Source: Tepidicaulis marinus | GTDB taxonomy: Bacteria; Pseudomonadota; Alphaproteobacteria; Parvibaculales; Parvibaculaceae | Direction of reading: 5' to 3' | Assembly: GCF_000739695.1 (NCBI RefSeq) | Contig: NZ_BBIO01000012.1 | Span: 1-64,000, forward strand | Length of the DNA: 64,000 nt | Part shown: in pieces, positions 1-64,000 of the stretch | How positions within the stretch are numbered: position 1 is the first letter of the stretch | Layout of the letters: every line of letters begins with the position of its first letter | Position numbers and translations under genes: made by a program | Notes under the pieces: model-generated | Told to the model about the DNA's origin: nothing | What the model saw: only the letters and a program-made list of their open reading frames with translations | Database searches by the model: none

Positions 1-57
1 TTCCTCGCTGCTGCTCCTAAGGTCACTGTAGTGCTTCCGCAGATGGAGGATATGCTT

Positions 58-85
58 GGACCCCGGCTCGTGGGCCGGGGTGACG
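58..85. repeat. REP-like palindrome
   Basis: An imperfect palindrome with arms GGACCCCGGC and GGGCCGGGGT around a short loop, followed by GACG. The same GGACCCCGG...CCGGGGTGA core recurs at 382-413, 9181-9210 and 13660-13690, so it belongs to a dispersed intergenic family. Confidence 0.6.
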
Positions 86-97
86 ATTTGACTATTT

Positions 98-131
98 AGT
101 GCGGCAGTGCGCCTCAGTGCGGCAGTGCGCC
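98..131. repeat. 16-bp tandem direct repeat
   Basis: The 16-base unit AGTGCGGCAGTGCGCC occurs at 98-113 and again at 116-131, separated by TC. The unit itself contains the shorter repeat GTGCG. It lies between REP-like palindromes in non-coding DNA. No function is evident. Confidence 0.75.
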
Positions 132-162
132 GACGAACAAACCTTCTTTAATAGGGTCTTAG

Positions 163-413
163 ATGGATGCTCGGGTCGAGCCCGAGCATGACGCGTTGGG
201 GATGGGAGCCGGTTTTACTCAAGCCGTCATGTCCCGCTTTAGGCGGGGCATCCACGGGCGGCATACTTGGGCGCTGCTGCGGGTTTCCGTGGATGGCCCG
301 GTCAAGCCGGGCCATGACCGGAGGGCGGTTTTCTGTGCCGGGGCCGGGCATCCACAGCCGTTCCGCCGGGCTGAACGGCGAGTGGACCCCGCGGGCGGGG
401 CCGCGGGGTGACG
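163..413. repeat. Cluster of four REP-like palindromes
   Basis: Four palindromes lie at 163-195, 226-257, 288-320 and 382-413. The typical form is GGATG, a CCCGG-type arm, TCAAG, the complementary arm, then CATGAC. Translated on the minus strand they give LDRAIHGN and LDPSIH strings, which are well-known spurious peptides in alphaproteobacterial genomes. The short reading frames here are therefore repeat DNA and not genes. From 1 to 668 I see no convincing gene: repeats fill the left part and an rpsF leader the right part. Confidence 0.65.
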
Positions 414-452
414 CCGAGAGTTAAGGCTGGGGCCATGCCCCCCACTCCCCCC

Positions 453-480
453 TTGCATCGGGGCGGGAAATCCGTATATT
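453..480 (+). promoter_or_regulatory. Candidate promoter of the rpsF operon
   Basis: TTGCAT (453-458) and TATATT (475-480) are separated by 16 bases. The -10 is good and the -35 is weak (3 of 6). It would give a leader of about 180 nt before rpsF. It lies downstream of the repeat cluster, in the only AT-rich stretch of the intergenic region. Confidence 0.3.
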
Positions 481-525
481 CCGCCACCTTAAACAACGTG
501 CCTCGGTTGGGGGCTGAACGGAGCA

Positions 526-543
526 CCGGAGAGCGATCTCCGG
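526..543 (+). promoter_or_regulatory. Leader hairpin upstream of rpsF
   Basis: CCGGAGA (526-532) and TCTCCGG (537-543) form a perfect 7-bp stem closed by GCGA, a GNRA-type tetraloop. rpsF leaders in many bacteria carry an RNA element with a CCG motif that is bound by the S6:S18 complex for feedback control. This hairpin is a candidate for part of such an element. I could not model the full consensus fold. Confidence 0.35.
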
Positions 544-668
544 CAGGGCATTTCGCCAGAAATCCCGGGCTCCCGTGTCCCCGCTTCTTTGGTCCTTTCG
601 AGCCTTTCCAATATCCGGGCTCAAAGGGGGCTCGGCGCCGGGGACGTCCAAAGTGAAGGAAAGGCATC

Positions 669-1121
669 ATGGCTCTCTACGAGCATGTATTTATCGCGCG
701 TCAGGACGTGTCGCAGCAACAGGTCGACAATCTCGTCGAGCAGTTCAAAAACGTCATCTCCGAAAACGGCGGCTCCGTCGCCAAGACCGAATATTGGGGC
801 CTGCGCTCGCTCACCTACCGGGTGCGCAAGAACCGCAAGGGCCACTACACGCTTCTGAACATCGACGCCCCGCACGAAGCCGTGCAGGAGCTGGAACGCC
901 AGCAGCGCCTGAACGAAGACGTGCTGCGCTCGCTGACGCTGCGTGTGGATGAGCTGGAAGAAGGCCCCTCCGCCATGCTGCAGAGCAAGAACCGCGGCGG
1001 CGACCGGGATGGCCGCCGGGGCGACCGGGACCGGGGTGATCGCGGCGATCGCGGTGACAGAGGTGATCGCGGCGACCGCGGCGAGCGGTCCGAACGCGGC
1101 CCGCGCCGCTTTGAAGACTAA
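669..1121 (+). CDS. rpsF: 30S ribosomal protein S6
   Basis: Small-subunit ribosomal protein that pairs with S18 on the platform of the 30S subunit. The first 100 or so residues show the S6 fold, including the conserved stretch [19 protein letters not shown]. The last 35 residues are a low-complexity tail of GDR/RGD repeats, making the protein 150 aa against about 130 in E. coli. Such basic or charged tails are common in alphaproteobacterial S6. The start is supported by GAAGGAAAGG just upstream. It is the first gene of rpsF-rpsR, with rpsR 18 bases downstream. Confidence 0.97.
1003..1090 (+). repeat. Tandem GDR-codon repeat in rpsF
   Basis: A run of imperfect 9-base units of the type GGTGATCGC/GGCGACCGC encodes the GDR/RGD repeats at the end of S6. 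Units differ at wobble positions. Copy number could vary between strains by slippage. Confidence 0.7.
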
Positions 1122-1139
1122 GGCTAAGGAGAAAGACAC

Positions 1140-1385
1140 ATGGCTATTCCGCAAGTACCCGTTCGCCGTCCTTTCTTCCGCCGCCGGAAGACCTGCCCCT
1201 TCTCCGGGGAAGGCGCGCCGAAAATCGATTACAAGGACGTGAAACTGCTGCAGCGCTACATTTCCGAGCGCGGCAAGATCGTCCCCAGCCGTATCACGGC
1301 TGTTTCGGCCAAGAAGCAGCGTGAGCTGGCCCGCGCCATCAAGCGCGCCCGCTTCCTGGCCCTGCTGCCTTACATCATCAAGTAA
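1140..1385 (+). CDS. rpsR: 30S ribosomal protein S18
   Basis: Basic 81-residue protein of the 30S platform that binds S6 and 16S rRNA. It begins [20 protein letters not shown] and contains the conserved segment [18 protein letters not shown], with the typical C-terminal [23 protein letters not shown] element precedes the ATG. It follows rpsF closely and is followed by a strong hairpin terminator, so rpsF-rpsR can be its own transcript. The length is normal for the family. Confidence 0.98.
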
Positions 1386-1399
1386 GCAGCCGGATTTTA

Positions 1400-1436
1400 C
1401 GGGCGCGGGACCCAGGTTCCGCGCCCGTTTCTTATC
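1400..1436 (+). terminator. Terminator after rpsR
   Basis: CGGGCGCGG (1400-1408) pairs perfectly with CCGCGCCCG (1419-1427). A T-rich run TTTCTTATC follows. This is a classic intrinsic terminator 15 bases after the rpsR stop. Confidence 0.85.
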
Positions 1437-1523
1437 TTCTTTTATCTTGTGGGGGCCGCCTTAAGGCTGAAGGCCCGCGCCGCCCCCCGCGCCCCTGTCC
1501 CGCCGCCCCAAGGAGCCGTGCCA

Positions 1524-2576
1524 ATGCCGCAATGGATGATTGGACTGGGGGCCGGTCTCGTCAGCGCCGTTTTGTTTCTTTCAACGGCGTCAGGTTCGCT
1601 TCTCGCGCTTTTTCCCTTGCTGCTCTCGCCCATCCCGCTTTTCGTTGCCGGGCTCGGCTGGGGCGGGCGCATGGCCGCCTTTGCCGGGGCCGCCGGGTTC
1701 GTCTTCCTCTCCCTCATTTCCAGTTTTTCGGCCGGGCTGACCTTTTTCCTGTTCGCCGCCTTTCCCGCTTTCTGGCTGAGCCGGCAGGCGCTGTTTTACG
1801 AGCGCCCCGCCCCGCTTGTCTCCCGCCGGGGGCTTTATCCGCCCGAACCTGCCGAAGAGCGCGGGGAAGAAGAGGCGAGCGATGCCCATCCCGCCCCCGC
1901 CGAAGGGGTGATCTGGTGCCCGCCCGGCGATATCGCGGTCTGGGCGGCGCTGGTGGCCGCTCTTCTGCTCGTCATCGCGGAGGCGGGAATCATCTGGGTC
2001 GGCTATGAGGGGCTTGCCGCCGCGCTCCGCCAGACGGCGGGCCAGTCCTTGCTGGAATCAGGGGCCGCCGCCCGTTTTGTGGCCGAGCAAGGCCTGCCGG
2101 TCGAGCCGCAGCGCCTCGTGGCGCTTGCCGCCGCGCTTTTGCCGGCGGCTGCCACCGCGCTCTGGCTTTTCGTCATTCTGGCCACCATGGCCGCCGGACA
2201 GCGGATTTTGATGCGTTTCGGCCATAATCTCAGGCCCATGCCCGATTTCGACCGCATGGAACTTCCCCGCCCGCTGCTTTGGGCCTTTGGGGCCTGTTTC
2301 CTCTTTACCTTCATTCCGGGGGAAATCGCCCATTTCATGGGCGCGCTGATTATTGCCCTTTTCATCCCATATTTTCTATTGGGTCTGGCGATAATCCATG
2401 CTATCTCCCGCGCTTGGAAAGCCCGGATATTCGTTCTGGGCCTTTTTTACTTCCTATTGCTGTTTTTCGGGTGGCTTGCCGTTCCGGTCGGTCTCCTGGG
2501 CATGATGGATCCCTGGTTGAACCTGCGCGGCCGGTTGTCGGCGGCAAGCGGGAGCCCGGGCAAGGAGAGAGATTAA
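1524..2576 (+). CDS. DUF2232 family membrane protein
   Basis: Integral membrane protein of 350 residues with about eight hydrophobic segments: an N-terminal cluster from residue 4 to about 95, one near 150-170, and further ones near 215-240 and 255-340. A DUF2232-type protein in this position between rpsR and rplI is standard in alphaproteobacteria; its function is unknown. The ATG at 1524 has AAGGAG eight bases upstream, so I prefer it to the GTG at 1449, which would add 25 Pro/Arg-rich residues. The stop overlaps the rplI start by one base (TAATG), suggesting coupled translation. Confidence 0.85.
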
Positions 2577-3166
2577 TGGAAATCGTGCTTCTCGAGCGGG
2601 TGGAAAAGCTCGGTCAAATGGGTGATGTGGTCCGGGTGAAGGACGGGTTTGCCCGTAACTTCCTTCTGCCACGCGGCAAAGCACGCCGTGCCACGAAGGA
2701 TAATCTGCGCCGCTTCGAAGAAGAGCGCGCACAGCTTGAGGCCCGCAATCTAGAGCTGCGCAAGGAGGCCGAGGCCGTCCATGCCAAGCTCGACGGCGAA
2801 AGCTTCGTGGTGATCCGCTCGGCCAGTGAAACCGGCCAGCTTTACGGCTCCGTCAGCACCCGCGACATTGCCGGTCTTCTGACCGAAGGCGGCTTCAGCA
2901 CCGCCCGCAACCAGGTGATCCTGGACAAACCGATCAAGGAACTGGGCCTTGTCAGCGTGCGCATCATGCTGCACCCGGAAGTCTTCTCGACCGTGACGCT
3001 GAACGTCGCGCGCACCCAGGACGAAGCCGAGGCGCAGGCCCGCGGTGAAAACGTTCTCGGCCGCCAGGACGAGGAAGACGAGATCGAAGCCGAAGAATTC
3101 TTCGAGGAAGGCGTGCTCGCCGCCGACGAAGAAACCGAAGGCGAAGACGAGGAACTCAACAGCTAA
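2576..3166 (+). CDS. rplI: 50S ribosomal protein L9
   Basis: Large-subunit protein L9, 196 residues, which binds 23S rRNA near the L1 stalk. The N-terminal rRNA-binding domain [20 protein letters not shown] with the [13 protein letters not shown] motif is clear, followed by the long connecting helix and the C-terminal domain (about 75-150). The tail after residue 160 is strongly acidic ([13 protein letters not shown] and similar), as in other alphaproteobacterial L9 proteins, making it longer than the 149-residue E. coli version. GGAGAGA precedes the ATG. A terminator follows. Confidence 0.97.
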
Positions 3167-3190
3167 GCTGCTGTTCCCGTTCTACTTTTC

Positions 3191-3227
3191 AAAAGGGCGC
3201 GCCGGGCCTTCCCGCCGCGCCCTTTTT
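3191..3227 (+). terminator. Terminator after rplI
   Basis: AAAAGGGCGCG (3191-3201) pairs with CGCGCCCTTTT (3216-3226), ending in a T run. It lies 25 bases after the rplI stop. The rest of the gap to 3443 holds no gene that I can see. Confidence 0.85.
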
Positions 3228-3443
3228 CATGCGCCTTTATGGGCCCCATCATGACCGTTTTTTGTCGCAGATAGGGCTTGCACGCCCCCCTTCCTTGCCT
3301 CTTGAATAGAAAGGTCGTTCTGCCCGATCCCGGATGCGCCCCCGCTCCGGGCAAAGGGGGGTGCCTGTTGCAGGAACCATTCGGGCGGACGGAAGACCGA
3401 ACTATGCGTAGCCGCGTTCACCTTGGCGTAACAGGAGGCAAGC

Positions 3444-4691
3444 ATGCTGTTTGGTTGGGTTTTACAGAAAATCGTGCGGCACGGTGATCTCACCGTCATC
3501 GATGCCGATGGCAAGGAACTGCGTTTCGGCGACGGGACGGGGCATCCGGTGACGATCCGCCTGCATCACAAGTCCCTGCACCACAAGCTGGCGCTCAATC
3601 CTTATCTTCACCTCGGTGAAGCCTATATGGACGGCACGCTGACGGTGGACGAGCCGGCGGGCATTTACGATCTTCTCGATCTGCTGCTCTCCAATATCGG
3701 CACCGGCTGGGCGCATCCGCTTGCCTCGCTTCTGGGCACACTGCGCCGGGCGCGCCGCCGCATCGACCAGTACAATCCCCTCGGCAAGGCGCAGGCCAAT
3801 GTCGCCCATCACTACGATCTCGATGGCGGCATCTACGATCTCTTCCTCGACGAAGACAAACAATATTCCTGCGCCTATTTCGAACGGCCCGGCCAAAGCC
3901 TGGAAGATGCCCAGCTTGCCAAGAAGCGCCATATCGCGGCCAAGCTGAAAATCGAGCCGGGGATGCGCGTGCTCGATATCGGCTGCGGCTGGGGCGGGCT
4001 CGGACTTTATCTCGCCGAGGAAACGGGCGCCAAGGTACTGGGCGTCACGCTCTCCAAAGAGCAGCACCGCGTGGCGCTGCGCCGGGCGGCCGAGCGAGGC
4101 CTTGCCGACCGGGTGAAATTCGGGCTGATGGATTACCGGGTGCTGGACGACCAATTCGACCGCATCGTCTCGGTGGGCATGTTCGAGCATGTGGGCGTCA
4201 ACCATTACACCGAATATTTCCGGCATATCCGCAATCTGCTCAAACCGGACGGCGTGGCGCTCATTCACACGATCGGGCGGCTCGACGTGCCGGGCGCCAC
4301 CAATCCCTGGATCAAGAAATACATCTTCCCCGGCGGCTATATCCCCGCACTCTCGGAAGTCGCGCCGGTATTGGAAAAAGAAGGCCTGCTGCTCGGCGAT
4401 CTGGAAGTGCTCAGGCTGCATTACGCCGAGACCTTGCGCGAGTGGCGCCGCCGCTTCATGGCCAAGCGGGACTTTGCCGCGCGCATCTATGACGAGCGCT
4501 TCTGCCGGATGTGGGAGTTCTATCTCGCCGGGTCCGAAACCTCCTTCCGGCACGAAGGCATGGTGGTCTTCCAGTTCCAGATCGCCAAGGAGATCGGCGC
4601 GTTGCCCATTACCCGCGATTACATGCTGGACTGGGAACGGGCACACCGGGACGAAGTACCGCAGCGCCAAACCGCCATCGGCGCGGACTGA
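3444..4691 (+). CDS. CFA synthase-family SAM methyltransferase
   Basis: 415-residue member of the cyclopropane-fatty-acyl-phospholipid synthase family, which transfers a methylene from S-adenosylmethionine to unsaturated acyl chains of membrane phospholipids. The SAM-binding motif VLDIGCGWGGLGLYLAEETG lies near residue 175. The family motifs YSCAYFERPGQSLEDAQLAK before it and MFEHVGVNHYTEYF after it are present. AGGAGG at 3433-3438 fixes the start. It sits between rplI and dnaB. Some members of the family make other methylated fatty acids, so the exact product is not proven. Confidence 0.85.
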   Translation: MLFGWVLQKIVRHGDLTVIDADGKELRFGDGTGHPVTIRLHHKSLHHKLALNPYLHLGEAYMDGTLTVDEPAGIYDLLDLLLSNIGTGWAHPLASLLGTLRRARRRIDQYNPLGKAQANVAHHYDLDGGIYDLFLDEDKQYSCAYFERPGQSLEDAQLAKKRHIAAKLKIEPGMRVLDIGCGWGGLGLYLAEETGAKVLGVTLSKEQHRVALRRAAERGLADRVKFGLMDYRVLDDQFDRIVSVGMFEHVGVNHYTEYFRHIRNLLKPDGVALIHTIGRLDVPGATNPWIKKYIFPGGYIPALSEVAPVLEKEGLLLGDLEVLRLHYAETLREWRRRFMAKRDFAARIYDERFCRMWEFYLAGSETSFRHEGMVVFQFQIAKEIGALPITRDYMLDWERAHRDEVPQRQTAIGAD

Positions 4692-4700
4692 TTACCCACA

Positions 4701-4730
4701 AAGGACAGGCGCCTGAAAATGCCTGTCCTT
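4701..4730 (+). terminator. Perfect inverted repeat after the CFA-like gene
   Basis: AAGGACAGGC (4701-4710) and GCCTGTCCTT (4721-4730) form a 10-bp stem with a 10-base loop, nine bases after the stop. No T tract follows, so it is a weak intrinsic terminator at best, or a Rho-associated or processing hairpin. Confidence 0.5.
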
Positions 4731-4851
4731 GCCATGCGTTAGCCATAGTTTTCCCCGTTACTCACAGGCTTGAAAATCTTTCCTGTGAAACCTTGGGCGG
4801 CGGGGCGGAGAAGGCCTATCCCCTTGCTCCGGCCTCTGGCATAAAGAACGC

Positions 4852-6339
4852 ATGGACACAGCACTCGAGCAGATCGCCCAGCAGGGCGGCGAAGACATCA
4901 CCTACCGCGCGCCGCCCCATAACCTGGAAGCGGAGCAAGCGCTTTTGGGCGCCATCCTGATCAATAACGAGGCCTATGACCGGGTCGCCTCTTTTCTGGA
5001 TGCGAGCCATTTCTACGAGCCGCTGCATGGGCGCATTTTCGAGACCGCGACCAAGTTGATCACGCAGGGCCATCTCGCCAGCCCCGTCACGCTGAAACAC
5101 TATTTCGAGCAGGACGAGGCGATCAAGGAAATCGGCGGCACGCAATATCTCGCCCGCCTTGCCGCCTCCGCGACAACGCTGATCAACACAGAAGATTACG
5201 GACGCACGATCTACGATCTGGCGATCCGCCGCGATCTCATTCATATCGGCGAGGAAGTGCATAACCGCGCCTATGACGCGCCGGTGGACGACCCGCCTTC
5301 CGCGCAAATTCTGGATGCGGAGCAAGCGCTCTACAGCCTGGCGGAAAAAGGAAAATATGAAGGCGGCTTCGAGGCATTTGCGAGCGCCATCACCACCGCC
5401 GTCGATATGGCCGCCGCCGCCTATCAGCGCGACGGGGGGCTGTCGGGCATTTCCACGGGGCTGCGCGATCTCGATGAAAAGCTGGGCGGGCTGCAAGCCT
5501 CCGACCTGATCATCCTGGCCGGGCGCCCTTCCATGGGTAAAACCGCGCTTGCCACGAATATCGCCTTCAATGCGGCGCGCGCCTATAAGGCCGAGCACCG
5601 GCCCGACGGCTCGGTGCATGTGACGGACGGGGCGGTTGTCGGGTTCTTCTCGCTGGAAATGTCCTCCGAGCAGCTTGCCACGCGTCTACTGGCCGAACAT
5701 TCGGGCATCCCGTCCGAAAAGCTGCGCCGCGGCAAGATCGATCAGGATCAATGGCACCATTTCGTGCAAGCCGCGCAGGAGCTTGAGGGCCTGCCCCTTT
5801 ATATCGACGATACGGGCGGGCTGACCATCGCAACGCTTGCCGCCCGCGCCCGCCGCCTGAAGCGCCAGCACGGGCTGGGGCTGCTCATGGTCGACTATCT
5901 GCAGCTGCTCGCCGGTTCGCGCACGGAAAACCGCGTGCAGGAAGTGACGGAGATCACCACCGGCCTCAAGGCGCTCGCCAAGGAACTCAACGTGCCGATC
6001 GTCGCGCTCTCTCAGCTTTCGCGCCAAGTGGAAGCGCGCGAGGACAAGCGCCCGCAGCTTTCGGATTTGCGCGAATCCGGCTCCATCGAACAGGACGCGG
6101 ACGTTGTGATGTTCGTCTTCCGCGAGGAATATTACGTCGCCCGCTCGGAGCCCCGCGAGGGCACGCCCGAGCACCTGCAATGGCAGGAAGAAATGGAAAA
6201 GGTGCACAGCCTTGCCGAAGTGATTATCGGCAAGCAGCGCCACGGCCCGACCGGCACCGTCAAGCTGCAGTTCCAGTCCGAGATTACACGGTTCGGCGAT
6301 TACATTGCCCAGGACCACCTGCCGGAAGAAATGTATTGA
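4852..6339 (+). CDS. dnaB: Replicative DNA helicase DnaB
   Basis: 495-residue hexameric 5'-3' helicase of the replication fork. The N-terminal primase-interacting domain starts at PPHNLEAEQALLGAILI (about residue 22). The RecA-like C-terminal domain carries Walker A GRPSMGKT (about residue 224), the Walker B region LLMVDYLQLL and the segment IVALSQLSRQVEAREDKRP. I see no intein. The stop codon TGA overlaps the TTG start of alr. Confidence 0.97.
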   Translation: MDTALEQIAQQGGEDITYRAPPHNLEAEQALLGAILINNEAYDRVASFLDASHFYEPLHGRIFETATKLITQGHLASPVTLKHYFEQDEAIKEIGGTQYLARLAASATTLINTEDYGRTIYDLAIRRDLIHIGEEVHNRAYDAPVDDPPSAQILDAEQALYSLAEKGKYEGGFEAFASAITTAVDMAAAAYQRDGGLSGISTGLRDLDEKLGGLQASDLIILAGRPSMGKTALATNIAFNAARAYKAEHRPDGSVHVTDGAVVGFFSLEMSSEQLATRLLAEHSGIPSEKLRRGKIDQDQWHHFVQAAQELEGLPLYIDDTGGLTIATLAARARRLKRQHGLGLLMVDYLQLLAGSRTENRVQEVTEITTGLKALAKELNVPIVALSQLSRQVEAREDKRPQLSDLRESGSIEQDADVVMFVFREEYYVARSEPREGTPEHLQWQEEMEKVHSLAEVIIGKQRHGPTGTVKLQFQSEITRFGDYIAQDHLPEEMY

Positions 6340-7550
6340 GCCGCACGCCCGACGACATAGATCCCGCGCTTGCCCTGGCGGCGAGCGGCAGCAGCCTGAC
6401 CATCGACCTCGGCGCGGTTGCGGAAAATTACCGGCGCATTGCAAAAGAAGCAGGCGCGGCACAAACCGCCGCTTGCGTCAAAGCCGACGCCTATGGCCTT
6501 GGCATGGAAAAGGTGGCGCCGGTCCTCGCCGAAGCCGGCTGCGCGGATTTCTTCGTCGCCGAGCCTTTGGAAGGGGTGCGGCTGCGCGCGCTTTTACCGC
6601 AAGCGCGGATTTACGTGCTGGACGGGTTCTTTCCCGGCGCCGGTCCTCTTTATGCGGATCATAAACTTGTCCCCGTGCTCGCCACCCGCGCGCAGATCGA
6701 AGACTGGCTCGCTTTTACCCAAAGCGCAGGCAAGCTGCCTGCCGGGCTTCATCTTGACACCGGCATCAACCGGCTCGGCCTTGAAAAAGACGAGGCCGGG
6801 TGGCTGCTCGCCAATGAGGCAGCGCGCCGGGCGCTCGAGGTTGACCTTGTGATGAGCCATCTGGCCTGCGCCGAGGAACCGGAGAGCGAGATGAACAAGC
6901 GCCAGCTTGAACGCTTTGCCGCTTTCCGCGCCGCCTTTCCAAAGGCGCGGGCAAGCCTTTGCAACACGGCGGGGGTCTTTCTCGGGCCCGATTATCATTT
7001 CGATCTGGTGCGCCCCGGCATCGGCCTTTATGGCGGCAACCCGATGCATGAGCACCGGGAAAGCCCTTTCAAGCCGGTGGTCTATGCGTCAGGCCGCATC
7101 CTGCAGGTCCGGCATTTGGAGGCCGGGGAGACGGTCGGCTACGGCGCCACCTTTACCGCGCCGGGGCCGATGCGAATCGCGACCATTGCGGTAGGGTACG
7201 GGGATGGGTTTTTCCGCCGCGTGGGGGATCAAAAACCACAAGCAGAGGTTGTGATTTGCGGGCGCCGTGTGCCGCTTGCCGGGCGCGTTTCCATGGACCT
7301 GATCACGGCGGATGTCAGCGCGCTCCCGAAGGATTTACCCAAAGTGGGAGATATGGCCGAAATTCTGGGTGCTAGAGTGAGCATTGACCATCTTGCAACA
7401 GCCGCCGGAACAATTGGCTATGAAGTGCTAACGCGCTTGGGAAACCGCTACCATAGGACGTATAAACCGGCTGTATCCGGGCACCCGGCGCCGCATGGTG
7501 CGGCGGCCCCGGCACCATTGGCCCAGCAAAGTTCAGGGGACGAGACGTGA
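6336..7550 (+). CDS. alr: Alanine racemase
   Basis: PLP-dependent enzyme that converts L-alanine to D-alanine for peptidoglycan. The PLP-binding lysine lies in AACVKADAYGLG near the N-terminus, and the catalytic tyrosine motif AVGYGDG is present in the C-terminal half. I place the start at the TTG at 6336, which overlaps the dnaB stop (TTGA). An upstream frame through dnaB has no family similarity. The predicted protein is 404 residues, slightly long, with a low-complexity Ala/Pro-rich tail after residue 375. It overlaps the next gene by four bases (GTGA). Confidence 0.93.
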   Translation: MSRTPDDIDPALALAASGSSLTIDLGAVAENYRRIAKEAGAAQTAACVKADAYGLGMEKVAPVLAEAGCADFFVAEPLEGVRLRALLPQARIYVLDGFFPGAGPLYADHKLVPVLATRAQIEDWLAFTQSAGKLPAGLHLDTGINRLGLEKDEAGWLLANEAARRALEVDLVMSHLACAEEPESEMNKRQLERFAAFRAAFPKARASLCNTAGVFLGPDYHFDLVRPGIGLYGGNPMHEHRESPFKPVVYASGRILQVRHLEAGETVGYGATFTAPGPMRIATIAVGYGDGFFRRVGDQKPQAEVVICGRRVPLAGRVSMDLITADVSALPKDLPKVGDMAEILGARVSIDHLATAAGTIGYEVLTRLGNRYHRTYKPAVSGHPAPHGAAAPAPLAQQSSGDET

Positions 7551-8320
7551 ATATTTTTGCCGCCGTGGGACGCGTCGTCCTGGCGCTACTGGCGGAGACG
7601 GGAAAGCTGGCGCTGTTCGCCTGGGTCGGGGTCAGCCATTTGCTGCGCCCGCCCTTCTATTGGCGTCAGATCGGCCAGCAGATGCTGCGCATCGGCTATT
7701 TCTCGCTGCCCGTTGTCGCGCTGACCGCCTTTTTCACGGGCGGCGTTTTGGCGCTGCAAATCTATTATGGCGGCGACCAGTTCAATTCCGAGACCATTGT
7801 GGCGACCATCGTGGCACTGGGCATCACCCGCGAGCTTGGCCCGGTTCTGGGCGGGCTGATGGTGGCCGGGCGCGCCAGCGCCGCCATCGCCGCCGAGCTT
7901 GGCACGATGCGCGTGACCGAACAGATCGACGCTCTTTCCACGCTCTCCACCAACCCGCATAAATATCTCGTCGTGCCGCGCCTGATGGCGGCGATCTTCA
8001 CCCTGCCGCTTCTGGTTTTCATCGGCGATGTGATCGGTATTTTCGGCGGCTTCGTCGTCGGCACCCAGAGCCTCGATTTCAATGCCGGGGTCTACATTAA
8101 AAACACCTACGACTTCCTGGAGTATGACGACATTACCTCGGGCCTCATCAAGGCGGCGGTCTTCGGTTTCATTATCGCGCTGATGGGCTGTTTCCACGGC
8201 TTCAACAGCAAGGGCGGCGCGCAAGGCGTCGGCCGGGCGACGACGAACGCCGTGGTCACCGCCTCGATCTTCATCCTGGCGGCGAACTACGTCATGACCT
8301 CCCTGCTCTTCTCATCCTGA
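7547..8320 (+). CDS. mlaE: MlaE-family ABC permease
   Basis: 257-residue integral membrane permease of the MlaE/YrbE family, which moves phospholipids or other lipids between inner membrane and periplasm in Mla-type ABC systems. The conserved segments LGITRELGPVLGGLMVAGRA and AAELGTMRVTEQIDAL mark the family. About five hydrophobic helices are visible. A GTG start overlaps the alr stop. The ATPase partner is immediately downstream, but no MCE-domain (MlaD) gene follows. Confidence 0.9.
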   Translation: MNIFAAVGRVVLALLAETGKLALFAWVGVSHLLRPPFYWRQIGQQMLRIGYFSLPVVALTAFFTGGVLALQIYYGGDQFNSETIVATIVALGITRELGPVLGGLMVAGRASAAIAAELGTMRVTEQIDALSTLSTNPHKYLVVPRLMAAIFTLPLLVFIGDVIGIFGGFVVGTQSLDFNAGVYIKNTYDFLEYDDITSGLIKAAVFGFIIALMGCFHGFNSKGGAQGVGRATTNAVVTASIFILAANYVMTSLLFSS

Positions 8321-8357
8321 TGCCATGCTACGTGCGCTAAGACGAAAAAAGGACGAC

Positions 8358-9131
8358 ATGGAAGAGGCCAAACTCAAACTCACGGATGTGCACAAACGCT
8401 TCGGCTCCAAGGTGGTGCTGAACGGCATCGATCTGGCCGTGCCGAAAGGCAAGTCCGTCGTGGTGATCGGCGGCTCGGGCACCGGCAAATCCGTCATGCT
8501 GAAAAGCGTGCTCGGCATCGTCAAACCCGACAGCGGCGCCATCGAAGTGGACGGCGAGGACATGCTGCGCGTGCCGGCCAAGCGCAAGGAAGAACTGCTG
8601 AAGAAATTCGGCATGCTCTTTCAGGGCGGCGCGCTTTTCGACAGTCTGCCGGTCTGGGAAAACGTCGGCTTCGGCCTTATTCAAGGCCAGAACATGCGCC
8701 GCAAGGAAGCCAAAGAAATCGCCATCGACACGCTCGCCAAAGTCGGCATGGGCGCGGAAGTGGGCGAGCTTTACCCGGCCGAACTTTCAGGGGGCATGCA
8801 AAAACGCGTCGGCCTTGCCCGCGCCATCGCCACGGAGCCTGAAATCATTTTCTTCGACGAGCCGACCACAGGCCTCGATCCGATTATGGCCGATGTCATC
8901 AACGATCTGATCATCGAGCGCGTGCAGGATCTCGGCGCGACGACGCTCTCCATCACCCATGACATGGCCAGCGCGCGCAAGATCGCCGACTACATCGCCA
9001 TGATCTACAAAGGTGAGATCATCTGGTACGGCAAGAAAGAAGATGTCGATCATAGCGGCAACGAATATGTGGATCAGTTCATCCATGGCCGCGCCGAAGG
9101 CCCCATTCAGATGGAAATCCTGAAGCCGTGA
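8358..9131 (+). CDS. mlaF: MlaF-family ABC ATPase
   Basis: 257-residue ATP-binding subunit partnering the MlaE-type permease. Walker A GGSGTGKS, the signature LSGGMQKRVGLARAI and Walker B IIFFDEPTTGLDP are all intact, followed by the switch histidine in SITHDM. I chose the ATG at 8358 because AAAAAAGGA lies just upstream; an ATG at 8325 would add 11 basic residues. It powers lipid movement from the cytoplasmic face. The following gene is radA, so the substrate-binding MCE protein must be encoded elsewhere if the system is complete. Confidence 0.92.
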   Translation: MEEAKLKLTDVHKRFGSKVVLNGIDLAVPKGKSVVVIGGSGTGKSVMLKSVLGIVKPDSGAIEVDGEDMLRVPAKRKEELLKKFGMLFQGGALFDSLPVWENVGFGLIQGQNMRRKEAKEIAIDTLAKVGMGAEVGELYPAELSGGMQKRVGLARAIATEPEIIFFDEPTTGLDPIMADVINDLIIERVQDLGATTLSITHDMASARKIADYIAMIYKGEIIWYGKKEDVDHSGNEYVDQFIHGRAEGPIQMEILKP

Positions 9132-9180
9132 GGCTGAATAAAGAGACGCGATGACGCAGTGCTGTTCCCAAATTAAAAAC

Positions 9181-9210
9181 TGTCACCCCGGGCCTCTCCC
9201 GGGGTCCATG
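9181..9210. repeat. REP-like palindrome between mlaF and radA
   Basis: TCACCCCGGG and CCCGGGGTCCA form a palindrome with a short loop. It is the same family as the copies at 58-85 and 13660-13690, in the opposite orientation. It may also act as a transcription or processing barrier after mlaF. Confidence 0.6.
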
Positions 9211-9261
9211 CAGCGGCCTTGCGCCCTGCCCCCGTTTTTCTTCCTGCAAGGGCACTGAGAC

Positions 9262-10644
9262 ATGGCGCGCGCCAAGACGCAATTCGTCTGTCAAAGCTGC
9301 GGCGCGGTTTATGCGCGCTGGGTGGGCCGCTGCGAAGCCTGCGGCGAATGGAACTCGATCTCCGAAGAGGTGCCCGAAACCTCCGGCGTCGCCGGCGGAC
9401 CGCCCGCCAAGGTTGGCGGCAAAAAGGGCCGGCAGATCAAACTCGTCGCCATGGACGGCGAGCTAACGGAAACACCGCGCCATCTTTCCGGCATCGAGGA
9501 ATTCGACCGGGTATGCGGCGGCGGCCTCGTGCCCGGCTCCGTTTTGCTGGTGGGCGGCGATCCGGGCATCGGTAAATCCACGCTTCTTCTGCAAGCCATG
9601 GCGGCTTTTGCCAAGCGCAAGCTCGAAGCGGTCTATATTTCCGGCGAGGAAGCGATCGATCAGGTGCGCATGCGCGCGCGCCGTCTCGGCCTTGCCGACA
9701 GCGCCGTGGCGCTCGGCGCGGAAACCAACCTCAAAGACATTATCGCAACGCTGGACGGCGAGGACCGGCCGGATGTGGTGGTGATCGATTCCATTCAGAC
9801 CATGTGGACGGACAGCCTCGAATCGGCGCCGGGCACGGTCGGCCAGGTACGCGCCTGCGCCCAGGAACTGGTGCGCTTCGGCAAGAAGTCGGGCGCGGCG
9901 GTGATCATTGTCGGCCATGTCACCAAGGACGGGCAGATCGCGGGCCCCCGCGTCATGGAGCACATGGTCGATACGGTGCTCTATTTCGAAGGCGAGCGCG
10001 GGCATCATTTCCGCATTCTGCGCGCGGTGAAAAACCGTTTCGGGCCGACGAACGAGATCGGCGTGTTCGAGATGGGTGAGCTTGGCCTTGCCGAGGTTTC
10101 CAACCCCTCCGCCCTTTTCCTCGGCGAGCGGGACCGGGAGACGAGCGGCACGGCGGTCTTTGCCGGGATCGAGGGCACGCGGCCCGTGCTCGTGGAACTT
10201 CAGGCGCTGGTCGCCGATAGCGGCCTCGGCAATCCGCGCCGCGCCGTGGTGGGCTGGGATTCGGGCCGTCTTTCCATGGTGCTGGCGGTGCTCGATGCGC
10301 GCTGCGGGCTTTCCTTGAGCGGCCAGGACGTCTATCTCAATGTGGCGGGGGGCCTGCGCATCGTGGAACCGGCAGCCGATCTTGCCGTCGCCGGGGCGCT
10401 AATTTCCTCGCTTTCCAATAAAACCATTCCCGCCGATACGGTGCTTTTCGGCGAGATCAGCCTGTCGGGCGCCGTGCGCCCGGTCAGCCAGACGGAAAGC
10501 CGCCTGAAGGAAGCGGCGAAACTTGGATTTAAACGGGCGATTTTACCCAAAAGCCCCTCCAGCCAGCGCCCGGACGCGCAGGGGCTGGAGATTTTCGAGA
10601 TCGCGGATCTTGGCGGGCTAATTGCACATCTATCGGTTTCATGA
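9262..10644 (+). CDS. radA: DNA repair protein RadA
   Basis: 460-residue RecA-like ATPase that promotes branch migration of recombination intermediates. An N-terminal four-cysteine zinc finger (CQSCGAVYARWVGRCEACGEW) is followed by Walker A GDPGIGKST near residue 98, the family-specific KNRFG motif (about residue 258) and a C-terminal Lon-protease-like domain that lacks catalytic residues, as usual for RadA. The length is typical. It lies upstream of cvpA and purF in the conserved alphaproteobacterial order. Confidence 0.97.
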   Translation: MARAKTQFVCQSCGAVYARWVGRCEACGEWNSISEEVPETSGVAGGPPAKVGGKKGRQIKLVAMDGELTETPRHLSGIEEFDRVCGGGLVPGSVLLVGGDPGIGKSTLLLQAMAAFAKRKLEAVYISGEEAIDQVRMRARRLGLADSAVALGAETNLKDIIATLDGEDRPDVVVIDSIQTMWTDSLESAPGTVGQVRACAQELVRFGKKSGAAVIIVGHVTKDGQIAGPRVMEHMVDTVLYFEGERGHHFRILRAVKNRFGPTNEIGVFEMGELGLAEVSNPSALFLGERDRETSGTAVFAGIEGTRPVLVELQALVADSGLGNPRRAVVGWDSGRLSMVLAVLDARCGLSLSGQDVYLNVAGGLRIVEPAADLAVAGALISSLSNKTIPADTVLFGEISLSGAVRPVSQTESRLKEAAKLGFKRAILPKSPSSQRPDAQGLEIFEIADLGGLIAHLSVS

Positions 10645-10691
10645 GCGCTTATGCCTCGTTATTGTGCCTTTAGGGGATAGGGGGAACCAAG

Positions 10692-11318
10692 GTGACCGTT
10701 TTCGATATTGGCATCATCGTTCTGGTGCTTCTCTCGGGCCTGCTGGCCACAGCGCGCGGCTTCGTGGCCGAAATGCTGTCAGTTCTCGCCTGGATCATCG
10801 GCCTTGTGGTGACGCTCTTCCTTTATCCTTACGTCTTTCCCATCGCGCAGGACTTTTTCAGCGCCGAATGGATTGCCGCCGTGGTGACCGCGGGCGGCAT
10901 CTTTACCGCGGTTTACCTTGTCGCCTCCATGTTCACCTATCGCTGGGCCTCGCGCATGCGGGCGGGCGAGCCGGGACCGCTCGACCGGGCGCTGGGGCTG
11001 ATTTTCGGGGCGGCACGCGGTTTAATCGTGATCGCGATCGCCTATCTCTTCTTTATCTGGCTAGTGCCGGACCGCTCCGAGCACCCAGAATGGCTGGCAA
11101 AAGCGCGCCTTACTCCCATTGTGGAGAGCACGGCGCTGGCGCTCGCCGATCTCATGCCGGACCGGGACGATGTGCGCCCCACCTTCGAGCGCGGGTCCCG
11201 ATCTGAGACAGATGGAGCGGCGCGACAATCAGACGCTGACACGAGCGATGGAAAAGGTTATAAGCCTAGCGAGCGACAGGGCCTCGATCAGTTGTTTGAC
11301 ACGACCGTCAACGAATAG
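10692..11318 (+). CDS. cvpA: CvpA family membrane protein
   Basis: 208-residue inner-membrane protein with four hydrophobic segments within residues 5-125, matching the colicin V production protein family. In E. coli cvpA lies directly upstream of purF, as here, and is linked to envelope homeostasis and biofilm formation. The C-terminal 70 residues are hydrophilic and probably cytoplasmic. A GTG start at 10692 follows a purine-rich GGGGGAACCAAG. The gene ends 26 bases before purF. Confidence 0.85.
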   Translation: MTVFDIGIIVLVLLSGLLATARGFVAEMLSVLAWIIGLVVTLFLYPYVFPIAQDFFSAEWIAAVVTAGGIFTAVYLVASMFTYRWASRMRAGEPGPLDRALGLIFGAARGLIVIAIAYLFFIWLVPDRSEHPEWLAKARLTPIVESTALALADLMPDRDDVRPTFERGSRSETDGAARQSDADTSDGKGYKPSERQGLDQLFDTTVNE

Positions 11319-11344
11319 AGGCCAAACGGCGATGCCCCAGAATA

Positions 11345-12892
11345 ATGGTTTCGATGCCCCGTACTGACGACGTACCAGAACAGTTGAGCCTGCCCTTCGC
11401 AGCCTCCTCTGCCGCCCCGGCCATCAGCGAGCCGACCTATATCCTCGATGATGAGCTTAATGCCGATAAACTGCGCGAAGAATGCGGGGTTTTCGGGATT
11501 TTCAACCATCCGGATGCCGCCGCGCTGACGACGCTGGGGCTGCATGCCTTGCAGCACCGCGGCCAGGAAGCGGCCGGGATCGTCTCTTATGACGGCAAGC
11601 AGTTTCATTCCGAGCGCCGCCTCGGGCTGGTGGGGGACCATTTCACCCGCCAATCCGTGATCGACCGGCTGACCGGCACTTCCGCCGTCGGCCATGTGCG
11701 CTATTCGACTCAAGGCGAGACGCTGCTGCGCAACGTGCAGCCGCTCTTCGCGGACCTGTGGGGCGGCGGCTTTGCCGTGGCACATAACGGAAATTTGACC
11801 AACGCGGTCACGCTGCGCAACGAGCTGGTGCGCCAGGGCGCGATCTTCCAGTCCACCTCGGACACGGAAGTCATTCTCCAGCATGTCGCCCGCTCCTCCG
11901 GCGCGCATGTCATGGACCGCTTCATCGACGCGCTGCAGCAGGTGGAAGGCGCTTATGCGCTGGTCGCGCTGACCAACAAGAAGCTGATCGGCGCGCGCGA
12001 CCCGCTCGGCATCCGCCCGCTTATTCTGGGCGAATTGCACGGCGCGCCGATTCTGTGTTCGGAAACCGTGGCGCTCGACATTATCGGCGCGAAATTCGTG
12101 CGGGAAATCGAGCCCGGCGAAGTGGTGGTCTGCACCAAGGACGGGATCGAGAGCCTTCATCCTTTCCCCAACGCCCATTCGCGCCCCTGCGTTTTCGAAT
12201 TCATCTATTTCGCCCGCCCCGACAGCGTGATCGGGGGCAAGAGCGTTTACGACGTGCGCAAGAAGATGGGGCACGAGCTCGCCCGCGAATCCCACGTGCC
12301 CTCCGACATGGTCATTCCGGTGCCCGACAGCGGCGTGCCGGCAGCGATCGGCTACGGGCTGGAAGCGGGCGTTCCCTTCGAGCTCGGCATCATCCGCAAC
12401 CATTATGTGGGCCGCACCTTCATCGAGCCTTCCCAGCACATACGCGCGCTGGGCGTGAAGCTGAAGCACAATGCCAACCGCGCTCTCGTCGAGGGCAAGC
12501 GCATCGTGCTTGTCGATGACAGCATCGTGCGCGGCACAACCTCGGTGAAGATCGTGAAGATGATGTACGAGGCCGGCGCCAAGGAAGTGCATATGCGCAT
12601 CGCCAGCCCGCCCATCACGCATCCGGATTTCTACGGCATCGACACGCCGAACAAAGAGCAGCTTCTCGCGGCCAATTACGACGTGGAAGGCATGCGCAAA
12701 TATATCGGCGTCGATACGCTGGCCTTCATTTCCGTTCCCGGCCTCTACCGGGCAATGGGCTATGAGTACCGCGACGAAGATGCGCCCCAGCTCACCGATC
12801 ACTGCTTCACCGGCTGCTACCCGACGAAGCTGACCGATCTGACCGGCTCCAAACGGTCCGACCAATTGTCCCTTCTGGCGGAAATAGCCTAA
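11345..12892 (+). CDS. purF: Amidophosphoribosyltransferase
   Basis: First committed enzyme of purine synthesis: it makes phosphoribosylamine from PRPP and glutamine. The N-terminal glutamine amidotransferase domain has its catalytic cysteine in EECGVFGIF after a propeptide of about 40 residues that is probably removed. The PRPP-binding motif IVLVDDSIVRGTTS is in the C-terminal half. The cysteines in the C-terminal domain fit the Fe-S-containing Bacillus-type PurF class. Length is 515 residues. An ATG nine bases later is an alternative start. Confidence 0.96.
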   Translation: MVSMPRTDDVPEQLSLPFAASSAAPAISEPTYILDDELNADKLREECGVFGIFNHPDAAALTTLGLHALQHRGQEAAGIVSYDGKQFHSERRLGLVGDHFTRQSVIDRLTGTSAVGHVRYSTQGETLLRNVQPLFADLWGGGFAVAHNGNLTNAVTLRNELVRQGAIFQSTSDTEVILQHVARSSGAHVMDRFIDALQQVEGAYALVALTNKKLIGARDPLGIRPLILGELHGAPILCSETVALDIIGAKFVREIEPGEVVVCTKDGIESLHPFPNAHSRPCVFEFIYFARPDSVIGGKSVYDVRKKMGHELARESHVPSDMVIPVPDSGVPAAIGYGLEAGVPFELGIIRNHYVGRTFIEPSQHIRALGVKLKHNANRALVEGKRIVLVDDSIVRGTTSVKIVKMMYEAGAKEVHMRIASPPITHPDFYGIDTPNKEQLLAANYDVEGMRKYIGVDTLAFISVPGLYRAMGYEYRDEDAPQLTDHCFTGCYPTKLTDLTGSKRSDQLSLLAEIA

Positions 12893-12922
12893 GGCCCCTT
12901 CCGCCCCTTTTAGAGAGTTGCC

Positions 12923-13636
12923 ATGACCGGCCGACTGGAAAACAGGCTTGCCTTGATTACGGGCGCCTCGCGCGGCATTGGGCGCGCCGTGGCGCTGGCC
13001 ATGGCGGCGGAAGGCGCGCATGTCATTCTGGTTGCCCGCACGGTGGGCGCGCTTGAAGAAGTGGATGACGAGATTCAGAAGATCGGCGGCAAGGCGACGC
13101 TGGTGCCGCTCGATCTGAAAGACCTCGATGCCATCGACCGGCTGGGCGGCATGATCTATGAGCGTTGGGGCAAGCTCGACATTCTGGTCGGCAATGCGGG
13201 GCTCCTGGGTGTGCTCACGCCGGTCGGCCATATCGAGCCGAAGGAATGGGAGCAGGTGCTCACCATCAATGTGACGGCGAATTACCGCCTGATCCGCTCG
13301 CTCGATCCCTTGCTGCGCCGCTCCGATGCAGGCCGCGCGATTTTCGTAACCTCCGGCGCCGCCGATAAATGCCGCCCGTTCTGGGGCATCTATTCGGCGA
13401 CCAAAGCCGCGCTCAACGCCCTCGTCAAAACCTGGGCCCATGAAAACGAGAAGACCGCCATGCGGATCAATCTCGTCAGCCCCGGCCCCGTGGCGACCGC
13501 CATGCGCGCGAAAGCCATGCCGGGCGAAGACCCCTCCACCCTGCCCCGTCCGGCGGAACTTGCCCCGCTCTTTCTCCAGCTTGCCTCGCCCGATTATCAA
13601 AAGACCGGCGAGGTCGTGGCCTTCGAGCGGCGCTAG
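12923..13636 (+). CDS. SDR family oxidoreductase
   Basis: 237-residue short-chain dehydrogenase/reductase with a Rossmann fold. The cofactor motif TGASRGIG is at residues 14-21, the NAG motif (GNAGLLG) is present, and the catalytic YxxxK occurs as YSATK near residue 155, with an upstream serine in VTSGAA. The substrate is unknown. A gene of this family regularly follows purF in alphaproteobacteria. It ends with REP-like repeats downstream. Confidence 0.88.
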   Translation: MTGRLENRLALITGASRGIGRAVALAMAAEGAHVILVARTVGALEEVDDEIQKIGGKATLVPLDLKDLDAIDRLGGMIYERWGKLDILVGNAGLLGVLTPVGHIEPKEWEQVLTINVTANYRLIRSLDPLLRRSDAGRAIFVTSGAADKCRPFWGIYSATKAALNALVKTWAHENEKTAMRINLVSPGPVATAMRAKAMPGEDPSTLPRPAELAPLFLQLASPDYQKTGEVVAFERR

Positions 13637-13659
13637 TTTTCTCTGCTTTATTGATTGCC

Positions 13660-13763
13660 GCATGGACCCCGGGTCAAGCCCGGGGTGAAAGTTGCGGTAA
13701 ATGGCACTCGCGTTGCAAAACATGAGGCCGTCATCCCGGCCTCCGAGCCGGGATCCAGGCAGC
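13660..13763. repeat. Two REP-like palindromes
   Basis: A palindrome with arms GGACCCCGGG and CCCGGGGTGA at 13660-13690 is followed by a second one with arms TCATCCCGGC and GCCGGGATCC at 13730-13763. The first shares its core with the copies at 58-85 and 9181-9210. They occupy the gap between the SDR gene and the ArsR gene. Confidence 0.6.
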
Positions 13764-13832
13764 TTTCCGAGAAAATTCCCTATCCCTTTCAGTGTCTTGG
13801 CGAAATGTTGCATCCCGCAACCGCTGGGGCTC

Positions 13833-13878
13833 TTGACATTCTGCCGCTTCGCCTCAACACTTAACCTTATGGTTAAGT
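13833..13878 (+). promoter_or_regulatory. Promoter and operator of the ArsR gene
   Basis: TTGACA (13833-13838) and AACACT (13856-13861) are 17 bases apart. A perfect 8-bp inverted repeat, ACTTAACC (13859-13866) and GGTTAAGT (13871-13878), overlaps both the -10 and the ATG at 13869. Transcription would start at about 13868, so the mRNA would have no leader; no ribosome binding site is visible. A bound ArsR dimer would block its own promoter. Confidence 0.5.
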
Positions 13879-14306
13879 ATGACGATACCGCATTGGACCG
13901 CACTTTCGCCGCGCTCGCCGACCCGACCCGGCGTGCGCTGCTTGCCCGGCTGGAGGAAGCGGACGCGCCCCTCTCGGTCAGCGATCTTGCTCGGCCGTTC
14001 GACATGTCTCTGCCCGCCGTGATGAAGCATCTCAACGTGCTCACCGAGGCGGGGCTGGTCAGCCGTAACAAGAGCGGCCGGATCGTTTCTTGTGAACTTC
14101 AAGCGGGCCCCATGGAGGATGCCATGGACTGGCTCACCCGTTATGCGCGCTTCTGGTCCGACGGACTGGACCGCCTCACCGCTTTTGTGGAGACCGACAC
14201 CCCATGTCCACCCAGCAACACACCAAACCGAGCCTCACGCTCAAAAGGCGCATCAAAGCCTCGCCGGAAAAAATCTTCGCCGCCTGGACCGAGCCGCAAA
14301 AAATGA
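13869..14306 (+). CDS. ArsR family transcriptional regulator (extended C-terminus)
   Basis: Winged-helix repressor of the ArsR/SmtB superfamily. The segment LDRTFAALADPTRRALLARL and the recognition helix region LSVSDLARPFDMSLPAVMKHLNVL are typical. No metal-binding cysteine pair is present, so it is of the non-metal type commonly paired with SRPBCC genes. The last 35-40 residues, rich in Pro, Ser, Arg and Lys, are read out of frame from the first 103 bases of the next gene; a related ArsR at 28897-29229 stops before such a tail. The start at 13869 lies inside the operator and lacks a ribosome binding site. Confidence 0.85.
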   Translation: MVKYDDTALDRTFAALADPTRRALLARLEEADAPLSVSDLARPFDMSLPAVMKHLNVLTEAGLVSRNKSGRIVSCELQAGPMEDAMDWLTRYARFWSDGLDRLTAFVETDTPCPPSNTPNRASRSKGASKPRRKKSSPPGPSRKK

Positions 14307-14644
14307 TGATGTGGTTCGGCCCGGAGAATGTGGAAACCAAGGAAGTCGATGCGGATGTGCGCATCGGCGGACGCTTCCGCGTGAAGATGCTGGAAAATAC
14401 CGGCGACTGGCACGAAGTCTCGGGCGTTTACAAAGAGATCGTGGAGAACGCCAAGCTCGTGTTCTCCTGGGCCTGGATCACGACGCCCGAACGCGAAAGC
14501 CAGGTCACCGTCACGCTGAAGCCCGATGGGGAACAAACGATCCTCACCCTGCATCACGAACAACTCTTCGATGAAACCTCGCGCGACGGCCACATCCATG
14601 GCTGGACGGGATCTCTGGACAAACTGGAAGCCCTCTTCGCCTGA
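14204..14644 (+). CDS. SRPBCC (AHSA1-type) protein
   Basis: 146-residue START/SRPBCC-fold protein, which forms a hydrophobic ligand-binding cavity. The region RIKASPEKIFAAWTEPQKMM and the later GGRFRVKM are typical of the AHSA1 subgroup (Aha1 C-terminal-like). Members are often paired with ArsR regulators as here; the ligand is unknown. The start overlaps the ArsR gene by 103 bases. The next gene starts 29 bases downstream, so the two are probably cotranscribed. Confidence 0.85.
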   Translation: MSTQQHTKPSLTLKRRIKASPEKIFAAWTEPQKMMMWFGPENVETKEVDADVRIGGRFRVKMLENTGDWHEVSGVYKEIVENAKLVFSWAWITTPERESQVTVTLKPDGEQTILTLHHEQLFDETSRDGHIHGWTGSLDKLEALFA

Positions 14645-14673
14645 TCCTTACCCGACTGAAAGGGAGAACTCCG

Positions 14674-15396
14674 ATGGTACAGCATGCAACGGGAACACCG
14701 GCCGAATGGCTTAAAGCCCGCAAGGCCCTGCTCGAGCGCGAAAAACAATTCTCGCGCCTGCGCGATGAAATCGCCGAAGAGCGCCGCGCCCTGCCTTGGG
14801 TAAAGGTTGAAAAGCCTTACGTCTTCGACACGCAAGCGGGCAAGAAAACGCTGGGCGAGCTTTTCGGCAAGAACAGCCAGCTCATCATCTATCACTTCAT
14901 GCTTGCGCCGGGCTGGGAGGCGGGCTGCAGCGGCTGTTCGTTTCTGGCCGATCACTTTGACAGCGCCAACCAGCACATCAAGCATCACGATGTGACGCTG
15001 ATGGCCGTTTCCCGCGCGCCGCTGGGTGAAATCGAAGCCTATAAGAAACGCATGGGCTGGCAATTCGACTGGGCTTCATCGAATGGCAGCGATTTCAATT
15101 ACGATTTTCATGTCTCTTTCCGCAAGGAAGACGTGGAAGCGGGCCGGGCAACTTACAATTTCGCGCCCGCCAGCGAAAACCCCGGTGAGGAAGCGCCCGG
15201 CTTCAGCGCCTTCTACCGGGATGAAAACGGCGATGTGTTCCACACCTATTCCTCCTATGCGCGCGGCAATGAAGAAGTGATTGGCGCTTATATGCTGCTC
15301 GATTTCGCACCCAAAGGGCGGAACGAGACCGAGATCATGGATTGGATGCGCCGGCACGACGAATACGAAGACGCCCCCGCCCGCAAAAGCGCGTAA
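14674..15396 (+). CDS. DUF899 family thioredoxin-like protein
   Basis: 240-residue protein of the DUF899 family, predicted to have a thioredoxin-like fold. A CxxC pair lies in AGCSGCSFLADHF near residue 92, and the family segment PWVKVEKPYVFDT precedes it. The catalytic role is not established. A clear AAGGGAGAA ribosome binding site precedes the ATG. It ends the ArsR-SRPBCC-DUF899 transcript, as shown by the strong terminator downstream. Confidence 0.82.
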   Translation: MVQHATGTPAEWLKARKALLEREKQFSRLRDEIAEERRALPWVKVEKPYVFDTQAGKKTLGELFGKNSQLIIYHFMLAPGWEAGCSGCSFLADHFDSANQHIKHHDVTLMAVSRAPLGEIEAYKKRMGWQFDWASSNGSDFNYDFHVSFRKEDVEAGRATYNFAPASENPGEEAPGFSAFYRDENGDVFHTYSSYARGNEEVIGAYMLLDFAPKGRNETEIMDWMRRHDEYEDAPARKSA

Positions 15397-15433
15397 CGAC
15401 CGGGCCGCACCAGACGCGGCAAGGCTCTTGATG

Positions 15434-15473
15434 CCGGTGTCCTCTTTCCCCTCAAGAGGACACCGGTCCTTTT
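15434..15473 (+). terminator. Strong terminator after the DUF899 gene
   Basis: A perfect 13-bp stem, CCGGTGTCCTCTT (15434-15446) with AAGAGGACACCGG (15454-15466), has a 7-base loop and is followed by TCCTTTT. It marks the end of the ArsR-led operon. Confidence 0.92.
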
Positions 15474-15499
15474 AAACATTTTCCGGAAGGAAAACGAAA

Positions 15500-15943
15500 A
15501 TGGCTGATGCTGCTTTGAAACTGACGGAAGAAGACGCCATCCGCGCGCTTATCGATGACTGGATAAAGGCCGCCAAAGCCGGTGATGTCGGCAAGATCAT
15601 GACGTTATACACGCCCGATATCCGCGCCTTCGATGCCATTTCCAAGCTCGAGTTCAAAGGCTTGGAGGCTTACCGCACGCATTGGAAAATGTGCATGGAG
15701 ATGATGCCGGGCAGCGAGATGATCATGGATCTGCATGACCTTGAAATCGAACAGAGCGGCGAGCTTGCGTTCGCGCACTACCTATCGCTTTGCGGCGGCA
15801 CGGACGAAAAGGGCGAGACGCAGACAGGCTGGATGCGTGCCACCGTTTGCTGCCGCAAGACGGCGGAGGGTTGGAAAATTTCCCATGAGCATTATTCCTC
15901 GCCTTTCGATCCGGAAACGATGCAGATCATCAACGCTCGCTAA
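15500..15943 (+). CDS. SnoaL/NTF2-like protein
   Basis: 147-residue protein with the NTF2-like (ketosteroid isomerase/SnoaL) fold. The N-terminal EEDAIRALIDDWIKAAKAGD and the central DIRAFDAISKLEFKG are typical, as is the closing WKISHEHYSSPF. The fold forms a cone-shaped pocket; enzyme activity cannot be inferred. A GGAAGG element precedes the ATG. It is flanked by hairpin terminators on both sides and so is probably transcribed alone. Confidence 0.82.
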   Translation: MADAALKLTEEDAIRALIDDWIKAAKAGDVGKIMTLYTPDIRAFDAISKLEFKGLEAYRTHWKMCMEMMPGSEMIMDLHDLEIEQSGELAFAHYLSLCGGTDEKGETQTGWMRATVCCRKTAEGWKISHEHYSSPFDPETMQIINAR

Positions 15944-15949
15944 AACCTT

Positions 15950-15983
15950 AAGAAATGAGCGGGCAAGGCCCCGCCCATTTCTT
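15950..15983 (+). terminator. Terminator after the SnoaL-like gene
   Basis: AAGAAATGAGCGGG (15950-15963) pairs with CCCGCCCATTTCTT (15970-15983) with one mismatch and a 6-base loop. It starts seven bases after the stop codon. It also contains the earlier in-frame ATG of the following gene, which argues against that start. Confidence 0.75.
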
Positions 15984-16008
15984 CCATCAATTCCAGGAGT
16001 GGTACGAA

Positions 16009-16494
16009 ATGGCAGAAAGAAACCGTGCGTCTATCCCCGTGCCGCGCATTGAAGAATTGGCAGCAAGCCGCATTGCCGGTATCGACCGGCACTACCGGGA
16101 CGGCGACATGAGCGGTATCCCGGCCCAATGGGGCGAACTTGGCGCCCATGGCGATGTGCCCGGCAAAAAGGGCGATGCGCATTACGGCATCTGCCACGGC
16201 CTGAAGGGCGAAGGGATGCACTATCTATGCGGCGTCGAGATAGCGGCGGGAAGCAAGCTGCCCTTTCCCGGCTGGGAGGAGGTCAACCTTCCTGCAAGCA
16301 AATACGCCGTCTTCGAACATCAGGGCAGCGCCGCCGGTCTCCACCAGACGATCCACGCCATTTGGGAAAACTGGCTGCCGCATTCCGGCCTTTCCTTTGC
16401 CGATGAATATGATCTTTTCTTTGAAAAATACGGGCCCGATTTCGATGCCGCTACGGGGACAGGCCGCATCGAGATATGGATACCGCTCATCTGA
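16009..16494 (+). CDS. GyrI-like small-molecule-binding protein
   Basis: 161-residue protein resembling the GyrI/AraC effector-binding domain, a fold that binds small hydrophobic or cationic ligands. Recognisable features are RIEELAASRIAGIDRHY at the start, the central YAVFEHQGSAAGLHQTI and the end GRIEIWIPL. It has no DNA-binding domain. I chose the ATG at 16009 because AGGAG lies at 15995-15999; the upstream frame from 15955 falls inside a terminator hairpin. Confidence 0.8.
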   Translation: MAERNRASIPVPRIEELAASRIAGIDRHYRDGDMSGIPAQWGELGAHGDVPGKKGDAHYGICHGLKGEGMHYLCGVEIAAGSKLPFPGWEEVNLPASKYAVFEHQGSAAGLHQTIHAIWENWLPHSGLSFADEYDLFFEKYGPDFDAATGTGRIEIWIPLI

Positions 16495-16644
16495 AAAGCC
16501 GCATGTGCATTGGGCGCTCTTCTCCGGGGCTTGAAACTCCGCGCCCGAAGCGCTATTTCCTAAGCTCTTCCAAATGGAGGCTTGGAACCGATGCGTCACT
16601 AACCCGTCAGAACTGGTTTTCTTACCTTTTGTCGGGATATAGCC

Positions 16645-18246
16645 ATGACGCGCGCGCTGCTTCGGGGCGAGGCACTTGCCTTCCATCTGCCAGATGGCAG
16701 AGCACTTTTTTCCAATATCGATTTCACCTTGAACACCGGTGCCCGCGCCGCGCTTGTCGCGCCGAACGGGCGGGGAAAGACGACGCTTGCGCAGCTTGCC
16801 GCAGGCCTTCGCCCGCCTGCTGCCGGGCTGATCACGGCCAATGGCACAGGCGCTTTCGTTTTTCAGGATACCGTTTATACCGGCGAAACACAGGTGGCCG
16901 ATATTTTCGGCGCGAGAGCCTTGCTCGCTGCATTGAAGCGGGCAGAGCAAGGCAAAGCCAGTGCAGATGACATTGCACTGATCGGACAGAATTGGACCTT
17001 CAAGGAAGGCTTGCTGGCGCTTTTGGAAAGTGCCGGGCTCGGACGGCTCTCACTTACTCAGTCCTATGCCAGCTTAAGTGGCGGGGAAAAGATCCGTCTG
17101 CGCCTTCTGGCGGCCGCGCGCCTGAGGCCGGATTTTTACATTCTGGATGAACCGACGAACCATCTCGATTCCGCTGCCCGTGCATGGCTTTACGAATGGC
17201 TCAGCTCGGAAAAAGCTGCCTGGCTTTTGATCAGCCATGACCGCGAAGCGCTTTCCCATGCACAGGAGATATGGGAGCTGACACCGCGCGGTCGTCTCCA
17301 CGTCTATAGCGGCCCTTATCACGCCTTCGACACGCAGCGGCGGCAAGCACAAGAAGCCGCGCAGCGCAGCCTCGCTGATGCAAAGAAGGATCAGACCCGC
17401 TTGCGCCTGCAGGCTCAAAATGCGCGCGAGCGGCATGAGCGGAATGCCGCGCGGGGAAAGAAAAGCAGGAGCGAGGGCAGCCAACCTAAAATTCTGCTCG
17501 ATGCCCGAAAAGACCGCTCCGGCAAGACCGGTGCCCGCCTCGCCGCCATTCGTGAAATGCGCCTCGAAAGCGCGGCGGAACGGCTGCAAGAGGCCCAGCA
17601 AGAAATCGCCCCGCAAACACCCATTCAGTTCGATAGCGCCGCAACGCAAGTAACGCCCGGCGAAAAGGCTCTAACCATTGATGATCTGTCCTACACACGG
17701 GGCAGCAGAGAGATATTGCGCAAGGTGAAGCTGATGCTGAAGGGCCCGGCCCGCCTTGCATTATCCGGCCCGAACGGCGCGGGAAAGACGAGCTTGCTGC
17801 GCCTCATCGCCGGTCTTGCTCAGCCCTCGGCCGGCACGCTGCAGACCCACATCAAGCCTCACCTCATGAGCCAGGAAATGAGCGGCGCATTGGACGCAAG
17901 TCCGTTCGACCTTTGCCGGCGTCATTGGGGCAACGAGATGGGGCAAGATGAAATCCGAACTGCGCTTGCCCGGGCAGGTTTGCGGCGCGAGAAGGCGCTT
18001 CTGCCGCTTTCCGCACTAAGCGGCGGCGAGCGTATGCGCGCCCATCTCGTCCGTCTGCTGAACGGCCCCGCCCCTGCCCGGTTTCTATTGCTGGACGAAC
18101 CGAGCAATCATCTCGATTTGGATGCACTGCATGCACTCGAGACCGCGTTGCAGGATTTCAAAGGCGCGTTGATCGTGGTGTCTCACGATCCCGTTTTTCT
18201 GAAAGCGGTGCAGCCTACTTGCGCACTGACATTGTCTGCGCCCTAG
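16645..18246 (+). CDS. ABC-F family ATPase
   Basis: 533-residue soluble protein with two ABC domains and no membrane segments, the hallmark of ABC-F proteins, which act at the ribosomal E site or in resistance to ribosome-targeting antibiotics. Walker A motifs are APNGRGKTT and GPNGAGKTS; the signatures [12 protein letters not shown] and [12 protein letters not shown] are each followed by DEPTNHLD or DEPSNHLD. A charged linker rich in Arg and Gln (about residues 230-320) separates the domains. Which ABC-F subfamily it belongs to is unclear. Its TAG stop overlaps the stop of the convergent der gene. Confidence 0.88.
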
Positions 18247-19658
18247 CGCTTTCTGGCGCGGTTTGCGTAAGGGTTCTTCGTTTTACGCATGAAGATGCGG
18301 ATCGGCACGCCGGGCAGGCCGAAAGTTTTGCGCATGCTGTTGATGAGATAACGCTTGTAAGAGGGCGGCACTTCTTCGGCGCGGCTGGAAAAGATCGCGA
18401 AAGTCGGCGGGCGCGATTTGACCTGCGTAATATATTTCAGCGAAACGCGCCGCCCGCTTGCCGCCGGCGGCGGATGGCGGCCCACCGCCCCTTCCAGCCA
18501 GCGGTTGAGCTTGCCGGTGGAAACACGGCTGTTCCAGACCGTGTGCACTTCTTCGATGCGCGGCATCAGCTTGTCGGTGCCTTTGCCCGCCAGCGCCGAG
18601 AACGTGATGATCGGCACGCCGCGGATTTGCGGCAGAAGCCGGCCGAGCTTTTCCGTCAGGTCCGCCATCACGGCCTGCCCGTCCTCGATCAGGTCCCATT
18701 TGTTGACGGCGACGACAAGGCCGCGCCCTTCCTGCTCCACCAGATCGGCGATATGCAGGTCCTGCTTTTCGAAGGGAATGGTCGCATCGATCATCAGCAC
18801 CACGACTTCGGCAAAGCGGATAGCGCGCAATGTGTCGGCGACGGAAAGCTTTTCGAGTTTCTCCGTCACCCGCGCGCGCTTGCGCATACCGGCCGTGTCG
18901 AAGAGCTTCACCTTGCGTCCGCGCCATTCCCATTCAACGCCAATGGCATCGCGGGTGATCCCGGCTTCCGGGCCCGTCAGCATCCGGTCCTCGCCGATCA
19001 GCTGATTGATCAGCGTGGACTTGCCGACATTGGGCCGGCCCACCACGGCAATGCGCAGCGGCGCTTCGAGGTCGGGCTCGAAAGGGGTTTCCGGGTCGAA
19101 GCCTTCTTCGTCCTCAAGCTCGGCTTCCTCGGTGATGGTGTCGGCGATCTCGCCTTCCTGCACGGCTTGCACGAGCGGCTGAAGAAGATCGTAAAGATCG
19201 CCAAGCCCCTGCCCGTGCTCGGCGGAAAGGGCGATGGGCGTGCCGAGGCCAAGCTCGTAAGCCTCCACCAGCCCGTCATGGGCAGCGTTGCCTTCGCATT
19301 TGTTCGCGGCAAGAACGACAGGCGCATCGGAGCGGCGCAGAAGCTGCGCGAAATGCCGGTCAAGCGGCGTTACCCCAGCGCGCGCATCGATCAGAAGCAG
19401 GCAAAGATCAGCTTCGGCAATGGCAAGGTCGGTCTGCTGGCGCATGCGCGCTTCCAGCGCATCGCCCTTGGCCTCTTCCAGCCCGGCGGTATCGACCACG
19501 GTGAATTCCAGATCGCCGAGCTTGCCCTCCCCTTCGCGCCGGTCGCGGGTGACGCCCGGCGTGTCGTCCACCAGCGCGAGCTTGCGCCCGACCAGACGGT
19601 TGAACAGGGTCGATTTGCCCACATTGGGGCGCCCGACAATGGCAAGCTTGAACGACAA
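18243..19658 (-). CDS. der: Ribosome biogenesis GTPase Der
   Basis: Essential GTPase with two tandem G domains that helps 50S assembly. Each domain has a P-loop GRPNVGKST (near residues 10 and 200), DTAG (DTAGLEE, DTAGMRK) and NKxD motifs (ANKCE, NKWDL). The C-terminal KH-like domain follows. I place the start at the TTG at 19658, preceded by AGAGAAGG with good spacing; a longer frame to 19697 adds 13 unrelated residues. Length 471 is normal. It lies downstream of bamB as in E. coli. Confidence 0.95.
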
Positions 19659-19733
19659 GGGGTGAACCTTCTCTCTAAAACAAGTCCCGGAAATCAAATC
19701 CCGGCCAAAGGGGCGCCGGTTGGCCCGCCGCCT

Positions 19734-21071
19734 TTAGCGGAAGGCGGCCAGATCGCCGTCATCGGTCAGCACGTAAAGCGTGCCCTTGGCCACGATGGGA
19801 GCAATATAGACCGGTTCGTCGATATCGAACGAGCCCAGTTTTTCCCCGTCATAAGGCGAAACCGATATGAGGAGCCCGCGCGAGGAACCCAGCACCAGCC
19901 GGTCTCCGGCCAGAATGGGACCGCTCCATTGAATGGGATCGCGCCGGGCCTCTTCATTGCGGAAGCGGGCGAGCTGCGCAATCCAGCGCACGCGCCCGTC
20001 CCGGCGCGAGAGGCAGAGCAGTTCGGCTTCCGTGGTGACGAGATAAATGAAATCGCCCGCGACCCACGGCGTTTGCACGCCGGAAATGTTCCGCGTCCAG
20101 ACGCGCTCGCCGGTGCGGATGTCGATGGCGACCATGCGCCCGGAATGAGAGACGGCATAAACGCGGCCCCGGTCGATCACCGGACGCCCGGCAATATCGT
20201 TGAGTTCCGTCAGCGAGCTGAGCGAGCCCGTGCGTGTCAGCGAGTCGCTCCAAAGCACGTTGCCGTTTTCCACCCGCAGCGCGAAAAGCTCGCCGGAGGA
20301 ATAAGGCACGATGACGATGGAGCCAGACACCGCTGCGCTCGTCGCCGCCAGAATGCCGGCAGCCTCGGTAATGCCCTGATGGCGCCACAGGACTTGGCCA
20401 TTTGCCGCCGCCAGCACCACCGTCTGATTGTCGGAGGTGATGGTGAAAACACGCCCGCCATTGACCGTCGGCGCGGCGCGGTAAGGCACGCCCACGCCCT
20501 GGCGCCAAAGCTCCTCGCCCGAGGCGGCATCGAGCGCCACAACCTGGCCGAAGCCGGTGGTGGCGAAAACCTTGCCGTCTTCAAATGCGACGCCGCCGCC
20601 GCGGCCTTCTTCGTCGTTTTCATTCTCCGGCGTCAGGTCGGCGCGCCAGAGCTGGCCGCCGCTTTGCGCATCGAAAGCGCGCAGATCCGCATCCGCATCG
20701 AGAACATAGACCCGGCCTTCGGCAATGATGGGCGCGCTGGCAAGCCGCGCAGAGCCGCCGGAACCTGCGCCCGCATCCCGCTTCCAGGCCATGTCGAGGG
20801 GACCTGCTTCCAGGTGGTGCAGAACGTTATCGGCAAAGCCGCCGGGCTGCGCCCAATTTTCGTTCTCATAAGGCTTGGGCAGAACGACGCGCAGATCGGC
20901 GATGCGCGGATCGGCTTCCAGCGACTGTTCGAGCGTCATGATCGAGATGCGCTCGCCGGGCAGTTTTTCTTCGTTGCCGCCTGCGGAGAACAGGTCCCCC
21001 ACCGTTTCACATCCGGCCAGGCCGAAACCCAGCGCAGCGATCGTCACCCAGGCACCCCATCGAGACGTCAT
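19734..21071 (-). CDS. bamB: Outer membrane assembly lipoprotein BamB
   Basis: Periplasmic lipoprotein of the BAM complex, which inserts beta-barrel proteins. From the ATG at 21071 the protein is 445 residues, begins MTSRWGAWVTIAALGFGLAG and has a lipobox LAGC with the acylated cysteine near residue 21. PQQ-like beta-propeller repeats with the LYALDA/GELLW type follow (FDAQSGGQLW, LDAASGEELW, LAAANGQVLW). Starts at 21107 or 21227 would add a charged N-terminus and are less likely. It sits between a YfgM-like gene and der, a conserved trio. Confidence 0.93.
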   Translation of the reverse strand: MTSRWGAWVTIAALGFGLAGCETVGDLFSAGGNEEKLPGERISIMTLEQSLEADPRIADLRVVLPKPYENENWAQPGGFADNVLHHLEAGPLDMAWKRDAGAGSGGSARLASAPIIAEGRVYVLDADADLRAFDAQSGGQLWRADLTPENENDEEGRGGGVAFEDGKVFATTGFGQVVALDAASGEELWRQGVGVPYRAAPTVNGGRVFTITSDNQTVVLAAANGQVLWRHQGITEAAGILAATSAAVSGSIVIVPYSSGELFALRVENGNVLWSDSLTRTGSLSSLTELNDIAGRPVIDRGRVYAVSHSGRMVAIDIRTGERVWTRNISGVQTPWVAGDFIYLVTTEAELLCLSRRDGRVRWIAQLARFRNEEARRDPIQWSGPILAGDRLVLGSSRGLLISVSPYDGEKLGSFDIDEPVYIAPIVAKGTLYVLTDDGDLAAFR

Positions 21072-21159
21072 TCGCGGTTTCCCATTTTTTTCGCCAGTTT
21101 CTGTCATTGCCCGTTCCGGCATCCTATCCGGCCGGCCCGTTTCATTCATGCCCGGAAAA

Positions 21160-21885
21160 TCACTCACCCGCAGGTACGTCCGCGCCCTCTTCGGGCGCTT
21201 GTTCGCCGGCTGCCGCGCTGCTCTCAAGCGCTTCAGCCGCTATTTTGGGGCTGATCAACGCGATCATGACATGCGCCCGGTCGCGCAGGCCCGGGGTTGC
21301 GGTGTTGTCGCGGGTGATTTCCTGAAAGAGCGAGCGGGCTTCGGCATATTCGCCTGCCTGATAAGCGCTCAGGCCCAGAAGTTCCCGCGCCAGATTGCGC
21401 CAGGGCTTGCCCTCGCCCGTCAGCCCCACAAGGCGCAGGCGGATATCGTCATGGCTCGCCTGGCCGATCAAAAGGCTTGCCGCCTTGATCTGGGCGAGTT
21501 CCTGAATGATCCCGCCTGCCGCGCCGTTGGAGGCAAGCTGCTCATAAACGGAGACCGCACCCTGACGGTCACCTTCCTCGGCCAGCGCCGCGCCGCGGCG
21601 AAGCTGCGCAAGGGCGGCGTAGCCCGCTGGGCTTTCCTCGGCAAGCGCCGCCAGCTTGTCGGCAGCCGCCTGCGGGTTTTCCTCGGCCTCCGCCAGCACC
21701 GCTTCATAGGCCAATGAGGCCTCTTCGGCCTCGGACAGGCTATAGGCGCGCCAGCCCACCACCGCAGCCGTGACAAGCACGATGCCCAGACCCAAGCCGA
21801 CGACATAAATGCCGTATTTGTCCCAAATCTTGCGCAGCTCGTCGCGGCGCAGATCTTCTTCTACTTCACGGAAAATATCGCTCAA
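21160..21885 (-). CDS. YfgM-like TPR membrane protein
   Basis: 241-residue protein with a short cytoplasmic N-terminus (SDIFREVEEDLRRDELRKIW), one transmembrane helix (YGIYVVGLGLGIVLVTAAVV, about residues 25-47) and a periplasmic tetratricopeptide domain. This matches YfgM, an ancillary SecYEG-associated protein involved in handing proteins to periplasmic chaperones. The TTG at 21885 has GGAG seven bases upstream, so I prefer it to the ATG at 21912. It precedes bamB and der, as yfgM does in E. coli. Confidence 0.85.
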   Translation of the reverse strand: MSDIFREVEEDLRRDELRKIWDKYGIYVVGLGLGIVLVTAAVVGWRAYSLSEAEEASLAYEAVLAEAEENPQAAADKLAALAEESPAGYAALAQLRRGAALAEEGDRQGAVSVYEQLASNGAAGGIIQELAQIKAASLLIGQASHDDIRLRLVGLTGEGKPWRNLARELLGLSAYQAGEYAEARSLFQEITRDNTATPGLRDRAHVMIALISPKIAAEALESSAAAGEQAPEEGADVPAGE

Positions 21886-22011
21886 CGGGTGTCTCCGGCA
21901 CAGGCCATTCATCGGCGCGGCGGGCGCCGCGCATTTGTGCCGTAAGGTACAGAGCTTTCAAGGCGTTGGCAAACTTCGCGGGGGCGATTTTTCCCTTAAA
22001 ACCGGGAAAAA

Positions 22012-22845
22012 TCAGACCTCGCCGTCCACCTTCTTCATCTTGTAGGTATGCTCGGGAGCCGGAAAGGCCCGGCTACGCACTTCCTCGGCATATGCCTCGG
22101 CGGCGCCGGCAATGGCCGCGCCCATGGTCGCATATTCCTTGACGAATTTCGGCGGGCGGGGCGAAAGACCCAGCATATCTTCGAGCACCAGAATCTGCCC
22201 GTCACAGGCAGAAGAGGCGCCGATGCCGACGGTGGGAATGTCGATCAGGCCGGTCAGGCGCGCGGCGAGCGGCTCGGCCACCCCTTCCACGACCACGGCG
22301 AAGGCGCCCGCTTCGGCCACGGCCTTGGCATCTTCCTCGATGGCGGCCCACTCGTCCTTGGTGCGCCCTTGTGTCTTGAAGCCGCCCATGACCTGTGTCG
22401 ATTGCGGGGTCAGGCCGATATGGGCCATGACGGGGATGCCCCGGTCCACGAGATAGCGGATCGTCTCGGCGGTGCGCGCGCCGCCTTCCACCTTCACGGC
22501 CGTGCAGCCGGTTTCCTTGATCACCCGCACCGCGTTGCGGAAGGCGATTTGCGGCGATTCTTCATACGTGCCGAAGGGCATATCGACGACGACAAGCGCG
22601 CGCTCCGTGCCACGCACCACGGCCGAGCCATGAGCGATCATCATATCGAGCGTGACGCCAAGGGTGGTTTCCATGCCGTACATCACCATGCCCAGGCTAT
22701 CGCCCACGAGAATGAGATCGACATAAGGGTCGATATAGCGGGCGGTATGGGCGTGATAGGCCGTGAGCGAAACGATCGGCTGACCGTTCTTGCGGGCACG
22801 GATTTCCGGAACGGTGATGCGTTTAACCTTGGCGTGGACGGACAT
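22012..22845 (-). CDS. panB: Ketopantoate hydroxymethyltransferase
   Basis: PanB (3-methyl-2-oxobutanoate hydroxymethyltransferase) makes ketopantoate from ketoisovalerate and methylenetetrahydrofolate for pantothenate and CoA synthesis. The motifs [30 protein letters not shown] and MAHIGLTPQ are characteristic. The ATG at 22845 has AAGGAG upstream; a longer frame to 22887 is unlikely. The predicted protein has 277 residues, normal for the family. panC is not adjacent. Confidence 0.95.
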
Positions 22846-23147
22846 GACACTCACTCCTTCTCGGGCAGGCCCATAGGCGCTTGCCATATGCGAAAGCTGC
22901 TCCGATTGCCGCTACCTCAACAAATAGGCGCCGAACATAGCCCTGCAAGGCAGGAGGCGGCTCACAAAGCATAGCCGTTGAAATTGCGCTGCGATTTCGG
23001 ATGATCGTGCGGCGCGCCCGGTGACGCGCCCTGTCTCTATCTCGTCTGGTGGGCGGAGCCTAGCCCGCCGGACCGGCAAATGCAAATATGCTAAAAATGT
23101 CCGTTTTAAGCCATTTTTGCGTGAGTTTCCGGGGCGCGTCTGGCCCG
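22846..23147. other. Intergenic region without a visible gene
   Basis: About 300 bases between panB and a membrane-protein gene, both on the minus strand. An imperfect hairpin with G-T pairs (GTCTGGTGGGC with GCCCGCCGGAC, about 23044-23074) could end the transcript of the gene at 23148. An AT-richer patch lies near 23080-23120. I see no confident promoter or coding frame. Confidence 0.4.
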
Positions 23148-23987
23148 TTAACGGTCGTAAACGTCGCCTGCCCCGCTCATGCCCATCCCGTCATTCATGC
23201 CCGAAAGATCGCGGTAGGCGATGGAGAGAATGGCGACGGAAGTGATCTGAAAGAGGATGATATATAGCGCCTGCAGCCCGATGGCCACGACAATGCCGCC
23301 CGGGATGAGCGAGACAAGCGCACCGACAACGTTCAGCGCAATGGCGATCACCATGATGAAAAGCATGTTCAAAATGATCATGCCGAGCAGCCGCCAGAAA
23401 TTGCCCTTCGTGATCTCCAGAATGGCGCGGGCATTGAGCGGCTCGCCGATCGCCACCGCCGGCAAAAGCAGCGCGAGGCGGACCGAGTAATAAACGGCGG
23501 CAATGGCCAAAACCAGGGCAAGAATGGCAAGGCCGAAAGAAAGCGCGGTATCGCCGCTCACAGGATCGGCAAGCGCCCCGCTGACCATGGCAACGAGGAA
23601 GGCAGGCAGCGCCAAGAGCACGAGAAAGATCGAGGCGAGCAAGAACACCGCTTCCCGGCGGCCGAAATGGAAATTGACCGCGCCCGCGCCCCTGTCCCCC
23701 AAGAGCACGAAGCGGTGCCAGGCCACGGCGATCATCGGCCAGGTGAAAAGCCCGACCAGCATGAGCAGAACGATGGGCAGGGAAAAGGCCTCCGTGACGC
23801 TGATCAAAGAGTCCGGGTCCTGCTGCTGCAACTCCTCAAGGCGGCGCTGCAGAAAAGCCTGCTGGGCGATATTGGCGATAATGTAGATCGTGACGGGCAG
23901 CCAGACGAGTTTCACCAGATCGAGGAAATGCGAATAGGCGCCGCGATAGGCCTCCATGACGGTGCCGACAACATCCAATTTCCGCAT
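23148..23987 (-). CDS. Polytopic membrane protein of unknown function
   Basis: 279-residue inner-membrane protein with about six long hydrophobic segments (near residues 30-48, 72-92, 113-135, 148-172, 195-220 and 225-255). The layout resembles small membrane proteins related to the GlpQ-associated or DUF-type six-helix families, but I recognise no diagnostic motif. No signal peptide is evident, and the C-terminus is Gly/Met-rich and polar. It is followed at 24025-24576 by a TPR protein transcribed in the same direction upstream of it, so the two may be cotranscribed. Confidence 0.7.
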   Translation of the reverse strand: MRKLDVVGTVMEAYRGAYSHFLDLVKLVWLPVTIYIIANIAQQAFLQRRLEELQQQDPDSLISVTEAFSLPIVLLMLVGLFTWPMIAVAWHRFVLLGDRGAGAVNFHFGRREAVFLLASIFLVLLALPAFLVAMVSGALADPVSGDTALSFGLAILALVLAIAAVYYSVRLALLLPAVAIGEPLNARAILEITKGNFWRLLGMIILNMLFIMVIAIALNVVGALVSLIPGGIVVAIGLQALYIILFQITSVAILSIAYRDLSGMNDGMGMSGAGDVYDR

Positions 23988-24024
23988 CTACTGATCCTTC
24001 GTCTTTGCTTTCGATTGGCCGCTC

Positions 24025-24576
24025 TTATTGCTGGGCGCCCGCGTCCCAGGCCTTGTCTTTATATTCGCCGCTTTCCGGATTGAGCTCATAGGCTTTCAGG
24101 AAATCGGCGCGCGCTTCGGCCTCTTTGCCCTGGGCTTCATAGATCGAGCCGCGCACATAATAAGAGGCGGCTCGCTCCGGCTGAAGTTCCAGCGCCCGGT
24201 TGATGTCGGCCAGCGCTTCGACAAGCTTGCCCGATTCGCGGTAGGCATTCGCCCGGTTCGCCAGAACCAGCGCATCATCCGGAGCAATGCCCAGCGCGGC
24301 GGTATAATCGACAATCGCCATTTGCAGGTTGCCGGTCTTCTTATGCGCCACACCGCGGTTGAGAAGCGCCGTCACCTTGTCCGGCGGCGCCAGATCGCCG
24401 GATTGGATCGCCCGGCTGCAATAATAGATGGCGAGACGCTCATCACCCCCCGGTTTGAACTGCTCGAAACAGGCCAGATTGTCGGCATTGCCATCAGCCA
24501 GCGCCGGTGCACCCGCCCCGGTCATTGCCCCTGCCGAAATAAGTGTTGCCGCCCAAAACCCCGAAATACGCCGCAT
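24025..24576 (-). CDS. Secreted TPR protein
   Basis: 183-residue protein with a signal peptide (about residues 1-28, ending PALADG) and three to four tetratricopeptide repeats, for example ALLNRGVAHKKTGNLQMAIV and ASYYVRGSIYEAQGKEAEAR. It is predicted to act as a periplasmic protein-interaction module; partners are unknown. The start at 24576 is supported by GAAGGA ten bases upstream, in preference to 24609. Two cysteines near residues 37 and 54 could form a disulfide. Confidence 0.75.
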   Translation of the reverse strand: MRRISGFWAATLISAGAMTGAGAPALADGNADNLACFEQFKPGGDERLAIYYCSRAIQSGDLAPPDKVTALLNRGVAHKKTGNLQMAIVDYTAALGIAPDDALVLANRANAYRESGKLVEALADINRALELQPERAASYYVRGSIYEAQGKEAEARADFLKAYELNPESGEYKDKAWDAGAQQ

Positions 24577-24672
24577 CTTCAATTCCTTCTCATCGCTCGC
24601 GCTCGCCAAGCAGAGACAGAGTACCTATTTCGCCAATGAGAAGAAATAGATCATCTTGGCCCCGAAAACGAA

Positions 24673-24698
24673 AAGGCCGGGCGCTTGCGCCCGGCCTT
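24673..24698 (-). terminator. Terminator of the beta-barrel gene
   Basis: AAGGCCGGGCGC and GCGCCCGGCCTT form a 12-bp stem with almost no loop; read on the minus strand it is followed by TTCGTTTTCG. It lies 22 bases beyond the stop of the gene at 24721-26007. Confidence 0.8.
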
Positions 24699-24720
24699 CG
24701 CTCATGTCTGTTTGCCTGTC

Positions 24721-26007
24721 TTAGAAATAGACGTGGATACCGGCAATGAATGTATCGGTCTTCACCGACTGGTCGGAGGTGACCTGAATATTCACAAGCG
24801 GCGCGAAGCCGTGATTGCGCACATATTCAAGACCGATCGAGAAATTTTCGTCGATATGGGTTTCAAGCCCGAGCGCCATCTGTTCCATGAATTCAAACTC
24901 CGAGCCGTTCGGGCCGAAATCGCCGCGGCTATACACAGCGGAATATTCGGTCGGATAGGAAAGGATCGAATCCTTGTAACGGCCCTGCACGGTGAGCGCC
25001 TCCACCTTCTCGCCCGTGGCCGGCCAGTCTTCGAGCGTGGTCGTGTATTCGGCCATCACATCGAAGGGGCCCCAGCCGAGGGTCAGGTTGGCGTCCACCG
25101 CCGCGTTATCCGAGCGCGTCTGGCCCGCCGCCATAGCGCTCGTGTGGTGCGGGATGACGGTGTTGTAGATCGTGCGGTGCAGATAACCGAGACCGCCTTT
25201 CAGCCGCACGCCGTTGCCGAGGTCCACGGCCTTCGTGGCATTGAGCGCATAATTGCCGAAGAAGTCGCTGCCTTCGGTATCGGCGGTGCGCTGATGGCGC
25301 CCTTCCGGAATGATCGTGCCGACCACATGCCAGCCATCATAAACCGCGCCGACGCCGAGGACCGGGTCTTTCGACAGAGCCCAAAAGAAGTGCGTATTCA
25401 TGTTATGCGTGAACGGATTGTAGGTCGACATGTCGCCGAAATCGATCGTGTTACGGCCGAAATAGGCATAGAGCGGAAAGCGGTCGAGATTACCGACAAC
25501 ACCGAAAGCCTTGCGAAGCTGAATGTCTTCCTCGCCCGGATAGCGCGTGTCGATATATTCAAGCTGCGCATAACCGGTCAGCCAATCCCCCGCCGACACC
25601 GCCGCGCCCCAGGCGGCATCGTTCACGATCCACTGCGTATCCGAGCTGCCGGTGTGCTGGCCCGGCAGGCGGGAGAGGATCGGGAACTTGCCATCCGTAT
25701 TCGTGCGCTCATAAACGACCGTGCCGGTGAAGCCCGCGCCGAACTTGATGCCGACATTGGGCAGCGCCCCGGCCTGGCGGGCACGCAGCAATTCAAGCGG
25801 CTTGCCTTGCACATATTCCTGGAAGTCGGTCATGCGCTCGAAAATTTCGAGCCGCGTCTTGGCGGCCCCGTCATCGAGCATCGCTTCATCGGCATTCGCC
25901 GGAAGCGCGGGGCCGCGCAGGCCCAGTTCATTCGCCCCTGCCGTGCCACCGGCAAAGGCAACCATGCCCAGCCCAAAGGCCAGGACTCTCATTGTTTTTC
26001 TTTTCAT
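24721..26007 (-). CDS. Outer-membrane beta-barrel protein (possibly LbtU-like)
   Basis: 428-residue exported protein with a signal peptide (MKRKTMRVLAFGLGMVAFAG, cleavage near TAGA-NE) and alternating polar/hydrophobic strands throughout, ending in the aromatic pattern IAGIHVYF expected for an outer-membrane barrel. The residues near 45-75 form a short helical periplasmic segment before the barrel. The arrangement resembles LbtU-type siderophore porins, but no decisive motif is visible, so a general porin is equally possible. It is transcribed alone with its own terminator. Confidence 0.7.
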   Translation of the reverse strand: MKRKTMRVLAFGLGMVAFAGGTAGANELGLRGPALPANADEAMLDDGAAKTRLEIFERMTDFQEYVQGKPLELLRARQAGALPNVGIKFGAGFTGTVVYERTNTDGKFPILSRLPGQHTGSSDTQWIVNDAAWGAAVSAGDWLTGYAQLEYIDTRYPGEEDIQLRKAFGVVGNLDRFPLYAYFGRNTIDFGDMSTYNPFTHNMNTHFFWALSKDPVLGVGAVYDGWHVVGTIIPEGRHQRTADTEGSDFFGNYALNATKAVDLGNGVRLKGGLGYLHRTIYNTVIPHHTSAMAAGQTRSDNAAVDANLTLGWGPFDVMAEYTTTLEDWPATGEKVEALTVQGRYKDSILSYPTEYSAVYSRGDFGPNGSEFEFMEQMALGLETHIDENFSIGLEYVRNHGFAPLVNIQVTSDQSVKTDTFIAGIHVYF

Positions 26008-26157
26008 GATTCTTCATCCCCAAAAAATCGTGGGGATGTGTAACCCGGGTAAGGTTAAAGTCGATTAAACGAATGACTTTATTCTGTGCAGAAATACTGC
26101 CATTTGCAGAGGTTATACGCCGCTTCAAACATAAGTATAAAGCAGCGGCACGCCGGA

Positions 26158-26610
26158 TTACTCTTCGGCGTAATTCAAGTGAAAGATCACGCCGTCAAAA
26201 CCGATGAAAGCTTCCATCGCATTTTCACTGGTGAGCATCGTCAGCCGGTCGCCGTTCTTCTCGCAGGCAATATCATGCTCGAGAAATTGCCCGCCGGAAA
26301 GCCCGGCTTCGGCGTAAGGGATGTTATCCGGGTCTTGCATGAACCCGGCAACATCGCGGACTTTGTAAGAAAGGCTGAGGCCTTCGAAATTACAGTTGAA
26401 GAACGGACCCTCGGCAAAACCTTTCTCGAAATATTGTGTGCGGCCGAGATGGGCATCCGCGCCTTCCGCGTCCATCGCGGAGATCGGGCGGAAGGTATAG
26501 CTGTCAACCACCCAGGTTCCGTCGAGCCTCGGGACCGGCTCCGCCGAAAGTTCTGCGCTAAAACTTGCCGCAAGCGCCAATGCCGCCGCCGCTTTTATCC
26601 ACCGTCTCAT
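26158..26610 (-). CDS. Secreted protein of unknown function
   Basis: 150-residue protein with a signal peptide (MRRWIKAAAALALAASFSAE, cleavage near LSAEP). The mature part begins RLDGTWVVDSYTFRPISAMD and has two cysteines (FNCNFEG and DIACEKNG) that could pair. This suggests a small periplasmic beta-rich (lipocalin-like) fold, but I recognise no family. GGGGAGAGG precedes the ATG at 26610. It lies between the barrel gene and the YceI gene, all on the minus strand. Confidence 0.65.
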   Translation of the reverse strand: MRRWIKAAAALALAASFSAELSAEPVPRLDGTWVVDSYTFRPISAMDAEGADAHLGRTQYFEKGFAEGPFFNCNFEGLSLSYKVRDVAGFMQDPDNIPYAEAGLSGGQFLEHDIACEKNGDRLTMLTSENAMEAFIGFDGVIFHLNYAEE

Positions 26611-26661
26611 CCGCCTCTCCCCTGATTGCCCCTTCACTATGGCGCAGGGGGCAAAGCAGCG

Positions 26662-27336
26662 CTAGTCGGCTTTGCTGTCATGCGGGCGGGAAAACTCAAC
26701 CTCCAGAATGATGTCCACTTCATCGCCGACACCGAAATCGGACCCCGGCGCAGGAATGCCGTTGGCAATGCCATACTCGGAGCGTTTGAGACTTCCCGTT
26801 GCGGAAAAACCGATGCGGGAATTGTCGGGATCGTATTCGTGGCGTTCATAGCCGCCATTATAGGTGGCATTGAGGGTAAGCGGCTTCGTCACCCCGTGCA
26901 GCGTAAAGTCACCGATAATCTTGGCGCTGTTTCCGCCCGTCGGCTCGATCTCTTTCGAAACGAAAGAGATTTCCGGAAACTGGGCCGCATCCAGCCAGTC
27001 GGGCCCGAGAAGCTGAGCATTGAAATCGTGATCCATTTCCTCCACCGGAAAATCCGTTTCGAGCGAGGTGGGATCGACCTTCGCCGTCACATGCGCAGCT
27101 TGCGGATTTTCCGGGTCGAAGAAGAGTTCCGCATCGAATTTCGTGAAGCGCGCCGTGTACATCGAAAAGCCCAAATGGCTAACCCGGAAGATGAGGCTCG
27201 CATGGGATTTATCGAGCTCGTAGGTACCGGCCGGGATTGCCGCCTGCTCTTCAGCGCCTGCCGAGCGCGCCGCGCCGGTGAACACCATGAGCGAGGCAAA
27301 GGTCACCAGCACGCATCCAACCAATATCCGTTTCAT
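26662..27336 (-). CDS. YceI family periplasmic protein
   Basis: 224-residue secreted lipocalin-like protein of the YceI family; members bind polyisoprenoid-type lipids in the periplasm. A signal peptide covers about residues 1-27. Family segments are GTYELDKSHASLIFRVSHLG, the central GDFTLHGVTKPLTLNATYNG and the closing FGVGDEVDIILEVEF. The ATG at 27336 has AAGGGGA upstream. It is 16 bases downstream of a VOC gene and likely cotranscribed with it. Confidence 0.9.
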   Translation of the reverse strand: MKRILVGCVLVTFASLMVFTGAARSAGAEEQAAIPAGTYELDKSHASLIFRVSHLGFSMYTARFTKFDAELFFDPENPQAAHVTAKVDPTSLETDFPVEEMDHDFNAQLLGPDWLDAAQFPEISFVSKEIEPTGGNSAKIIGDFTLHGVTKPLTLNATYNGGYERHEYDPDNSRIGFSATGSLKRSEYGIANGIPAPGSDFGVGDEVDIILEVEFSRPHDSKAD

Positions 27337-27352
27337 TGTTATCCCCTTGCCG

Positions 27353-27847
27353 TTACTGCCCGTCATAGGCTTGCTTGAGGGCCGCGATATCGAACTTCTT
27401 CATTTTCATGAAAGCCTGTGTGACGCGCGCCGCGCCCTCCGGATCACCGCGAAGCAATTGCGGCAGCACATCCGGCACGATCTGCCAGGAAAGACCGTAT
27501 CTGTCTTTCAGCCAGCCGCAGGGACCTTCCTCCCCGCCTTCCGACAGGCGCGTCCAATAATAATCCACTTCTTCCTGATCGGCGCAACCGACCTGCAGCG
27601 AGACCGCTTCGGTGAAAGGAAATTGGGGGCCGCCATTCAGCGCGGTAAAGCGCTGCCCGTCCAGCTCGAACTCGACGGTCATCACCGTGCCTTCGTCTTT
27701 GCCGTGGATATCTTTGCCTTCTCCGGTGTAGCGGGCGACGGTGCCGATGCGGGAATTGGCGAAGATCGACACGTAATGCTTTGCCGCCTCCTCCGCTTCT
27801 TTGTCGAACCAGAGACACGGCGTGATTTTCTGTATCTTGCCGGACAT
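27353..27847 (-). CDS. VOC family protein (PhnB/3-demethylubiquinone-like)
   Basis: 164-residue vicinal-oxygen-chelate fold protein. The opening ITPCLWFDKEAEEAAKHYVS and the segment GPCGWLKDRYGLSWQIVPD are typical of the PhnB-like subgroup sometimes named 3-demethylubiquinone-9 methyltransferase-like. Many members bind a divalent metal, but the substrate here is unknown. GGAGG precedes the start. It is part of a run of minus-strand genes from the ArsR gene at 29229 to YceI. Confidence 0.85.
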   Translation of the reverse strand: MSGKIQKITPCLWFDKEAEEAAKHYVSIFANSRIGTVARYTGEGKDIHGKDEGTVMTVEFELDGQRFTALNGGPQFPFTEAVSLQVGCADQEEVDYYWTRLSEGGEEGPCGWLKDRYGLSWQIVPDVLPQLLRGDPEGAARVTQAFMKMKKFDIAALKQAYDGQ

Positions 27848-27886
27848 GAGGGACCACCTCCTCTTTTCGGGCTATCGGGTGAAGAT

Positions 27887-28312
27887 TTATTCAGGCGTTT
27901 GCGTATTCACGATCCAGGGAATGCCGAACTTGTCGCGCAACATGCCGAAGGCAGGCGAGAAGAAAGTCTCGCCGATCGGCATCGTCACCTCCGCGCCTTT
28001 AGAAAGGGCGCCGAAAACCTGCTTCGCTTCTTCCGGGGTTTTGCCGTTGAAGCAGACCCGGAACCCTTGCGGGCGCTCGTAGGTGCCCGGCTCATCGGAG
28101 GCCATCAATTGAAAGCCGTCTTTTTCAAGGCAGATATGCGCGATCTTCTGGCTGATATCGCCCGCCCCTTCTTCGCTCGCCGGGCCGCCATCCGGCGTAT
28201 CACCGAATGTCAGGGAGAAAACGATCTCCGCCTTCAGGCAATCTTTGTAAAAGTCGAATGCCTCGCGGCAATTGCCGTCGAAAAACAAATAGGTGTTCAG
28301 TGACATACTCAT
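27887..28312 (-). CDS. VOC family protein (PhnB-like)
   Basis: 141-residue glyoxalase/bleomycin-resistance fold protein close to PhnB. The opening LNTYLFFDGNCREAFDFYKD and the closing FGMLRDKFGIPWIVN are diagnostic of that subgroup. It is a second VOC protein next to the one at 27353, but the two differ clearly in sequence, so they are not a recent duplication. An ATG two codons downstream is an alternative start. Confidence 0.87.
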   Translation of the reverse strand: MSMSLNTYLFFDGNCREAFDFYKDCLKAEIVFSLTFGDTPDGGPASEEGAGDISQKIAHICLEKDGFQLMASDEPGTYERPQGFRVCFNGKTPEEAKQVFGALSKGAEVTMPIGETFFSPAFGMLRDKFGIPWIVNTQTPE

Positions 28313-28345
28313 CTCCCAGTTAAGTGCGTTTGGCGTGCGGGCCCT

Positions 28346-28900
28346 TTAATTCTCGGCAATGGCTTTGAGCGCGCTCAGCCCCGCTTCAAAATCCGGTCCC
28401 ACCATCTTCTCCATGCTCATGAAGACCGAGATGAGTTTTCCGGTGAAATTTTGCGTTCCATACATCGCCCAGGTGACATGTGTTGCCTCACCCTCCGGCG
28501 TGAGGCGGAACTCGGCTTTATGGCGCGCCTTCATGGGCGAGAAGAATTCCAGATCGATGTCGAGCGCTGACGGGGAAACCGCATTCGTCACTTCCATCCG
28601 GCCATGGCCGATGTTCCGGTTCCCTTCCCATTCATAGCGCGCGCCCTTGCCGCGCGGCGGACCGCTATAAAGGCGTTTCATGTCCGGGTCTTTCTTTTCC
28701 CAGGGAGACCAGGCTTCCCAGTTTTTGAAATCGCCGATCAGCGCAAAGATTTTTTCGGGCGGCGCGGCGATGCGGATGCTGCGCTCGATGCGGAATGTGT
28801 CGGGCCGCGTCGCCGCATAACCCGCCACCGCGCCCGCCGCCACAATCAGCAGGAGGCCGGCTGCGATGAAACCCGTCATCAGGGGCGATCCGGCCATCAT
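28346..28900 (-). CDS. Membrane-anchored SRPBCC protein
   Basis: 184-residue protein with an N-terminal transmembrane helix (about residues 8-29) followed by a polyketide-cyclase-type SRPBCC domain: RSIRIAAPPEKIFALIGDFK and the central WSPWEKKDPDMKRLY. The domain makes a ligand cavity; the helix would tether it to the membrane, most likely facing the periplasm or cytoplasmic membrane surface. Its start overlaps the ArsR gene stop by four bases (ATGA), so the two are translationally coupled. Confidence 0.85.
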   Translation of the reverse strand: MMAGSPLMTGFIAAGLLLIVAAGAVAGYAATRPDTFRIERSIRIAAPPEKIFALIGDFKNWEAWSPWEKKDPDMKRLYSGPPRGKGARYEWEGNRNIGHGRMEVTNAVSPSALDIDLEFFSPMKARHKAEFRLTPEGEATHVTWAMYGTQNFTGKLISVFMSMEKMVGPDFEAGLSALKAIAEN

Positions 28901-29229
28901 TTCTTTTCCTCTTCCGATGCGAGCAAATAAGCCTCGAGCCGTCCCAGACTCTCATCCCAGAATTGCCGGTAATGTTCGAGCCAGGCCGCCACATCTTTCA
29001 AAGGCCCCGGATCGAGTTTGCAGGGCCGGTACTGCGCCTTGCGACCGCGCGTGATGAGCCCTGCCTTTTCCAGCACCTTGAGATGTTTGGAGACGGCGGG
29101 CTGGCTCATATCAAAGGGCTCGGCGAGCTCGCTGACCGACGCCTCGCCCGAGGCAAGCCGGGCCAAAATGGCCCGCCGTGTCGGGTCGGCCAGCGCTGCG
29201 AGGGTTTGACTGAGGCGGTCCGGCACCAT
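28897..29229 (-). CDS. ArsR family transcriptional regulator
   Basis: 110-residue winged-helix repressor. The segment LSQTLAALADPTRRAILARL and the helix-turn-helix VSELAEPFDMSQPAVSKHLKVL are typical. It lacks the metal-binding cysteines of ArsR and SmtB. It heads a run with SRPBCC and two VOC genes. The start may be ATG at 29229 or at 29241; neither has a clear ribosome binding site. An AT-rich inverted repeat covers the upstream region. Confidence 0.88.
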   Translation of the reverse strand: MVPDRLSQTLAALADPTRRAILARLASGEASVSELAEPFDMSQPAVSKHLKVLEKAGLITRGRKAQYRPCKLDPGPLKDVAAWLEHYRQFWDESLGRLEAYLLASEEEKK

Positions 29230-29232
29230 GTG

Positions 29233-29291
29233 AATAACCATTTAGTTATTTAACTTATTGGTTATTTACAGCGCGTCTGGCTGCCCGTCAA
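29233..29291 (-). promoter_or_regulatory. Promoter and operator of the second ArsR gene
   Basis: AATAACCA (29233-29240) and TGGTTATT (29259-29266) form an inverted repeat, with a further GTTATT inside, in an unusually AT-rich patch. On the minus strand TTGACG (29291-29286) lies 17 bases before TAAATA (29268-29263). The repeat would overlap the -10 and the start region, consistent with autorepression. Confidence 0.4.
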
Positions 29292-29303
29292 GGGCAAACG
29301 GAC

Positions 29304-29681
29304 CTATGGGCCAGTAAAACCGCCCGGCGCTGCTTCATGCGGCAATGACCAGCCGAAATAGACCTCGACGGCATGAACGGCGCCATCGCGCACGGTCAGC
29401 ACTTCGGTGTTGCGGAACCTGCGGCCGTCATACGTCTCGCCTTCATAAGTGACGATCACCTCGTCGCCCGTCTCTACCGCACGGACGAAGTGGAACGCGG
29501 CAATGGTTTCATGGTTGGGCCAACAGTGGGCGAAATAGGTTTCCCTGCCGATGCCATTGTCGAGCGGGCTGGTAAAGCTGAAATCCTCGGCGATCAGCCG
29601 TTCGATGGCCGCGCGGTCATCATTGACGTAAGCCTCGAACGCGGCCTTGGCGACAGCGGTCTTGGGGAGGGCCGTGCTCAT
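29304..29681 (-). CDS. SnoaL/NTF2-like protein
   Basis: 125-residue NTF2-fold protein with the typical pattern VAKAAFEAYVNDDRAAIERL then LIAEDFSFTSPLDNGIGRET and a closing VHAVEVYFGWSLP. It is related to the limonene-epoxide hydrolase/SnoaL-like group by fold only; enzyme function is unknown. It lies between the GST gene and the ArsR gene, all read on the minus strand, but the AT-rich operator separates it from the ArsR transcript. Confidence 0.82.
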   Translation of the reverse strand: MSTALPKTAVAKAAFEAYVNDDRAAIERLIAEDFSFTSPLDNGIGRETYFAHCWPNHETIAAFHFVRAVETGDEVIVTYEGETYDGRRFRNTEVLTVRDGAVHAVEVYFGWSLPHEAAPGGFTGP

Positions 29682-29711
29682 GGCCTTTCCTTTCTGCCTC
29701 AGAAACGATCA

Positions 29712-30368
29712 TCAGTCGCGCCCCTCCGGCGCACCGAGCGGGAAGAGATGGCGGTAAGGGCGCGCCTCATCGAGGGCACGGGCATAACTCGGCCGGGCAA
29801 GCAGACGCGTGCGGTAGGCCCGGACCTCCTTGAAGGCAGGGTCGATGGGATGCGTCCAATCGGCGTAAAGCAGCATGGGCGCGGCGGCGCAGTCGGCCAG
29901 GCTGAAGCTCTCTCCCGCCGCCCATTCGCGCCCTGCCATGCGCTTTTCAAGAACGGCGTAAGCGGTTTCCAGCTCCCGGCGCCAAGGGACGCAGGCCTCG
30001 CTATCGGCGCTGCCGCCTTTCAGCACGGCGTAAACGATCTGCTGCTGAGGCGCGGCGATATAATTGTCGAAGAACCTGTCCCACATGCGCACCTCCGCAG
30101 CCTCCAGCGGGTCTTGCGGAATGAGCCGCGCGGCGCCGGGATAGCGCGCTTCCAGATATTCGATAATGCCCGTTGCCTCGAAGATCAGACGGTCTTCATC
30201 CACCGCCACGGGAAATTTCTTCACCGGCCAGAGCGCCGCGAACTCGCTTGCCACCGGCTCGCTATTGTCGAGGAGCTTGACGGTGAAAGGCACCTCCTTC
30301 TCATAGAAAGCGGTTATCGCCTTCTGGCTGTAGGACGAAAAGGGATGAAGATAGACGATTAGCGTCAT
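29712..30368 (-). CDS. Glutathione S-transferase family protein
   Basis: 218-residue GST with an N-terminal thioredoxin-like domain (LIVYLHPFSSYSQKAITAFY, about residues 3-78), containing the cis-proline region VKKFPVAVDEDRLIFEATGI and a C-terminal helical domain. A serine in PFSSYSQK is the likely catalytic residue class. The ATG at 30368 has GAGGAG upstream. It is divergent from the HxlR regulator at 30485, which may control both genes. Substrate unknown. Confidence 0.87.
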   Translation of the reverse strand: MTLIVYLHPFSSYSQKAITAFYEKEVPFTVKLLDNSEPVASEFAALWPVKKFPVAVDEDRLIFEATGIIEYLEARYPGAARLIPQDPLEAAEVRMWDRFFDNYIAAPQQQIVYAVLKGGSADSEACVPWRRELETAYAVLEKRMAGREWAAGESFSLADCAAAPMLLYADWTHPIDPAFKEVRAYRTRLLARPSYARALDEARPYRHLFPLGAPEGRD

Positions 30369-30423
30369 GGGTCTGCTCCTCATTTCGGGGCAATGCCTGC
30401 CTCAATCACACCACTTGCATTTC

Positions 30424-30470
30424 GCAAGCAGTTGCGAGGCTAGCAAACCGTATTTATAATGCAAGCAGTT
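30424..30470 (+). promoter_or_regulatory. Promoter of the HxlR gene with direct repeats
   Basis: TTGCGA (30432-30437) and a perfect TATAAT (30455-30460) are 17 bases apart. The 10-mer GCAAGCAGTT occurs at 30424-30433 and 30461-30470, flanking the core promoter. A related half-site CTTGCATTTCGCAAG covers 30414-30428. These repeats are likely HxlR binding sites controlling this gene and the divergent GST. Confidence 0.6.
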
Positions 30471-30484
30471 TTAAAGGAGCGCAG

Positions 30485-30979
30485 ATGGAAAAACCGGTCC
30501 GGTCGGGCTGTCCGATCAATTTGACATTGGAGACATTGGGGGACCGCTGGAGCCTCATTGTCATTCGCGACATTATGTTCGGGAACCGCCGCCATTACCG
30601 CGATCTTCTCAACAACTCCGAGGAAGGCATCGCCTCGAACATTCTGGCCGACCGGCTGAAGAAACTCACCGAGGCGGGGCTCCTCTCCGCCGCGCCCGAC
30701 CCATCCCACAAGCAGAAGACGATTTACAGCCTCACCGAACCTGCCATCGAGCTCGTGCCGCTGCTCGCGCAGATGGGCGCCTGGGGCCGGCGGCACACGC
30801 CCGCCTCACGCGAACTTTCCATCCGCGCACAATTGCTTGAAGAGGGCGGCCCGCCGATGTGGAACGCTTTCATGAAGGAGCTGCGCGCCCTACATTTGGG
30901 CGCGCGCCCTCCCCGCCGTTCCGTTACACGTGAGCTCAACGCTGCCTATGAAGCGGAACTGGTGGCGGGCAAAGACTAG
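30485..30979 (+). CDS. HxlR family transcriptional regulator
   Basis: 164-residue winged-helix regulator. The HxlR signature runs from CPINLTLETLGDRWSLIVIR through IASNILADRLKKLTEAGLL. A cysteine near the N-terminus (residue 9, SGCPI) is in the position used for redox or aldehyde sensing in some HxlR members such as YodB or HypR, which is suggestive only. AAAGGAG at 30473-30479 precedes the ATG. It is divergent from a GST gene, a common pairing. Confidence 0.9.
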   Translation: MEKPVRSGCPINLTLETLGDRWSLIVIRDIMFGNRRHYRDLLNNSEEGIASNILADRLKKLTEAGLLSAAPDPSHKQKTIYSLTEPAIELVPLLAQMGAWGRRHTPASRELSIRAQLLEEGGPPMWNAFMKELRALHLGARPPRRSVTRELNAAYEAELVAGKD

Positions 30980-31017
30980 CCGCTCCCGGCTTGCCTCTTT
31001 CAAAGGATGTCCTTCCC

Positions 31018-31494
31018 GTGGACGAAATCGAATTCCTATCCCTTAGCGATATCGACGAAGCCGAAATCATTGCGCTGATGAACAATCCGCTGGTCGGCAA
31101 GCAGATGCCGCTGCTGGCGGGCGGCTTTTCGGCGGAAGATTGCCGGGCCTTTCTCGCCGCAAAACAAAAGCTCTGGGATGAGCACGGTTTCGGCCCCTGG
31201 GCCTTCCGCATCAACGGCGCTTTTGCGGGCTGGGGCGGCCTGCAGCCGCAAGACGGGGATGCCGATTTTGGGCTAGTGCTGCATCCGGATTACTGGGGCT
31301 GGGGCTGGAAGATCTTCAAAAAAATGCGGGAGAAGGCCTTCGGGCCCATGCAGCTTGCCTCGATCACGATCCTGCTGCCGCCAAGCCGGCCCAACACGAA
31401 AGCGGTGCGCCGGGGCGGCTTTGTGCAGGACGGCGAGCTCGTTGTTGGCGGCGCGCGCTTTTTGCGCTTCCGCCTCAAAAACCCGGCGCTTTAA
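31018..31494 (+). CDS. GNAT family N-acetyltransferase
   Basis: 158-residue protein resembling RimJ/RimL-type GNAT acetyltransferases. It begins DEIEFLSLSDIDEAEIIALM, and the acetyl-CoA-binding region lies around HPDYWGWGWKIFKKMREKAF. The sequence NTKAVRRGGFVQDGEL corresponds to the family's late N..A...GF motif. The GTG at 31018 with AAAGGA ten bases upstream is preferred over a TTG at 30991. The substrate is unknown. It converges on napC with a seven-base gap. Confidence 0.75.
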   Translation: MDEIEFLSLSDIDEAEIIALMNNPLVGKQMPLLAGGFSAEDCRAFLAAKQKLWDEHGFGPWAFRINGAFAGWGGLQPQDGDADFGLVLHPDYWGWGWKIFKKMREKAFGPMQLASITILLPPSRPNTKAVRRGGFVQDGELVVGGARFLRFRLKNPAL

Positions 31495-31501
31495 CCCAGC
31501 G

Positions 31502-32185
31502 CTATTGCACTTCGGCCAGATGCCCCCGCATCTCGTCCGTATCGATCATGAAGGAATGATGGGTGCCGCGCAGGCGGTCCGGCACCGTCCAGCCGGGCTC
31601 CGTGCCCGTCATATCGGGCAGTTCATGGGCAATGCCTTTGTGGCAGTCGATGCAGGTACGTTGGCCGGAGAGCAGAAATTCGGTGTGAATTTCCGCCGCC
31701 CGCGGCGACTGGCGCGACAGGTCCATCGCCACGGCGGAGTGGCAATTGCGGCATTCCAGACTGTCATTGGCTTTCAGCCGCGCCCATTCGCGCTTGGCCA
31801 TGGTCAGGCGGTGATCGAGGAATTTCTGCCGCGTGTCGATCGTGCCGAAAATCTTGCCCCAAACTTCCTTCGAAGCCTGCATCTTGCGGGCGATCTTATC
31901 CGTCCAATTATGCGGCACGTGGCAGTCGGGACAGCCCGCGCGTACGCCCGAGCGGTTGGAGAAATGCACGGTGCGGGAAAGTTCGACAAAGACGTTCTCG
32001 CGCATCTCGTGACAGGAGACGCAGAACGCTTCGGTATTGGTAATCTCAAGCGCTGTGTTGAAGGCGCCCCAGAAAATCACCCCGCCGAGGAAACCGCCCA
32101 GCGTCAGAAAGCCGAGCCCCAGCGTTCCGGCGGGTGTCCACAGCACTTTCCAGAACCAAATAAACGGCCACAGAATCCGGTCCAT
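31502..32185 (-). CDS. napC: Cytochrome c-type protein NapC
   Basis: Membrane-anchored tetrahaem c-type cytochrome that passes electrons from quinol to the NapAB nitrate reductase. One transmembrane helix (about residues 15-40) is followed by four CxxCH sites: CVSCH, CPDCH, CRNCH and CIDCH. The start at 32185 has GGGGAG upstream. It is the last gene of napEFDABC, one base after napB. Length of 227 residues is as expected for the NapC/NirT family. Confidence 0.95.
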
Positions 32186-32186
32186 C

Positions 32187-32642
32187 TCACTCGCTCCCCG
32201 CGCCTTTGGCACCCATTTCCGACATGTCCGTGAAGGTATTGTCGATGAGCGGGGCGGTGTCGGCCTGCGGCACATGGCACTGGGTGCAGAAATAGCGGCG
32301 GGGCGAAACGTCGGCGAGCATCTGTCCGTCCCGCGTCATGTAATGGGTGACCGAGATCATCGGCGCGCCGGAACCCAGCGAATGTTCGCGCTTATGGCAG
32401 GTCAGGCAGCGGTTCGCATTCACCGAGAGCTGATAGCCCTCGATGGAATGGGGAATGATCGGCGGCTGCTCGGGATAGGCGCGCATCAGGCGCTTGTCAT
32501 CGGCCACATATTGCTCCAGCGCCTCGGCCGGCATCGAGGCCATGGGATCGTTCGCGGGGCCGGTCAGTTCCGGCACGTTCTGCGCCACGACGACGCTAGC
32601 GGCGAAGCAGATGGCGGTCAGGGTGAGTGCAAACAGTCTCAT
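32187..32642 (-). CDS. napB: Periplasmic nitrate reductase small subunit NapB
   Basis: Dihaem c-type cytochrome that relays electrons from NapC to NapA. After a signal peptide ([20 protein letters not shown]) two haem sites, CLTCH and CTQCH, are present, with the conserved [13 protein letters not shown] before them. Its ATG overlaps the napA stop by four bases (ATGA). It has 151 residues, normal for NapB. Confidence 0.96.
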
Positions 32643-35149
32643 GTCACGGCCTCGATTCTGACGGCGCATTTCTTGAAGTCGGTCTGCTTGGAAATCGGAT
32701 CGGTCGCATCCAGCGTCACTTTATTGATGAGCTGGCTCGCATCGAACCACGGCACGAAGATGACACCCGGCGGCATCCGGTTACGCCCGCGCGTTTCGAT
32801 GCGCGAGCGGATTTCCCCGCGCCGCGAGATGATGCGCACTTCCATACCCTGATTGAGGCCGCGCTCGCGCGCATCGAGCGCATTCATGAAAACCTTGGCG
32901 CCGGGAAAGGCCTTGTAAAGCTCGGGCACGCGCATGGTCATGGAACCGGAATGCCAGTGCTCGAGCACCCGGCCCGTCACCAGCCACATGTCGTATTCCT
33001 CATCCGGACTTTCCGCCGGTGGCTCGTAAGGTACGGCAAGGATGACGGCGCGTCCGTCCGGCCTGCCGTAAAACTCGACGCCTTTACCTTTTTTCACATA
33101 AGGATCATAGCCTTCGCGGAAGCGCCAGCGCGTTTCCTTGCCATCGACCACCGGCCAGCGCAGCCCGCGCACCTCATCGCTTTGATAGGTGTCGTAAGGG
33201 GCAAGGTCGTGGCCATGGCCGCGCCCGAAGCTGGCATATTCCTCGAAAAGGCCTTTCTGGATGTAAAAGCCGAAATCATGGGCTTCCTGGTTGGCGTAAT
33301 CCTCCCGCACGTCGGAAAGCGGATATTTATCGACATTGCCGTTGGCAAAGACCACATCGAAAACCGTCTTGCCTTTATACTCGGGGTTTGCGTCCAGAAT
33401 TTCCTTCGGCCACACCTCTTCCACCGTGAAGCGCTTGGAAAATTCGGCGAGCTGCCAAAGGTCCGAGCGTGACTCGCCCGGCGCATCGACCAATTGATGC
33501 CAGGCATGGGTACGCCGCTCGGCGTTCCCGTAAACGCCTTCCTTCTCCACCCACATGGCCGCGGGCAGCACAATATCGGCGGCCATCGCCGTCACCGTCG
33601 GATAGGCGTCCGAGACAACGATCATATTGTCCGGGTTGCGGTAGCCCTGATAAGTCTCGTTGGCGGAGTTGGGGGCGGCCTGCAAATTGTTGTTCACCTG
33701 CACCCAATAGAAATTGAGCACCCCGTCCTTCAGCATCCGGTCTTGCTGCACGGCATGGAAACCGGGCTTGGTGTTGAGCAGCCCATGGGGCAGGTTCCAA
33801 AGCTCTTCGGCATGTTTCACATGTTCGGGGTTCGTCACCACCATGTCGGCCGGCAGGCGGTGCGCGAAGGTGCCCACTTCCCGCGCCGTGCCGCAGGCCG
33901 AGGGCTGACCTGTGAGCGAGAAAGGCGAATTACCGGGCTCGGAAATTTTCCCCGTCAGAAGGTGGATATTATAGACCATCTGATTGGCCCAGACGCCGCG
34001 CACATGCTGGTTGAAGCCCATGGTCCAGAGCGACATGACTTTCTTTTTGGGGTCGGCATAAAGCTCGGCCAGCTCTTCAAGGAAACCGGGCTCGACGCCG
34101 GAAAGCTCGCTTACATAATCGAGCGTGTATTCGGAGACATGCTCCTTGAAACTTTCAAAGTCGGAGTCTTCCATGAGCCCGGCATTGCCCGCGCCTTTCG
34201 CGGCAAGCTGCAAGGGATGTTCATCGCGCAGCCCGTAGCCAATATCCGTCTGGCCTTTCTTGAATGTTGTGTGGTTTTTGACGAACTCCTCGTTCACCGC
34301 GCCGGACTGGATGATGTGATTGGCGATGTAATTGAGAATGGCCAAGTCCGTACCCGGCTTGAAGACGATGGGAATGTCGGCAAGGTCCATCGAGCGGTGC
34401 GTGAAAGTGGAAAGCACCGCGCATTTCGTACCGGGCGTGCCGAGCCGCCGGTCCGCGAGCCGCGTCCAGAGGATCGGGTGCATCTCGGCCATATTCGAGC
34501 CCCAGAGCACGAAGGCATCGGCATGTTCGAAATCGTCGTAAACGCCCATCGGCTCGTCGATGCCGAAGGTGCGCATGAAGGCCGCCGCCGCCGAGGCCAT
34601 GCAGTGCCGGGCATTCGGGTCGAGATTGTTGGAGCGGAAGCCCGCGCGCATCAGCTTGGAGGCGGCATAGCCTTCCATCACCGTCCATTGGCCGGAACCG
34701 AACATGCCGATCCCTTCCGGCCCCTTTTCGGCGAGCACCTTTTTCACGCGCGCGGCCATCGTGTCGAATGCCTCATCCCAGGAGACGGGCTCGAACTCGC
34801 CCTCCTTGTCGAAGACGCCGTTCTTCTTGCGCATGAGCGGCGTCGTCAGACGGTCCTTGCCATACATGATCTTGGAGAGGAAATAGCCTTTGACGCAGTT
34901 AAGGCCCCGGTTGACCTCATGCTGCATGTCGCCGTGGGTGGCAACGACCTTGCCTTCCTTGACGCCGACCATGACGCCGCAGCCCGTGCCGCAAAACCGG
35001 CACGGCGCTTTCGACCATTTGATTTTCAGTGCTTCCACCCCGCCCGGCACGGGCTGGGCCATGGCTTCGAGCGGAATGCCCGCGGCGGAGGCGGCGAGCG
35101 CGGCGGCATGGGCTTTGAGAAGCTGGCGCCTGTTGAGATCGGCTGTCAT
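32639..35149 (-). CDS. napA: Periplasmic nitrate reductase catalytic subunit NapA
   Basis: Molybdopterin-guanine-dinucleotide enzyme of 836 residues that reduces nitrate to nitrite in the periplasm. A twin-arginine signal ([16 protein letters not shown]) precedes an N-terminal [4Fe-4S] site [10 protein letters not shown]...NCVKG. The Mo-ligand cysteine is in [12 protein letters not shown]. The substrate and cofactor regions, including [13 protein letters not shown], are intact. The start overlaps the napD stop by four bases. Assembly requires NapD and the Tat pathway. Confidence 0.98.
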
Positions 35150-35418
35150 ATCGTTTCCTCCACCTCTTCGGCATGCTCGAACACCATGTTCGCGGCCAGA
35201 ACGCCCGGCATGAGGCTGATCTCTGTCAGCCGGTCGCCCAGCGCGCCGGTGCTCGCCCCTTCGATCGTGACAATGATGCGGCTTCCATCCCGGCCGAAAA
35301 TATCCACGCCTTCGAGCCTATCCACTGCATCCAAAACGCCGTTCATCTCCCCCGGCTTAACGGAGATGACGGCGGATGAAACATGCCAACGCTGGCCGGG
35401 CACAGGCTCGTCAGACAT
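35146..35418 (-). CDS. napD: NapA chaperone NapD
   Basis: 90-residue cytoplasmic chaperone that binds the NapA twin-arginine signal and delays export until the cofactor is inserted. The ferredoxin-like fold segment [20 protein letters not shown] and the later [17 protein letters not shown] are typical. The start at 35418 overlaps the end of napF by eight bases, and its stop overlaps the napA start (ATGA), giving tight translational coupling. Confidence 0.93.
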
Positions 35419-35923
35419 GGACTTCTTCCTTTTCGTCAGAAATTTCGAAGGCCTCGATGGCATCCGCCGGGCACGGGCCGATGCAGGCGCCGCAGCTTGT
35501 GCAGGCCTCAGCATCGAGGCGCGGCAGAAACGGCCCGCCCATGCGCGGCTCCATCCGGATCGCGCTTTCGGGGCACACATCGCGGCAGGTCATGCAAGCT
35601 ATGCCCGCTTTGGCAAGGCAGCCTTCGCCAATGCGCACGCCGTGCGCCATCTCAAAAGGGGTTTGAAAAACCGGTTCGGGGCAAGCCTCAGCACAGGCGC
35701 CGCAAAAGGTGCACTCGCCTGCAGACGGGGCAAGCTCCACGCCGCTTTTGCTGATCAGAAGAATGTTTTCTGGACAGGCATCCGCGCACTTTCCGCAGCG
35801 CGTGCAGGCGCTCACCGACTGCGCGGTAACGCCCGGCGGGTGCGCGGCGAACGGGCTCCGCTCAACATGTCCCGCGCTGCCGGTTAAGAACTGGCGCCGC
35901 GATATGTTGGCGGAGGCCGGCAT
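35411..35923 (-). CDS. napF: Ferredoxin-type protein NapF
   Basis: 170-residue iron-sulfur protein with four cysteine clusters (CTRCGKCADACP, CTFCGACAEACP, CMTCRDVCP and CTSCGACIGPCP). NapF acts in the cytoplasm, probably in maturation of the NapA Fe-S centre. The N-terminal SRRQFLTGSAG resembles a Tat motif but is a conserved feature of NapF proteins, and no hydrophobic segment follows it, so export is unlikely. The start is the ATG at 35923, just after napE. Confidence 0.92.
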   Translation of the reverse strand: MPASANISRRQFLTGSAGHVERSPFAAHPPGVTAQSVSACTRCGKCADACPENILLISKSGVELAPSAGECTFCGACAEACPEPVFQTPFEMAHGVRIGEGCLAKAGIACMTCRDVCPESAIRMEPRMGGPFLPRLDAEACTSCGACIGPCPADAIEAFEISDEKEEVHV

Positions 35924-35925
35924 GA

Positions 35926-36120
35926 TCAATACCCTGCCGGCGGTCCCGGCGGACCGGCTATGAGTTGAAACATCCAGACCAGAAATCCGAAGCCGCCGAC
36001 AACGCCGACTGCCACGATCGGCCATATTCCAAAGGCGAGCGCCAGAAAGATGAGCATCTCCCTGCGGCGTTCCGCAATATTGGGCGGTCCGTCGGCCTCT
36101 TCTGACGAGCTACCAGTCAT
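35926..36120 (-). CDS. napE: NapE small membrane protein
   Basis: 64-residue single-pass membrane protein, first gene of napEFDABC. A charged N-terminus with AERRREM precedes one or two hydrophobic stretches (LIFLALAFGIWPIVAVGVVG and GFLVWMF). Its function in nitrate reduction is unknown. GGGGAGGG lies before the ATG at 36120. The upstream gap to 36362 should carry the nap promoter, but I could not identify a convincing FNR- or NarP-type site. Confidence 0.88.
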   Translation of the reverse strand: MTGSSSEEADGPPNIAERRREMLIFLALAFGIWPIVAVGVVGGFGFLVWMFQLIAGPPGPPAGY

Positions 36121-36269
36121 GTGACCCTCCCCAGGGCATCCCTTCACATCAGCTCTTCATGCAAGCCTATCGGAAACGCGGCACAATTCAATGACTGCAC
36201 CTTAATAAAGATGCGAATTTGCGTTTCTCAAAACACAACTTACGCATGTAATGGTTGTGCGAAGGCAGT

Positions 36270-36299
36270 TTGCTGCGCACCTTGCCTTGCTCATATAAA
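36270..36299 (+). promoter_or_regulatory. Candidate promoter of the GST gene
   Basis: TTGCTG (36270-36275) and TATAAA (36294-36299) are 18 bases apart, about 60 bases upstream of the ATG at 36363. The -10 is good, the -35 and spacing are only fair. The rest of this divergent gap holds no gene. Confidence 0.35.
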
Positions 36300-36362
36300 G
36301 CGGCAAGTGCAATGTCCCGGAAGGGACCAAAGACGGCTGCCTTTAACAAAGGAGTGCACGGT

Positions 36363-37001
36363 ATGAGCGAAGTGGTTCTGACCACATTCGATTGGGTTCC
36401 CGACTTGCCACGCGGTTATGTGCGCGACCTTCGTGTGCGCTGGGCGCTGGAAGAAGCGGGCTTGCCTTACCGTGTCGAGAGCGTGCCGTTCGGCGAGCGC
36501 GAGGCGGCGCATTTTGCTCATCAGCCTTTCGGGCAAGTGCCCTGGCTCACCGACGGTGATCTTTCGATCTTCGAAAGCGGCGCCATCCTTCTGCACCTGG
36601 GCGAACAGAGCGAAGCTTTGATGCCCGCCGCACAACATGAACGCAGCGCGGTCATCGAATGGTTGTTCGCCGCGCTCAATTCGGTGGAGATGGCCAGCCT
36701 GCCCTGGTCCATCCTGATTTTCTCCGACGTGCCGAAAGACACGCCCGCCTGGGAACGGTTCGATGAGTTTCTCAACGCCCGGCTCCGGCATTTGGAAACG
36801 GTGCTGGCGGCGCGTGAATGGCTGACGGACAGTTTTTCGATTGCCGACATTCTCATGTCGGATGTGCTGCGCCTGGTGGACCGTTTCGACGGGCTTGCAA
36901 ACTACCCCGCCTGCAAATCCTATACCGCGCGGGCCACCGCCCGTCCCGCCTTCAAGAAAGCCTATGCGGACCAGATGGCGCATTTCGCGGCAGCAGACTG
37001 A
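36363..37001 (+). CDS. Glutathione S-transferase family protein
   Basis: 212-residue GST. The N-terminal domain covers residues 3-85 with the GSH-binding region FGQVPWLTDGDLSIFESGAI, where the proline is the conserved cis-proline and ES the GSH contact. The helical C-terminal domain includes ADILMSDVLRLVDRF. AAAGGAG at 36348-36354 supports the ATG at 36363. It is divergent from the nap operon and converges on guaA, ending six bases before it. Substrate unknown. Confidence 0.88.
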   Translation: MSEVVLTTFDWVPDLPRGYVRDLRVRWALEEAGLPYRVESVPFGEREAAHFAHQPFGQVPWLTDGDLSIFESGAILLHLGEQSEALMPAAQHERSAVIEWLFAALNSVEMASLPWSILIFSDVPKDTPAWERFDEFLNARLRHLETVLAAREWLTDSFSIADILMSDVLRLVDRFDGLANYPACKSYTARATARPAFKKAYADQMAHFAAAD

Positions 37002-37007
37002 GCGGGC

Positions 37008-38555
37008 TTATTCCCACTCGATCGTCCCGGGGGGTTTCGAGGTCACGTCATAGACGACACGGTTGATGCCGCGCACTTCGTTGATGATGCGCGTCGAAAC
37101 CCTGCCGAGGAAATCGTGAGAGAAAGGGAAATAGTCGGCGGTCATACCGTCCGTCGAGGTGACGGCGCGCAGGGCGCAGACGTAATCGTAAGTGCGACCA
37201 TCGCCCATCACGCCCACCGTGCGCACCGGCAAGAGCACGGCAAAGGCCTGCCAGATTTCATCGTAAAGGCCTGCCTTGCGGATTTCATCGAGATAGACCG
37301 CATCGGCCTTCTGCAGGATGGCGACCTTTTCCCGCGTGATCTCGCCCGGAATGCGGATGGCAAGACCGGGGCCGGGAAACGGATGGCGGCCGACAAATTC
37401 TTCCGGCAGGCCGAGCTCACGGCCAAGCGCGCGCACTTCGTCTTTGAAAAGCTCACGCAGAGGCTCGACGAGCTTCATGTTCATGCGCTCCGGCAGCCCG
37501 CCCACATTGTGGTGGCTCTTGATCGTCACCGACGGCCCGCCCGTGAATGAAACGCTTTCGATCACATCCGGATAGAGCGTGCCTTGAGCCAGAAAATCCG
37601 CGCCGCCGATTTTCTTTGCTTCTTCTTCGAAGACGTCGATGAAGGTCGCGCCGATAATCTTGCGCTTCTGCTCCGGATCGCTCACCCCTTCCAGCTTGCC
37701 GAGGAAGAGGTCCGAGGCATCGGCATGGACGAGAGGAATGTTGTAATGATCGCGGAAGAGCGTGACGACCTGCTCCGCCTCCCCGGCGCGCATGACGCCG
37801 GTATCGACAAACACACATTGCAGCTGATCGCCGATCGCTTCATGCAGCAGCACGGCGACGACGGAAGAATCGACGCCGCCCGAAAGTCCGCAAATGACGC
37901 GCCCGCTGCCCACCTGCTCGCGCACCTTGCGGATTTCGGTTTCCTTGAAGGCGGCCATGGTCCAGTCGCCCACACAGCCTGCGATCTTGTGGGTGAAGTT
38001 TTTCAGGATCTCCGCGCCGCGCGGCGTGTGCATCACTTCGGGGTGAAACTGCACGCCGTAGAATTTCTTCTCGTCATTGGCGATTGCCGCAAAAGGCGCG
38101 CCGCTTGAAACGGCAACGGCCTTGAAGCCGGGCGGTAGCGCCACCACCCGGTCGCCATGACTCATCCAGACAGGTTCGATATCGCCAAGCTTGAAAAGCC
38201 CGTCGAAAAGCGCGCACTCATCGACGATTTCGATGGTTGCCCGGCCGAATTCCTGATGGTCGTGCCCTTCCACCTTGCCGCCGAGCTGGGCGCACATGGC
38301 CTGCTCGCCGTAGCAGATGCCGAGCAACGGGATACCTGCCTCGAACACCGCTTGGGGCACGCGGGGCGTATCTTCCGCCGTCACGCTGGCCGGGCCGCCG
38401 GAGAGGATCACGGCTTTCGGCGCGAATTCCTTGAAGACGTCCCCGGCCTTGTTGAAAGGCACGATCTCGCTGTAAACGCCGCTTTCGCGCACGCGCCGCG
38501 CAATGAGCTGGGTTACCTGGCTGCCAAAATCGATAATAAGAATACGGTCGGTCAT
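37008..38555 (-). CDS. guaA: GMP synthase (glutamine-hydrolysing)
   Basis: Converts XMP to GMP using glutamine and ATP. The class I amidotransferase domain has the catalytic cysteine in GICYGEQ and the His-Glu pair in QFHPEVMHT. The ATP pyrophosphatase P-loop is [10 protein letters not shown] near residue 225. The dimerisation domain at the C-terminus is complete and ends [16 protein letters not shown]. Length 515 is normal. guaB lies three genes upstream on the same strand. Confidence 0.98.
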
Positions 38556-38575
38556 GAGGTCTCTTCTTGGACGGA

Positions 38576-39091
38576 TCAGGGCGCCTTGCCGGCTCCATGG
38601 GTTTCCAGCGCCTTGGCAAGCGCGGCGCGCTGCGGGCAGGTGCTGCAGGTCTTTTTCAATCGGTCGAGTTTCTTGCGGGCCTCGTCCTCCCGGCCTTCCT
38701 GAATGTCCAGCAAGCCGGACCAGTAAAGCGCGGGCGGATTGTTCGGGTCGATTTCCAGGGCAATCGCGAAATGGCGGCGCGCGCGGGGCGCATCGCCCAG
38801 TTCGTTTTCCGCGCGGGCAAGATGGGCATAGGCATCGGCGCTGGCCGGGTTCTGCACGATCGCCCGTTCATACCAGCCGCGCGCCTCCGTGAGGCGGCCC
38901 GCCTCCTGCGCCGCCTGCCCCTTGTCGAGGAAAAGCGCGGATTTCGCGCTGTCCGCCGCAGCCAGCCCCGCTATCCCCAGCCCCAAGCCAAGGGCAAGAA
39001 AACCGGCACAAACCCGCGAAAGAACATCTTTCAGGCCGAAGGAATCGCCAATCCGGGAAAAGGGGAAGGAAAAGATGCGCATGGCAGTCAT
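38576..39091 (-). CDS. TPR protein with N-terminal membrane or signal segment
   Basis: 171-residue protein with a hydrophobic segment (about residues 24-44, [17 protein letters not shown]) followed by tetratricopeptide repeats such as [20 protein letters not shown] and [20 protein letters not shown]. Two cysteines (CSTC) near the end could form a disulfide. This suggests an exported scaffold protein, possibly related to cytochrome c biogenesis CycH-type TPRs, but that is uncertain. The start is unclear: ATG at 39091 or 39082. It lies between rsmB and guaA. Confidence 0.65.
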
Positions 39092-39156
39092 TGACCACCC
39101 CGCGCGGCCCGCGTCAAGAGGCAAGCTTCCTGCCTCTTTCTGCTCCTGGGGGCCCC

Positions 39157-40431
39157 TCATAAACGCCGCCCCAGCAAAGCGGCGAAAAACCCATCCGTGC
39201 CCGTGGAGGCCGGGGAAAGGCGCAAATAGTCGCTCTTCCCGGGCGCGGGCACCGGCCAGCCTTCGGGCAATTGCAAACGCCAGTCCACCACCTCGAATTC
39301 ATCGTGCGCGGCAAGAAAGCGCGCGATCTGATCTTCGTTCTCTTCCCGGAAAAACGAGCAGGTCACATAGATGAGCGCGCCGCCCGGCCGCACGATGGGC
39401 GCCGCTTCTTCCAGTATCTCCCGCTGGGTGCGGCCATAGGCCTCCAGCTCTTCGGGCGTGAGCCGCCAGCGCGCCTCGGGCTGGCGCCGCCAGGTGCCGG
39501 TGCCCGAGCAGGGCACGTCGAGCAGCACCCGGTCGGCGCGCGCCTCCATGCCGCTCAGACCGCCCGGCTCATGCACCTTAGTGGTGACATTATAGAGCCC
39601 TGCGCGTTTTGCCCGCTCCTTCAGCCGGGCAAGGCGGCGGCCATCGACATCGCAAGCGAGAATCTCCCCCTCGCCCGCCATCATCGCGCCCATGGCGAGC
39701 GTCTTGCCGCCCGCGCCCGCGCAATAATCGACGATCCGCTCACCGGGCCGCGCGCCCACCAAAGCGCTGACCAATTGCGAGCCTTCATCCTGAATTTCCG
39801 CCGCCCCTTCGCGGATGGCGCCAACCGCGCGCAGGCGCCGTGGCGAGGCAAGACGGATACCCCATGGCGACCAGTAAGTGGGCTGCGCCTCGATGCCTTC
39901 TTCCTTAAGCTCCTGCAGCAAGCCGTCGCGGCTGGTTTTGAGCAGATTGGCGCGCAAATCCACCGGCGCCGGCCGGTTCAAGGCGGCAAGCTCTTCTTCC
40001 ACGCGCCCCGGAAAAGCCGCCTCGAAACGTTCATCGAGCCAGGCGGGGTAATTGAGCCGCACCCAGCGCGGATCATCAGCGGAGGCAGGCTGCAAGGCGT
40101 CAAGCTTGGCTTCCTCCGCCTCGCTCAAGGCGCCCGGCGCATATTTGCCCTCGCCCGCCAGTGCCTGAATGTCGGCGCAAGGCAGCGCATCCAGAAGTTT
40201 GAGAGAGGCAAAGACCCGCTCGCGCGCGCTTGCGCCGGGCCAGCGCGCGTCGATGAGGGCGCGGGCGCGCATCACGTCATAAACGCGGGCGGAGATCGCC
40301 GCCCGGTCCTTGGAGCCTGCATAACGGTGGCCCTTTGCCCAGCGCTCCAGAGCCCGGTCGAGGGGAAGGCGCGTTGCTTCCGCCTCGTCCAAAATCTCTA
40401 TGGCTGCCGCAAGCCGGGCACCGGGTGTCAT
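39157..40431 (-). CDS. RsmB/NOP-family RNA cytosine-5 methyltransferase
   Basis: 424-residue SAM-dependent rRNA m5C methyltransferase. An N-terminal NusB-like domain (about residues 5-130) precedes the catalytic domain with motif I CAGAGGKTLAMGAMM, motif IV DVPCSGTGTWRR and motif VI VTCSFFREENEDQI; the two cysteines of motifs IV and VI are both present, as required for catalysis. It probably methylates 16S rRNA like RsmB. It is transcribed with guaB upstream and a TPR gene and guaA downstream. Confidence 0.9.
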   Translation of the reverse strand: MTPGARLAAAIEILDEAEATRLPLDRALERWAKGHRYAGSKDRAAISARVYDVMRARALIDARWPGASARERVFASLKLLDALPCADIQALAGEGKYAPGALSEAEEAKLDALQPASADDPRWVRLNYPAWLDERFEAAFPGRVEEELAALNRPAPVDLRANLLKTSRDGLLQELKEEGIEAQPTYWSPWGIRLASPRRLRAVGAIREGAAEIQDEGSQLVSALVGARPGERIVDYCAGAGGKTLAMGAMMAGEGEILACDVDGRRLARLKERAKRAGLYNVTTKVHEPGGLSGMEARADRVLLDVPCSGTGTWRRQPEARWRLTPEELEAYGRTQREILEEAAPIVRPGGALIYVTCSFFREENEDQIARFLAAHDEFEVVDWRLQLPEGWPVPAPGKSDYLRLSPASTGTDGFFAALLGRRL

Positions 40432-40455
40432 GCGCGATCCGCTTTCGGCTAAGGG

Positions 40456-41937
<1,482 letters not shown>

Positions 41938-42061
41938 TCAAAAGGAATGTTGGCGCTGGTTCTTAACACCGTCGGGGGAGAAAGCAAAGCGAAGAGATGG
42001 TCACAATTGACGCATGCGCCCTTGCATTTATGTGAAGAGCGAAAAGAGGCTCTTTTCCGCC

Positions 42062-42820
42062 TCAATCGGTCTCTTCCCCGCCATTTGCTTCTTCCCCGCG
42101 CCGGCCGCGAAACCCCGTCGCGAGCACATAGACTTCCGCCGAATCGGCGCGGCTCGCCTTGGGTTTGACGTGGCGCACCACGGTGAAGTCGCGCTTCAGA
42201 TCTTCCAAAAGTTCACGTTCCGTGCCGCCCTGCAGCACCTTGGCGCAAAAGACCCCGCCTTCGGCCAGCACATCGCGGGCGAACCAGGCCGCCGCCTCAC
42301 ACAGCGCCATGATCTTCATATGGTCGGTCTTGCGGTGCCCGGTGGAAGACGCCGCCATATCGGAAAGGACGACATCCGCCTCCCCGCCCAGGAGTTCTTT
42401 CAGCTTCTCATCCGCGCCTTCTTCCATGAAATCGAGCTGCAGCAGCGTCGTGCCGGCAATGCTCTCCATTTCCTGCAAGTCGATGCCGATGACCTGGCCG
42501 CGCCCTTCCTGCGCCTTAACGCGCGGCACGGCGATCTGGCACCAGCCGCCGGGCGCCGCCCCAAGGTCCACGACCCGGGCGCCGGGTTTGAGGAAATGAT
42601 ATTTATCGTCGATTTCCTGCAGCTTATAGGCCGCGCGGGAGCGGAAGCCGTCGCGCTTGGCCGCCTGCACGTAAGGGTCGTTGAGCTGGCGCTCCAGCCA
42701 GCGGGCAGAGGAAATCGTGCGCCCGCGCGCCGTCTTGACGCGGACATGCATCTCACGGCTGCCGCCTGTACCAGCTTTGCCGCCTTTCGATTTCCCGGAT
42801 TTTCCGCCGGACTTGACCAC
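42062..42820 (-). CDS. rlmE: 23S rRNA 2'-O-methyltransferase RlmE
   Basis: 252-residue FtsJ-family enzyme that methylates U2552 of 23S rRNA in the assembling 50S subunit. SAM motif I is [14 protein letters not shown]; the catalytic tetrad region includes [12 protein letters not shown] (Lys), the [14 protein letters not shown] aspartate and the FCAKVLQGG lysine. The N-terminal 25 residues are rich in Gly, Ser and Lys, which may help RNA binding. It follows the ppx-like gene with a two-base gap. Confidence 0.94.
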
Positions 42821-42822
42821 GC

Positions 42823-44217
42823 CTACTCTCCTGTTTCCGGCTTACTGCCTGCATTCGCTGGGCCGGCCGGTATTTTCTTGCGCCGCCCGCGCCGCCGCCG
42901 GCGCTTGCGCTTGCGTTTGGGGGCATCTTCCATCATCAGCGAAAAGAGAATGCCTTCCCGAAGGCCCCTGTCGGCCACTCTTAGCCGGTCGGCGGGCCAG
43001 GCGTCCAGAATGGCTTCCAGAATGGCGCAGCCGGCAAGCACAAGGTCCGCCCGCTCCCGGCCCACACAGGCATGGGCGGCACGCTCTTCAAAGCTCATAT
43101 CCAGCAATTGCCGCGTCACGCTGCTCACCGAGCCCGGCTCCACCCAGGCCCCGTCCACCCGGTTGCGGTCATAGCGCTTTAGGCCCATTTGGACGCCTGC
43201 AATAGTCGTCACGGTGCCCGACGTGCCGAGCAGGTGAAAACCGCGCTCTTTCAGCTCTGGCATCGGCTCGCGGGAGCGGAACTCGGTCAGCTCCCCGTCG
43301 ACATAATCCACCATGCGGGCATAAATATCGGGCGTTACGTCCACCCCGCCAAAGCGCTCGGCCAGGGTGACGACGCCGCAGGGCAGCGAGGTCCAATCCT
43401 CGATCACCGCGCGCCCCCTGGTCGAGCGGCGCACCCAGATCAGCTCCGTGCTGCCGCCGCCAATATCGAAGACAAGCGCCGCCCCGCATTCCGGGTCGAG
43501 CAGCGGCGCGCAGCCGGAAACGGCAAGGCGCGCTTCATCCTGCGGGGTGACGACATCGAGCTTCAGCCCCGTCTCCCGCTCCACCCGCTCGATGAAGGCC
43601 GCGCCATTGGCGGCCTTGCGGCAGGCTTCCGTGGCAATGGTGCGGGCCCTTGTAACGCCGCGCCGCTGCATTTTCTCCGCGCAGATTTTCAAGGCTTCAA
43701 GCGCCCGGTCCATCGCCCCTTGCGAGAGCTCGCCCGTATGCGCGAGCCCCTCGCCCAGCCGCACGATGCGCGAGAAAGCATCGATCACCCGGTAGCCGCT
43801 GCGCCCCTTTTTGGCGACGAGAAGACGGCAATTATTCGTGCCGAGATCGAGCGCGCCGTAAACCGGCGGCTCGCCGCCCGCGCCTTCTTCCTCGGCGCGC
43901 GCCTGCACATCCCTTGCCGAGGGCAAAGGCGTTTGCTCCGCTTGCTGAGAGGAAGGCGCGGTTGCGGATGCAGAAAGGGCAGCATTTTGCGCTGCGCCGC
44001 TCGCAGGCCCGTCCAAATTGCGCCCGCTCAACGCTTCGCGCCGGGCCGCGTTTTTGCGGCCGCCGCGCCTGCGCCGTCTTTTCTTACGCGGCCTCTCACC
44101 GCTCTTCCCGGTCCCATCGGGCTCTTGCCGTTCCGGTTCCGGAGAGTGCGGCAGGTCCGCGGCAGGGCTTTCTTGGCGGTTATCCCCGCCAGACCCCGGC
44201 TCACCCGCCTGGTGCAC
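42823..44217 (-). CDS. Ppx/GppA phosphatase with Arg-rich tails
   Basis: 464-residue member of the exopolyphosphatase/guanosine pentaphosphatase family, an ASKHA-fold enzyme acting on polyphosphate or pppGpp. The core motifs [16 protein letters not shown] (about residue 121) and [14 protein letters not shown] (about residue 250) are intact. Residues 42-60 ([15 protein letters not shown]) and the last 35 residues ([16 protein letters not shown]) are strongly basic and do not belong to the family core. A GTG start at 44217 gives this form. It is upstream of rlmE with two bases between them. Confidence 0.88.
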
Positions 44218-44341
44218 GTTATTTCAGACCCGGGAGGCGCTGCATTCAAGCTGTGCCGAAAACCGCACCCCGCGCCGGGCTCCCAATTTGAAAGTTGAGA
44301 TCACTCTATCACCGAAGCCAGGGGGAAGGAACCGTTACGGC

Positions 44342-45880
44342 ATGCCGCCCCTTACCGCTTTCGCAAAGACGGTCATGGCAAGTACCCGCTTTAGCGCCTA
44401 TATTTTTTCTATGGACAGCGATCAAACGGGCACCGGACGGAAACACCTTTCTTGGCCAGCGGGCCGGCTGGCCGGTTTCTTTTTGCTTTTTGCAGGGCTG
44501 CTGCTTGCCATTTCCGGCAAAGCCCTCTCACAGGAAGACGAAAGCGCCCCGCAAGCAGGCCTTGCGCTCGTTCTGACCATTGACGGCGCCATTGGCCCGG
44601 CCGGCGCCGACTATATTGTCACCGGCATTGAAGAAGCCAAGACCCGCGGCGCCAAAGCCGTCATCATCCAAATGGACACGCCCGGCGGGCTCGACACCTC
44701 GATGCGTGACATCATCCGCGCTATTCTCGCCTCGCCGGTGCCGGTGCTCACCTATGTCAGCCCCAGCGGCGCACGGGCGGCAAGCGCAGGCACCTATATC
44801 CTCTACGCCAGCCATATCGCCGCCATGGCGCCCGGCACCAATCTGGGCGCGGCAACGCCGGTCTCCATCGGCGGGGGCGGCCTGCCTCTGCCTGGCGGCG
44901 GCCAGCCGGATAAAGAGCCGGGCAAAGACCCGCAAGACACACCCAAGGAAGAAGACGGCGCGGCAGCGGGCGACCCGATGAAGGCCAAGATGGTCAATGA
45001 CGCGGTCGCCTATATCCGCTCGCTCGCCGAAATGCGCGGGCGCAACGGCGAATGGGCGGAAAAAGCGGTGCGCGAGGCGGCAAGCCTCTCGGCGGATGCG
45101 GCCTTTTCCAAGAACGTTATCGACATCAAGGCGCGCAGCCTTACCGATCTTTTGGATCAGGCCCATGGGCGCACGGTGCGCCTTGGCGAGCGCGAGGCGG
45201 TGCTCGACACGCAGAACCTGACGCCCGAACCCCTCGACCCCGACTGGCGCCATGAGTTTCTGGCAACGATCACCAGCCCCAATGTCGCGCTCATTCTCAT
45301 GATGATTGGCATTTACGGCATCATCTTCGAGTTCATGAACCCCGGCGCGATCTATCCGGGCACGATCGGCGCCATTTGCCTGTTCCTCGCGCTTTATGCC
45401 TTTGCGGCGCTGCCCATCAATATTGTCGGTATCGGGCTCATTCTGCTCGGCATCGCGCTGATCGGGGCGGAGGCGGTTTCCCCTTCCTTCGGCGCGCTGG
45501 GGATCGGCGGCACGATTGCGGTGGTGCTGGGCGCGACGATCCTTTTCGATACGGATGCGCCCGGATTTACCGTTTCCTGGCATGTGCTTGCGGGCATTGC
45601 CGTGACCACGCTGGGCTTCACCTATCTTGCCGCGCATCTGGCCGTGACCTCTTTCCGCCGCAAAGTCGTCACCGGCGCGGAAGAAATGATCGGCGCCAGC
45701 GCCACCGTCACGGATTGGGACGGGGACAGCGGCCATGTCCACACCCATGGCGAGCGCTGGCGCGCGCGCGGGCCTGCCACGCTGAAAGCCGGTGATCCTG
45801 TCACCATCGAAGCACTGGACGGGCTGACCTTAGAAGTTGCGCCCGCCCCATCCGAAAACGGGTCCGGCCAAACCCGCTGA
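44342..45880 (+). CDS. NfeD-type membrane serine protease
   Basis: About 512-residue NfeD1b-type protein: a signal or anchor helix ([20 protein letters not shown]), a ClpP-like protease domain (about residues 80-260), four to five transmembrane helices (about 310-430) and a C-terminal NfeD OB-fold domain. The probable nucleophile is in [14 protein letters not shown] and a candidate catalytic lysine is in [19 protein letters not shown] Gly/Pro-rich insert ([17 protein letters not shown]) interrupts the protease domain. Starts at 44375 and 44411 are alternatives. It is paired with a slipin gene, its usual partner. Confidence 0.88.
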
Positions 45881-45902
45881 CACAAGCAGACGGAGGAACC
45901 CC

Positions 45903-46673
45903 ATGTTTGGAAATATTGCCTTCTACCTGCCGATTATACTTATCGGCATTCTCTTCCTTGCCTCCGCGATCAAGGTGCTGCGCGAGTATGAACGCGGCGT
46001 CGTCTTCACGCTCGGGCGCTATACCAGCACCAAGGGGCCTGGCCTGATCATCCTGATCCCCGTGATCCAGCAGATCGTGCGGGTGGATTTGCGCACGCGC
46101 GTACTGGACGTGCCGACCCAGGACGTCATTTCCCATGACAACGTGTCCGTCCGCGTCAACGCGGTGATCTATTTCCGCGTGCTCGACCCGGAAAAATCCA
46201 TCATCCAGGTCGAAGATTTCATGCAGGCGACGAGCGAGCTGGCGCAGACCACCTTGCGCTCCGTCCTCGGCAAGCACGAGCTCGACGAAATGCTCGCCGA
46301 ACGCGACAAGCTCAATGCCGACATCCAGGCCATTCTCGACACCCAGACCGATGCCTGGGGGATCAAGGTCGCCAATGTCGAAATCAAGCATGTGGATATT
46401 GACGAGAGCATGATCCGCGCCATCGCCCGCCAGGCCGAAGCGGAACGCGAGCGGCGCGCCAAGATCATCAATGCCGAAGGCGAGCAGCAGGCCGCCCAGA
46501 AATTGCTGGAGGCAGCCGAAATCCTCTCCCGCCAGCCCGAAGCCATGCAGCTGCGTTATCTGGGCACGCTGAACACGATTGCAGGGGAGAAAAACTCCAC
46601 CATCGTTTTCCCCTTCCCCGTGGAAGTCGGCAAAATGCTGGCCCGCTTCGATGAGAACGCGAAGAAGGACTGA
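45903..46673 (+). CDS. Slipin (SPFH/stomatin family)
   Basis: 256-residue membrane protein with an N-terminal hydrophobic hairpin ([17 protein letters not shown]) and an SPFH domain starting at [20 protein letters not shown]. The coiled-coil region [20 protein letters not shown] (about residues 180-200) drives oligomerisation. Slipins form membrane microdomain scaffolds and are substrates or regulators of the NfeD protease encoded just upstream. GGAGG precedes the ATG at 45903. Length is usual. Confidence 0.93.
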
Positions 46674-46802
46674 AACCGGCCACTTAAGCCCTTTTTAAAC
46701 CGGGGAGATTAGACAAAAAGCCTGCGGCGCCGGGCGAGAACGGGCGGCGGGCGACCTCGCAAATTCTTGCGCGGGTAAGTGCCGGCCAGCGTTTGCCAAC
46801 GT

Positions 46803-46831
46803 TTGACAGCGTTAAACCGCTTCGGTATAAG
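46803..46831 (+). promoter_or_regulatory. Promoter of tRNA-Gln
   Basis: A perfect TTGACA (46803-46808) and TATAAG (46826-46831) are exactly 17 bases apart. Transcription would start near 46838, about 30 bases before the tRNA. Confidence 0.8.
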
Positions 46832-46868
46832 CCGCAGAACTTTCCGCTTCCGGGTCCGGCCCGGCTGG

Positions 46869-46942
46869 TGGGGGATCGTCTAATGGTAGGACAGCGGACT
46901 CTGACTCCGCCAGTCTAGGTTCGAATCCTAGTCCCCCAGCCA
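46869..46942 (+). tRNA. tRNA-Gln (anticodon CUG)
   Basis: The 7-bp acceptor stem TGGGGGA/TCCCCCA, anticodon stem GCGGA/TCCGC with loop CTCTGAC (anticodon CTG), TpsiC arm with GGTTCGAATCC and discriminator G followed by an encoded CCA form a complete cloverleaf of 74 bases including CCA. It decodes CAG. A strong promoter lies 38 bases upstream. Confidence 0.96.
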
Positions 46943-47060
46943 TCCGTCTTCGCTAATTTGCCTCCCCGCCCTCAGATTCGACTACCGCCCCATGCTGGTA
47001 TTCGTCGGCCGGCACGGCATACTCTTCTTTCAGACAACAAACCGACACCCTGCCAAAGGC

Positions 47061-47357
47061 ATGAGCGTGAAGCGCTGGTATCTTTATATTCTCGAATGCG
47101 AAGGCGAGCGGCTTTACACCGGCATCAGCACCGATGTGGAAAGCCGCTTTGCAGCGCATGTAAAAGGCACCGGCGCGAAGTTCACCCGCGCCTTCAAGCC
47201 GCTGGCCATCCTTTACCGCGAGGAACATAGCGACCGGGCAAGCGCCAGCGCCGCCGAAGCGCGGATCAAGGCCTTGAGCGCGGCGGAAAAGCGCGCTCTG
47301 GTCGCCGCCGCGCAGGGCCCTGCTCGAAAATCCCCCGCCCAAAGAAAAAGGCCGTGA
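47061..47357 (+). CDS. GIY-YIG nuclease superfamily protein
   Basis: 98-residue single-domain protein of the YhbQ/UPF0213 type. The motif is WYLYILECEGERLYTGISTD, where YLYIL and YTGIS correspond to the GIY and YIG elements, followed by the Arg-containing helix DVESRFAAHVKGTGAKFTRA. Nuclease activity on DNA ends has been reported for some relatives; the role here is unknown. The start at 47061 is preferred to 46992 because the upstream residues are unrelated to the family. Its stop lies inside the hairpin at 47348. Confidence 0.85.
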   Translation: MSVKRWYLYILECEGERLYTGISTDVESRFAAHVKGTGAKFTRAFKPLAILYREEHSDRASASAAEARIKALSAAEKRALVAAAQGPARKSPAQRKRP

Positions 47358-47374
47358 AACGCGTTCACGGCCTT
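47348..47374 (-). terminator. Terminator of the minus-strand P460 cluster
   Basis: AAGGCCGTGAA (47348-47358) and TTCACGGCCTT (47364-47374) form a perfect 11-bp stem with a 5-base loop. On the minus strand it is followed by a T-rich TTTCTTT. On the plus strand it overlaps the end of the GIY-YIG gene and could weakly terminate that too. Confidence 0.8.
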
Positions 47375-47399
47375 ATCCCATGCAGCTTGAACTCAGCGC

Positions 47400-47699
47400 T
47401 TAGCTTTTTTCATAGTTCGAGGCAGGCTTGCTCGCGCCAAAGCCGCCATTACCGCCTTCGATCATGCGGCCGCCTTGCGTGCCGGACTTGCCGTAATTGT
47501 TCAGATCGATATCGGCGCTCATCTTGTCCATCGCGTCGCCGGCGGGCGCGGCCATTTTGTCCGCGCCGTCATGCATCATCATGCCGCCGACCGGCACGGT
47601 TTCCTGGCCATGGCGGCGGCTCGATTCAGCAAGCGCCGGCTGGGCCGCTGCAGCGGCAAAGAGGCCGAGCGCGAAAAGGGATGCAGATTTCTTCAACAT
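47400..47699 (-). CDS. Small Met/Gly-rich secreted protein
   Basis: 99-residue protein with a clear signal peptide (MLKKSASLFALGLFAAAAAQ, cleavage near ALAES). The mature part of about 75 residues is rich in Met, Asp and Gly, for example VGGMMMHDGADKMAAP and AMDKMSADIDLNNYG; it has no cysteine. The Met/His patches could bind copper, but this is speculation. It is the last gene of the minus-strand cluster with the cytochrome P460-like gene and is followed by a strong terminator. Confidence 0.65.
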   Translation of the reverse strand: MLKKSASLFALGLFAAAAAQPALAESSRRHGQETVPVGGMMMHDGADKMAAPAGDAMDKMSADIDLNNYGKSGTQGGRMIEGGNGGFGASKPASNYEKS

Positions 47700-47768
47700 A
47701 GTCTCACCATTTGGTTCGGGGGAATGCGGGCGGCGCCACCACGGGCCGCCCGCTGCCGCCTGATGCGC

Positions 47769-48416
47769 TTAGCGCTTCAGGACGGGATAGCCTTGTGTGA
47801 AAATCAGATCGGTGGCGCGGGCCGGTTCATGGCAGGTCAGGCAGTCCTGCTTGTAATCGACCGTCACGGATTTCGTGCGCTCATCGCCTTCATAGAACGC
47901 CCAGCCCCAGCCGTCGCCCCAGAGGGGGGATTTGCCCGCATTGGCGTTGTCGCCGTCCTTGATCATAATGAAGCGGCCGGCCAGTTCATTGGCATAGCTT
48001 GCCGTGCCCGTGGTCAGGAATTCCGTCTTCGCGGCGAAGACGTCTTTGATCAGCACCGCGCCATCGGGGAAGACGCCGTTCTTGCGGAAAGCATCGACAT
48101 ATTCTGGCTCGGCATAAACGACATGCAGTTCCTTGGCGCCGTCTTCCGGCTCGTCGGCCAGCACGGAGTAAGACCCCAGCACCGTCCAATCCCTGCGGTA
48201 ATCAACGTCCGGGATATGCAGCGCGGCATCGACGCCTTTCAGTTCATGCGGACCGCTCGCCGCCGAGGTTTCCATGGTTTCCGCTTCCATGGTCTCAGCT
48301 TCCATCGTGTCCGCTTCGGCGACCTGATAGGGCGCTTCGGAAACCTGCGATGCGTAAGCGGCAAGCGCAAAAGAGCTCGCCACGAAGAGCATGCCCAGTC
48401 CAATCGTCTTCTTCAT
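47769..48416 (-). CDS. Cytochrome P460-like c-type haem protein
   Basis: 215-residue exported protein with one CxxCH haem site (DCLTCHEPA) near the C-terminus, matching the cytochrome P460 family by the segment YRRDWTVLGSYSVLADEPED, the later ELHVVYAEPEYVDAFRKNG and the closing DLIFTQGYPVLKR. Characterised P460 proteins oxidise hydroxylamine and carry a Lys-haem cross-link; whether that is so here cannot be read from sequence alone. A signal peptide covers residues 1-22, followed by an AETME repeat. The start at 48416 has AAAGGA upstream. Confidence 0.82.
   Translation of the reverse strand: MKKTIGLGMLFVASSFALAAYASQVSEAPYQVAEADTMEAETMEAETMETSAASGPHELKGVDAALHIPDVDYRRDWTVLGSYSVLADEPEDGAKELHVVYAEPEYVDAFRKNGVFPDGAVLIKDVFAAKTEFLTTGTASYANELAGRFIMIKDGDNANAGKSPLWGDGWGWAFYEGDERTKSVTVDYKQDCLTCHEPARATDLIFTQGYPVLKR
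48271..48315 (-). repeat. Three tandem 15-bp units in the P460 gene
   Basis: TCCATGGTTTCCGCT, TCCATGGTCTCAGCT and TCCATCGTGTCCGCT stand head to tail at 48271-48315. On the coding strand they give ADTME/AETME/AETME in the segment between the signal peptide and the folded domain. Copy number may vary by slippage. Confidence 0.85.
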
Positions 48417-48470
48417 ATGCCTCATCCTTTCGTTCGTTTCTGCCGGCCGGGGCGGCATGCCCCGCCCGCG

Positions 48471-49040
48471 TCAGCCCACCCGGGCGGGTGTCGGCTTGAT
48501 CCATGCATGGGGCTGAAGCGCGTCATTGAGCGGCGTTTCAGCGATATGGTTCGTGTAATTGCTCATCAGTTTCAGCGCGGCGCCGAGCAGGATTTCCAGG
48601 ACGTTCTGCTTGGTGTAGCCCATCTCCAGAAAGGCCTGGATCTCGCTGTTATCCACCCAGCCCCGGCTGCGCACGACGATGCGCGTGAAAAGCCTGAGCG
48701 CTTCGAGCCGGTCGTCACCGAGCGGCGCGCCGATACGAAGCGCCTGTATGATCTCCTCTTCCACGCCTTCGCTCTGCGCCACATAGCTGTCGCCGGCCAT
48801 GCAGAAATCGCAGTCGTTTTCGTAATTCACCGACAAGAGAACGATCTTGCGCTCCAAAGCCGTGAAGCTCGTGCGCTCGAAGGTCTCCGAGAGTTTCAGA
48901 TAACCTTCCAGCAAAGCCGGCGCTTCGGCCTGAATGCCGAGCATGTTGGGAACAAACCCGAAATGCGCCTCGACCTGCTTCAGCCTCTCCTTGGCGCCTT
49001 CCGGCGCCGTTTCCAGCGTGTGAATTTTAAAATCCGCCAT
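48471..49040 (-). CDS. AhpD-like carboxymuconolactone decarboxylase family protein
   Basis: 189-residue all-helical protein with the CMD/AhpD core ALERKIVLLSVNYENDCDFC followed by MAGDSYVAQSEG. The CxxC in CDFC (about residues 76-79) and the nearby acidic and His-equivalent positions are those used in AhpD peroxidase chemistry, although the usual distal histidine is replaced. The C-terminus ends with a helix containing NHIAETPLNDALQP. It lies between the cupin and P460 genes and is probably cotranscribed with them. Confidence 0.85.
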   Translation of the reverse strand: MADFKIHTLETAPEGAKERLKQVEAHFGFVPNMLGIQAEAPALLEGYLKLSETFERTSFTALERKIVLLSVNYENDCDFCMAGDSYVAQSEGVEEEIIQALRIGAPLGDDRLEALRLFTRIVVRSRGWVDNSEIQAFLEMGYTKQNVLEILLGAALKLMSNYTNHIAETPLNDALQPHAWIKPTPARVG

Positions 49041-49054
49041 GTGCCCCGTCCCCC

Positions 49055-49813
49055 TTAGTCCGTCTTCTTGAACCCGACGATCCTTGCCGATGCCGTTTCC
49101 GGCGCCTCCGGCGTTTCAAAATTCAGCCGGCTGGGTTTGGGCGCGGCCGCGTGAACGAGGTGCCCGCTCTTTACCCAAAGCCGCGCGCCTTCATGCGCAT
49201 CCGCCAGCGCTTCGAACGGCCGCGCGCCATCCGGCAGCCGCAGCCAGCTGTGCAGCGCGTAGCTGCGCCCTTCATGCTCAAGCCCCCCGGCAAGCACGAA
49301 GAGTTCCAAACCGCCTTGCGCGCCGATCTCTATCCGCGCGCCCGGCTTCCAGATCTCCATCCGCACATTTTCCCGCGCGTCCTGAAAAAGCGGCGACACC
49401 TGCACCCCGCTACGCGCCGCATCGGGCACCGCGCCCAGCTTGTTCGTGTCGATGCGCACATGGCTGCGGTCCGCCAAGTCGAACTGCCAGAGCTTGACGA
49501 AGATCGTGCAGCCCGGTTCCGATCCCGGCTTGTGGCGGGAGAGCGGCGGATTGCGTACATAAGTGCCCGCCGGATAATCCCCGTGCTCATCCTGGAAGAT
49601 TCCGTCGAGCACAAAGAACTCCTCGCCGCCTTCGTGCAAATGCGCCGGGAAATCGCTTCCCGGCGCATAGCGCACAATGCTCGTTGCGCGGGCAACCTCA
49701 CCGCCGATCCGGTCGAGCATGCGCCGGCTGACACCGGGCATGGGCGAGGCCACCCATTCCATTTCTTCCGCCCTTAAGGCGACGGGCTTTTTGAAGTCCG
49801 CATTGATTTCCAT
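49055..49813 (-). CDS. Cupin (ChrR-like) domain protein
   Basis: 252-residue protein with two cupin-like halves. The first contains SDFPAHLHEGGEEFFVLDGI, which carries the His/Glu metal-ligand pattern HxH...E, and DYPAGTYVRNPPLSRH. The second (about residues 140-215) is degenerate. This resembles the C-terminal domain of the anti-sigma factor ChrR, but the zinc-binding anti-sigma domain is absent and no sigma factor gene is nearby, so it is more likely a metal-binding enzyme or sensor domain. It ends 14 bases before the CMD gene. Confidence 0.82.
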   Translation of the reverse strand: MEINADFKKPVALRAEEMEWVASPMPGVSRRMLDRIGGEVARATSIVRYAPGSDFPAHLHEGGEEFFVLDGIFQDEHGDYPAGTYVRNPPLSRHKPGSEPGCTIFVKLWQFDLADRSHVRIDTNKLGAVPDAARSGVQVSPLFQDARENVRMEIWKPGARIEIGAQGGLELFVLAGGLEHEGRSYALHSWLRLPDGARPFEALADAHEGARLWVKSGHLVHAAAPKPSRLNFETPEAPETASARIVGFKKTD

Positions 49814-49840
49814 ATCCGCGCACTCCTTCGCCCGGATGGT

Positions 49841-50470
49841 TTAAGCGGCAAGCGCCGCGCTTGGGCGCGCGAAAACCCGCGCATGCCAGGCATGCATGTT
49901 TTTGTAGCCCGCCGGAATTTCGAGCTTGAGGAAGTCGAGCAGCGCGCAGCCGGCCATGGCCGTGATATCGGCAATGGTGAACGCGTCACCGGCGAAATAG
50001 TCCTGGCCTTCCAGAACGCCGTTCATCCATTCCAGCGTCTTCATCGCCACGTCGAGCTGATGACGGCCCCAATCGGCATTCTGATAAAGCTCGACATCGG
50101 GCCCGAGCCCTTCGGTCGCATGGTGGAAGAAGTCGGTCGCGGCACCCAGAAAGCCCTGCTCGATCTTGCGCTGCATCATGTTGATGCGCGCCCGTTCGAT
50201 CGCCGTGCGCCCGGTCAGGTCCGTTTCGCCGCTCAGCCCGTCGAGATATTCGGTAATCGCCGAACATTCGGAGAGGATGGTGCCGTCTTCCAGCTCCAGC
50301 GCCGGCACGAGGCCTGACGGGTTTTTGGCGCGGTATTCGGGGGAACGGTGCTCACCGGCAGGCAGATTGATCTGAACGAATTCGGTTTTGTCGAACAACC
50401 CCTTTTCCGCAAGCGCGATCCTCACACGGGCGGGATTGGCAAAACCCTTGAATTCATAAACTTTCAGCAC
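49841..50470 (-). CDS. Glutathione S-transferase family protein
   Basis: 209-residue GST. The N-terminal thioredoxin-like domain (KVYEFKGFANPARVRIALAE) and GSH-binding region GLVPALELEDGTILSECSAI are clear; the C-terminal helical domain contains AGDAFTIADITAMAGCALLD. It is the first gene of the minus-strand cluster and divergent from the TetR regulator at 50586. Substrate unknown. It is the third GST in the window; the three are only distantly similar. Confidence 0.9.
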   Translation of the reverse strand: MLKVYEFKGFANPARVRIALAEKGLFDKTEFVQINLPAGEHRSPEYRAKNPSGLVPALELEDGTILSECSAITEYLDGLSGETDLTGRTAIERARINMMQRKIEQGFLGAATDFFHHATEGLGPDVELYQNADWGRHQLDVAMKTLEWMNGVLEGQDYFAGDAFTIADITAMAGCALLDFLKLEIPAGYKNMHAWHARVFARPSAALAA

Positions 50471-50547
50471 CGGCCACCTCTTTCCTTGCTTTCCCTTGCG
50501 GGAATTCTATCTATCGATAGGCAGAGAAATAGAAACGGCCCTAGCCC

Positions 50548-50576
50548 TTGTCAACGTCTACCCACAAGTAGATAAC
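50548..50576 (+). promoter_or_regulatory. Promoter and operator of the TetR gene
   Basis: TTGTCA (50548-50553) and GATAAC (50571-50576) are 17 bases apart. The inverted repeat TCTAC (50557-50561) and GTAGA (50568-50572) lies in the spacer. The perfect palindrome CTATCGATAG (50511-50520) is upstream, nearer the divergent GST gene. Transcription would start near 50583, three bases before the ATG. Confidence 0.5.
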
Positions 50577-50585
50577 CTGATCGTG

Positions 50586-51173
50586 ATGAGCACCGAATAT
50601 ACCGGCAAAGCCGCACAAATTCTGGACGCCGCAGAGAACCGCATCCGCGCGGGCGGCTTCAACGCGTTCAGCTTCCGGGACGTGGCAGGCGACGTCGGCA
50701 TCAAGAGTGCGAGCGTTCACTATCATTTCCCGCAAAAAGCCGATCTCGGCCAAGCCGTGGTGGAGCGTTATACGGCGGCCTTTATCGCCAGCCTCGGGCC
50801 GCCGGACGATCCGGCCCACACGCCCGCCCAGCGCATCGCCCATCTGGCCGCCGCCTACCGCATCTCGACCATCGACCGGGGGGCCATTTGCCTATGCTGC
50901 GTACTGGGCAGCGAGGCGGCCGATTTGCCGGTGGAAGTGGCCGAGGCGCTTCGCCGGTTTTTCCGCCGTCTGCTTTCCTGGACCGGGACCGCGCTGAAAA
51001 CCCCGGGCGGGCACGCCGTGCCGGAACTGAGCGAGGAAGCGGCGCGGCAAGGCGCCAATCAGGTTGTCTCACTGCTTCAGGGCGCCATGTTCCTGAGCAT
51101 TCTTTTGAAGGACAACGCGCATTTCGAGGCAGCGGTAAAGCGCCTGCCCGCGCTCGATTTCATTCACGCTTGA
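50586..51173 (+). CDS. TetR family transcriptional regulator
   Basis: 195-residue regulator. The helix-turn-helix region spans residues 5-55, with AGGFNAFSFRDVAGDVGIKS and ASVHYHFPQKADLGQAVVER as typical markers. The ligand-binding domain follows. The start at 50586 is the most likely; the longer frame from 50496 has no regulator-like sequence and would run through the promoter. No ribosome binding site is visible, and the predicted transcription start is three bases upstream, so translation may be leaderless from the GTG or ATG. It probably controls the divergent GST-P460 cluster. Confidence 0.88.
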   Translation: MSTEYTGKAAQILDAAENRIRAGGFNAFSFRDVAGDVGIKSASVHYHFPQKADLGQAVVERYTAAFIASLGPPDDPAHTPAQRIAHLAAAYRISTIDRGAICLCCVLGSEAADLPVEVAEALRRFFRRLLSWTGTALKTPGGHAVPELSEEAARQGANQVVSLLQGAMFLSILLKDNAHFEAAVKRLPALDFIHA

Positions 51174-51404
51174 ACACCCGGTGTAAAGGTAAACAAATCC
51201 TTTAACGGGGCCCATCGTTTACACCTTCAGGTTTATCGCAATGCCAGTGTCTGCGCGTCATAGCCGCGAAATCGCCTCATCAAGGTGTCGGGAAAATTAA
51301 CATCCACAGGGCTGTCATCTTTTTCCGTCTCTTAACGACACGTTATATCTTTCACGCCAAGCTCTAGCCTGAAAATCAAGGTAAAGGGTCGGTGAGCCGA
51401 TTGC

Positions 51405-52901
51405 ATGGCTGAGCTCGCTCAAAACGGAACGACGGCAGGGTCGACGGCGCGCACTTTTCTGCAGCTGAAACAGCAGAAGGAAAGCGACGGCACGCCTATG
51501 TCCGATTACGACATCAATCCCTGGACGCTGACCTTCGCCAATCCCGACGCCGAACGGAAATTTTCCACCGAAAACTTCGCCCGTTACGTCTCGCTGCACC
51601 GGCTGACAATCACGATGGGCGCGATCATCTTCGCCCTGTTCGGCGCGCTCGACTATTTCATCATCCCGGACATTCTTTACGAAGCCTGGTTCATCCGTAT
51701 CGGTATCGCCTGCCCCATTCTTCTGGGCATCGTCGCGCTGTCCTATGCGCCCTGGTTTTCCTACAAGAACCAGTTCTGGCTTTCGCTCTCCATGGCCACA
51801 CCTGCCTTCGGCGTGGTCGCCATGATCGCCATGGCCGATGCGCCGGGTTCTTATCTTTATTATGCCGGTCTCATCGCCATCATCGCCTACAATAACTGCA
51901 CCTGGCGGATGAGCTATCTTTATCCGGCCGGCATGACGCTCTTTACCTTCGCGCTTTACGAATTCGTCGTCATCGCCGTCAATCCGGTGCCGCCGGACAT
52001 TCTGCTCAATAACAGCGCCTTCATGGGGCTGGCCGCCGGCGTTTCCATGTTCATGAACTATGTGCAGGAACTGCATATCCGCCGCAATTTCGTGGATGCG
52101 GAGCGCATTCGCTACGAGCGTGAGCGCTCGGAACAATTGCTGCAGGAATCGGAAGCGGCCAACCGGGCAAAGAACGATTTCCTGGCGATCATGAGCCACG
52201 AACTGCGCACGCCGCTCAATGCGATCATCGGCTTCTCCGACATTATCGCCAACGAAATGTTCGGGCCGATCAACCACCCCAAATATGCGGACTACGCCTC
52301 GGACATCCGCTCCAGCGGCTCGCATCTGCTCAGCATCATCAACGACATTCTGGATCTATCGAAAGCGGAAGCGGGCAAATTGCAATTGGACGAGCAGCCG
52401 CTCGATCCGGTGGAATCGCTCAACCAGACCATGCGCATGTTCCGTCAGCGCGCCGCCGAGCTGGAAATCCGGCTCTCCTTCCGCATGCGCGACGACATTC
52501 CCTGGGTGATCGCCGATCCGCGCCTTTTCAATCAGGTCGCCATCAACCTGACCTCCAACGCGCTGAAATTCACGCCGGAGGGCGGCTCGGTGAAAATCGA
52601 GCTTGGCCGCAATGCAAGCGGCGATCTGGAACTGAGCGTGGAAGATACCGGCATCGGCATCAAGGAAAGCGATGTCTCGCGCGTCTTCGAACCCTTCGTT
52701 CAGGTGGAAAGCGCGCTCAGCCGCACGCAGCCCGGCACGGGCCTCGGCCTGCCGCTGGTGCGCAAGATCATGTCGCTGCATGGCGGCACGGTCGATCTGC
52801 AGTCGAATGTCGGTAAAGGCACGAAGGTCGTGGTCACCTTCCCGGCCAGCCGTTTCGTGGCGGCCGGCAATCAGGATCAGGTCCGCTGGGCGCTGACCTG
52901 A
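51405..52901 (+). CDS. Membrane sensor histidine kinase
   Basis: 498-residue kinase with six hydrophobic segments between about residues 66 and 220, a coiled coil (about 228-255), then the HisKA domain with H265 in SHELRTPLN and the HATPase domain with the N box (NLTSNALKFTPEGG), G1 DTGIGI and G2 GTGLGLPLVRK. It has no receiver domain, and no response regulator gene lies within the window, so it is an orphan. It has no periplasmic loop of size, so it probably senses something in or near the membrane. It converges on the PilZ-methyltransferase gene. Confidence 0.92.
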   Translation: MAELAQNGTTAGSTARTFLQLKQQKESDGTPMSDYDINPWTLTFANPDAERKFSTENFARYVSLHRLTITMGAIIFALFGALDYFIIPDILYEAWFIRIGIACPILLGIVALSYAPWFSYKNQFWLSLSMATPAFGVVAMIAMADAPGSYLYYAGLIAIIAYNNCTWRMSYLYPAGMTLFTFALYEFVVIAVNPVPPDILLNNSAFMGLAAGVSMFMNYVQELHIRRNFVDAERIRYERERSEQLLQESEAANRAKNDFLAIMSHELRTPLNAIIGFSDIIANEMFGPINHPKYADYASDIRSSGSHLLSIINDILDLSKAEAGKLQLDEQPLDPVESLNQTMRMFRQRAAELEIRLSFRMRDDIPWVIADPRLFNQVAINLTSNALKFTPEGGSVKIELGRNASGDLELSVEDTGIGIKESDVSRVFEPFVQVESALSRTQPGTGLGLPLVRKIMSLHGGTVDLQSNVGKGTKVVVTFPASRFVAAGNQDQVRWALT

Positions 52902-52913
52902 TCCTTTATCCGC

Positions 52914-54365
52914 TTAAGCCGGCTTTCTGAGCGTCATGACATAGACGCATTTGGTCGCATCTTCTTCCAGCGATACGCGCTCGCAATCGAGCCCTTCGGT
53001 CATCGCCCACATGTCTTCCTCGGTGCGGTAGACAAGGCTCCAATCCGTCACCATTTCCAGCGGCCACTGGCAGGTTTCCCGGCCAGTCTTCACATTCGCG
53101 ATGATCAGATAACCGCCCGGCGCCACTTGCTCGTAAAGATCGTGGGTGAGCGCCTTGGCGCGGCGCGCCGACAGATAATCGTAAAGGCCGAGGCTGTAGA
53201 GAATGTCCTGGGGCGGCATGCTCTGGAAAAGCGTGCCCGCGCGCAGAAGCTGCGCGAAGGACGCATTGAGGCACTGCACGCGCGCGCGCCCCTGATGGCG
53301 CACCACCTGCTTATAAGCATGTTCATAAGCGTAAGTGAGCGCGTCATGGTCCTGATCGATCAGCGTGAAGCTGACAGGGCGCGGCAGATGATCGATCTTG
53401 AGATAATCGGCCACCTCGAACGCCGAGCCGCAGCCCAGATTGGCGATATGCATGGGCGTGTCGCCCGCCGTCTCGGCTACCTTTTCGGCAATGAATTTCT
53501 GCGTCATGCGCAGCCGCGTGCCGACACAGGCCCCGGTTTCGATGCCGATGCGGTGCAGAAGCTTTTCGTAAGGCGTATCGCCCACCCGCTCCCACTTATA
53601 AACGTAGTTCATGATCTGATAGTCGCCCGGATAGCCGAGCGGCTTTTCGTAGCAGCGGCGCATGACGGGGCCGGGCATGAAGTCCGGCGTCAGCACGCGT
53701 TCGGCGTAGCGCTTATGCGCGGCGAGCGCGACCGGGTCCTTGAATACCGGCTCCAGAATGTCGCTGCCCTTGTACCAAAGCTCTTTCCACTGCGGCACGA
53801 TCTTGTCTTCGCAGGCAATCAACGCTTCCAGGAGCAACGCCTCGCGCTCCTCGCCGCTTGCCTCCAGCCGCGCCTCGAACCGTTCGAGCAAATCCTTGTA
53901 GGAGCGGAAAAGGTTCAGAATGTCGCCGGCCAGCGCCCGGAACTCCGGCAGAATATCCGTGCTCTCGCCGAAATGCGGGTCCGCAATGGCCCGGCGCAGC
54001 AAGACGTGATGATGCTCGGTGACGATGGCGGGAATATCGAGATAGCCGGAGGTCAGCTCCAGCGCGACGGTGGCGCGGATGCCGTTCGGCTCCACCCGCT
54101 TCACCCGGCCCTTGCCCTGATAGACCGTGTCTTCGCCGAGGCGGATCGCCAGCGGCACTTCTTTGCCCAATTGCTCGTCCCAGGCATCGAGCTGCGTGCT
54201 CTGCACGGCAAGCCCGGTCATGGACAGATCTTTGATCGCCGTGCGGTCCCCGTCCAAATCGACGGCCGGCACAACATCTTGAAACAGTTGATCCGGGCGG
54301 TATCGCTCAGCCCGGTAAAACATTTTGCGGCCTGAGGCCCCCAGTAACTCTTCGTACGTCCGCAT
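52914..54365 (-). CDS. PilZ-methyltransferase fusion protein
   Basis: 483-residue protein. The N-terminal 110 residues look like a PilZ domain: the DxSxxG motif is present as DLSMTG (46-51), and basic residues (R18, R21, R23) stand where RxxxR is expected, but the exact RxxxR spacing is not met. A helical region (115-235) follows. The C-terminal domain is a class I SAM methyltransferase with motif I HIANLGCGSAFEVADYL (306-322) and TLIDQD (334-339). The stretch KPLGYPGDYQIMNYVYKWER (241-260) before motif I is the type seen in proteins annotated as making 3-hydroxypalmitate methyl ester (PhcB-like). c-di-GMP control is inferred, not shown. Confidence 0.75.
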   Translation of the reverse strand: MRTYEELLGASGRKMFYRAERYRPDQLFQDVVPAVDLDGDRTAIKDLSMTGLAVQSTQLDAWDEQLGKEVPLAIRLGEDTVYQGKGRVKRVEPNGIRATVALELTSGYLDIPAIVTEHHHVLLRRAIADPHFGESTDILPEFRALAGDILNLFRSYKDLLERFEARLEASGEEREALLLEALIACEDKIVPQWKELWYKGSDILEPVFKDPVALAAHKRYAERVLTPDFMPGPVMRRCYEKPLGYPGDYQIMNYVYKWERVGDTPYEKLLHRIGIETGACVGTRLRMTQKFIAEKVAETAGDTPMHIANLGCGSAFEVADYLKIDHLPRPVSFTLIDQDHDALTYAYEHAYKQVVRHQGRARVQCLNASFAQLLRAGTLFQSMPPQDILYSLGLYDYLSARRAKALTHDLYEQVAPGGYLIIANVKTGRETCQWPLEMVTDWSLVYRTEEDMWAMTEGLDCERVSLEEDATKCVYVMTLRKPA

Positions 54366-54482
54366 CCTACAGGATCCCTAACACCAGGATTTCAGTCAGT
54401 CCGAGAGAATCAAATTTCTTTACCCTTTGCAAAGGTTAATAAGAAATAAATGACTGAATGGTTAATCTGCTATGCGAAAGTT

Positions 54483-56783
54483 TTATGTTGGTGTGGAGGG
54501 CGCGCCGCTTTTATCGCCGAAAAGCAACAAAGCAGGCACCAGGAACCAGTCAATGACGAGAGCGGCAATGACGACGATGGTCGCCTGCATACCGAGCTGC
54601 CAGTTCACCTCGAACCCCGACAAAGAGAGAATCGAGAAGCCGACCACCAGCGCCGTGGTGGTGACGAACATCGCAACACCCACCGTCCCGAAAACGGTTT
54701 CGATGGCTTGTTCCGGCGTTTTGCCCTGGTGCCGGGCCCAGCGGTATTTCGAGAGGAAATGGATCGTATCGTCCACCACGATGCCGATCGTCATGGCGGT
54801 GAGCACGGAGCCGGCAAGGCCGATATCCCGGTAGACGAGGCCCCAGACGCCGAAACCGATCACCGCTGGGAAAAGATTCGTAACGAGGCTGATAAACCCG
54901 AGGCGCAGCGAGCGCAAAGCCACCGCGATAATGACGCCGATGACAAGGATCGAGGCGGCGGTCGAATACAGCATCGCGCGTACATTGATGCCGGAAAGAT
55001 AGGAAAAGATGACGTTGATGCTGGTCCCACGGGTCCACATATGGGCCGGCGCCTCGGCTGCCAGCCAGTCCTGCGCCTTGCCGTTGAGTTCGCGTATCTC
55101 GCCCGAGGTCGCCCCGCGCAGGATCGCCGTCACACGGCTTGCCGAGCGGGCGACATTGATGCGGTCGGTGATTTCCGCGCCATAGGGCAAGGAAAGTTCG
55201 TAGATCAGGAAATATTGCGAGATCAGTTCCTGATCGTCCGGCAGAGGTGGGGCCTCTTCTTGCCCGCCGCTCTCCCGGACGCCGTTGATGTGCTTGTGGA
55301 TGCGCCGCGTGATCTGCGTGATGTCCGTTACCGAGAGCACTTTGGGCTGCGCGCGCAGCCAGTCAGCGAATTCGGCGACTTTCCGCTGATACGCCGGGTC
55401 GTAAACGCCGCCATCACTGCCGGCCTTCAAATCGAACTCGACAATGTTGAGCCCCGTCAGATGCTGTTCGGCAAAGTCGGAGGCCCGGCGGTATTCGAAG
55501 CGCTCGTCGAAATAGCGGATGAAATCGTCATCGAGCCGGATATTCACGAGCCCCTGCGCCAGCACCACCGTGGCCGCCGCGATCAGCGCGACCCATAGAT
55601 AGCGCCCCTTGATCGCCAACCGCCCAAGCGCCTGCAATTGCTGGCCCGAGCGGTCCATCCGTCCCTTGAAAGGCAAGAGCGCCATGATCGCGGGCAAGAG
55701 CGAGAAGGTCAGGAGGTAATTGACGAAAATGCCTGCTGCCACCAGCGCGCCCATCTGGTTGAGCGGCGGGGAGTCGGCGGCCAGGAGCGAGAGAAAGCCG
55801 ATGCCGGTGGTCAGGCTGGTCAGCGCCACCGGATAAGCGTTGACGCGCAGCCCTTGCACGATCGCCGCTTCCTTTTCCATCCCCTCCGAACGGTATTGCA
55901 GGATGGAAATCACCACATGCACCGACGACGCCATGGCGATGGTCATAATGATCACGGGCGCGGCCACGGTCGATGGATTGACCGCATGGCCCATCCATCC
56001 GGCGATCCCCATGGCCACCAAAGCGGAAATGTTCAAGAGCGTCACGGTGGCCAGAAGCGCCGTCGAAGAGCGCAGGAAAATGAAAAGCATCAGGCCGGAA
56101 GCCATCAGGCTGACCGGCACCAGAAGCTGCACATCGTTCAGCGAAGCCTCCATGAAGGCGCCCATGAGCATGACATTGCCCGTTGCCCGCACTTTGAGGC
56201 CCGGATAACCGGCCTCGATTTCAGCCGCCAGCGCGCGCGTCGCGGCGATAATCCGGCGCACTTCGGCGGACGCTTCTTTGGGCAGCTTGAAATTGACATT
56301 GACCCCGGCCGCCCCACCATCCGGTTCCATCAAGCGGTTGACGATCAATGGATCGTTGCGCGCGATCTCCTCGATACGGGAAGCTTCTTCCATTGTCAGG
56401 CCGGCGGGATCGTCCACCAGCTCGCGGACAATGAACGTGTCGCCTTGCGAGGTGACATGGGGGAAATTCGTCAAGGAATCGACACGGGTCGAAAACGGCA
56501 ATTGCCAGGCCCGCTCGGTCAATTCGGCCACGGCCTGCAGCCCCTGCGGGGTCATGACCGTTCCCTCAGGCGCGGCCACGGCAAAGAGCACATTGTTATT
56601 GTGCTCGTATTTCTTCTCGAAATCCTCCAGCTCCAAAAGATATTCGTTGGAAGCGGAGAAATAAGCCCGTGTATCCGAGGAAAGACCGAGCCCCAGCAAC
56701 CCGGCGCCGAATCCCGCAACCATCAGTAAGGTGATGATTATGATGATCCACGGCCGGCGCACGGCCCACTCAGCAAACGGCAT
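54483..56783 (-). CDS. MMPL/RND superfamily exporter
   Basis: 766-residue transporter of the COG1033-type RND/MMPL group, with one helix at residues 10-32, a large extracytoplasmic loop to about 210, helices around 215-375 containing a sterol-sensing-type repeat, a second loop, then helices from about 600 to 750. Such proteins move lipids or hydrophobic compounds across or out of the inner membrane by proton motive force. No periplasmic adaptor gene is adjacent. It lies downstream of nothing on its strand and upstream of the PilZ-methyltransferase gene, possibly in one transcript with it (gap 117 bases). Confidence 0.85.
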   Translation of the reverse strand: MPFAEWAVRRPWIIIIITLLMVAGFGAGLLGLGLSSDTRAYFSASNEYLLELEDFEKKYEHNNNVLFAVAAPEGTVMTPQGLQAVAELTERAWQLPFSTRVDSLTNFPHVTSQGDTFIVRELVDDPAGLTMEEASRIEEIARNDPLIVNRLMEPDGGAAGVNVNFKLPKEASAEVRRIIAATRALAAEIEAGYPGLKVRATGNVMLMGAFMEASLNDVQLLVPVSLMASGLMLFIFLRSSTALLATVTLLNISALVAMGIAGWMGHAVNPSTVAAPVIIMTIAMASSVHVVISILQYRSEGMEKEAAIVQGLRVNAYPVALTSLTTGIGFLSLLAADSPPLNQMGALVAAGIFVNYLLTFSLLPAIMALLPFKGRMDRSGQQLQALGRLAIKGRYLWVALIAAATVVLAQGLVNIRLDDDFIRYFDERFEYRRASDFAEQHLTGLNIVEFDLKAGSDGGVYDPAYQRKVAEFADWLRAQPKVLSVTDITQITRRIHKHINGVRESGGQEEAPPLPDDQELISQYFLIYELSLPYGAEITDRINVARSASRVTAILRGATSGEIRELNGKAQDWLAAEAPAHMWTRGTSINVIFSYLSGINVRAMLYSTAASILVIGVIIAVALRSLRLGFISLVTNLFPAVIGFGVWGLVYRDIGLAGSVLTAMTIGIVVDDTIHFLSKYRWARHQGKTPEQAIETVFGTVGVAMFVTTTALVVGFSILSLSGFEVNWQLGMQATIVVIAALVIDWFLVPALLLFGDKSGAPSTPT

Positions 56784-57041
56784 GTCCCACTCCCCTCATG
56801 GCCGAGCTTAACGGCCACCCCCAGTGCATCCCCCAGTGCCCGGCTGCGCTTTTCCCTCTCTTTTCCGGCGGGTTATAAGGCGCGCCTCTCTTCCGGCAGC
56901 CCGTCTTATACTAGATTCAGGGGTTTATCCAAGAATAATCCGGGCAACGAACATTTAACTCAATTGAAGACAAAATGGGGTGAGGGATGCGATATTTAGG
57001 CGCGGCACAGCCGCACCGGCAAGTCGGGAGCACGAAGAGGG

Positions 57042-58349
57042 ATGGCAGGCACGAACCTGCTAAGTGTTGGCACGGCTGAACTGGGCAAAATGCCCCTCCG
57101 GGAGTTCGTCAAGGGCTTGGAGGGGATGAACCCGGAAGCGATCGTGCGCCTGCGCCGCGAACGCAAACTGACCGCCGAGCACGAACACGCTCTCGAAATC
57201 TTCCTGCGCGATCACCCGTCCAAACGGCTGAAAAAGCCCGAGAAAGAATCGCGCCTGTCACCCCGCGGCCAGGCGCGCCTCGCCCGCCTGCGCGCCAGAG
57301 AGGAAACGGCCCAGCGTCAGAAAGCCGCCGACACGGTGCGCGATGCATTGACGTCCCAGCCATCCCAAAAACGGGAAGGCTATGTCGAGCTTTTCATCCG
57401 GCTGAAAGCTTGGTGGGAAGGTGTCGATGTGGAAATCGTGCGGCGCGAATACAACGAACGGCGCGCCAGCAATCAGCCGCCCGCCAAGAACCCCGACCTG
57501 AGCATCGAGATCGGCAACATTCACCCGCGCTTTGCCAATGACCGCTGGACCGATGCCCGCCTAGAAGTCGCCCAGATTCTTTGGGGGCAAGGCCATAGCC
57601 TGCCCGGCGGGCGGGACTTTGCCCTCAAGCTCGTCAAATCCCTGGCCTTGCGCCCGGAACACACGTTCGCCGATCTGTCCTCCGGCCTTGGCGGGGGGAC
57701 CCGTGCCATTGCGCGGCGGTATCAGCTTTGGCTGGAAGGCTATGAGCGCGAGCCCGACCTGGCCGATTATGCCAATGACGTCTCCATCGATGAAGACATC
57801 GACGCCCAGGCACCGGTCCGCCATTACGAAGTGGAAAAGCTCGCGCTGCAAGAAAACCGCTACGATGCGATCATGGTCCGCGAAATGCTGTTCTCCGTGG
57901 ACGACAAGAAAGCGCTGCTGCAGGATATCGGCCGGGCGCTGAAATCGGACGGCAACCTGCTTTTCACCGATTTCGTCCTCACCGACCGTTTGCAGGAAAC
58001 CGAAACACTGGCCGCCTGGCGCGCCGCCGAACCGTTCCGCGCGCGCCCCTGGACGATGGACGAATACCGCCAAATGCTCTCGGATCTGCGCTACGTGGTA
58101 CGCGTTTTCGAAGACATTACCGACGATTACGTCGCCCATATCAATGCCGGCTGGATGCAAGCGCTCAAAGCCGTCAAAAGCGGCAAATTCTCCCGTGAGC
58201 AGGTCGATGCGCTGATGGAAGAAGGTCAGATGTGGCTTGCCCGCTCCCGCGCCCTGCAAGAGGGCCGGCTCAGACTTTTGCGCTGCCACGCCGTCATGCG
58301 CCACCGGGTGGACCGGGCCATGTCCGACGCCCTCAGGATCGACGGCTAA
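57042..58349 (+). CDS. Unrecognised protein with a methyltransferase-like domain
   Basis: 435-residue soluble protein that I cannot assign to a named family. Residues 1-115 are highly charged (RLRRERKLTAEHEHALEIFL, then KRLKKPEKESRL) and probably helical. From about residue 190 a Rossmann-type methyltransferase fold is likely: ADLSSGLGGGTRAIARRYQL fits SAM motif I, and the segments YDAIMVREMLFSVDDKKALL and GRALKSDGNLLFTDFVLTDR fit the later core. The C-terminal 90 residues are helical. The ATG at 57042 directly follows GAAGAGGG; a later ATG at 57090 is possible. It is divergent from the exporter gene. Confidence 0.65.
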   Translation: MAGTNLLSVGTAELGKMPLREFVKGLEGMNPEAIVRLRRERKLTAEHEHALEIFLRDHPSKRLKKPEKESRLSPRGQARLARLRAREETAQRQKAADTVRDALTSQPSQKREGYVELFIRLKAWWEGVDVEIVRREYNERRASNQPPAKNPDLSIEIGNIHPRFANDRWTDARLEVAQILWGQGHSLPGGRDFALKLVKSLALRPEHTFADLSSGLGGGTRAIARRYQLWLEGYEREPDLADYANDVSIDEDIDAQAPVRHYEVEKLALQENRYDAIMVREMLFSVDDKKALLQDIGRALKSDGNLLFTDFVLTDRLQETETLAAWRAAEPFRARPWTMDEYRQMLSDLRYVVRVFEDITDDYVAHINAGWMQALKAVKSGKFSREQVDALMEEGQMWLARSRALQEGRLRLLRCHAVMRHRVDRAMSDALRIDG

Positions 58350-58445
58350 CGCCGCTCCCCCATCCGGTAAGACACCCGCCATTCAATCTTGGTTAAGGCT
58401 AAGCCGGGTTTTCCAATTTCCATCCGGATTGCGGCAATTCCCCAC

Positions 58446-58494
58446 TTGGCAAGACCTATATCGGTCCTATATATCCCCTATCGGCCCGATATAG
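58446..58494 (+). promoter_or_regulatory. Promoter and operator of the PadR gene
   Basis: TTGGCA (58446-58451) and TATATA (58468-58473) are 16 bases apart. Two inverted 9-mers, CTATATCGG (58456-58464) and CCGATATAG (58486-58494), flank the -10, and a second local palindrome TATCGG-C-CCGATA lies at 58479-58491. These are probable PadR binding sites for autoregulation and control of the efflux genes downstream. Confidence 0.6.
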
Positions 58495-58549
58495 CCCCCC
58501 GGCTTACCAGGGCAGTTGGCCCCCCGCGGCCGCATTCTGGGAATACAAA

Positions 58550-59188
58550 ATGGATGTGCGTACCCTTTGCCTCGGCGCCCTGACGCTGGGGGATGCGACG
58601 GGTTATGAAATCCGCAAAATGTTCGAAGAAGGCGTCTTCAGTCACTTTCTGGAGGCGAGCTACGGGTCTATCTATCCCGCGCTCACCCGCCTGACCGAAG
58701 AAGAACTGGTCACCTGCCATTCCGAACAGCAGGAAAAGCGGCCCGACAAGAAGATTTATTCCGTCACGGATAAAGGCCGCGCCGCCTTCACCGAGGCGCT
58801 GCTCGAACCGCTGGCGGAGGACAAGTTCCGCTCGGAATTCCTGTTCGTCATGCTCTTCGCCCATTTGCTCACGCCCGAGCGGATCAAAGCGCTGATCGAC
58901 GAAAAAGTGGAAGAGCACCGGCAACTGTCCGAGCGGCTTTCCGGTCCGGCGGAAATCGGTACGCCCGCGGCCGACTTCATCAAGGATTTCGGCGCCGTGG
59001 TCCATAAGGCCTCGGTCGATTATCTGGAGAAAAACCGGCACAAGGTCGAGGCGATCGCCGGCGCTTCCCCGCCCCGCGCGTCCGAGCCCCGCGCGCCCGA
59101 AGCGCCGCAGGACGGGAATGCCGCCCGGCCCGCATCACAAAGTAAAAGCGATCACCGCAACCCGAAGGAGCTGGCCCGCATCCGCTGA
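58550..59188 (+). CDS. PadR family transcriptional regulator
   Basis: 212-residue winged-helix regulator. The PadR signature runs from LCLGALTLGDATGYEIRKMF through GSIYPALTRLTEEELVTCHS and KKIYSVTDKGRAAFTEALLE. A C-terminal helical domain for dimerisation follows (about 90-165), then a disordered tail rich in Pro, Arg and Ser. It precedes a two-gene RND efflux operon in the same direction and is the likely local repressor of it, as PadR proteins often repress adjacent transporters. Ligand unknown. Confidence 0.92.
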   Translation: MDVRTLCLGALTLGDATGYEIRKMFEEGVFSHFLEASYGSIYPALTRLTEEELVTCHSEQQEKRPDKKIYSVTDKGRAAFTEALLEPLAEDKFRSEFLFVMLFAHLLTPERIKALIDEKVEEHRQLSERLSGPAEIGTPAADFIKDFGAVVHKASVDYLEKNRHKVEAIAGASPPRASEPRAPEAPQDGNAARPASQSKSDHRNPKELARIR

Positions 59189-59272
59189 CCGCTCCTGCAT
59201 GTCGAAACCGAAAAGTTTCACAGTCAATAAGCCGCTTTCACGGTGGCACGCCAAGAAACGGACCAAGAGATT

Positions 59273-60382
59273 ATGATTATCAAACGCTCTTACATCATCG
59301 CCGCGGTGATCGCAGCCATCCTCTCGGCGTGGATCCTGTCCGGTCAGATTGGCGGTTCGGAAAGCGAGGTCGCGGAAAACGGCGATGCCGGCGGAACGGC
59401 GCAAACGGCCGAACCCGGCGAAGAGGTGTATGTGCAGGTGCGCACCTTCATCGCTCAACCCAAAACCACCAAGACCACCATAAGAGGCCGCACCGAGGCC
59501 ATCCGCTCGGTGGAAGTGCGCGCGGAAACGGCGGGCACGGTCAAGGAAGTGCCTATCGAAGAAGGCGCCCCGGTTGAAGCAGGCGACACGATCTGCCGCC
59601 TCTCGCTCAATGCCCGCGACGCGCGTATGGCCGAAGCCGAGGCGCTGATGCGCCAGCGCTATCTCGAATATGATGCGGCCAAGAAACTCGCCGCCAAGGG
59701 CCACCGCTCCGAAACCCAGGCCGCCGCCGCCCGCGCCGCTTATGACGCCGCCGCCGCGCTGGTCAAACAGGCCGAGGTCGAGCTCGGTCACACCAAGATC
59801 AAGGCTCCTTTCGAAGGGGTGCTGGAAGAGCGGCTCGTCGAAGTGGGCGATTATCTGCGTGTGGGCGATCCTTGCGCGCGGATCGTCGATCTCGATCCCT
59901 TCCTCGTTGTCGGCCAGGTGCCTGAAAGCGAAGTGGGCAAGCTGCGCACCGGCACGGTGGGCGAGGCAAAGCTCATTACGGGCGAGGAAGTGCAGGGCCT
60001 CGTGCGTTACATCGCCAAGACGGCGGATGCCGCCACCCGCACGTTCCGCATCGAGCTGGAAGTGCCCAATGACGATCTTGCATTGCGTTCCGGCGTCACC
60101 GCGCAAATTACGGTACCCGCCAAGGAAGTGCCCGCGCACCGCCTGCCGCCTTCCATTCTGACACTGTCGGATGATGGCTCCGTCGGCGTACGCCTCGTAA
60201 ACGCGAACAATATCGTCGAGTTCCACCGCGTAACCATTCTGGAAGACACGCCCGCCGGCATCTGGGTGGCGGGCCTGCCGGAGCGGGCCGACATCATTAC
60301 GGTCGGTCAGGAATATGTTGCCGCAGGCCAGAAGGTGCGCGTTTCCCGCACTGAGGAAACGACGCTGGGGAGCGCCCAATGA
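59273..60382 (+). CDS. RND efflux periplasmic adaptor subunit
   Basis: 369-residue membrane fusion protein. An N-terminal anchor helix (SYIIAAVIAAILSAWILSG) is followed by a low-complexity linker, a barrel-sandwich (lipoyl-like) domain with EVRAETAGTVKEVPIEEGAP near residue 85, a coiled-coil hairpin (AEALMRQRYLEYDAAKKLAA) and beta-barrel and membrane-proximal domains. It bridges the inner-membrane pump to an outer-membrane channel; no TolC-type gene is nearby. The ATG at 59273 puts the anchor at the N-terminus; a GTG at 59243 is an alternative. It overlaps the pump gene by four bases. Confidence 0.92.
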   Translation: MIIKRSYIIAAVIAAILSAWILSGQIGGSESEVAENGDAGGTAQTAEPGEEVYVQVRTFIAQPKTTKTTIRGRTEAIRSVEVRAETAGTVKEVPIEEGAPVEAGDTICRLSLNARDARMAEAEALMRQRYLEYDAAKKLAAKGHRSETQAAAARAAYDAAAALVKQAEVELGHTKIKAPFEGVLEERLVEVGDYLRVGDPCARIVDLDPFLVVGQVPESEVGKLRTGTVGEAKLITGEEVQGLVRYIAKTADAATRTFRIELEVPNDDLALRSGVTAQITVPAKEVPAHRLPPSILTLSDDGSVGVRLVNANNIVEFHRVTILEDTPAGIWVAGLPERADIITVGQEYVAAGQKVRVSRTEETTLGSAQ

Positions 60383-63300
60383 ACGCTTTTATCGAAGCCT
60401 GCTTTTCCCATTCGCGCACCGTTCTGACCGTTATGGTTCTGATGGTGCTGGCCGGGATCAGCGCTTACATCTCCATCCCCAAGGAAGCGGACCCGGATAT
60501 TCCCATCCCGGTCTTCTATGTTTCGATCAGCCATGCGGGTATTTCGCCGGAGGATTCCGAACGGCTCCTGATCAAGCCCATGGAAACCGAGCTGCGCTCG
60601 CTGGAAGGGCTGAAAGAGCTGGTCAGCATCGCCTCGCTCGGCCATGCCGGCATCATTCTCGAATTCGATGTGGATTTCGACAAGGACACGGCGCTTGCCG
60701 ATGTACGCGAGAAGGTGGACCTCGTGCGCCCGAAACTGCCCTCGGATGCGGATGAGCCTTCGGTGCGCGAGTTCAACACCGCGCTCTTTCCCGTGCTCAT
60801 CGTCACGCTATCGGGCGATGTGCCCGAGCGCACGCTTTATCAGCATGCAAGGCGTCTGAAGGACGATATCGAGAACGTCTCGACCGTGCTCGAGGCGAAA
60901 ATGGTCGGCCACCGCGAGGAATTGCTCGAAGTGGTGATCGACCCCGCGCGCCTTGAATCCTATCAGGTCTCTCAGCAGGAACTGATCAACGCCATCACGC
61001 TCAACAACCGGCTGGTGGCTGCCGGCGCGCTCGACACCGGCGAAGGGCGCTTCTCGGTCAAGGTTCCCGGCCTTATCGAAAGCCCCGAGGACGTTTACAA
61101 CCTGCCGATCAAGGTCTCCGGCGACGGCGCGGTGACGCTCGGCGACATCGCCGATATCCGCCGCACCTTCATGGACCCGACCGGTTTTGCCCAGTTCAAC
61201 GGCAAACGCGCCATCGCCCTGCAAGTTACCAAGCGCATCGGCACGAATATCATCGAGAACAACGAGGCGGTGCGCGAGGTCGTGGAAAAAACCACCGGGC
61301 GCTGGCCGGATGCCATCAAGGTCGATTACACGCTCGATGCTTCCGACTGGATCTACCGTTCGCTCAACTCGCTGGAAAACTCCATCATGACCGCCATCGC
61401 GCTTGTCATGGTGGTGGTGCTGGCCGCGCTCGGGCCCCGCTCGGCCATTCTCGTCGGTGTCGCCATTCCCACCTCCTTCGTCATCGGCTTCTTCTTCATG
61501 TCCGTTGTCGGCATGACCATGAACATGATGGTGATGTTCGGACTTCTTCTCTCCGTCGGCATTCTCGTCGACGGGGCCATCGTGGTGGTGGAATATGCGG
61601 ACCGCAAAATGGCCGAAGGGCTCGACAGCCGCGCAGCTTATGCGCTCGCCGCCAAGCGCATGTTCTGGCCCATCGCCTCTTCCACCGGCACGACACTGGC
61701 CGCCTTCATGCCCATGCTCTTCTGGCCCGGGGTGAGCGGCGAGTTCATGTCCTATCTGCCCATCACCGTGATCGTCGTGCTGACGGCCTCCTTCGTCACG
61801 GCCATGATCTTCATGCCGGTTTTGGGCGGCATTTTCGGCAAGACGGACGAAGCCGACAATGATGTACTGAAAATGCTCGCCGGTGCGGAGACGGGGGATG
61901 TGCGCGCCCTGCCCGGTTTCACCGGCGCTTATGTGCGCGTCCTCGACCGGCTGATCCGTCACCCGGTTCTCGTCATGGCCGTTTCCGGCGTCATCCTCTT
62001 CACCACGTTCTTCGCTTACTCCACATGGAACAATGGTGTCGAATTCTTCGTGGAAACGGAGCCGGAGCAGGCCATCGTGCTGGTGAGCGCGCGGGGTAAT
62101 CTGTCCGCTAAAGAAACGCTCGCCCTTTCCAAGGACGTGGAAGACATCATTCTGGAAACGGAAGGGGTGAAGACCGTCTTCACCTCCACCGGCACCAGCC
62201 TCGGGTCGGGACCAGGATCGGGCGGGGAGAAGCCTGCCGATGTCATTGCCGAAATGCTGATGGAGCTGAAGCCTTACGAAGAACGGGGCCCCGGCGCGCC
62301 TATTCTCGATTCCATCCGCCAACGCGCCTCTCAGCTTCCCGGCATTCACGTGGAAGTGCGCAAGCGCGAAGACGGGCCGCCCACCGGCAAAGACGTGCAG
62401 GTGGAGCTGACAAGCCCGGACTACGAAGACCTGACGGCCGCCACCGCCATCGTGCGCAACTACATGGAAACGGAAGTCGAAGGTCTGATCGATTTTGAGG
62501 ATTCCCGTCCCCTGCCCGGCATCGAATGGGTATTGACCGTGGACCGGGAAATGGCGGGCCGCTTCGGCGCCGACATCACCTCGATCGGCGCGACCGTGCA
62601 GCTCGTCACCAACGGCATTCTGGTGGACAAGTACCGCCCGGACGATGCCGAGGACGAGGTGGATATACGCGTGCGCTTCCCCGAAAACTTCCGCACGCTC
62701 GATCAGCTCGACCAGCTCAAAGTGCAAACCGCGCAAGGTCTTGCGCCGCTTTCCAGCTTCGTCTCCCGCGAGCCGCAGCAAGAAGTCAGCACGATCGAGC
62801 GCATTGACGGGGTGCGCCGCATGACGGTGAAAGCCAATACGGGCATCGACCCCGTCACCGGCGAAAAAATCAACGTCAATGCCAAGGCTCAGGAAGTTGC
62901 CGACTGGCTGGAAACCCAGGACCTGCCCGGCGATGTTAGCTGGCGCATGCGCGGGGCGAACGAAGAACAGGCCGAGTCCGCCGCCTTTTTGGGCCGGGCG
63001 CTGCTTGCCTCACTCTTCTTGATGTTCATCATCCTGCTGACGCAGTTCAACAGCTTCTATCATTCGGTGCTGACGCTTTCGACGGTGATCCTCTCCACCA
63101 TTGGCGTGCTGCTCGGCATGCTGATTACGGGGCAAACCTTCTCGGTGATCATGACGGGCACGGGCATCGTCGCGCTGGCCGGTATCGTGGTGAACAACTC
63201 CATCGTGCTCATCGACACCTACCAGCGCTTGATCGAAGAAGGATTGGAAGAAGTGGAAGCCGTGCTGCGCACCGCCGGTCAGCGGTTGCGGCCGATTTTG

Positions 63301-63594
63301 CTGACGACGATCACGACCATGTTCGGCCTCCTGCCCATGGCGCTCCAGGTCAATGTGGGTTTCTTCGACCGCTCGCTCAGCTTCGGCGGGCCGGTTTCGG
63401 CCTGGTGGGTGCAGCTTGCCACGGCCATTATTTTCGGCCTCGGCTTCTCCACCTTGCTGACACTGGTGTTGGTACCGGTCCTTTTGGCCCTGCCCTCGCG
63501 TATCAAGGACAGGTTCCACGGACAAACGCTTTGGGAAAAGCTGGGGATTGCCCGCGCCAGGGACGGCGGTCACCACGGCTACCCGGCCGAATAA
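60379..63594 (+). CDS. RND efflux pump permease
   Basis: 1071-residue AcrB-type inner-membrane proton antiporter with 12 helices and two large periplasmic loops. The N-terminal MNAFIEACFSHSRTVLTVMV starts helix 1. The helix-4 motif reads GILVDGAIVVVEYADRKM, with VDG where typical drug-efflux (HAE) pumps have VDD. The helix-10/11 motif is GIVALAGIVVNNSIVLID. The ATG overlaps the adaptor stop (ATGA), so the two are translationally coupled. The substrate is unknown. Confidence 0.93.
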   Translation: MNAFIEACFSHSRTVLTVMVLMVLAGISAYISIPKEADPDIPIPVFYVSISHAGISPEDSERLLIKPMETELRSLEGLKELVSIASLGHAGIILEFDVDFDKDTALADVREKVDLVRPKLPSDADEPSVREFNTALFPVLIVTLSGDVPERTLYQHARRLKDDIENVSTVLEAKMVGHREELLEVVIDPARLESYQVSQQELINAITLNNRLVAAGALDTGEGRFSVKVPGLIESPEDVYNLPIKVSGDGAVTLGDIADIRRTFMDPTGFAQFNGKRAIALQVTKRIGTNIIENNEAVREVVEKTTGRWPDAIKVDYTLDASDWIYRSLNSLENSIMTAIALVMVVVLAALGPRSAILVGVAIPTSFVIGFFFMSVVGMTMNMMVMFGLLLSVGILVDGAIVVVEYADRKMAEGLDSRAAYALAAKRMFWPIASSTGTTLAAFMPMLFWPGVSGEFMSYLPITVIVVLTASFVTAMIFMPVLGGIFGKTDEADNDVLKMLAGAETGDVRALPGFTGAYVRVLDRLIRHPVLVMAVSGVILFTTFFAYSTWNNGVEFFVETEPEQAIVLVSARGNLSAKETLALSKDVEDIILETEGVKTVFTSTGTSLGSGPGSGGEKPADVIAEMLMELKPYEERGPGAPILDSIRQRASQLPGIHVEVRKREDGPPTGKDVQVELTSPDYEDLTAATAIVRNYMETEVEGLIDFEDSRPLPGIEWVLTVDREMAGRFGADITSIGATVQLVTNGILVDKYRPDDAEDEVDIRVRFPENFRTLDQLDQLKVQTAQGLAPLSSFVSREPQQEVSTIERIDGVRRMTVKANTGIDPVTGEKINVNAKAQEVADWLETQDLPGDVSWRMRGANEEQAESAAFLGRALLASLFLMFIILLTQFNSFYHSVLTLSTVILSTIGVLLGMLITGQTFSVIMTGTGIVALAGIVVNNSIVLIDTYQRLIEEGLEEVEAVLRTAGQRLRPILLTTITTMFGLLPMALQVNVGFFDRSLSFGGPVSAWWVQLATAIIFGLGFSTLLTLVLVPVLLALPSRIKDRFHGQTLWEKLGIARARDGGHHGYPAE

Positions 63595-63608
63595 AGACAC
63601 GCTTTGCG

Positions 63609-63653
63609 CCGTTTCATCAGACGCCGATATATTGGCGTTCCTGGATGAAACGG
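63609..63653. other. Nested inverted repeat at the end of the PAS gene
   Basis: CCGTTTCATC (63609-63618) and GATGAAACGG (63644-63653) form an outer stem, with ACGCC (63621-63625) and GGCGT (63634-63638) inside. It overlaps the 3' end of the PAS gene and lies 15 bases after the pump gene. It could act as a two-way terminator, although no T tract is present. Confidence 0.35.
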
Positions 63654-64000
63654 TGCCAAGCCCCTGCATCCGGGCCGATGGGCGGGGCGGAAGGCGGCGC
63701 TTCGACGACAAAGAGTGCGGCGAGTATCCGGTGGATGCCGCCATCTTCCCCCGCCATAGGCAGGGCCGCCGCTTCCAGCGTGTAGCTGAGGCCGATGCCG
63801 GCAATTCCTTCGATCGGAGATTGCATCAGCGTCACAGCCGCGCTCGGTCCTTCCAGGACCCGGCGCATATGCTCGCGCAGCTCCTGCCGGCTTTCCTCCG
63901 TAACCAGACTGTCGAGAGACTGGCCGCGCAGCTCCCGCCCGTAAAAATCGACACATTCCGTGCCGGCAAGTCGGATCAAAAAGCCGTCATCGGGTTCGGC
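63617..64000 (-). CDS. PAS-domain (PAS_5-type) protein, 5' part outside the window
   Basis: The reading frame is open to the right edge, so this is the C-terminal 127 residues of a longer protein. The visible part begins with GFLIRLAGTECVDFYGRELR, which is typical of the alphaproteobacterial PAS_5 family (PAS domain, single-domain proteins of roughly 150-200 residues), and continues with an acidic helix and a beta-rich core (GIGLSYTLEAAALPMAGEDG). No output domain follows. A TTG at 63979 is not the real start. Its ligand and role are unknown. Confidence 0.75.
   Translation of the reverse strand, partial: AEPDDGFLIRLAGTECVDFYGRELRGQSLDSLVTEESRQELREHMRRVLEGPSAAVTLMQSPIEGIAGIGLSYTLEAAALPMAGEDGGIHRILAALFVVEAPPSAPPIGPDAGAWHRFIQERQYIGV

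Follow-up and report, generated by a model that had tools for sequence, protein, structure and literature searches.

A conserved alphaproteobacterial PilZ–methyltransferase encoded convergently with a PhcS-like sensor kinase: a candidate c-di-GMP-gated signal synthase

In a 64,000-nucleotide stretch of Tepidicaulis marinus DNA, the whole of which we call the window, the gene P0001 encodes a protein of 483 residues that joins an N-terminal PilZ domain to a class I SAM methyltransferase. The protein belongs to a conserved family, it is obligatorily accompanied by a convergently encoded histidine kinase, and both partners are homologous to the members of a PhcB/PhcS-like pair. This homology, together with the locked arrangement of the two genes, makes a signal synthase and its sensor the most likely interpretation of the pair. 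More specifically, we see about an even chance that P0001 is gated by c-di-GMP and makes a methylated signal, probably a lipid, that is read by the neighboring kinase. The open reading frame given in the original prediction, 52914–54365, is exact; it lies on the minus strand, where the prediction gave none. Features of the locus are collected in Table 1.

Table 1. Features of the P0001 locus, in window coordinates
Feature	Position	Strand	Evidence
PilZ–methyltransferase gene P0001, 483 aa	52914..54365	-	ORF listing; family searches
PilZ domain, ~residues 14–115	54021..54326	-	Pfam; AF2 pLDDT ~86–94 from residue 21; fold matches
R18-A-E-R21, RxxR variant of RxxxR, arginines invariant	54303..54314	-	56/56 relatives
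D46-L-S-M-T-G51, (D/N)xSxxG motif	54213..54230	-	D/N46, S48, G51 in 56/56
Helical linker, ~residues 140–224	53694..53948	-	AF2 model, pLDDT ~50–68
Class I SAM-dependent methyltransferase domain, ~residues 228–483	52917..53684	-	Weak Pfam; fold search; tree
KPLGYPGD signature, residues 241–248	53622..53645	-	Invariant in alignment A2; KPLGYAGD in PhcB-like proteins
SAM-binding motif I IANLGCGSAFEV, residues 307–318	53412..53447	-	Alignments
Sensor histidine kinase (N-terminal multi-TM sensor + HisKA + HATPase), convergent with P0001	51405..52901	+	Pfam; co-occurrence, synteny; PhcS-like sensor homology
12-bp gap between convergent kinase and P0001 genes	52902..52913	.	Sequence; gaps in relatives
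MMPL-family RND transporter, just upstream of P0001; candidate exporter, kept in part of the family	54483..56783	-	Pfam; NCBIfam; synteny

PilZ domains are the usual receptors of the messenger c-di-GMP. That P0001 begins with such a domain had been proposed from a DLSMTG motif at residues 46–51, and three lines of evidence confirm, at the level of sequence and modeling, a real PilZ domain and more than a chance resemblance. First, the Pfam model PF07238 scores 24.7 bits on residues 1–122 alone, above its cut-off of 22.5 (the whole protein scores 21.5 bits, just below it), and matches 15 of 16 diverse relatives, with E values up to 1. Second, the predicted motif is there, and the (D/N)xSxxG pattern of canonical c-di-GMP-binding PilZ domains is kept throughout the family: R18, R21, D/N46, S48, G51, and R90 are found in 56/56 relatives, down to ~36% identity. 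Third, an AlphaFold2 model of the N-terminal 130 residues (mean pLDDT 84) forms a beta barrel with a C-terminal helix (111–128), and both Foldseek and VIA-align 2 place PilZ domains first among its PDB matches; of the 29 top alignments, almost all are to PilZ structures. VCA0042 (Z 10.0 over 99 residues, 3.0 Å) is followed by YcgR-type proteins, MotI/DgrA, BcsA, Alg44, and MapZ, the last in its complex with CheR1 at Z 8.4; non-PilZ structures (phage and type VI barrels, flavin reductases) rank lower, at Z 7.3 or less. A sequence search of the PDB with P0001 gave no convincing relative, with YcgR appearing only at E 0.91.

The arginine motif of this domain appears from the alignments to be altered but strongly constrained. 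As had been pointed out originally, R18, R21, and R23 are in non-canonical spacing; the pair that is kept in all 56 relatives is RxxR rather than the canonical RxxxR carried by the other PilZ domains of the same genome, and R23 is not invariant. Because model residues 18–119 align with residues 137–247 of VCA0042 in 2RDE, and the RxxxR of VCA0042 presumably lies at ~136–140, the P0001 pair would occupy the RxxxR place. The spacing from which a loss or change of binding had originally been considered is confirmed, but the invariance of R18xxR21 argues for a retained, modified function and not for decay. The affinity for c-di-GMP may be low, or the ligand may be different. The genome encodes canonical PilZ proteins and has eight GGDEF matches, so c-di-GMP signaling is available. 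One of the genome's proteins, of 228 residues (L062, G000:C33:61456-62016), carries two canonical PilZ domains, each with RxxxR and DxSxxG.

It is also conceivable, if somewhat unlikely, that the PilZ domain of P0001 is a degenerate module with a structural or protein-docking role that binds no nucleotide, in an enzyme that would still make a signal together with its kinase. A broken RxxxR would fit such a module, as would the PhcB-like N terminus, which has apparently been kept without either motif, and Xanthomonas XCC6012 is a precedent for a motif-less PilZ domain (PMC3131395). A scaffold, however, would not need the six invariant positions listed above, and the best fold matches include PilZ structures determined with c-di-GMP. 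We therefore favor a ligand-binding domain that controls the enzyme to which it is fused.

The remainder of P0001, residues 228–483, is a class I SAM methyltransferase with motif I intact and the KPLGYPGD signature invariant, in agreement with the fold search. Residues 241–256 read KPLGYPGDYQIMNYVY, the stretch from which a PhcB-type enzyme had originally been proposed. The stretch is indeed present, but KPxGYxGD-like sequences are also found in more distant methyltransferases, and GYPGD is thus not diagnostic of PhcB. The best structural match of the full P0001 model, 3ocj, was considered as a functional guide and set aside: the family profile misses it (E up to 1), and no function was taken from it. 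NCBIfam has no model specific to P0001, and the methyltransferase domain fits no family of known substrate. This last result, together with a weak similarity to CheR models in 11 of 16 members of the family, would suit an enzyme that methylates an intracellular target (a lipid, a cofactor, the kinase, or another protein) and forms a regulatory pair with the kinase, with no secreted signal; the convergence of the two genes is compatible with such mutual regulation. We think this improbable, because both partners are homologous to PhcB and PhcS, a pair that yields an excreted methyl ester (PMC10653808), and because a transporter of the MMPL family stands beside the enzyme gene in several families.

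The searches show that the fusion is not confined to this gene. Almost every searched genome of the same taxonomic family encodes a full-length relative of P0001, and relatives turned up in 35 of the 385 genomes taken from across the Alphaproteobacteria, a count that takes in one short methyltransferase without PilZ (G095) and some fragmentary matches. The PilZ–methyltransferase is a conserved family present in many alphaproteobacterial families and not a one-off fusion, and a degenerate form of its N terminus seems to persist in PhcB-like proteins. A protein 99% identical to P0001 is encoded in a Rhodobiaceae MAG (L031), which sets the window within the Rhodobiaceae/Parvibaculaceae. Viral contigs contained no relative, and plasmids contained no match covering 80% of P0001, most matches being to the methyltransferase domain. 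One PilZ-less relative, on a Pseudanabaena plasmid (L061, 4959-7578), is 47% identical in the methyltransferase domain and convergent with a homologous kinase near a response regulator; a recombinase gene and a Tn3 transposase stand immediately upstream of it, and the gene may have been truncated. The short G095 enzyme (L129, 7694-8359, plus strand) has KPDGYPGD in place of the signature and a convergent kinase of the same kind (41% identity) at 8595-10190 on the minus strand, indicating that this type of kinase can pair with another branch of methyltransferases.

The obligatory convergent PhcS-like kinase, overlooked in the original prediction, is the strongest evidence for a signaling role. 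It combines a multi-TM sensor, recognized by hydropathy, with HisKA and HATPase domains matched by Pfam. When the same 385 genomes were searched with its sensor half, all 35 methyltransferase genomes gave a match (Fisher p ~5e-41, a value that ignores relatedness and so overstates independence, although some 20 families are involved). Wherever enzyme and kinase share a contig they are convergent (32/32, the PilZ-less G095 pair counted), and among the measured loci their coding ends are usually less than 65 bp apart, with two at ~1 kb. Since the PilZ-less Pseudanabaena enzyme shows the same convergence with a kinase of this kind, the methyltransferase–kinase pair would be the conserved core and PilZ its regulatory part. 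By profile comparison, the kinase sensor is homologous to the sensors of PhcS-like kinases (P 3.4e-11, versus 0.3 for a reversed control and 0.018 for the best of 28 other multi-TM proteins); single PhcS-like sensors gave 3e-3 to 1e-8. A DivJ orthologue was considered and rejected, the DivJ-model score of the kinase being eighth in the genome and far under the cut-off. No Response_reg gene was found among the scanned neighbors of enzyme and kinase, the window included, and a search of the genome for an LqsR/PhcX-like regulator returned matches at the level of the receiver domain only. The kinase may also sense something else and merely share a pathway with the enzyme.

PhcB of Ralstonia is the synthase of methyl 3-hydroxymyristate or methyl 3-hydroxypalmitate, and the Phc system works through the response regulators PhcR and PhcQ, with output via the LysR-type regulator PhcA. 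The genes form a phcBSRQ operon, and the phc cluster has been described as confined to Betaproteobacteria (PMC10653808). In a Paraburkholderia graminis locus (L060), the genes for a methyltransferase, a multi-TM histidine kinase, and a pair of response regulators all point the same way; as this gene order resembles phcBSRQ (PMC10653808), we took L060 and its relatives L073–L078 as a PhcB-like set, a stand-in for Ralstonia PhcB, which is itself not among them. One member (L075, 1501-2898, plus strand, genome G710) is a PhcB-like frame interrupted once, close to the C-terminal end, by an in-frame TGA. All seven PhcB-like loci from Betaproteobacteria have a kinase gene beside that of the enzyme, in the same orientation.

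In hhalign, residues 72–471 of P0001 align with residues 53–453 of the L060 protein colinearly and without large gaps (P 5e-38), in a stretch that starts inside the PilZ domain and takes in its last strands. The tree supports kinship of a more distant sort: in a maximum likelihood analysis of the methyltransferase domain, the PilZ enzymes and the cyanobacterial relative form one group (support 81/62), and the PhcB-like proteins form a separate clade (100/99) with P0001 not inside it. The original assignment to PhcB-like enzymes therefore holds as homology, and P0001 is PhcB-like but not PhcB, so that a 3-hydroxy fatty acid methyl ester can be named as its product only by inference. For the same reason, we consider it improbable that the locus is a direct alphaproteobacterial Phc system in which P0001 carries out the PhcB reaction unchanged and yields methyl 3-hydroxyalkanoates. 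Colinear homology, the KPLGY(P/A)GDY and GL(F/Y)DYL motifs in common, and a homologous kinase sensor all point that way, but they must be set against an identity of ~24%, the separate clade, another gene order, and the lack of a neighboring response regulator. A Phc-like pair, with a synthase other than PhcB, seems to us the better description.

The alignment also bears on the N terminus of PhcB-like proteins, which has no Pfam PilZ match and no intact (D/N)xSxxG or RxxxR. Compared alone, the N-terminal regions of P0001 and the PhcB-like set match at P 1.9e-4. In sliding profile comparisons, an offset of 19 is best for PhcB residues 20–36 and 53–95 and places NLQRxSL of the PhcB-like proteins on DLSMTGL of P0001, but it is not best over residues 7–37 or 7–52; the case for a degenerate PilZ domain in PhcB is therefore suggestive and not proven. 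An experimentally selected phcB mutation, R22C, lies outside the methyltransferase domain and lowers signal production, and R22 is conserved among Ralstonia, Cupriavidus, and Paraburkholderia (PMC6989110). Position 22 of the L060 protein (5422-6825, plus strand) is an arginine; it is kept across the PhcB-like set (RGT) and precedes the D/N position by five residues.

Of the other neighbors, the MMPL transporter is a candidate exporter. Six of the taxonomic families examined have such a gene close to that of the enzyme, not always in this orientation; several other MMPL/RND proteins are encoded in the genome, which makes the link suggestive only. Elsewhere in the window, 57042-63594 (plus strand) encodes an unrelated second methyltransferase (435 aa, with a weak match to the DVU_1556 model), a PadR regulator, and HlyD-type and AcrB-type efflux proteins, relatives of which adjoin the enzyme–kinase pair at several loci within this taxonomic family. 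At 47769-48458 on the minus strand, a few genes from the pair, there is a gene for cytochrome P460 (Pfam PF16694, E 1e-24). Scans for promoters and terminators gave nothing exceeding chance.

Taken together, these observations suggest the following mechanism. The PilZ domain would control the methyltransferase in cis, with c-di-GMP or a related nucleotide binding at R18/R21/D46/S48/G51 and switching the enzyme. The enzyme would methylate a small, probably acyl-type, substrate to give a signal that is excreted, in some lineages perhaps through the adjacent MMPL transporter, and the convergent multi-TM histidine kinase would read it.

c-di-GMP governs the bacterial choice between motile and settled life, and quorum signals serve for counting neighbors. 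If the proposed mechanism is true, a single enzyme links a c-di-GMP receptor to a signal synthase directly and not via transcription. In the open-access literature we found no protein that joins PilZ with PhcB or with a signal synthase. The occurrence of the two core Phc parts in numerous families of Alphaproteobacteria, in a PilZ-bearing and interlocked form, would extend the range of Phc beyond the Betaproteobacteria (compare PMC10653808), and the PhcB N terminus, the site of R22C (PMC6989110), could be read as a PilZ-derived control domain. In its fullest form, which we offer tentatively and judge to have somewhat less than an even chance, the proposal is of a new alphaproteobacterial family of quorum-sensing type, in which one polypeptide couples c-di-GMP directly to the synthesis of a methylated lipid that acts as an extracellular signal and is read by an obligatory PhcS-like kinase, and in which the PhcB N terminus is a degenerate PilZ domain from the same ancestor.

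Several known systems can be set beside this one. With the PilZ domains of YcgR, VCA0042, Alg44, and BcsA, P0001 shares the fold (Z up to 10.0), the (D/N)xSxxG motif, and two arginines at the RxxxR place; it differs from them in its RxxR spacing and in the fusion to a methyltransferase. A functional parallel is found in Pseudomonas aeruginosa, where c-di-GMP-bound MapZ inhibits the methyltransferase CheR1 in trans (PMC6370697). There, as proposed here, a PilZ domain controls a SAM-dependent methyltransferase, and MapZ is among the fold matches of P0001; but MapZ and its target are separate proteins and the substrates of CheR1 are chemoreceptors, whereas P0001 holds both domains in one chain. 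The window kinase resembles PhcS-like kinases in having a multi-TM sensor followed by HisKA and HATPase, with profile homology over ~150 sensor residues; identity is ~24% overall and ~20% in the sensor, and, unlike the L060 kinase with its adjacent partner response regulators, the window kinase is convergent with its enzyme and has none adjacent. PhcB and the PhcB-like proteins have the same two-part architecture as P0001 (residues 72–471 being alignable), the PhcB-like proteins share its KPLGY(P/A)GDY, CG.A.E, and GL(F/Y)DYL motifs, and their genes, like P0001, always adjoin that of a kinase with a homologous multi-TM sensor. The PhcB-like loci, however, are co-directional operons, with response regulators in L060, and the window locus is a convergent pair without neighboring regulators and not a co-directional operon with PhcR and PhcQ of the phcBSRQ kind.
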